Shown in pieces: positions 1 to 23,525 of a DNA stretch of 23,525 nucleotides. The stretch is from a virus: positions 1-23,525 of IMG/VR virus record IMGVR_UViG_3300025138_000367. One strand, written 5' to 3'. Position 1 is the stretch's first letter; the number at the start of each line of letters is the position of its first letter. Below the pieces are notes generated by a model, which was not told where the DNA came from, made no database searches, and saw nothing but the letters and a program-made list of their open reading frames with translations. The translations under genes and the position numbers were made by a program.

Positions 1-2009
1 ACAAAAAAAATAAATGGGTTAGGTTTGATCAACCCAAAGAGTTAGAACGATTAAAAAATATATTTGACTGGAGAAGTTACCCGGAAAGCAGTAAAGAAAA
101 ATGGCACGATTATATAGACGAAGAATTTAGAAGAAGAGAAGAAGGATTCTGGTTTATGAACAATGGTAATCCAACCTGGATAACTGGTACGCACTACATG
201 TACTTACAATGGAGTAAGATAGATGTAGGCGCTCCAGACTTTAGAGAAGCAAACAGGCTTTTTTATATATTTTGGGAAGCTTGTAAGGCGGACAAAAGGT
301 GCTATGGAATGTGCTACCTTAAAAATAGAAGATCTGGCTTTTCTTTTATGTCATCAGCTGAAACAGTTAACTTAGCTACTCTTGCGAGTGATAGTAGATA
401 TGGTATACTTTCTAAAACAGGTGCAGATGCTAAAAAAATGTTTACTGACAAAGTCGTGCCTATATCAATTAACTATCCGTTTTTCTTTAAACCTATACAG
501 GATGGTATGGATCGTCCAAAATCCGAGTTAGCTTATAGAGTTCCTGCTAGCAAGTTTACAAGAAAAAAGATCACGGAAAACGAAAAGCTAGAAGATATAA
601 AAGGTTTAGATACAACCATAGACTGGAAGAACACTGGAGACAATAGTTATGATGGTGAGAAATTAGCTCTACTAGTACATGATGAAAGTGGTAAGTGGGA
701 AAGACCCGATAATATTTTAAATAACTGGAGGGTTACAAAAACATGTTTACGATTAGGTAGTAGAATCATTGGTAAATGTATGATGGGCTCAACTTCAAAC
801 GCATTAGATAAAGGTGGAGAAAACTTTAAAAAATTATACAACTCGTCAGATGTCACAAAAAGAAATAGAAATGGTCAGACAAAGTCTGGACTATACTCTC
901 TTTTTATCCCAATGGAGTGGAACTACGAAGGATTTATTGACGAGTACGGAGTTCCAGTTTTTACTAACCCTAATATCGACAGATTCGCACCAGACGGTGA
1001 ACTAATAGATGTAGGCGTAATAGATAACTGGCAAAACGAAGTTGATGGCTTAAAAGAAGATCAAGACGGTTTAAATGAATTTTACCGTCAGTTTCCAAGA
1101 ACTACAGAACATGCTTTTAGAGACGAAACAAAAGGAAGTATATTTAACCTGGTTAAACTATACGAACAAATAGATTACAACGAAGAGATGTCTCAAAGTT
1201 TAGGCATAACTCAAGGTAATTTTCAGTGGACAAACGGAGTTAAAGATACTCAAGTAACTTTTAATCCAGATCCAAAAGGAAGGTTTAAAGTAAGTTGGGT
1301 TCCACCTCAGCAAATACAAAACAGAGTTATACTTAAAAACGGTATTAAGTACCCGGGTAACGAGCACATGGGTGCTTTTGGTTGTGATAGCTACGATATA
1401 TCAGGCACTGTGGATGGCGTAGGTTCTAAAGGCGCTTTACACGGTTTAACTAGGTTTTCAATGGAAGATGCTCCAGCTAATAGCTTTTTCTTAGAATACT
1501 TATCTAGACCACCAACAGCTGAAATGTTTTTTGAAGATGTTCTAATGGCTTTAGTGTTTTATGGGATGCCTATACTAGCAGAGAACAATAAACCTAGATT
1601 ACTATACTACTTAAGAAGAAGAGGATATAGAGGATTTAGCATGAATAGACCGGACAAAATTTGGAACAAGTTGTCTGTTGCAGAAAAAGAAGTTGGAGGT
1701 ATACCTAACTCCTCAGAAGATATTAAACAAGCACACGCGGCGGCAATTGAAATGTATATTCAAGATCACGTAGGTGTTAAGCAAGATGGAACTCACGGAG
1801 ACTGTTACTTTAACGAACTATTAAACGACTGGTCTAAGTTTGATATAAACAAAAGAACAAAGCATGATGCGTCTATAAGCTCTGGTTTAGCTGTTATGGC
1901 TAACAATAGACATTTATACATGCCAAACGCAAAGGTTGTAAAACCTAAGTTAAATATAAACGTTTCTAGATACACAAACACTGGAAGCAATTCACAAATA
2001 ATTAAGTAA
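1..2009 (+). CDS. terL: Phage terminase large subunit, 5' end cut by window edge
   Basis: This is the motor that pumps DNA into the prohead and cuts the concatemer. The reading frame is open from base 3, so the true start lies left of the window; the ATG at 156 is internal, because the codons before it continue the family pattern ('EEGFWFMNNGNPTWITG'). Counting from that ATG, residues 56-63 (KNRRSGFS) form a deviant Walker A with the lysine at the front, like lambda gpA. LALLVHDE (170-177) is Walker B, with D176 and catalytic E177. The C-terminal RNase H-like nuclease shows D411 (GCDSYDISG) and D571 (HDASISSGLAVMA) as likely metal ligands. 'FYRQFPRTTEHAFRDE' between the two domains is typical of Bacteroidota phage terminases. 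At least 668 residues are present. The portal gene follows after 5 bases, the usual packaging-module order. No small terminase is visible; it may lie upstream. Confidence 0.93.
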   Translation, partial: KKNKWVRFDQPKELERLKNIFDWRSYPESSKEKWHDYIDEEFRRREEGFWFMNNGNPTWITGTHYMYLQWSKIDVGAPDFREANRLFYIFWEACKADKRCYGMCYLKNRRSGFSFMSSAETVNLATLASDSRYGILSKTGADAKKMFTDKVVPISINYPFFFKPIQDGMDRPKSELAYRVPASKFTRKKITENEKLEDIKGLDTTIDWKNTGDNSYDGEKLALLVHDESGKWERPDNILNNWRVTKTCLRLGSRIIGKCMMGSTSNALDKGGENFKKLYNSSDVTKRNRNGQTKSGLYSLFIPMEWNYEGFIDEYGVPVFTNPNIDRFAPDGELIDVGVIDNWQNEVDGLKEDQDGLNEFYRQFPRTTEHAFRDETKGSIFNLVKLYEQIDYNEEMSQSLGITQGNFQWTNGVKDTQVTFNPDPKGRFKVSWVPPQQIQNRVILKNGIKYPGNEHMGAFGCDSYDISGTVDGVGSKGALHGLTRFSMEDAPANSFFLEYLSRPPTAEMFFEDVLMALVFYGMPILAENNKPRLLYYLRRRGYRGFSMNRPDKIWNKLSVAEKEVGGIPNSSEDIKQAHAAAIEMYIQDHVGVKQDGTHGDCYFNELLNDWSKFDINKRTKHDASISSGLAVMANNRHLYMPNAKVVKPKLNINVSRYTNTGSNSQIIK

Positions 2010-2014
2010 TAAAT

Positions 2015-4441
2015 ATGGCAGAGTCTGGCATTAAAAGTTATTTCCCAAGTCAAACAGTTAGCGATGCTGAAAAGCTGAGTTACGACTATGGTTTGAAGGT
2101 AGGTAAAGCAATAAAGCAAGAGTGGTTTAACATGGATAATGGTTCTAGCAAGTATAAATCTAATCATAATGATTTTCATAATCTAAGGTTATACGCTAGA
2201 GGCGAACAATCTATTCAAAAATATAAGGATGAGTTATCTATTAACGGTGATTTGTCCTATCTTAATTTAGACTGGAAGCCTGTTCCAATTATTTCTAAGT
2301 TTGTAGATATAGTTGTTAATGGTATTGCAGAAAGAACTTACGATATAAAAGCGTTTTCTCAATCTCCAAATGGTGTTGAAAAAAGAACGCAATACATGGA
2401 GGCGATACAAAGTGATATGGATATGAAAGCGTTTAACCAAGAGGTTGAATCTAGTTTTAATGTAGACATGAAAGAAAGCAACTTAGCTAATGAAGACTTA
2501 CCACAATCTGAAGAAGAGCTAGGTATACACATGCAGTTAAGCTACAAGCAAGCAGTTGAACTAGCAGAAGAACAAGCTTTAAATGTTTTGTTTGAAGGAA
2601 ACAAGTACGAGTTAACTAAAAAGCGCTTTTATCATGATCTGACAGTTATAGGAATAGGCGCTGTAAAAACAAACTTTAACACGTCTGAAGGTGTTGTTAT
2701 CGATTATGTTGATCCAGCTAATTTAGTTTACTCACACACCGACTCTCCTTATTTTGATGATATATACTATGTTGGCGAAGCTAAAACAATTCCGATTAAT
2801 GAGCTAGCAAAGCAATTTCCCCACCTGTCAGAAGAAGATCTACAAGATATAGTTAAAAACAATTATAGCGGAAAATCTAACTATAACTCTAGAGGTTCTT
2901 ACGAAAAACAAGACAACAACACTGTTCAAGTACTATACTTTAATTACAAAACCTACATGAACGAGGTTTACAAGGTAAAAGAAACAGGAACTGGTGCTGA
3001 TAAAATTATACCAAAAGACGATTCGTTTAATCCACCAGAAAACATGGAAGGTGGTTTTAGCAGAATGTTAAGATCTATAGAGACACTCTATGAAGGCGCT
3101 ATGATTCTTGGTACTGATAAACTGCTTAAATGGGAAATGGCAAAAAACATGATGCGCCCTAAAAGCGATTACACTAAGGTTAAAATGAACTATGCTATTG
3201 TTGCGCCGAGGATGTACAACGGTCGTATTGACTCACTAGTAAAAAGAATTACTGGTTTTGCTGATATGATTCAATTAACACATCTTAAGCTACAACAAGT
3301 AATGTCTAGATTAGTACCAGACGGTGTTTATTTAGATGCTGATGGTTTAGCAGAAATAGATCTAGGTAATGGAACTAACTACAACCCACAAGAAGCTTTA
3401 AACATGTACTTCCAAACAGGTTCTGTTATCGGAAGATCTTTTACGGCTGATGGTGATATGAATCCAGGAAAAGTGCCTATTAAAGAGATTACATCTGGAT
3501 CCGGTGGTAATAAAATGCAAGCCTTAATTGGAACGTACAACTATTATCTACAAATGATAAGAGATGTGACGGGTCTTAATGAAGCTAGAGACGGTAGTAC
3601 TCCAGATAAAAACGCTTTGGTTGGTGTGCAGAAGTTGGCAGCAGCAAATTCCAACACAGCGACTAGACATATACTTCAAGCTGGATTATTTTTAACAGCA
3701 GAAACAGCAGAGTGCCTTTCTTTAAGAATATCTGACATTATAGAGTACTCTCCAACTAAAGAAGCTTTTATACAGGCGATTGGAGCTCACAACGTGGCTA
3801 CACTAGAAGAGATGTCTGAGCTTCACTTATATGACTTTGGGATATTTATAAACCTGATGCCTGACGAAGAAGAAAATGCTAAGTTAGAAAATAACATACA
3901 GATGGCTTTGCAGCAAAAAAGCATTAACTTGGAAGATGCTATTGATATTAGAGATATTAAAAATATAAAGTTAGCTAATCAACTTCTTAAAATAAGAAGA
4001 GTTAAGAAAGAAGAAAAAGATAGAAAACTGCAAATGGAAAATATACAAGCGCAGACAGAGTCTAATACTAAAGCCGCTCAAGCTGCTGCCCAAGCTGATA
4101 TACAAAAAAACCAAGCGTTAAATGCTGGTAAAGCTGAGTTAAGCCAAATGCAATCTCAAATTGATTTACAGAAAATGCAGCAAGAAGTAGAAATGAAAAA
4201 ACAGTTAATGGCTTTAGAGTTTCAATACAGCATGCAGCTTAAAGGTGTTGAAGTTGATGGTATGAAAAGTAGAGAAAAAGAAAAAGAAGATCGTAAAGAT
4301 GAAAGAACAAAAATACAAGCTACACAGCAATCAGAAATGATTGACCAAAGAAATAGTGGAAAAGCACCTAAAAACTTTGAGTCTGCCGGTAATGATATAC
4401 TAGGTGGAAGATTTGATTTAGGATCGTTTGACCCTAGTTAG
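2015..4441 (+). CDS. Portal protein, crAss-like type with long C-terminal helical region
   Basis: This is probably the dodecameric ring at the capsid vertex through which DNA enters and leaves. I recognise it from its 808-residue length, its place between terminase and capsid genes, and family-like segments: 'KPVPIISKFVDIVVNGI' near residue 90, a helical stem region, and 'VTGLNEARDGSTPDKNALVG' near residues 517-537, which resembles the conserved core of large portals. Residues about 658-778 are a Lys/Glu/Gln/Ala-rich, almost proline-free stretch that should form a long coiled coil or the crown/barrel extending into the capsid. The final 25 residues are glycine-rich and probably flexible. The ATG lies 5 bases after the terminase stop in an A/T context (taataaat) without a Shine-Dalgarno sequence, implying translation from the same message. 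The portal call is confident; the crown/barrel assignment is inferred. Confidence 0.85.
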   Translation: MAESGIKSYFPSQTVSDAEKLSYDYGLKVGKAIKQEWFNMDNGSSKYKSNHNDFHNLRLYARGEQSIQKYKDELSINGDLSYLNLDWKPVPIISKFVDIVVNGIAERTYDIKAFSQSPNGVEKRTQYMEAIQSDMDMKAFNQEVESSFNVDMKESNLANEDLPQSEEELGIHMQLSYKQAVELAEEQALNVLFEGNKYELTKKRFYHDLTVIGIGAVKTNFNTSEGVVIDYVDPANLVYSHTDSPYFDDIYYVGEAKTIPINELAKQFPHLSEEDLQDIVKNNYSGKSNYNSRGSYEKQDNNTVQVLYFNYKTYMNEVYKVKETGTGADKIIPKDDSFNPPENMEGGFSRMLRSIETLYEGAMILGTDKLLKWEMAKNMMRPKSDYTKVKMNYAIVAPRMYNGRIDSLVKRITGFADMIQLTHLKLQQVMSRLVPDGVYLDADGLAEIDLGNGTNYNPQEALNMYFQTGSVIGRSFTADGDMNPGKVPIKEITSGSGGNKMQALIGTYNYYLQMIRDVTGLNEARDGSTPDKNALVGVQKLAAANSNTATRHILQAGLFLTAETAECLSLRISDIIEYSPTKEAFIQAIGAHNVATLEEMSELHLYDFGIFINLMPDEEENAKLENNIQMALQQKSINLEDAIDIRDIKNIKLANQLLKIRRVKKEEKDRKLQMENIQAQTESNTKAAQAAAQADIQKNQALNAGKAELSQMQSQIDLQKMQQEVEMKKQLMALEFQYSMQLKGVEVDGMKSREKEKEDRKDERTKIQATQQSEMIDQRNSGKAPKNFESAGNDILGGRFDLGSFDPS

Positions 4442-4454
4442 AATTATTAATTAT

Positions 4455-4472
4455 TATTATATTATATTATGG
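4455..4472 (+). promoter_or_regulatory. A/T-only leader repeat abutting the start codon (copy 1)
   Basis: The 14 bases before the ATG at 4469 plus ATGG are identical to 7251-7268 (TATTATATTATATTATGG). The whole 27-base gap after the portal stop is A/T except its first base. It could be an unstructured translation leader, which suits Bacteroidota initiation without Shine-Dalgarno pairing, or part of a phage promoter. The sequence alone does not separate these. Confidence 0.45.
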
Positions 4473-5671
4473 AAGAAAAGTTAGAAGAAGTAGTCGAAGA
4501 GACTACGCAATTAAATCAAGCAGACCCAGGTGACGAAAACGTGGTAAAAGTTGATGAAAGTAAATTTGAATCTGCTGGAGACGATAGCATTATTAAAGTA
4601 GATTTAAGTAAACCACTAGAACCAAAAGAAAATGAAGTTAAAGAAAATAACGCTGACGACAGCGGAGTGGTTGCAAGCACTGAAAATGCCGAGCCCACAC
4701 AAGAACAAGAAGAAGTACAACCGGAAACTGAAACACAAGAAACTCCAGTATTAGAAGAAATTACTGAAGAAGAAGTTGAAGAAGTTGAAGAGCAGGTTGA
4801 AGAAGCTATAGCAGAAGCTGAAGCTACTGGAAAACCACTACCAGAGAATATCCAAAAGTTAATGGACTTTATGGAAGAGACTGGTGGAGATTTAAGTGAC
4901 TATGTTAAGCTTAATCAAGATTACAGTAAATTAGATGACAATAGCTTGCTAAGAGAGTTTTACGCACAAACAAAACCTCATTTAAATGCAGAAGAAATTA
5001 ACTTCCTTATGGAAGATACATTCTCTTACGACGAAGATATAGACGACGATAGAGATATACGTAGAAAGAAATTAGCGCTTAAAGAGCAAGTTGCCAGCGC
5101 TAAAAGCCACTTAGACGGGCAAAAGTCTACATACTATGAAGAAATTAAAGCTGGATCGAAGCTCACACCTGAGCAACAAAAAGCGGTTAACTTCTTTGAT
5201 AGGTATAACAAGGAGTCAGAAGTAACTCAAAAAGCAGCTAAACAAAATACAGATGTTTTTACTCAGAAAACCGAGCAGGTTTTCAATGACAAGTTCAAAG
5301 GTTTTGAATATAACGTCGGAGACAAAAAATATCGATTTAATGTTAACAATGCTAACGAGGTTAAGGATACCCAAAGTGATATAAATAATTTTACCAAAAA
5401 GTTTTTGGATAAAAATAATACGTTATCAGATGCTAAGGGTTATCACAAATCTCTTTACACAGCTATGAACGCTGATGCTGTTGCAAAACACTTTTACGAC
5501 CAAGGCAAAGCTGATGCTATGAAAAATAGTATTGCTAAAGCCAAGAATGTAGATATGAATCCAAGACAAAGTCATGGAAAAATTGAAGCAGGTGGTATGA
5601 CGGTAAAAGTGCTAGGCCAAAATTCTTCTGATTTTAAGTTTAAAATTAAAAACAATAAATTTAAAAAATAA
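4469..5671 (+). CDS. Acidic protein between portal and capsid genes, probable scaffold-like assembly protein
   Basis: The protein has 400 residues. Residues 1-130 are extremely Glu/Asp rich and low in complexity, so probably disordered. They include two similar short motifs, VVKVDESK (25-32) and IIKVDLSK (41-48). Residues 130-340 look helical and charged, and the protein ends in a lysine-rich tail (FKIKNNKFKK). An acidic helical body with a basic C-terminus, encoded just before the capsid protein, matches the style of scaffolding proteins, for example P22 gp8, where a basic C-terminal segment binds coat protein. The position also equals that of T7 gene 9 (scaffold). I recognise no family from sequence, so this role is inferred from composition and context; an internal or minor head protein is the main alternative. 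The start is the ATG embedded in an A/T-only leader 27 bases after the portal stop. Confidence 0.5.
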   Translation: MEEKLEEVVEETTQLNQADPGDENVVKVDESKFESAGDDSIIKVDLSKPLEPKENEVKENNADDSGVVASTENAEPTQEQEEVQPETETQETPVLEEITEEEVEEVEEQVEEAIAEAEATGKPLPENIQKLMDFMEETGGDLSDYVKLNQDYSKLDDNSLLREFYAQTKPHLNAEEINFLMEDTFSYDEDIDDDRDIRRKKLALKEQVASAKSHLDGQKSTYYEEIKAGSKLTPEQQKAVNFFDRYNKESEVTQKAAKQNTDVFTQKTEQVFNDKFKGFEYNVGDKKYRFNVNNANEVKDTQSDINNFTKKFLDKNNTLSDAKGYHKSLYTAMNADAVAKHFYDQGKADAMKNSIAKAKNVDMNPRQSHGKIEAGGMTVKVLGQNSSDFKFKIKNNKFKK

Positions 5672-5686
5672 TTAAAAAACAAAATT

Positions 5687-7192
5687 ATGGCAATTACAGG
5701 AGGAAGTTTGTTGAACAAGGTGCCTTCACCTCAACAACAAACATTAAGCTCAAATTACATTGACTTCGCAGGAGGTTCAACTGGATGGGAGCAACAATAT
5801 TTACCAGATCTTATGGAAAAAGAAGCTGAAGTTTTTGGAAACAGAACTATTTCAGGATTTCTTTCACAAGTAGGAGCTGAAGAGGCTATGACTGCTGATC
5901 AAGTAGTATGGTCTGAACAAGGAAGATTACATTTATCTTATGTAGGTACAGTAGCTACAGCGGGTGATACTAACGGTACGTTTACAGTTGTAACTGATAT
6001 CGATGGTTCTGCTGATACTGAAAATGGTTTTTTAGTAGCATCTCACGGTGTTAGAGTAAATGACATTGTACTTATCGCAACTGCTGGAATCGTTACTAAA
6101 TGTTTAGTAGTAGAAACTCCAGCTACAGCTGTTATTACAGTTGAGCCTTATGACAAAGCTACTTTAGCTGGTCACGCAACAACTGGTAGTGGATCTGTAT
6201 TATTAGTTGTAGGTTCTGAGTATGGAAAAGGAGCTGCTTATGCTGATATTACTGGAGCTGGTGAGGCTACTAAAAGAACAGCTTTAACGCCAACTTTTAA
6301 GTCTTATAGCAACAAGCCAATTATAATGAAAGATTACTACGAAGTGTCAGGTTCTGATGCGTCGCAAATTGGTTGGGTTGAAATTTCTGGTGAAGAAGGT
6401 CAAAACGGTTACTTATGGTACTTAAAAGCTGAGGGTGATACTAGAGCTAGATTTACTGATTACTTAGAAATGGCAATGTTAGAATCTGAAAAAACAGTTG
6501 CTGCATCTATTATTGGTTTTAACGGAAGTGTTGTTCGTGATGCTACTGATACTGGTGCTGGCGGATCTGGTACTGAAGGTTTGTTCGCTGCTATTGAGTC
6601 TAGAGGTAACGTTACTTCTGGAGTTACTGGTGTTAATGCTGCAACTGATTTAGCTGAATTTGATGCTATCTTAGCTGAGTTTGACAAGCAAGGTGCTATT
6701 GAAGAAAACATGATGTTTGTAAACAGAGCTACTTCGCTAGCAATGGATGACATGTTAGCTTCTATGAATTCTTATGGAGCTGGTGGTACTTCTTACGGAG
6801 TATTTGATAACTCTGAAGATATGGCTTTAAACTTAGGTTTCTCTGGTTTCAGAAGAGGTTCTTATGACTTCTACAAGTCTGACATGAGATACTTAAACGA
6901 TAAAGCTACAAGAGGTGAGATCAACCGTATTGCAGGTTCTGCTGCGATCAGAGGTGTTGTTGTCCCAGCTGGTGTATCTTCGGTTTATGATCAAGCTTTA
7001 GGAAAGAACATGAAACGTCCTTTCTTACACGTTAGATATAGAGCTTCTCAAACAGATGACAGAAAAATGAAAACTTGGGTTACTGGTTCTGTTGGTGCTG
7101 CTACATCTGCTTTAGATGCAATGCAAATCCACTATTTATCTGAAAGATGTTTAGTTACACAAGGTGCTAACAATTTCATGTTAATGAAATAA
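5687..7192 (+). CDS. Major capsid protein, HK97-fold, crAss-like type
   Basis: This 501-residue protein forms the icosahedral shell. The N-terminal segment around residues 37-58 (EQQYLPDLMEKEAEVFGNRT and following), 'SEQGRLHLSY' (76-85) and the C-terminal 'LSERCLVTQGANNFMLMK' are hallmarks I associate with crAss-like major capsid proteins; the length also fits. Residues about 86-180 form a Gly/Thr/Val-rich beta segment (VGTVATAGDTNG ... VRVNDIVLIATAG) that looks like an insertion domain on the HK97 core. Codon choice is more uniform than in neighbours (mainly GCT, GGT, TCT, ACT and AGA), as expected for the most expressed gene. The 15-base leader is A-rich (ttaaaaaacaaaatt) with no Shine-Dalgarno. 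A strong intrinsic terminator follows the stop, which would raise capsid transcript output relative to downstream genes. Confidence 0.92.
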   Translation: MAITGGSLLNKVPSPQQQTLSSNYIDFAGGSTGWEQQYLPDLMEKEAEVFGNRTISGFLSQVGAEEAMTADQVVWSEQGRLHLSYVGTVATAGDTNGTFTVVTDIDGSADTENGFLVASHGVRVNDIVLIATAGIVTKCLVVETPATAVITVEPYDKATLAGHATTGSGSVLLVVGSEYGKGAAYADITGAGEATKRTALTPTFKSYSNKPIIMKDYYEVSGSDASQIGWVEISGEEGQNGYLWYLKAEGDTRARFTDYLEMAMLESEKTVAASIIGFNGSVVRDATDTGAGGSGTEGLFAAIESRGNVTSGVTGVNAATDLAEFDAILAEFDKQGAIEENMMFVNRATSLAMDDMLASMNSYGAGGTSYGVFDNSEDMALNLGFSGFRRGSYDFYKSDMRYLNDKATRGEINRIAGSAAIRGVVVPAGVSSVYDQALGKNMKRPFLHVRYRASQTDDRKMKTWVTGSVGAATSALDAMQIHYLSERCLVTQGANNFMLMK

Positions 7193-7206
7193 GCATTTAT
7201 TATATT

Positions 7207-7240
7207 AAAGACCGGGGCTTCGGCCTCGGCCTTTTATTTT
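7207..7240 (+). terminator. Intrinsic terminator after the capsid gene, cUUCGg loop
   Basis: A 12-pair stem (7207-7218 with 7223-7234) closes on the extra-stable tetraloop TTCG (7219-7222), flanked by C and G. The only defects are one A-C mismatch and one G-U wobble. A T-rich run (tttatttttatt) follows the stem. It is one of only two GC-rich spots in the intergenic DNA. It lies 14 bases after the capsid stop and about 30 bases before the next start, leaving little room for a new promoter, so it is probably a leaky terminator that sets the capsid to downstream ratio. Confidence 0.88.
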
Positions 7241-7250
7241 TATTAATTTA

Positions 7251-7268
7251 TATTATATTATATTATGG
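7251..7268 (+). promoter_or_regulatory. A/T-only leader repeat abutting the start codon (copy 2)
   Basis: This 18-base stretch is identical to 4455-4472 and again ends in the ATGG of a gene start. It lies immediately after the capsid terminator, so any message for the next gene either reads through the hairpin or starts within these roughly 30 bases. Leader or promoter function is an inference from exact recurrence and position. Confidence 0.45.
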
Positions 7269-8125
7269 CTAAAAAAGCTAACACAAAGAAAGTTGAGGTA
7301 GAACCTCAAATTGAAACAATGGAAGAAGTAGTTACGGAATTTTTTGAAGACACTGTAGTTGCCAAACCAAAAAGAGTTGAAAAGAAAAATCCAACACTAG
7401 AGGATGGTTGGGAAATAAAAGATAGAATATACAGACTAAAAGGAAATAAAAAACCTTTATCAAGATCTATTAAGTCTGCAAACATACATTGGTTTGACGA
7501 AGAAAAAGGTTACGAAAGAGAACTTAAATATTGTCAAAACCAAAGAACAGTTTTTGTAGACGAGATGAAGGGAGATCAAAGATTAGAGCACGTTGTTTTT
7601 AGAAATGGTATGTTAATTATACCTAAAGAAAAAACAGTTTTACAAAAACTATTATCAATATACCACCCAGATAAAGACATAATGTTCTACGAAGAAAAAC
7701 CAGTTGCAAATGCAATAGGTGAAATTGCTTGGTTAGAAATGGAGATAGAAGCGTTGAACGCTGCTAAAAATCTAGACATAGATATGGCAGAAGCTATTAT
7801 GCGTGTTGAGATAGGCTCTAAAGTATCAGACATGAGTTCTAAGGAACTTAAAAGAGATTTACTATTATATGCTAAGAGAAACCCGGAGTTGTTCTTAGAA
7901 TTAGTGAATGATGAAAATGTTGTACTTAGGAACTTTGGTATTAAAGCAACTGAAATGGGAATATTAAAATTATCTTCTGATCAAAGAACTTTTTCATGGG
8001 GTTCTAACGATAGAAAGTTAATGAATGTTCCATTTGACGAGCACCCTTATTCAGCTTTAGCCGCTTGGTTTAAAACTGACGAAGGTATGGAGATTTACTC
8101 CAATATTGAAAAAAGATTAAATTAA
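7265..8125 (+). CDS. Conserved phage protein of unknown function between capsid and ring genes
   Basis: The protein has 286 residues, no signal peptide and no membrane segment. Residues 1-40 are charged and Glu/Lys rich, probably a flexible arm. Residues about 50-125 look like a compact mixed domain (WEIKDRIYRLKGNKKPLSRS, then HWFDEEKGYERELKY and a run ending ISIYHPD-like). Residues about 150-286 are mainly helical, with 'SSKELKRDLLLYAKRNPELF' and 'VPFDEHPYSALAAWFKTDEG'. I recall the same overall pattern in proteins of uncultured marine phages, but know of no assigned function. Its position after the capsid gene and before the ring proteins suggests a head-completion, capsid-decoration or neck role. 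It is the only gene isolated by a hairpin on each side, which suggests separate dosage control. It lacks recognisable catalytic motifs. The coding call is certain; the function is open. Confidence 0.7.
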   Translation: MAKKANTKKVEVEPQIETMEEVVTEFFEDTVVAKPKRVEKKNPTLEDGWEIKDRIYRLKGNKKPLSRSIKSANIHWFDEEKGYERELKYCQNQRTVFVDEMKGDQRLEHVVFRNGMLIIPKEKTVLQKLLSIYHPDKDIMFYEEKPVANAIGEIAWLEMEIEALNAAKNLDIDMAEAIMRVEIGSKVSDMSSKELKRDLLLYAKRNPELFLELVNDENVVLRNFGIKATEMGILKLSSDQRTFSWGSNDRKLMNVPFDEHPYSALAAWFKTDEGMEIYSNIEKRLN

Positions 8126-8131
8126 TCTAAC

Positions 8132-8170
8132 TGTAGATGCGGTCGCTCTACGGGGCGATCGTAAACTACA
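8132..8170 (+). other. Stable intergenic RNA hairpin with cUACGg loop, no U-tract
   Basis: An 11-pair stem (8138-8148 with 8153-8163) closes on TACG (8149-8152), a member of the UNCG tetraloop class. After a small A/AA internal loop it is extended by five more pairs (8132-8136 with 8166-8170). It contains three G-U wobbles and no mismatch. The bases that follow are an A-run leading into the next ATG at 8183, so it lacks the U-tract of an intrinsic terminator. Likely roles are protection of an mRNA 3' end, a processing site, or insulation of the next start. Confidence 0.75.
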
Positions 8171-8182
8171 AAAAAAGAAATT

Positions 8183-8947
8183 ATGGTAAGTATAGATAGA
8201 GTATATCAAAAAGTTTTAGCGCTAGCTAACAAAGAACAAAGAGGGTATATAACTCCACAAGAGTTTAACTTATTTGCCGATCATGCTCAGATGGAAATAT
8301 TTGAGCAATATTTTTATGATATAAATCAATTCATGAAAATACCTGGTAACAATACTGTTTATTCTGATCCAATTGATATTATAGAAGACAAAATAGCTGC
8401 TTTTGAATATTGGGCTGTTCAAGATAACACTAATGTTACTGGTGATTATGGAGATATAAATTTATCACAATTTACAGATCTTTACAGGATAACAGAGGTT
8501 AGAGTTGATTATAGAGATGGGCTTGGTTATGCTATTTGTGAAGAAGTAAATTTAAAAGAGTTTAGAAGATATTCTGAAAGCCCACTAGCGCGCCATACTA
8601 CTAAAAGACCTGTTTTCATGCATTATCATGCTAATTACAATAGAATTAAAGTTTATCCTTATCCACCAAACTTAAACGATGTTAATAACAGTTTAATAAC
8701 AGGAGGAGATCTTGTAAGAATTAGTTATACAAAAAAACCAACTAGCCCAAACTGGGCATATGTTGTTATAAACAACAAACCGCTATACAACGCAACCTCT
8801 GCTGTTGATTTTGAACTACACGCTTCAGAAGAAGTAGAGTTAGTGTATAGAATATTAGCTTTAGCGGGCGTTGCAATTGAAAAACCAAACTTAACACAAA
8901 CAGCTGTTGGACTTGGTAGCGCTCAAATTCAAGTAGAAAAACAATAA
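8183..8947 (+). CDS. Head-tail connector (ring/adaptor) protein 1
   Basis: The 254-residue protein begins with a strongly family-like segment (VYQKVLALANKEQRGYITPQ, followed by EFNLFADHAQMEIFEQYF). I associate this with the small ring protein that docks below the portal in crAss-like phages and with many marine Bacteroidota phage connectors. The N-terminal 50 residues look helical, and the middle and C-terminal parts mix beta strands and loops (ITEVRVDYRDGLGYAICEEV). There is no catalytic motif. Its position matches T7 gene 11, the tail adaptor. It is translated from an A-rich leader (acaaaaaaagaaatt) just after a stable hairpin and is separated from the second ring gene by 4 bases, so the two are very likely made together. 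The family assignment is by recognition; the exact place in the neck is inferred. Confidence 0.75.
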   Translation: MVSIDRVYQKVLALANKEQRGYITPQEFNLFADHAQMEIFEQYFYDINQFMKIPGNNTVYSDPIDIIEDKIAAFEYWAVQDNTNVTGDYGDINLSQFTDLYRITEVRVDYRDGLGYAICEEVNLKEFRRYSESPLARHTTKRPVFMHYHANYNRIKVYPYPPNLNDVNNSLITGGDLVRISYTKKPTSPNWAYVVINNKPLYNATSAVDFELHASEEVELVYRILALAGVAIEKPNLTQTAVGLGSAQIQVEKQ

Positions 8948-8951
8948 ATAA

Positions 8952-10556
8952 ATGGGATTATTACATAACACTACAAATAGAGAATATTACCAGGGAAATA
9001 ATCTGGGTAACTATCAATTTACTTCTTTAGATCATATTATAACTCAGTTTCAAATAGCTTACGTTGGAGAAGGAAAAATAATACCAAAAGTAAAAAGAGC
9101 AGACGTTGTGTTTCACGCTCAAAGAGCTTTGCAAGAACTATCTTTTGACACTTTTAAATCTATAAAAGCTCAAGAAATAACGCTACCACCATCACTAACT
9201 ATGATATTGCCTCAAGACTATGTGGGTTACACTAAGTTAAGCTGGGTAGATTCATCTGGCATAAAACATCCTTTAATAAAAACAAACTCTACATCAAATC
9301 CATTTTCAATAAAACAAGAAGATAACGGTGATTATTTTTTTGAAAGCAACTATGTAAATATTGTTAATGGTGATTTTGATCAATCAATAAACACTGGTTG
9401 GAATATATCTAATGGTGATAAATCTGGCGCTTGGGATGGTATTAGTAGTAGCGTTAATTATCCTCAACCTATTTATTTAAACGACACAGTTGGAATAGTT
9501 TCAGAACAGCTTGAGTTTAGCAGCCTTTGGACAAGTCAATTTGGAGGTAATTTAGGTAGGTCTTATGGCGCTTGGCAACACATAGACGTATCAAGTGCAA
9601 GTTCAATAGATTTATCTGTTAACGGTAGTTCAGCAGCTAAAATAGTTGACGGCTCTACAACACTATGCGGCTTTGGAATACTTAGGGTAGGTTTTACAAC
9701 CACAAATCCAGCTATGGGTTGGCTTTCAAAAGGAACTAGTAGTCAGATACTTCCAGCTACTTTTACATCATCACAAAACCCAACAAACCCATCACCAAAT
9801 CAGTATGCTGAATACTTAGACGTGGGGTATTTAGAGTGGGATGATGGTACGGCTTCAACTAAAGAGCTTAACAACATAGATGTTAGTGGTTTAAACGAAA
9901 TTTGGGTGTACGTGCAAAGTCAAGCGCCTTGGACAGCGGCGGCAGCAACAACACTGACTAACACAGCAAGTTCAGGAGCAGCGGTTTGGAGTCCAACTTC
10001 GGCGGTTAATATAACGCCTTCGAAAAATAGTGTAGATTCTATATCTATAACTGTTCCAGAAGATGGCGTTTCGCTTACAAGTAAAAATAAAGATAATAAT
10101 TCAGATACTTGGTCAAACTACAAATCTCAAACTCCATCTGAAAATAATAACGAAGATTACGAAGATGATGTTTATTGGCCTATGAACGGACAAAGATATG
10201 GTCTTGATCCTCAGCACGCTCAGGTTAACGGATCTTTTTATATAGACAATACGTTTGGTAAAATAAATTTTAGCTCTAATATTGCTGGTAGAACCGTAGT
10301 GTTAGATTACATTAGTGATAGTTTGGGTACAGACGGAGAGATGCAAGTGCATAAGTTTGCAGAAGAAGCAATGTATAAGTGTATAGCATACGCAATTATT
10401 TCAACTTCTTCGTCTCAACTTTTACAACAGTTAGCACCTAGATTTAAAAAAGAAAGATTTGCTGAAATAAGAAAAGCAAAAATAAGATTATCAAGTTTAA
10501 AACTAGAAGAGCTTGCTCAAACTTTAAGAGGTAAATCCAAACAAATAAAACACTAG
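8952..10556 (+). CDS. Head-tail ring/connector protein 2 with a beta-sandwich insertion
   Basis: The 534-residue protein has a conserved frame split by an insert. Residues 1-137 include 'VFHAQRALQELSFDTFKSIK' and 'LPPSLTMILPQDYVGYTKL', and residues from about 405 on include 'NGQRYGLDPQHAQVNGSFYI' and 'VHKFAEEAMYKCIAYAIIST'. Both ends are typical of ring proteins in Bacteroidota phages, which join portal and tail. The C-terminus is a basic helical segment. Residues about 139-370 interrupt this frame with a Ser/Thr/Gly/Asn-rich module opening NGDFDQSINTGWNIS, a pattern like family 4/9 carbohydrate-binding modules. The module would sit on the outside of the neck. The gene starts 4 bases after ring protein 1 and ends 3 bases before the giant muzzle gene. 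The connector role is well supported; carbohydrate binding is inferred. Confidence 0.75.
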   Translation: MGLLHNTTNREYYQGNNLGNYQFTSLDHIITQFQIAYVGEGKIIPKVKRADVVFHAQRALQELSFDTFKSIKAQEITLPPSLTMILPQDYVGYTKLSWVDSSGIKHPLIKTNSTSNPFSIKQEDNGDYFFESNYVNIVNGDFDQSINTGWNISNGDKSGAWDGISSSVNYPQPIYLNDTVGIVSEQLEFSSLWTSQFGGNLGRSYGAWQHIDVSSASSIDLSVNGSSAAKIVDGSTTLCGFGILRVGFTTTNPAMGWLSKGTSSQILPATFTSSQNPTNPSPNQYAEYLDVGYLEWDDGTASTKELNNIDVSGLNEIWVYVQSQAPWTAAAATTLTNTASSGAAVWSPTSAVNITPSKNSVDSISITVPEDGVSLTSKNKDNNSDTWSNYKSQTPSENNNEDYEDDVYWPMNGQRYGLDPQHAQVNGSFYIDNTFGKINFSSNIAGRTVVLDYISDSLGTDGEMQVHKFAEEAMYKCIAYAIISTSSSQLLQQLAPRFKKERFAEIRKAKIRLSSLKLEELAQTLRGKSKQIKH

Positions 10557-10559
10557 TAT

Positions 10560-13500
10560 ATGCCAGAAATTAAACATCAGTTTACCGGTGGTAAAATGAA
10601 CAAAGATCTTGACGAAAGACTTGTTCCTAATGGAGAGTATAGAGACGCGATGAACATACAAGTCTCAACATCAGAGGGTTCTGACGTTGGTACTGTTCAA
10701 AATATATTAGGTAATTCTTTAGTTCCTGGACAAAACTTTATTGGAAATGGAGCGCTTTGTGTTGGTAGTATTGCTGATGAAAAACATGATAAACTATATT
10801 ATTTTGTTACTGAAAATAAAGAATTAATACAAAGTGGTAATTTTGATTTTGGTACAAATAAAGTTGTGTCAGGAGGTGTTGTTACATCTGCATCCACCGC
10901 TGAAAACTGGACTTTAGTTTACAATACAAGCGCAGAAGAAGGATGGGAATGGTCAGGACAAAAAATTAAAGGTACTGACGTGCCTTCAAATTATAAAATA
11001 AACCAATATTTAACAGATACACCGAGTCAATCTGGCGGAATACCAACAGGTGATTTCATTAAAGATGTTTTTTATGAAGTTAAATTTACTGTAAGTGGTA
11101 GTAATGGTGATTCTATAACGCTCACATTAAGCAATGAAGATGGAGAGCGTTTTTCTATATCATCCGGTTTAATGTCAGATGATGGCGATTATACATTTGT
11201 TAGACAACTAGGTTCTAGTCCCGCTACGACTAATAGTCAATTTTTCAATAGACTTTATATTCAAGCAACTGGTGGTGGTGGTTTTACCGGAAATATAGAT
11301 AATATATCTATAAAAAGAGTTGGTGACTATATAATAGAATATGATTCTAAAACCAACTCTGTAACACCTGTGATAGTAGACACTAATAATAGTGTTTTAA
11401 AGTTTTCTTCTAAAATGATGATAACAGGTATAAATATTATTGATGATATATTACTATGGACAGACAATGTTAATGAGCCTAAAAAAATAAGTATATCTAG
11501 GTGTAAGCAAGGAACACTAACAAATGGTTTAACAAAAACAAGTCTTATAGTAAAGGACCAAGAGCTAAGAGACTTAAAAGAAGAGGATATAACTTTAATT
11601 AAAAAATCTCCTTCAAAAGCGCCTATTATTAATAAAACACTTTTCCCTGAAGGCTCTACTACAGAAGGGCGTATTGGAGTGTATGGTCAATCACCCGCCA
11701 CAAATCTTAATGTTCCACTGTTTGATGTTGATAGTGAAGAGGGCGATGAGTTTTGGGTTGGTATAGGCTATTTAGTAGGGAATCGCCCAGAATTACTAGT
11801 GGGTGATACTATTAGATTATATTTAGGCACTAGCCCCGCTGTTGTTGATGATGAGTATGTTGCGCGGCTTTTAATAACAGAGGTTTATCCAGTTAACACC
11901 GAGCTTTCTATTGGTGGAAGTGTTATAGCTTATGATTATCAAATGGCTATAAAAGTACATGTATCAACAAAGATAGATCATAATACAAGTGTTGGAAATT
12001 ATTATTTTAAGGCAGAAAAAAATGTTGAAGGTATATTTAAACGTAAATTTCCTAGGTTTGCTTATAGGTACAAATACCAAGATGGTGAGTACTCTCCAGT
12101 AGGACCATTTTCTGAAGTTGTTTTTGTACCAGGCGATTTTAAATACCATCCCACTAAAGCTTACAATGAAGGCATGGTTAACACGCTTAAAGAACTAGAA
12201 CTAAAAAACTTTGTAACCGAAGATATTCCTCTTGATGTTGTTCAAATTGATTTGCTTTATAAAAACGAGTTTTCACCTAACGTGTATCTTATAAAAACTT
12301 TAGATAAAGATAGTGAATATTGGAATGCCAACGGTGGTCATGGCGCTTATGGTATAACTACAGAAAACATATATACTCAAATCCCTTCTAATCAACTTAT
12401 AAGGCCTTGGGACAATGTTCCAAGAAAAGCTTTAGCGCAAGAAGTTACTGGCAACAGGTTGGTGTATGCAAACTATACACAAGGATATAACATGTATGAT
12501 GACACTAACGCGGATATAACACCAAATCTTACCGCTAACTTGTATCCTAGAGAATTAAGTCATGGTGGTGGTAATAAAGCATTAAAATCATTAAAATCAC
12601 AAAGAACTTATAATGTTGGTATTGTTTATGGTGATAAATACGGTAGAGAAACACCTGTGTTTACTAATGACACGGCAAATCAACTAGTTACAAAATCTTT
12701 TAGCGCAACCTCTAATGCTTTAGGAATAAAAGTTAACAGTGATTATCCTTCTTGGGCTGACTACTATAAAATATTTATAAAAGAAACCGCAAACGAGTAC
12801 TACAACTTAGCTATGGGTAGGATATACGATGCTCAGGATGGTAATGTTTGGATTTCTTTTCCTTCTATTGATAGAAATAAAGTAAACGAAGATACTTACC
12901 TTATACTTAAGAAAGAAGTTGGTTATAACCAAGAAGATGGTGGCGCTGTTACAGCGGGCGATACAAATCCTGATGCTAGATATAAAATTGTAGCTATCAG
13001 CAACGAGGCGCCAGAATACATAAAAACAGAATACACTATACTTGCTGAAACTAATAAAAAAATTCATGGAGCCACATTATTTGGTGGAGTACAAGCTGGT
13101 GGTTTATTCTCTATAGGTAGTCCAGCTAACGGACCTACCCCAGGTAAAAGATCATTTACTATTGACTCTAGATGGTGGCAAGAAGATGGGTTAGATAACT
13201 GGCAGCTTGGGTTAACAGATCTTGAAACAATATGGAATGACAGAGGTCAAGATGATATTTATGTTTCTTTTTCAAACCGAAATCTTGATCTAACAACCAA
13301 TGCATCTGCTAGTAATCCTTTTAAGTTCGCGCCAACTGTTATGTCTAGAAAATATAAGGTTATAGACATATCTTCTGAGCCGTCAGCAGGTCCTGCTACA
13401 AGTGAGTACAACGGTCACGCTTTTTATAAAGTTAATTTAGCTGAGGTTATACCGCAAAATGAAGCTTGGTTAACCGAGTATCTTGGAGCGGGTGCAGATG

Positions 13501-16500
13501 GAGCTTACAATAAAGGTGGTAGACTACGACCTCATTTTTACAAAAAAGAAGTTTTGAACAAACCGGAGTTTGATGGTAGATTTTTTGTTAAAATAATAGA
13601 AGATGAAATAATAACTAAGGCTTTACGTACAGAAGATGTAAAAGTTGATTCTGGTTGGGAAGTAACGGCTTCAATTGATAATTTGTATTATTTAAAAGAT
13701 GGAACTGGTGTTGGTGAAACTGGGCAAAACTCTTCTACTACAAAAGAGCAGTGGGAAGATATATTTGCTGGTATGGGTTCAAGTGGCAAGTGGTTTATTG
13801 ATGAAGCTAGCTACGCGGGTTTACAACCTCTTGATGATGGGCATCCTAAAAATTCAGTTCATCAAATATTGAGTAATAGTAATAATATAACCTTAAGCGA
13901 TACTACCGAGAATAGATTTTTTCTTAAGTTTGATATTGGAAGTCCTGTGCAATTATACTACCCCTCCGGTGGTGCAAATGGTGATCCTTTCTATCCTAAC
14001 CCAGTTATTGATACAGAGCTATTAGCAAAGGGTAGTGGGATGTCAGAAGGTGGTGCTGCTTTAAGAGGTATTCACCAAGGGCGTTACGAAACAGTTGAAA
14101 TGGGTAATATCGATGTTGATGCTTATGTTGATGATAGTACCACGGCAACTTCCACTCAAACTGGTGGTAAATTCTTAAGTCTATCTTACAGTTCTATTGG
14201 TCCAGACAATGTTAACGACTACGACTCAGGAAGCTTAGCTAATGCCAATGAAGCAGCAATATACCCAAAAAAAGGTAAGCCTTTTTGGGATGCTTTTCAA
14301 GAAGAAAAAAACTGGTTTGTAGGTAGTGACGGAGGAACAAACTCTTTTACTAACGACCAAGATAATATAGTTTCTAATTTAAAGCGCGGAAGTTTATTTA
14401 GACTGGCTGGTGATTCGAACGTGTATAAAATCAAAGGAGTAACAAAGAAAAGAATATACAATTACATGGGTGCTATGTATTGGGATGGTGTAAAAAAAAT
14501 AACTTATGGAGTCGCGCATTACCATTCTAGTCAATATGGTAGCGATGGTTTTGAAAATTATACAGACACTGGTACGCCACCAAGCTACGCATATCCTGGC
14601 ACACCAGCAGATCTTAATGAAAATGGATTAGGTTACTTTTACACAAACAGCAGCGGTGTAAACACATGGTTTGGTTACAACAATAATGCTAATCCTAAAA
14701 ATGTTTATAATTTACTAAACGATCAAAACATAGCTGTTTATGGTGATAATATAGGCTCTTACACAGCGGTGCACGCGCAACACGCAAACATGACAGCGGC
14801 TACAAACTGTAGGGTAAACTACCTTATAAACTACGAAGTTTTATCTTTTGCAGAAAACCCTCAAATTGATAATGATTCAGATGAAAGAGATTTAGCAAGC
14901 AATTCAGTTATAACCGACACAAATCCACCTACCGCGACTAATTCTTGTAGGTTTGAATTTTTAAAAGAGTTTAGTACTGTTAAAGAAAACAGGCTACCTA
15001 AGTTTCCAGCTGTGTTTGAAACAGAGCCTACTGAAGATGTTGGGCTTGATATATACTACGAAGCTTCTGGTAAAGTGCCTGTAAAACTAAACTATACCAA
15101 CATATCTAATTTTTTGCAAATTGGCTCTAGTGTTGGAGGTGGCTCTGGCGCTTTTGTAACAGACATAACCTACGTAGATCCAAACAGCTATAACAACGTA
15201 ACAGCCTGGAGGATTGGTTTGTCCACACCAGTTGATCGTAATTTTTTTGGCAGCGTGGGCACTGAGGTTAATTTTTACAACGAAGATGGTGGGTTTGTTA
15301 TTGGAAATCTACTAGGTGTAATAAACCCTTTGGGAGTAGATTCAACCTACGCGTATAGTGATGACGGTGGGATTGTTGTTATTCCTGGTTTTGACTTTAT
15401 TGATCCAGACGATCCAACCAATAGCCCTTTAGTTATTGAAGTAGACTCTATTATAGTAACTTTTACAACAAATAAAATTGGATTAGGTTGGTTTAACTGC
15501 TGGAGCTTTGGTAATGGAGTTGAATCTAACCGTATTGGAGATACCTACAACAAGCCATTTATAACAAATGGCGTTAAAGTATCCACAACATTATTAGATA
15601 AATATGAAGAAGAACATAGAAAATACGGATTAATATATTCTGGTATTTACAACTCCACAAGCGGTGTTAATAGTTTAAACCAGTTTATTGCTGGTGAAAA
15701 AATTACAAAAGATATAAACCCATCATATGGTAGTATTCAAAAACTACACTCAAGATCCACGGCGGACGGAGATTTAATTGCGTTGTGTGAAGATAGGGTT
15801 TTAAAAATATTAGCCAATAAAGATGCTTTGTTTAATGCAGACGGAAACCCTCAGCTTATAGCTAACAACAGTGTGCTTGGCCAAACAATACCTTTTGTAG
15901 GTGAGTATGGCATATCTAAAAACCCAGAATCATTTGCTTCTGAATCTTACAGAGTTTATTTTACCGATAGAGTAAGAGGTGCTGTTATAAGATTATCAAA
16001 AGATGGGTTAACACCTATATCAAGCCACGGTATGAAAGATTGGTTTAAAGACAATTTATCACTTGGAACAACAAACTTGTTAGGCGAAAATAATCTTAGC
16101 TCACAAGATAACTGGAGCATACCTAGCAATGGTAATTCAGCCGTGGTAAATGGTGAGGCTATTTTAGGTTACTATAATAATGATATTAATGATAGTAGAT
16201 ATGGTGGAGTTGCTCGCCTTCGAATGAATAACATATTAGAAATTGGTAAAACATATAGATTGCAATATGAAGTTATAGAGCACAGTGGGCTTAAAAACCA
16301 AAACACTGGTGATTACAGCGCTATGGCTGTGGTTAATACGTTCCCAGGTAGTGGTTGGATATCAGGAGCATATAGTGGTAGCCAGGGAGCAACAAATGGC
16401 GGTAGAGTAAATGCCACGTGGACAGCAAATAGAACTGATTTTGAATTACTACATTATCAAGTTAACAGTCCGAGTGGTTTGTACACACCACTGACTGGAG

Positions 16501-18365
16501 ATCCATTACATGGTGTTCTTTTTTCGCTAGGCTCTGCTGCCGCGGGTTCGGGATCAATACGTGATTACGTTAGGTATAGAAGAATACAAGGCGGTTGGCC
16601 GGATACTAATAACAATGGTATTCCAGATAACAATGATTACCCTAGCACCAATTGGCTTTACGGTGGTATTGTAAGAATTAAAAATTTAATAGTAACTGAA
16701 GTAAAAGAGGACTCGAAGCTAATTGGTAGTTATGACGATAACAAAGAAGAGTATAACATTACAATACATAGCGATCAACCCGCAACAGTTTCTTTTAAAG
16801 AAAACACAAAAGGATGGGTAAGCTTCAAATCATTTATACCAGAACACGCTGTTAGTTGTGCTAATAATTATTACACGATAAATAACGGTAAGCTTTGGCA
16901 ACACCACAATCCAGGTGTAAATAGAAACACTTTTTACAATGTGTTTAGTGATTCTAGTTTTGATGTTTTGTTAAACGATATGCCAAGCAGTGTAAAATCT
17001 TATCATGCTTTAGATTACGAAGGAAGTCAATCTAGAGTTGAGGGTATTAAAACTCTTAGTGTAACCGGTGTACAGGCTAATGGTGGATTTGCTTTTGATG
17101 GTAAATATGCGTTTTTTGAAGTTTCAGACATGAATGCTTTGATGGGTGAAAACATAAGCTGGAGTAATAAAAACCACAATATAAAGCAGTATAGAAATAA
17201 CACACTTATATTTGAAGGTTTAATTATTGGTTGGGCAAACACAAGTTCAAACTCTTTAACTTCACCGTCAGGTGGACCAACTAAAGGGCACTTTAGAAAA
17301 GTTTCAGGTAGCAATCCTGGTGACTTTAAAGTTGGTGACATTATAACCACTCAAGCGCAAGAGGATTCTGTTAATCATTTTAACTCTAAACCTTTAGATG
17401 GCTGGCATGTAACTAGTATCGAAACAGACAAAGAAAAAGGTAGTTTACTTGAGTTTATAGAAAAAGAAGGCAAATGGTTTAACTATATAAAAGGCGTTGA
17501 AAAAGAAATAAATAGTGATTTTGACTTTGGGGCGTTAGAAGTACAGGGTTTAGGTGTTATAAAAAGTTCAGTTGAAATAACAGAAAACAATGTTGTTGTT
17601 GGAGTTGAGCTAGATATAAGTGGAGGTGTAAACTCATCTCTTCAGGTTGGCGATATTATTTACCACGAACAAATGAGCCAAAATCTAGAAGACAATATAT
17701 TAGATGTAAATCTATTTACTAGCGGCTATAATCAATCTTATTACAATTCCATAGGTAATACAAATATGGGTAGTGATTTAGGTTTTGTAATTAATACGCC
17801 AACAACAGTTACTTGGAACGGGTTAAACGATGTTAACGTTCCTTCTGGGGTTAATTACCTTAATAACGTAACTCTACCACTAGAGGTTGGCGCAACTTAC
17901 TTTGTTAAGCTAGTGTTAACCAACTATAACGGTACGGGTGATTTGGGCTTGACAACAAATGGAGGATTAAGTAGTAACATGAGGCTTGCGGGCGATGGAT
18001 CTGTTAGTGAGTTTTTTGTTTCTAATGGCAATAGACCAGATTTATTTGGTAGATCTACAAATTCAGGCGATATGAATATTACCATTCAAAAAGCTGTATC
18101 AGGTGGAATACTTGGTTTTACAAGATTAGAACCTAGCAATTTAACAAAAGCCGGCGTGGTTACATCTATAAACAGTAACACTATCTCAATAGATCTTAGC
18201 GGTATAATTCCACTAAACTCTACATATGGTATGTTTGTTAAAAATCAAGTTATAAATATGAGTGGTTTATCTGGTTATTATGCAACAGCAAAATTTAAAA
18301 ATAATTCTAAAACAAAAGCCGAGCTATTTTCAGTTTCATCTGAAGTAAGCGAAAGCAGTAAATAA
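10560..18365 (+). CDS. Giant tail muzzle/stabilisation protein with three beta-sandwich insertions
   Basis: This 2601-residue protein probably builds the tail nozzle that seals the DNA channel. The opening (FTGGKMNKDLDERLVPNGEY, then RDAMNIQVST and GTVQNILGNS) is the hallmark of the 'stabilisation/muzzle' family of crAss-like and marine Bacteroidota phages. Further family-like blocks are YKYQDGEYSPVGPFSEV (near 503), 'ETEPTEDVGLDIYYEASG' (near 1487), 'WFNCWSFGNGVESNR' (near 1643) and 'VGEYGISKNPESFASESYRV' through ISSHGMKDWF (about 1780-1830), the last with beta-propeller character. Three Gly/Ser/Asn-rich modules resembling carbohydrate-binding domains interrupt it at about 91-255, 1838-2048 and 2380-2515; the second holds D-T-N-N-N-G-I-P-D-N-N-D (2015-2026), a thrombospondin type 3-like calcium loop. 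No lyase or peptidase motif was recognised. The start lies 3 bases after the ring gene. Confidence 0.77.
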   Translation: MPEIKHQFTGGKMNKDLDERLVPNGEYRDAMNIQVSTSEGSDVGTVQNILGNSLVPGQNFIGNGALCVGSIADEKHDKLYYFVTENKELIQSGNFDFGTNKVVSGGVVTSASTAENWTLVYNTSAEEGWEWSGQKIKGTDVPSNYKINQYLTDTPSQSGGIPTGDFIKDVFYEVKFTVSGSNGDSITLTLSNEDGERFSISSGLMSDDGDYTFVRQLGSSPATTNSQFFNRLYIQATGGGGFTGNIDNISIKRVGDYIIEYDSKTNSVTPVIVDTNNSVLKFSSKMMITGINIIDDILLWTDNVNEPKKISISRCKQGTLTNGLTKTSLIVKDQELRDLKEEDITLIKKSPSKAPIINKTLFPEGSTTEGRIGVYGQSPATNLNVPLFDVDSEEGDEFWVGIGYLVGNRPELLVGDTIRLYLGTSPAVVDDEYVARLLITEVYPVNTELSIGGSVIAYDYQMAIKVHVSTKIDHNTSVGNYYFKAEKNVEGIFKRKFPRFAYRYKYQDGEYSPVGPFSEVVFVPGDFKYHPTKAYNEGMVNTLKELELKNFVTEDIPLDVVQIDLLYKNEFSPNVYLIKTLDKDSEYWNANGGHGAYGITTENIYTQIPSNQLIRPWDNVPRKALAQEVTGNRLVYANYTQGYNMYDDTNADITPNLTANLYPRELSHGGGNKALKSLKSQRTYNVGIVYGDKYGRETPVFTNDTANQLVTKSFSATSNALGIKVNSDYPSWADYYKIFIKETANEYYNLAMGRIYDAQDGNVWISFPSIDRNKVNEDTYLILKKEVGYNQEDGGAVTAGDTNPDARYKIVAISNEAPEYIKTEYTILAETNKKIHGATLFGGVQAGGLFSIGSPANGPTPGKRSFTIDSRWWQEDGLDNWQLGLTDLETIWNDRGQDDIYVSFSNRNLDLTTNASASNPFKFAPTVMSRKYKVIDISSEPSAGPATSEYNGHAFYKVNLAEVIPQNEAWLTEYLGAGADGAYNKGGRLRPHFYKKEVLNKPEFDGRFFVKIIEDEIITKALRTEDVKVDSGWEVTASIDNLYYLKDGTGVGETGQNSSTTKEQWEDIFAGMGSSGKWFIDEASYAGLQPLDDGHPKNSVHQILSNSNNITLSDTTENRFFLKFDIGSPVQLYYPSGGANGDPFYPNPVIDTELLAKGSGMSEGGAALRGIHQGRYETVEMGNIDVDAYVDDSTTATSTQTGGKFLSLSYSSIGPDNVNDYDSGSLANANEAAIYPKKGKPFWDAFQEEKNWFVGSDGGTNSFTNDQDNIVSNLKRGSLFRLAGDSNVYKIKGVTKKRIYNYMGAMYWDGVKKITYGVAHYHSSQYGSDGFENYTDTGTPPSYAYPGTPADLNENGLGYFYTNSSGVNTWFGYNNNANPKNVYNLLNDQNIAVYGDNIGSYTAVHAQHANMTAATNCRVNYLINYEVLSFAENPQIDNDSDERDLASNSVITDTNPPTATNSCRFEFLKEFSTVKENRLPKFPAVFETEPTEDVGLDIYYEASGKVPVKLNYTNISNFLQIGSSVGGGSGAFVTDITYVDPNSYNNVTAWRIGLSTPVDRNFFGSVGTEVNFYNEDGGFVIGNLLGVINPLGVDSTYAYSDDGGIVVIPGFDFIDPDDPTNSPLVIEVDSIIVTFTTNKIGLGWFNCWSFGNGVESNRIGDTYNKPFITNGVKVSTTLLDKYEEEHRKYGLIYSGIYNSTSGVNSLNQFIAGEKITKDINPSYGSIQKLHSRSTADGDLIALCEDRVLKILANKDALFNADGNPQLIANNSVLGQTIPFVGEYGISKNPESFASESYRVYFTDRVRGAVIRLSKDGLTPISSHGMKDWFKDNLSLGTTNLLGENNLSSQDNWSIPSNGNSAVVNGEAILGYYNNDINDSRYGGVARLRMNNILEIGKTYRLQYEVIEHSGLKNQNTGDYSAMAVVNTFPGSGWISGAYSGSQGATNGGRVNATWTANRTDFELLHYQVNSPSGLYTPLTGDPLHGVLFSLGSAAAGSGSIRDYVRYRRIQGGWPDTNNNGIPDNNDYPSTNWLYGGIVRIKNLIVTEVKEDSKLIGSYDDNKEEYNITIHSDQPATVSFKENTKGWVSFKSFIPEHAVSCANNYYTINNGKLWQHHNPGVNRNTFYNVFSDSSFDVLLNDMPSSVKSYHALDYEGSQSRVEGIKTLSVTGVQANGGFAFDGKYAFFEVSDMNALMGENISWSNKNHNIKQYRNNTLIFEGLIIGWANTSSNSLTSPSGGPTKGHFRKVSGSNPGDFKVGDIITTQAQEDSVNHFNSKPLDGWHVTSIETDKEKGSLLEFIEKEGKWFNYIKGVEKEINSDFDFGALEVQGLGVIKSSVEITENNVVVGVELDISGGVNSSLQVGDIIYHEQMSQNLEDNILDVNLFTSGYNQSYYNSIGNTNMGSDLGFVINTPTTVTWNGLNDVNVPSGVNYLNNVTLPLEVGATYFVKLVLTNYNGTGDLGLTTNGGLSSNMRLAGDGSVSEFFVSNGNRPDLFGRSTNSGDMNITIQKAVSGGILGFTRLEPSNLTKAGVVTSINSNTISIDLSGIIPLNSTYGMFVKNQVINMSGLSGYYATAKFKNNSKTKAELFSVSSEVSESSK

Positions 18366-18372
18366 ATACAAT

Positions 18373-20163
18373 ATGGCAGATCAATACAAAGCTTACGAAA
18401 AAAGCCCTTTAACCGAAGCTGGCTCACCGGCAACTGCCTCTAGATCAACACAAGAAGTAGAGGCTTCTACATCAGCTTACTACGATCAGACCGGCATTAT
18501 TAGCGGTGCTAGCGTAGATGTTATAAACTTAAGTGATCTTAGTAAGCTTTTTATTAGCTCTTTTGACATGGATTTTTCTAATGCTATTAAGGCTGGTGAA
18601 GATAGAAGTTTTAGTATAAATGGTAGTCAAGGAGCTGAGTTTACATTGCAAGTTAAAAACAAAGCAGGTAATTTTTATAATTTTTTTTCTAAAACGTTTC
18701 AAGCTAACGCTAGTAGCTTAAGCGCAAAAATAGGCGTGTCTCAAGTTCATCGAGGATCAATAAGTTTTCCTTCTGTATCGGCTCTTGATTATTATGATAT
18801 ATTTTTATTTGCGGATAAAGAAACAAGGCACGCAAGTTATATTGAGGTTAGATCTTCTGATCAAAAAATAGATCAAAACTTAAGCTCTGGTTCTAACTCT
18901 ATATTAGTTACAAAAAAAATATGGCAGCCACTGACTGTAAATTTAGAGTTACTAGCTTACTCTGGTGTAGGTATTGGCACTTTAAACTCTAGTCACTCTA
19001 TTTCTGACGAAGCGTTAATAGTTTTAGATTCTAACAAAGCTGGAGATTTAGTTCCTTTTTCAATACAGTTTGGAGTTGCTGACACTAAAGCAATCAGAAT
19101 AATAAAGCAACCTGAAAGTAGTGATTTTTTTAGCTCTATAGTAACAGCAACAGATGGTCCAATTAAAATTGACGGAGAAAATATATATCCAGAAATATCT
19201 GTTGCAGCCGACTCTACCACAGACGCTGGTACTACTGTTAATGGCGCTAGCACTGGTACTACTGTAACAACACACGTGGTGTCAAGTACTATAGCAAAAG
19301 TTGGCGACAGAGTCTTAGGTAACGCGGCTTTAGCAGCGGCTACTGTAATTGTTACAGCTGTAAGCAGCGGTAGTGGAAAAACATTTACTATAAACCAATC
19401 AGTGGTTATAGAAGATGATTTAGCATTAAGCTTTAGTAATCAACAAAACTACAGGTGGGAAGTTTCTACTGGTATTAATTACTTTGACAGTGGTATGGAA
19501 ATACTTAGTGATGGTACCGCAGCACAATCTACTCAAGCAAAAATAGCTGACTACAAAGATACTACTACTGTTTTTCCAGGAACAAACGAAGAGGTTGTGC
19601 TTATTAACAATGAGGCTTTTGGCACTGATACTTTAGGTAGGGTTTCAAGTATTAGTTACGCTTTGGGAAATCCTGCTATAACACAATCTGGTGCTATTAC
19701 TTTTGACAAACAACTACCTTTAACAGCGCCTGACTCTGGTAATTTTACAATAAAAGCAAGTGGCTCTAAAGCTATTGAAAAAATGACTGGTTACAATCTT
19801 GCTTTTTACGATTTATCTGTTAGCTTGCAAAAAGTAACAACAACCGCAAGTGTAACAACAACCAATACTACTTCTGTTGTTGTAGCTTCCAGAAACGGTA
19901 TACTAGACAACGTAAGTACTGTTAGTGGTATAGGAATAAACCCTAATCTTGTAGCGCCAACAGTAAGTAGTGGGGCGGGGGCTGTTTCCGGTACAGGAAC
20001 TATAGTATTGTCCGCAGCTCAAACAGTTATACAGGGACAAACTCTTAGCTTTGATGGGGCAAGCACGATAGCCACGGTAACTGGTTATATAGAAGTTGTA
20101 AAAGCAGGAGCATTTAGCGCCGATGTAAAAATAGATTTAGCAAGCATCGTATCAGTTACTTAA
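18373..20163 (+). CDS. Beta-rich virion protein with two similar modules, probable tail protein
   Basis: The protein has 596 residues and is rich in Ser, Thr, Val, Ala and Gly, with very few Cys or Trp, as is common in phage fibre and decoration proteins. Residues 1-60 are polar. Residues about 60-275 resemble a beta-sandwich domain (SFSINGSQGAEFTLQVKNK and following, then ALDYYDIFLFADKETRHASY). Two related segments of about 65 residues occur near 289-353 and 492-561; each has strands around a central V-S-S-G-[SA]-G turn and ends in LSF. No coiled coil, collagen-like repeat or enzymatic motif is visible. It begins 7 bases after the muzzle gene and is the last gene before the 50-base gap, so it probably attaches to the tail. 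I do not recognise the family; tail or head-fibre attachment is inferred from composition and neighbours. Confidence 0.55.
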   Translation: MADQYKAYEKSPLTEAGSPATASRSTQEVEASTSAYYDQTGIISGASVDVINLSDLSKLFISSFDMDFSNAIKAGEDRSFSINGSQGAEFTLQVKNKAGNFYNFFSKTFQANASSLSAKIGVSQVHRGSISFPSVSALDYYDIFLFADKETRHASYIEVRSSDQKIDQNLSSGSNSILVTKKIWQPLTVNLELLAYSGVGIGTLNSSHSISDEALIVLDSNKAGDLVPFSIQFGVADTKAIRIIKQPESSDFFSSIVTATDGPIKIDGENIYPEISVAADSTTDAGTTVNGASTGTTVTTHVVSSTIAKVGDRVLGNAALAAATVIVTAVSSGSGKTFTINQSVVIEDDLALSFSNQQNYRWEVSTGINYFDSGMEILSDGTAAQSTQAKIADYKDTTTVFPGTNEEVVLINNEAFGTDTLGRVSSISYALGNPAITQSGAITFDKQLPLTAPDSGNFTIKASGSKAIEKMTGYNLAFYDLSVSLQKVTTTASVTTTNTTSVVVASRNGILDNVSTVSGIGINPNLVAPTVSSGAGAVSGTGTIVLSAAQTVIQGQTLSFDGASTIATVTGYIEVVKAGAFSADVKIDLASIVSVT

Positions 20164-20213
20164 AGGTAAAAAAAAGCATAAAAGTGTGACTATTATTATA
20201 TAAATCAAATTAA
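20164..20213 (+). promoter_or_regulatory. 50-base A/T-rich gap before the internal-protein genes
   Basis: This gap separates the tail genes from the internal-protein genes. It contains an A-run, the string gtgtgac, and TATTATTATATAAAT, which shares the TATTATATT-type core of the leaders at 4455 and 7251. No stem-loop terminator and no clear Bacteroidota promoter (TTG plus TAnnTTTG) were found by eye. It may hold a phage-specific promoter, but the evidence is only composition and position. Confidence 0.3.
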
Positions 20214-20654
20214 ATGGATAATAATATAAACTTTAGATCTTTTAAAAAAGGAGATTATAAAACTTGTGTTGAGTGGTGGAAGTGGTGGTGGAAGCGTACT
20301 GGTTTAAACCCTGTTCAAAGAGCTTTTTTACCAAAAGATGAAAGATGTTTTGTTATAGAGAAAAATGGCATACCAGTGGCTTGTTACTTTTTGTTTATAA
20401 TGGAGCCACATATAGTAGGTTGGACAACTTATTTGGTTACAAATCCAAATTACAAAAAAAAAGATAGAAAAGAAATAATAAGACTTTTAGTGAAAAAAGT
20501 AGAAAAAGAAGCGGAAAAAATTGGTGTAATGCAGTTGTTTACAATATGCATGAATGAACACATGACAAATATACATAAAGATTTAGATTGGATATTAATG
20601 CCAGTTCAAAACGAAGGTTTTAAATATCTAACAAATAACTTTATAAAAAACTAA
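20214..20654 (+). CDS. GNAT-fold protein in the internal virion protein cluster
   Basis: The 146-residue protein resembles the small GNAT-like proteins found beside internal virion genes of T7-like and marine podoviruses. It has a Trp-rich N-terminal helix (WWKWWWKR, 21-28), FLP (38-40), a central beta region with 'GIPVACYFLFI' (52-62), then 'VTNPNYKKKDRKEIIRLLVK' (75-94), which occupies the place of GNAT motif A. The usual [QR]-x-x-G-x-[GA] acetyl-CoA loop is absent and replaced by KKKDRKE, so catalysis is doubtful and a structural role is possible. It lies directly before the Gln/Ala-rich gene, as T7 gene 13 precedes gene 14. It is preceded by the 50-base gap and followed by a 6-base spacer. 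The GNAT-like fold is moderately sure; enzymatic activity is not. Confidence 0.7.
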   Translation: MDNNINFRSFKKGDYKTCVEWWKWWWKRTGLNPVQRAFLPKDERCFVIEKNGIPVACYFLFIMEPHIVGWTTYLVTNPNYKKKDRKEIIRLLVKKVEKEAEKIGVMQLFTICMNEHMTNIHKDLDWILMPVQNEGFKYLTNNFIKN

Positions 20655-20660
20655 AACATA

Positions 20661-21374
20661 ATGGGAAATTTTACCGGAAAACAATCTAAAAGAAGACAAA
20701 CGGCTACGATGAACGAGATGCAACAAATGATTCAAAGTCAAGTTGATGAGTCTAGAGTTGAAAAAGCAGCTGCTCAAGCTAGGGCGGACAAAACTAGAAA
20801 GCAGTATGAGGATTTTGAATTTTCAAATCCTTTTGAAAATATGGAAAACCGTTTTGAAGATATGACGGTTGATATGCGTGCTGCTGAATTCCAAACACAA
20901 CAAGGGCAGCAGCAAAGAGCTAATATAATGCAAGGCTTACGAGGCGCGGCTGGATCAAGCGGCGTTGCTGGTTTAGCTCAATCTTTAGCAAATCAAGGCC
21001 AACTACAAGCACAGCAAATAGCAGCCGGCATCGGCCAGCAAGAACAACAAAATCAAAAGCTTGTTATGCAAGAAGGTTCTAGAATAGATCAAATGGAAAG
21101 AGAAGGTCAAGCCGCTGTTCAAGCGGCTCAAGCCGGTCAGCAATCAACTCTTTTAGGTATGGATTATGGAGCTTTGGCTGGTGCAAATCAAGCTTTTCAA
21201 GGTTCTTTAGCAAATCAAATGTCTGGCATGGGGATGAAAGCAGATATGTATGGAGCACAAGCTCAAAACAACATGTTTAGTACATTGGTGGGTGCTGGCG
21301 CACAGGTGGCTAGTGGATATCTAGGAGGACAAGCGTTTGCTGATAAAATGAAATTACCAAAGAGTTCTGACTAA
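20661..21374 (+). CDS. Gln/Ala-rich probable internal (ejection) protein, T7 gp14-like in position
   Basis: The protein has 237 residues and is very rich in Gln, Ala, Gly and Met. Residues 1-75 are charged and helical, 'FENMENRFEDMTVDMRAAEF' (about 57-76) begins the recognisable part, and residues 77-200 are a long low-complexity helical stretch with almost no aromatic residue or proline. Residues about 210-230 (STLVGAGAQVASGYLGG) are a small-residue, weakly hydrophobic segment that could insert into a membrane. Proteins of this composition beside tail genes of podoviruses are internal core proteins released into the host at infection; T7 gp14, which forms the outer-membrane channel, is the closest positional match. 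I recall similar unannotated proteins in marine phage contigs, but recognise no named domain. The ejection role rests on composition and order. Confidence 0.6.
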   Translation: MGNFTGKQSKRRQTATMNEMQQMIQSQVDESRVEKAAAQARADKTRKQYEDFEFSNPFENMENRFEDMTVDMRAAEFQTQQGQQQRANIMQGLRGAAGSSGVAGLAQSLANQGQLQAQQIAAGIGQQEQQNQKLVMQEGSRIDQMEREGQAAVQAAQAGQQSTLLGMDYGALAGANQAFQGSLANQMSGMGMKADMYGAQAQNNMFSTLVGAGAQVASGYLGGQAFADKMKLPKSSD

Positions 21375-21400
21375 ATGATAATAAACGAAAAATATAACCT

Positions 21401-23299
21401 ATGGCAATAAATTTAAACCCAGGAGCAGATGCAACTTTAGTAAATGCAGCTTATAGAGCAGCGTCAGGCACAGCTCCTAAAGATTACAGTAGAACTCTTG
21501 AGCGTGCGGCAGATAGTTACGAAAAAACTATGCAAGCACAATCTCAAACGCTTGGTTCGATAGCAGCGCTAGGAGCAGCTATTGGTGGCGAGATGGTGGC
21601 TAATGCTAACGAGCTGTCTGCAATGGCTGCTGAAGGAGCTGGTTTAGATGCTGAAGGTGCAAAAGTTTTAATAGAAGAGTTATATGCAAATAAAGATGCT
21701 CAAAAAGAATTGCGTGGTATTAATTTTTTGCAATCAAGAGAAACCAGGCAAAAAAGACAAGCGCTAAAGCTAGAGCAAAGAGAACTTTTTGCCAATATTA
21801 AAACCGCAACAGAAAGCATTAGGCTTGGTTCAGAGGCTGTTGCAGCGGGTACGTTTAAGGTTTTACGAGGAAACGAAACAGAGGCTGAGATGGTAAACGC
21901 TATTATCAAAAGCAATTTAAAAGATAAAGCTACAGGTAACAAAAACATAGCTAGGCTTGGTAGAGATGAAAAAACTGGGGAGCTAATGTATACCATGTAC
22001 AACACCGAGTCAGATCCTAATGGAGTTTCTTATGATCCACCACGAACAATGACTATCAGACAGTTTAATAAAGCAATAACTACCAATGTAGACGACAAGG
22101 GAGTTATGAAAGGAAAACTTAATACCGTGAACGGTGCATCGGCAAAGGCAGGTAACGCAAGTTTAAACGGTGTTTACGATCCAGAAATGAAGCAAATGCA
22201 TTTAAACCAGTTAGATGATATAGTAAAAACTGATACTGATTTGCAAAGAGCTTTTGGTGAAAAGTTTGGTTACTCAAATAGTTCTTTTATTGAAGACATA
22301 CAAAGACCTAGCAATTTATCGACGTGGGTATACAATGATTTATTATCGGTTACTGGAGCTAAAGACGAACTTGCTTTAGGTGGTTTAACCGAAGGTATTG
22401 AAGACACAGACAATAGTGGCGGTATAAGCCAAGCTGAGCTTCAGAACGATACAAACTATGGTATTTTAGCAGAAAACATATTGGGCCTTAAAGATACAGA
22501 AGTTAGCAAAGCACTTTTTAAAGAATATACAATTGATAAGTTTGAAGCAGCGCATAAGTATGGGTATAGCAAAAAACCACCTGTTGCTGGTAAAACAGAT
22601 GGAACTAGCGATGACAAAGACATTAAGTATGGTGGGTTTGGCCAGTTTAGGGTTAAGACAGGTGGTGGTGGTAATAAACCAGTCTCTATAACCTCAGCAA
22701 CAGCATTACAGAGAAGAAATTACTTAAATGATTTTGGTCAAATTGACGGTGAGCACGGTCAATACATTTGGAATAAAGATTTAGGAGACAACGGTATGTA
22801 TGTGCGTGATGATGGCAAAAATATGAGTATGTTTGAAGTTGCTAGAGATGAGGGTTTAATTAAACCTGGTGAGGGCAAAGGTGATTTTAACCCTACAAGA
22901 AATGCCGCAGCAAATGAAGAAAATAAAAACCTAAATAAAGGCCTAGCATCTCCTTCTATGTTGCAAAGCGCGGGAAGTATGGGCTCACAAGATAATGCTG
23001 CTGCTAACAAGTTAAACAATACATTTAAATTTACATCAGCAAAGGATTCAGATTACTTTTTCGTACCGTATTCAGATGCGTATGGAGAGATCGTAGATGC
23101 GGATAACGTTTTTTCAAATGATATTATGTTGATCGACGGAAGTACAGGTAAACCAATTCGAGACGGTAAAAAAGTACGTAGGTTTGGCACTGGCAAAGAC
23201 TATAGCGCAAACGACTTAAAGTGGATAAATGATTTTTTAGGTGAGTACGCAAGCAAGCAACAGCAAGCAGACGATACAACAACTTATACTCAAAATTAA
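21401..23299 (+). CDS. Probable internal/ejection or cargo protein with an EF-hand loop
   Basis: The 632-residue protein has no recognised enzyme domain. Residues about 20-160 are helical and Ala/Glu rich, with a small-residue hydrophobic segment (LGSIAALGAAIGGEMVA, about 51-67). Residues about 165-330 are mixed. D335-T-D-N-S-G-G-I-S-Q-A-E346 is a complete 12-residue EF-hand calcium loop, with acidic or polar ligands at positions 1, 3, 5, 9 and 12. The C-terminal 200 residues are polar with a YFFVPYSDAYGE-type segment. The position after the Gln/Ala-rich gene, and the size, correspond to T7 gp15, a periplasmic tunnel component. In crAss-like phages this part of the genome encodes capsid cargo proteins, which is an equal alternative. 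The start is 26 bases after the previous stop, preceded by aaaaatataacct, without a Shine-Dalgarno. Confidence 0.58.
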   Translation: MAINLNPGADATLVNAAYRAASGTAPKDYSRTLERAADSYEKTMQAQSQTLGSIAALGAAIGGEMVANANELSAMAAEGAGLDAEGAKVLIEELYANKDAQKELRGINFLQSRETRQKRQALKLEQRELFANIKTATESIRLGSEAVAAGTFKVLRGNETEAEMVNAIIKSNLKDKATGNKNIARLGRDEKTGELMYTMYNTESDPNGVSYDPPRTMTIRQFNKAITTNVDDKGVMKGKLNTVNGASAKAGNASLNGVYDPEMKQMHLNQLDDIVKTDTDLQRAFGEKFGYSNSSFIEDIQRPSNLSTWVYNDLLSVTGAKDELALGGLTEGIEDTDNSGGISQAELQNDTNYGILAENILGLKDTEVSKALFKEYTIDKFEAAHKYGYSKKPPVAGKTDGTSDDKDIKYGGFGQFRVKTGGGGNKPVSITSATALQRRNYLNDFGQIDGEHGQYIWNKDLGDNGMYVRDDGKNMSMFEVARDEGLIKPGEGKGDFNPTRNAAANEENKNLNKGLASPSMLQSAGSMGSQDNAAANKLNNTFKFTSAKDSDYFFVPYSDAYGEIVDADNVFSNDIMLIDGSTGKPIRDGKKVRRFGTGKDYSANDLKWINDFLGEYASKQQQADDTTTYTQN

Positions 23300-23304
23300 T
23301 AAAT

Positions 23305-23525
23305 ATGAATGAAATTTACATGGTTGATGGTAAGAGTTATGAAGTATCACCAAACAACATCCAAAAATTTTTACTAGATTTTCCAAACGCGTCAAAAAAG
23401 GGAAAAGCACAAGACTCGACGGTAGATCCGACGATGAGTCAAAGCGATATGGGATCACAATCGGTGGATGGTTCATCGGAATCACAAGACAATGATGTAA
23501 ATTGGTTTGATCAAACTTGGTTTGG
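23305..23525 (+). CDS. N-terminus of the next virion gene, cut by the right edge
   Basis: An open frame of 73 codons runs from an ATG 5 bases after the previous stop, in an A-rich context (taataaat), to the window end without a stop. It starts MNEIYMVDGKSYEVSPNNIQ. I associate short N-terminal segments of the form '(V/L)DGK-x-Y-x-(V/I)' with very large, multi-domain internal virion proteins of Bacteroidota phages. A Ser/Asp/Gln-rich linker follows (about residues 38-65), then an aromatic stretch, NWFDQTWFG. By order it would correspond to T7 gene 16 or to a crAss-like cargo protein, but the visible part is too short to assign a role. The linker uses CG-ending Ser, Thr and Pro codons unusually often compared with the rest of the window. 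Confidence 0.6.
   Translation, partial: MNEIYMVDGKSYEVSPNNIQKFLLDFPNASKKGKAQDSTVDPTMSQSDMGSQSVDGSSESQDNDVNWFDQTWF

Follow-up and report, generated by a model that had tools for sequence, protein, structure and literature searches.

The ring gene and its surroundings

The window, that is, the whole stretch of DNA analysed here (23,525 nucleotides), is a virus contig of 23.5 kb that carries genes for a terminase, a portal protein, a capsid protein, two neck proteins and a nozzle-like protein of 2601 residues. The gene of interest is encoded between portal and nozzle, as are the ring/adaptor proteins of podoviruses, and it contains a large internal domain. The features of the region are:

8183..8947, plus strand: virion structural protein, possibly a second neck protein (phrog_14543, PHROG E 1.3e-31; order kept in Panino and elemo)
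8952..10556, plus strand: predicted ring/adaptor protein gene, an open frame of 534 residues (phrog_13977; ring/adaptor fold of podovirus type in the model of an insert-free relative)
8952..9341, plus strand: N-terminal ring core, residues 1-130, with two helices and the first beta-sandwich strands (model; aligns across all relatives)
9342..10064, plus strand: inserted domain, residues 131-371 (241 residues), predicted CBM-like jelly roll, type A module (most core strands at AlphaFold2 pLDDT 75-93; best VIA Z 13.6; missing in 18 of 73 relatives)
9366..9377, plus strand: N-G-D-F motif, residues 139-142, at the start of the domain (from the sequence; F invariant in 14 aligned type A inserts)
10065..10103, plus strand: joint matching the short loop of insert-free relatives, for example SGNELDFETES (alignment)
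10104..10553, plus strand: C-terminal ring core, residues 385-534, with a conserved YGLDP stretch, the last strands and the C-terminal helices (aligns across all relatives)
10560..18365, plus strand: nozzle/muzzle-like virion protein, 2601 residues, directly downstream of the ring gene (phrog_14478, PHROG E 1.7e-139)
10833..11330, plus strand: second insert, residues 92-257 of the nozzle-like protein, a candidate CBM4/9-like module by its pattern SGNFDFG...GNIDNISIKRV (missing at the same joint in relatives; profile match)

In the PHROG comparison, the 534-residue protein hits phrog_13977, a virion structural protein of the head and packaging category (E 1.8e-41), most strongly over residues 7-142. 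A phmmer search against the PDB sequences matched nothing. Comparison of the ring family profiles with the phicrAss001 rings R1-R4 by hhalign gave no significant match, which leaves fold and gene order as the grounds for calling it a ring protein. From the AlphaFold2 model of an insert-free relative (L072; 58 sequences, mean pLDDT 61), a fold of helices and a beta-sandwich is predicted, of the podovirus head-tail ring/adaptor type. Foldseek matched this model to phicrAss001 ring chains (E 5.9e-4), and the VIA Z scores were 9.8 and 9.6 for phicrAss001 ring chains, 9.8 for KHP30, 8.0 for N4 and 7.5 for T7 gp11; other adaptors also match, and the fold resembles structural proteins predicted for the phages Gundel_1 (Tenacibaculum) and phi14:2 (Cellulophaga). 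The gene order terL, portal, capsid, phrog_14543, ring and nozzle is kept in the cultured Maribacter phage Panino and the Flavobacterium elemo phage. Predicted fold and gene order thus support a head-tail ring/adaptor-like protein as the carrier of the insert, in line with the ring protein named by the sequence-only reading. The ring core would have a structural job at the joint from portal to nozzle, presumably as a dodecamer.

The relatives of the portal belong to phages of Flavobacterium, Cellulophaga, Maribacter and Tenacibaculum, and those of the ring protein fall in bins of Flavobacteriaceae, Saprospiraceae and Sphingobacteriales, with two bins from other phyla. A Bacteroidota host is therefore likely, and it is probably marine; the cultured relatives have marine and brackish Flavobacteriia as hosts. 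The virion gene block also holds a GNAT acetyltransferase-like gene (20214-20654; Pfam Acetyltransf_1, E 2.4e-4).

Boundaries and predicted fold of the inserted domain

For the comparison, the best 80 matches of an IMG/VR search were kept as loci, a sample biased towards the window, and 73 distinct ring proteins were compared, including those of Panino and elemo. The strong evidence for an insert is homology: among these 73 proteins from the best 80 matches, the joint is short in 18 (10-12 residues) and filled in 55 (100-274 residues), and the insert-free relatives align to the 534-residue protein only at residues 1 to about 130 and about 380 to 534. An insert conserved in all relatives is thereby ruled out. 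The sequence-only reading had placed an interruption of the ring frame at residues 139-370, which agrees with the structural domain at 131-371. It had also pointed to a composition rich in Ser, Thr, Asn and Gly, and these four residues do make up 41% of the domain as against 28% of the rest of the protein (Lys and Arg, 3% against 11%). Since 111 of 5000 shuffled proteins contained an equally rich stretch, composition alone is modest evidence. A chance open frame or an assembly artefact was considered separately and ruled out, as the type A module stands in an uninterrupted frame in 14 further distinct ring proteins from other contigs.

The domain opens with N139-G-D-F (at 9366), continues with D-Q-S-I-N-T and reaches G-W-N-I, which is the N-G-D-F to G-W-x-I opening that had first drawn attention to it. 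Within the type A family, F is the only invariant residue of the N-x-x-F part, and the W is nearly invariant. Few other positions are fixed; the invariant residues are F12, L57, Q79, G112, G117, L245 and S254 in the numbering of the insert.

In the AlphaFold2 model of the whole protein (27 sequences), most strands of the insert have pLDDT values of 75-93 and the ring core stays under about 55. The prediction is of a separable beta-sandwich, not of a continuous ring fold. The top Foldseek matches of the insert were a CBM4 (1gui, E 1.1e-4), the endo-arabinanase EndoMA1 (E 1.8e-4) and TmCBM61 (E 3.3e-4). When residues 131-371 of the model were compared by VIA, EndoMA1 gave a Z of 13.6 (rmsd 2.4 A over 137 aligned residues), followed by CBM16 (12.8), a porphyran-binding CBM (12.7), TmCBM61 (12.0) and CBM4 (11.2); alginate-binding CBMs were also among the good fold matches. 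The model thus supports an autonomous, separable beta-sandwich of CBM type, set into a loop of the ring protein's own beta-sandwich half.

The assignment to a CBM4/9-like module, proposed from the motif, holds at the level of predicted fold and fails at the level of family. The best structural matches are CBM16, CBM61 and arabinan- and porphyran-binding modules, not CBM4 in particular, and identity in the structural alignments with CBMs is at most about 16%. No CBM model was hit when the insert and 13 relatives were scanned against Pfam at E up to 5, the NCBIfam scan of the inserts gave no CBM family and nothing convincing, and the PHROGs scan gave weak matches only, to families of unknown function. 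With the window's insert alone, a peptide-pattern search of IMG/VR found no relative, and tblastn against cultured phages returned only chance-level matches; an alignment of the inserts offered no segment of sufficient conservation to serve as a query, and the type A relatives come from the search with the whole protein. The insert is therefore CBM-like by predicted fold, outside any Pfam CBM family. Folds other than CBMs also score well, including a bacterial cyclase, Eph receptor domains and Cry toxin domains, and the VIA Z exceeds 10 for Cry toxin C-terminal domains, the bacterial cyclase and tailspike domains. With such folds among the good matches, the jelly-roll fold alone shows neither sugar binding nor a ligand.

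On balance, we think it probable, with some reserve, that the insert is an ancillary neck adhesin, exchangeable and probably present in several copies, that binds a glycan of the host surface. It would hang outside the neck in as many copies as there are ring subunits, and would act as a weak, multivalent adhesin for a host polysaccharide (capsule, LPS or exopolysaccharide) that may aid adsorption, either ahead of the main tail fibres or alongside them. In the insert-free model of L072 the joint falls within a long loop of low prediction confidence (about 110-183) that connects strands of the beta-sandwich. As the ring-core models are of middling confidence (mean pLDDT 56 and 61), that the joint faces outward is something we infer.

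Exchange and divergence of modules

Among the 73 ring proteins from the best 80 matches, the joint is empty in 18, holds the window's type A in 15 and other domains in 40. A large group with the pattern G-M-x-V-x-G-P-x-I-P-x-G-T, found in 33 rings, makes up types C and D and the greater part of E on the tree; this frequent type (L020, L024, L048, L070 and others) is unrelated and has no family match. The small groups and singletons are L031/L033/L035, L030, L042, L040 and L059. By profile comparison, the L031/L033/L035 inserts link to the L030 insert (81%) and to the window's own nozzle insert (89%), and type A links to no other type. In three proteins (L055, L064 and L078; ring ORF from 3311) the main joint is empty and an insert of about 220 residues lies near the N-terminus, at what appears to be an alternative insertion site.

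On a tree of the ring core, made without the insert columns, the seven insert states require 12 changes, where the minimum possible is 6 and shuffled states require 43.8. Well-supported sisters can carry different modules, as is the case for L006 (type A) and L030 (another type), with cores 87% identical, and for L033/L035 and L038, with cores 86% identical. The same is seen in the DNA. Between L030 and L007, whose ring protein is the same as that of L006, identity is 83-94% on both sides of an insert that cannot be aligned, and about 94% of the nozzle DNA is shared. In L035 and L038, a collinear stretch of about 33 kb, mostly at 82-97% DNA identity, is interrupted by the ring insert of about 0.6 kb, which is wholly replaced; elsewhere the two differ by short gaps and one 71% stretch only, and the nozzle-like protein (86% of amino acids) and the next large protein (77%) are still homologous. 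On the reading preferred here the joint is an exchange site, at which recombination would swap in unrelated modules, or none, and leave the rest of the ring and the nozzle unchanged.

These pairs also bear on whether the insert instead serves tail fibres or collar proteins as a docking platform, which would bind protein, not glycan, and would vary to fit the fibre. In phicrAss001 the fibre docking hubs do attach at the R1 and R2 rings (PMC10172136), and variability of the insert would then track fibre exchange. Yet the L035/L038 insert is wholly replaced while the nozzle-like protein, the next large protein and other virion genes stay homologous over the 33 kb, and L007 and L030 share about 94% of the nozzle DNA despite their different inserts. 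The 18 insert-free relatives would, moreover, need another docking route, and the top fold matches are mostly glycan-binding modules. We consider docking unlikely.

In addition to being replaced, the type A module diverges fast where it is retained. In close pairs of type A proteins the core is 78-88% identical and the insert 18-37%; for the window and L004 the values are 82% and 18%, and for L004 and L011 they are 88% and 29%. Such divergence would be odd if the insert were a structural decoration packed on a conserved partner, stabilising the neck or a capsid contact by a neutral and freely exchangeable fold, and several unrelated folds would then need to serve the same contacts. Decoration would fit the insert-free relatives, in which the ring works without the domain, and the Ig-like domains of the R4C adaptor have been read as stabilising (PMC10276861), but we regard it as very unlikely here.

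Flavobacteriia live on algal polysaccharides. Since porphyran- and alginate-binding CBMs are among the good fold matches and marine and brackish members of this class are hosts of related cultured phages, the module might bind an environmental polysaccharide, algal or particle-attached, which would keep the phage near its hosts without being the host receptor. The ligand cannot, however, be told from the fold, and a conserved site whose content diverges fast points more typically to recognition of the host surface; environmental binding seems to us decidedly unlikely. The adhesin for a host glycan remains the reading that we prefer, and one point against it is that 18 of the 73 relatives (from the best 80 matches) manage without an insert at the joint.

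The nozzle-like protein has a swap site of its own, after residue 84, which holds the candidate CBM-like module in the window and is empty in many relatives (L011, L014, L016, L033 and others). The hhalign probability for the nozzle insert against the type B ring insert is 88.9%. For this insert, and for ring insert types B-E, the CBM-like nature is a candidate assignment from sequence pattern and profile matches. Since the ring insert of L031 (4388-4873) resembles the nozzle insert of L046 (31% over 73 residues, E 2e-6), the ring and nozzle modules may be drawn from a shared pool. Further apparent beta-rich modules lie in the nozzle-like protein at 16074-16700 (NLLGENNLSSQDNW...) and 17691-18090 (DNILDVNLFTSG...).

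Significance and comparison with known systems

Taken together, we suggest tentatively that Bacteroidota podovirus-like phages have two neighbouring exchange sites, in ring and nozzle, at which phages that are otherwise near-identical exchange modules, some of glycan-binding type and others unrelated, out of a shared pool. This is possible, though we would not yet lean towards it: a cassette that would change the neck adhesin and leave the tail fibres untouched. If the modules bind glycans, host-surface recognition extends beyond the fibres and a structural ring serves as a display platform. What accessory beta-sandwich domains do on phage virions is an old question. The natural set described here, with its empty joints, its modules of unrelated kinds and its pairs of genomes in which a single module is the main difference, opens that question to direct test through exchange or removal of one domain. 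Because no family database recognises such modules, annotation that relies on similarity of whole proteins will overlook them.

Several parts of this picture are already known, namely CBMs on necks, domain exchange in neck passage proteins (PMC10684548) and an accessory beta-sandwich on an adaptor. A partial literature search found no report of a podovirus ring protein that houses an exchangeable insert of CBM-like type. The neck had been called an unusual place for such a domain; this stands for podovirus ring proteins and not for necks in general, as CBMs on the necks of lactococcal 936 phages have been published (PMC6669499).

The known glycan-binding modules (CBM16, CBM61, CBM4 and porphyran-binding) share with the insert the beta-sandwich jelly roll, at Z of about 11-13, whereas the insert has at most about 16% identity to them, matches no family profile and lies within a virion protein. 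The rings R1-R5 and muzzle of phicrAss001 provide the best fold match of the core and the same arrangement, with the muzzle/nozzle gene directly after a ring gene (gp43-gp44; PMC10172136). They differ in that the rings, of 225-238 residues, have no such insert and no detectable sequence match, and in that there are several ring paralogues and fibre hubs.

In roseophage R4C, cryo-EM has shown that the head-tail adaptor, a dodecamer, carries an accessory beta-sandwich at its periphery (PMC10276861). That domain is Ig-like, lies at the N-terminus and was read as stabilising; the authors argued that it sits too near the head to take part in adsorption (PMC10276861), which counts against an adhesin here. 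The window's is predicted, by contrast, to be an internal, exchangeable jelly roll of CBM type. In the lactococcal 936 phages, CBMs are displayed at the neck, several unrelated module groups stand behind a common base, and a GFP fusion to one of them, the PhiA.16 neck CBM, attached to host cells, a precedent for the function proposed here (PMC6669499). The 936 module forms the C-terminal end of a separate protein, a dedicated collar fibre, in siphophages of Gram-positive hosts, whereas the one described here is set inside a predicted ring/adaptor protein of a podovirus-like phage of Bacteroidota.
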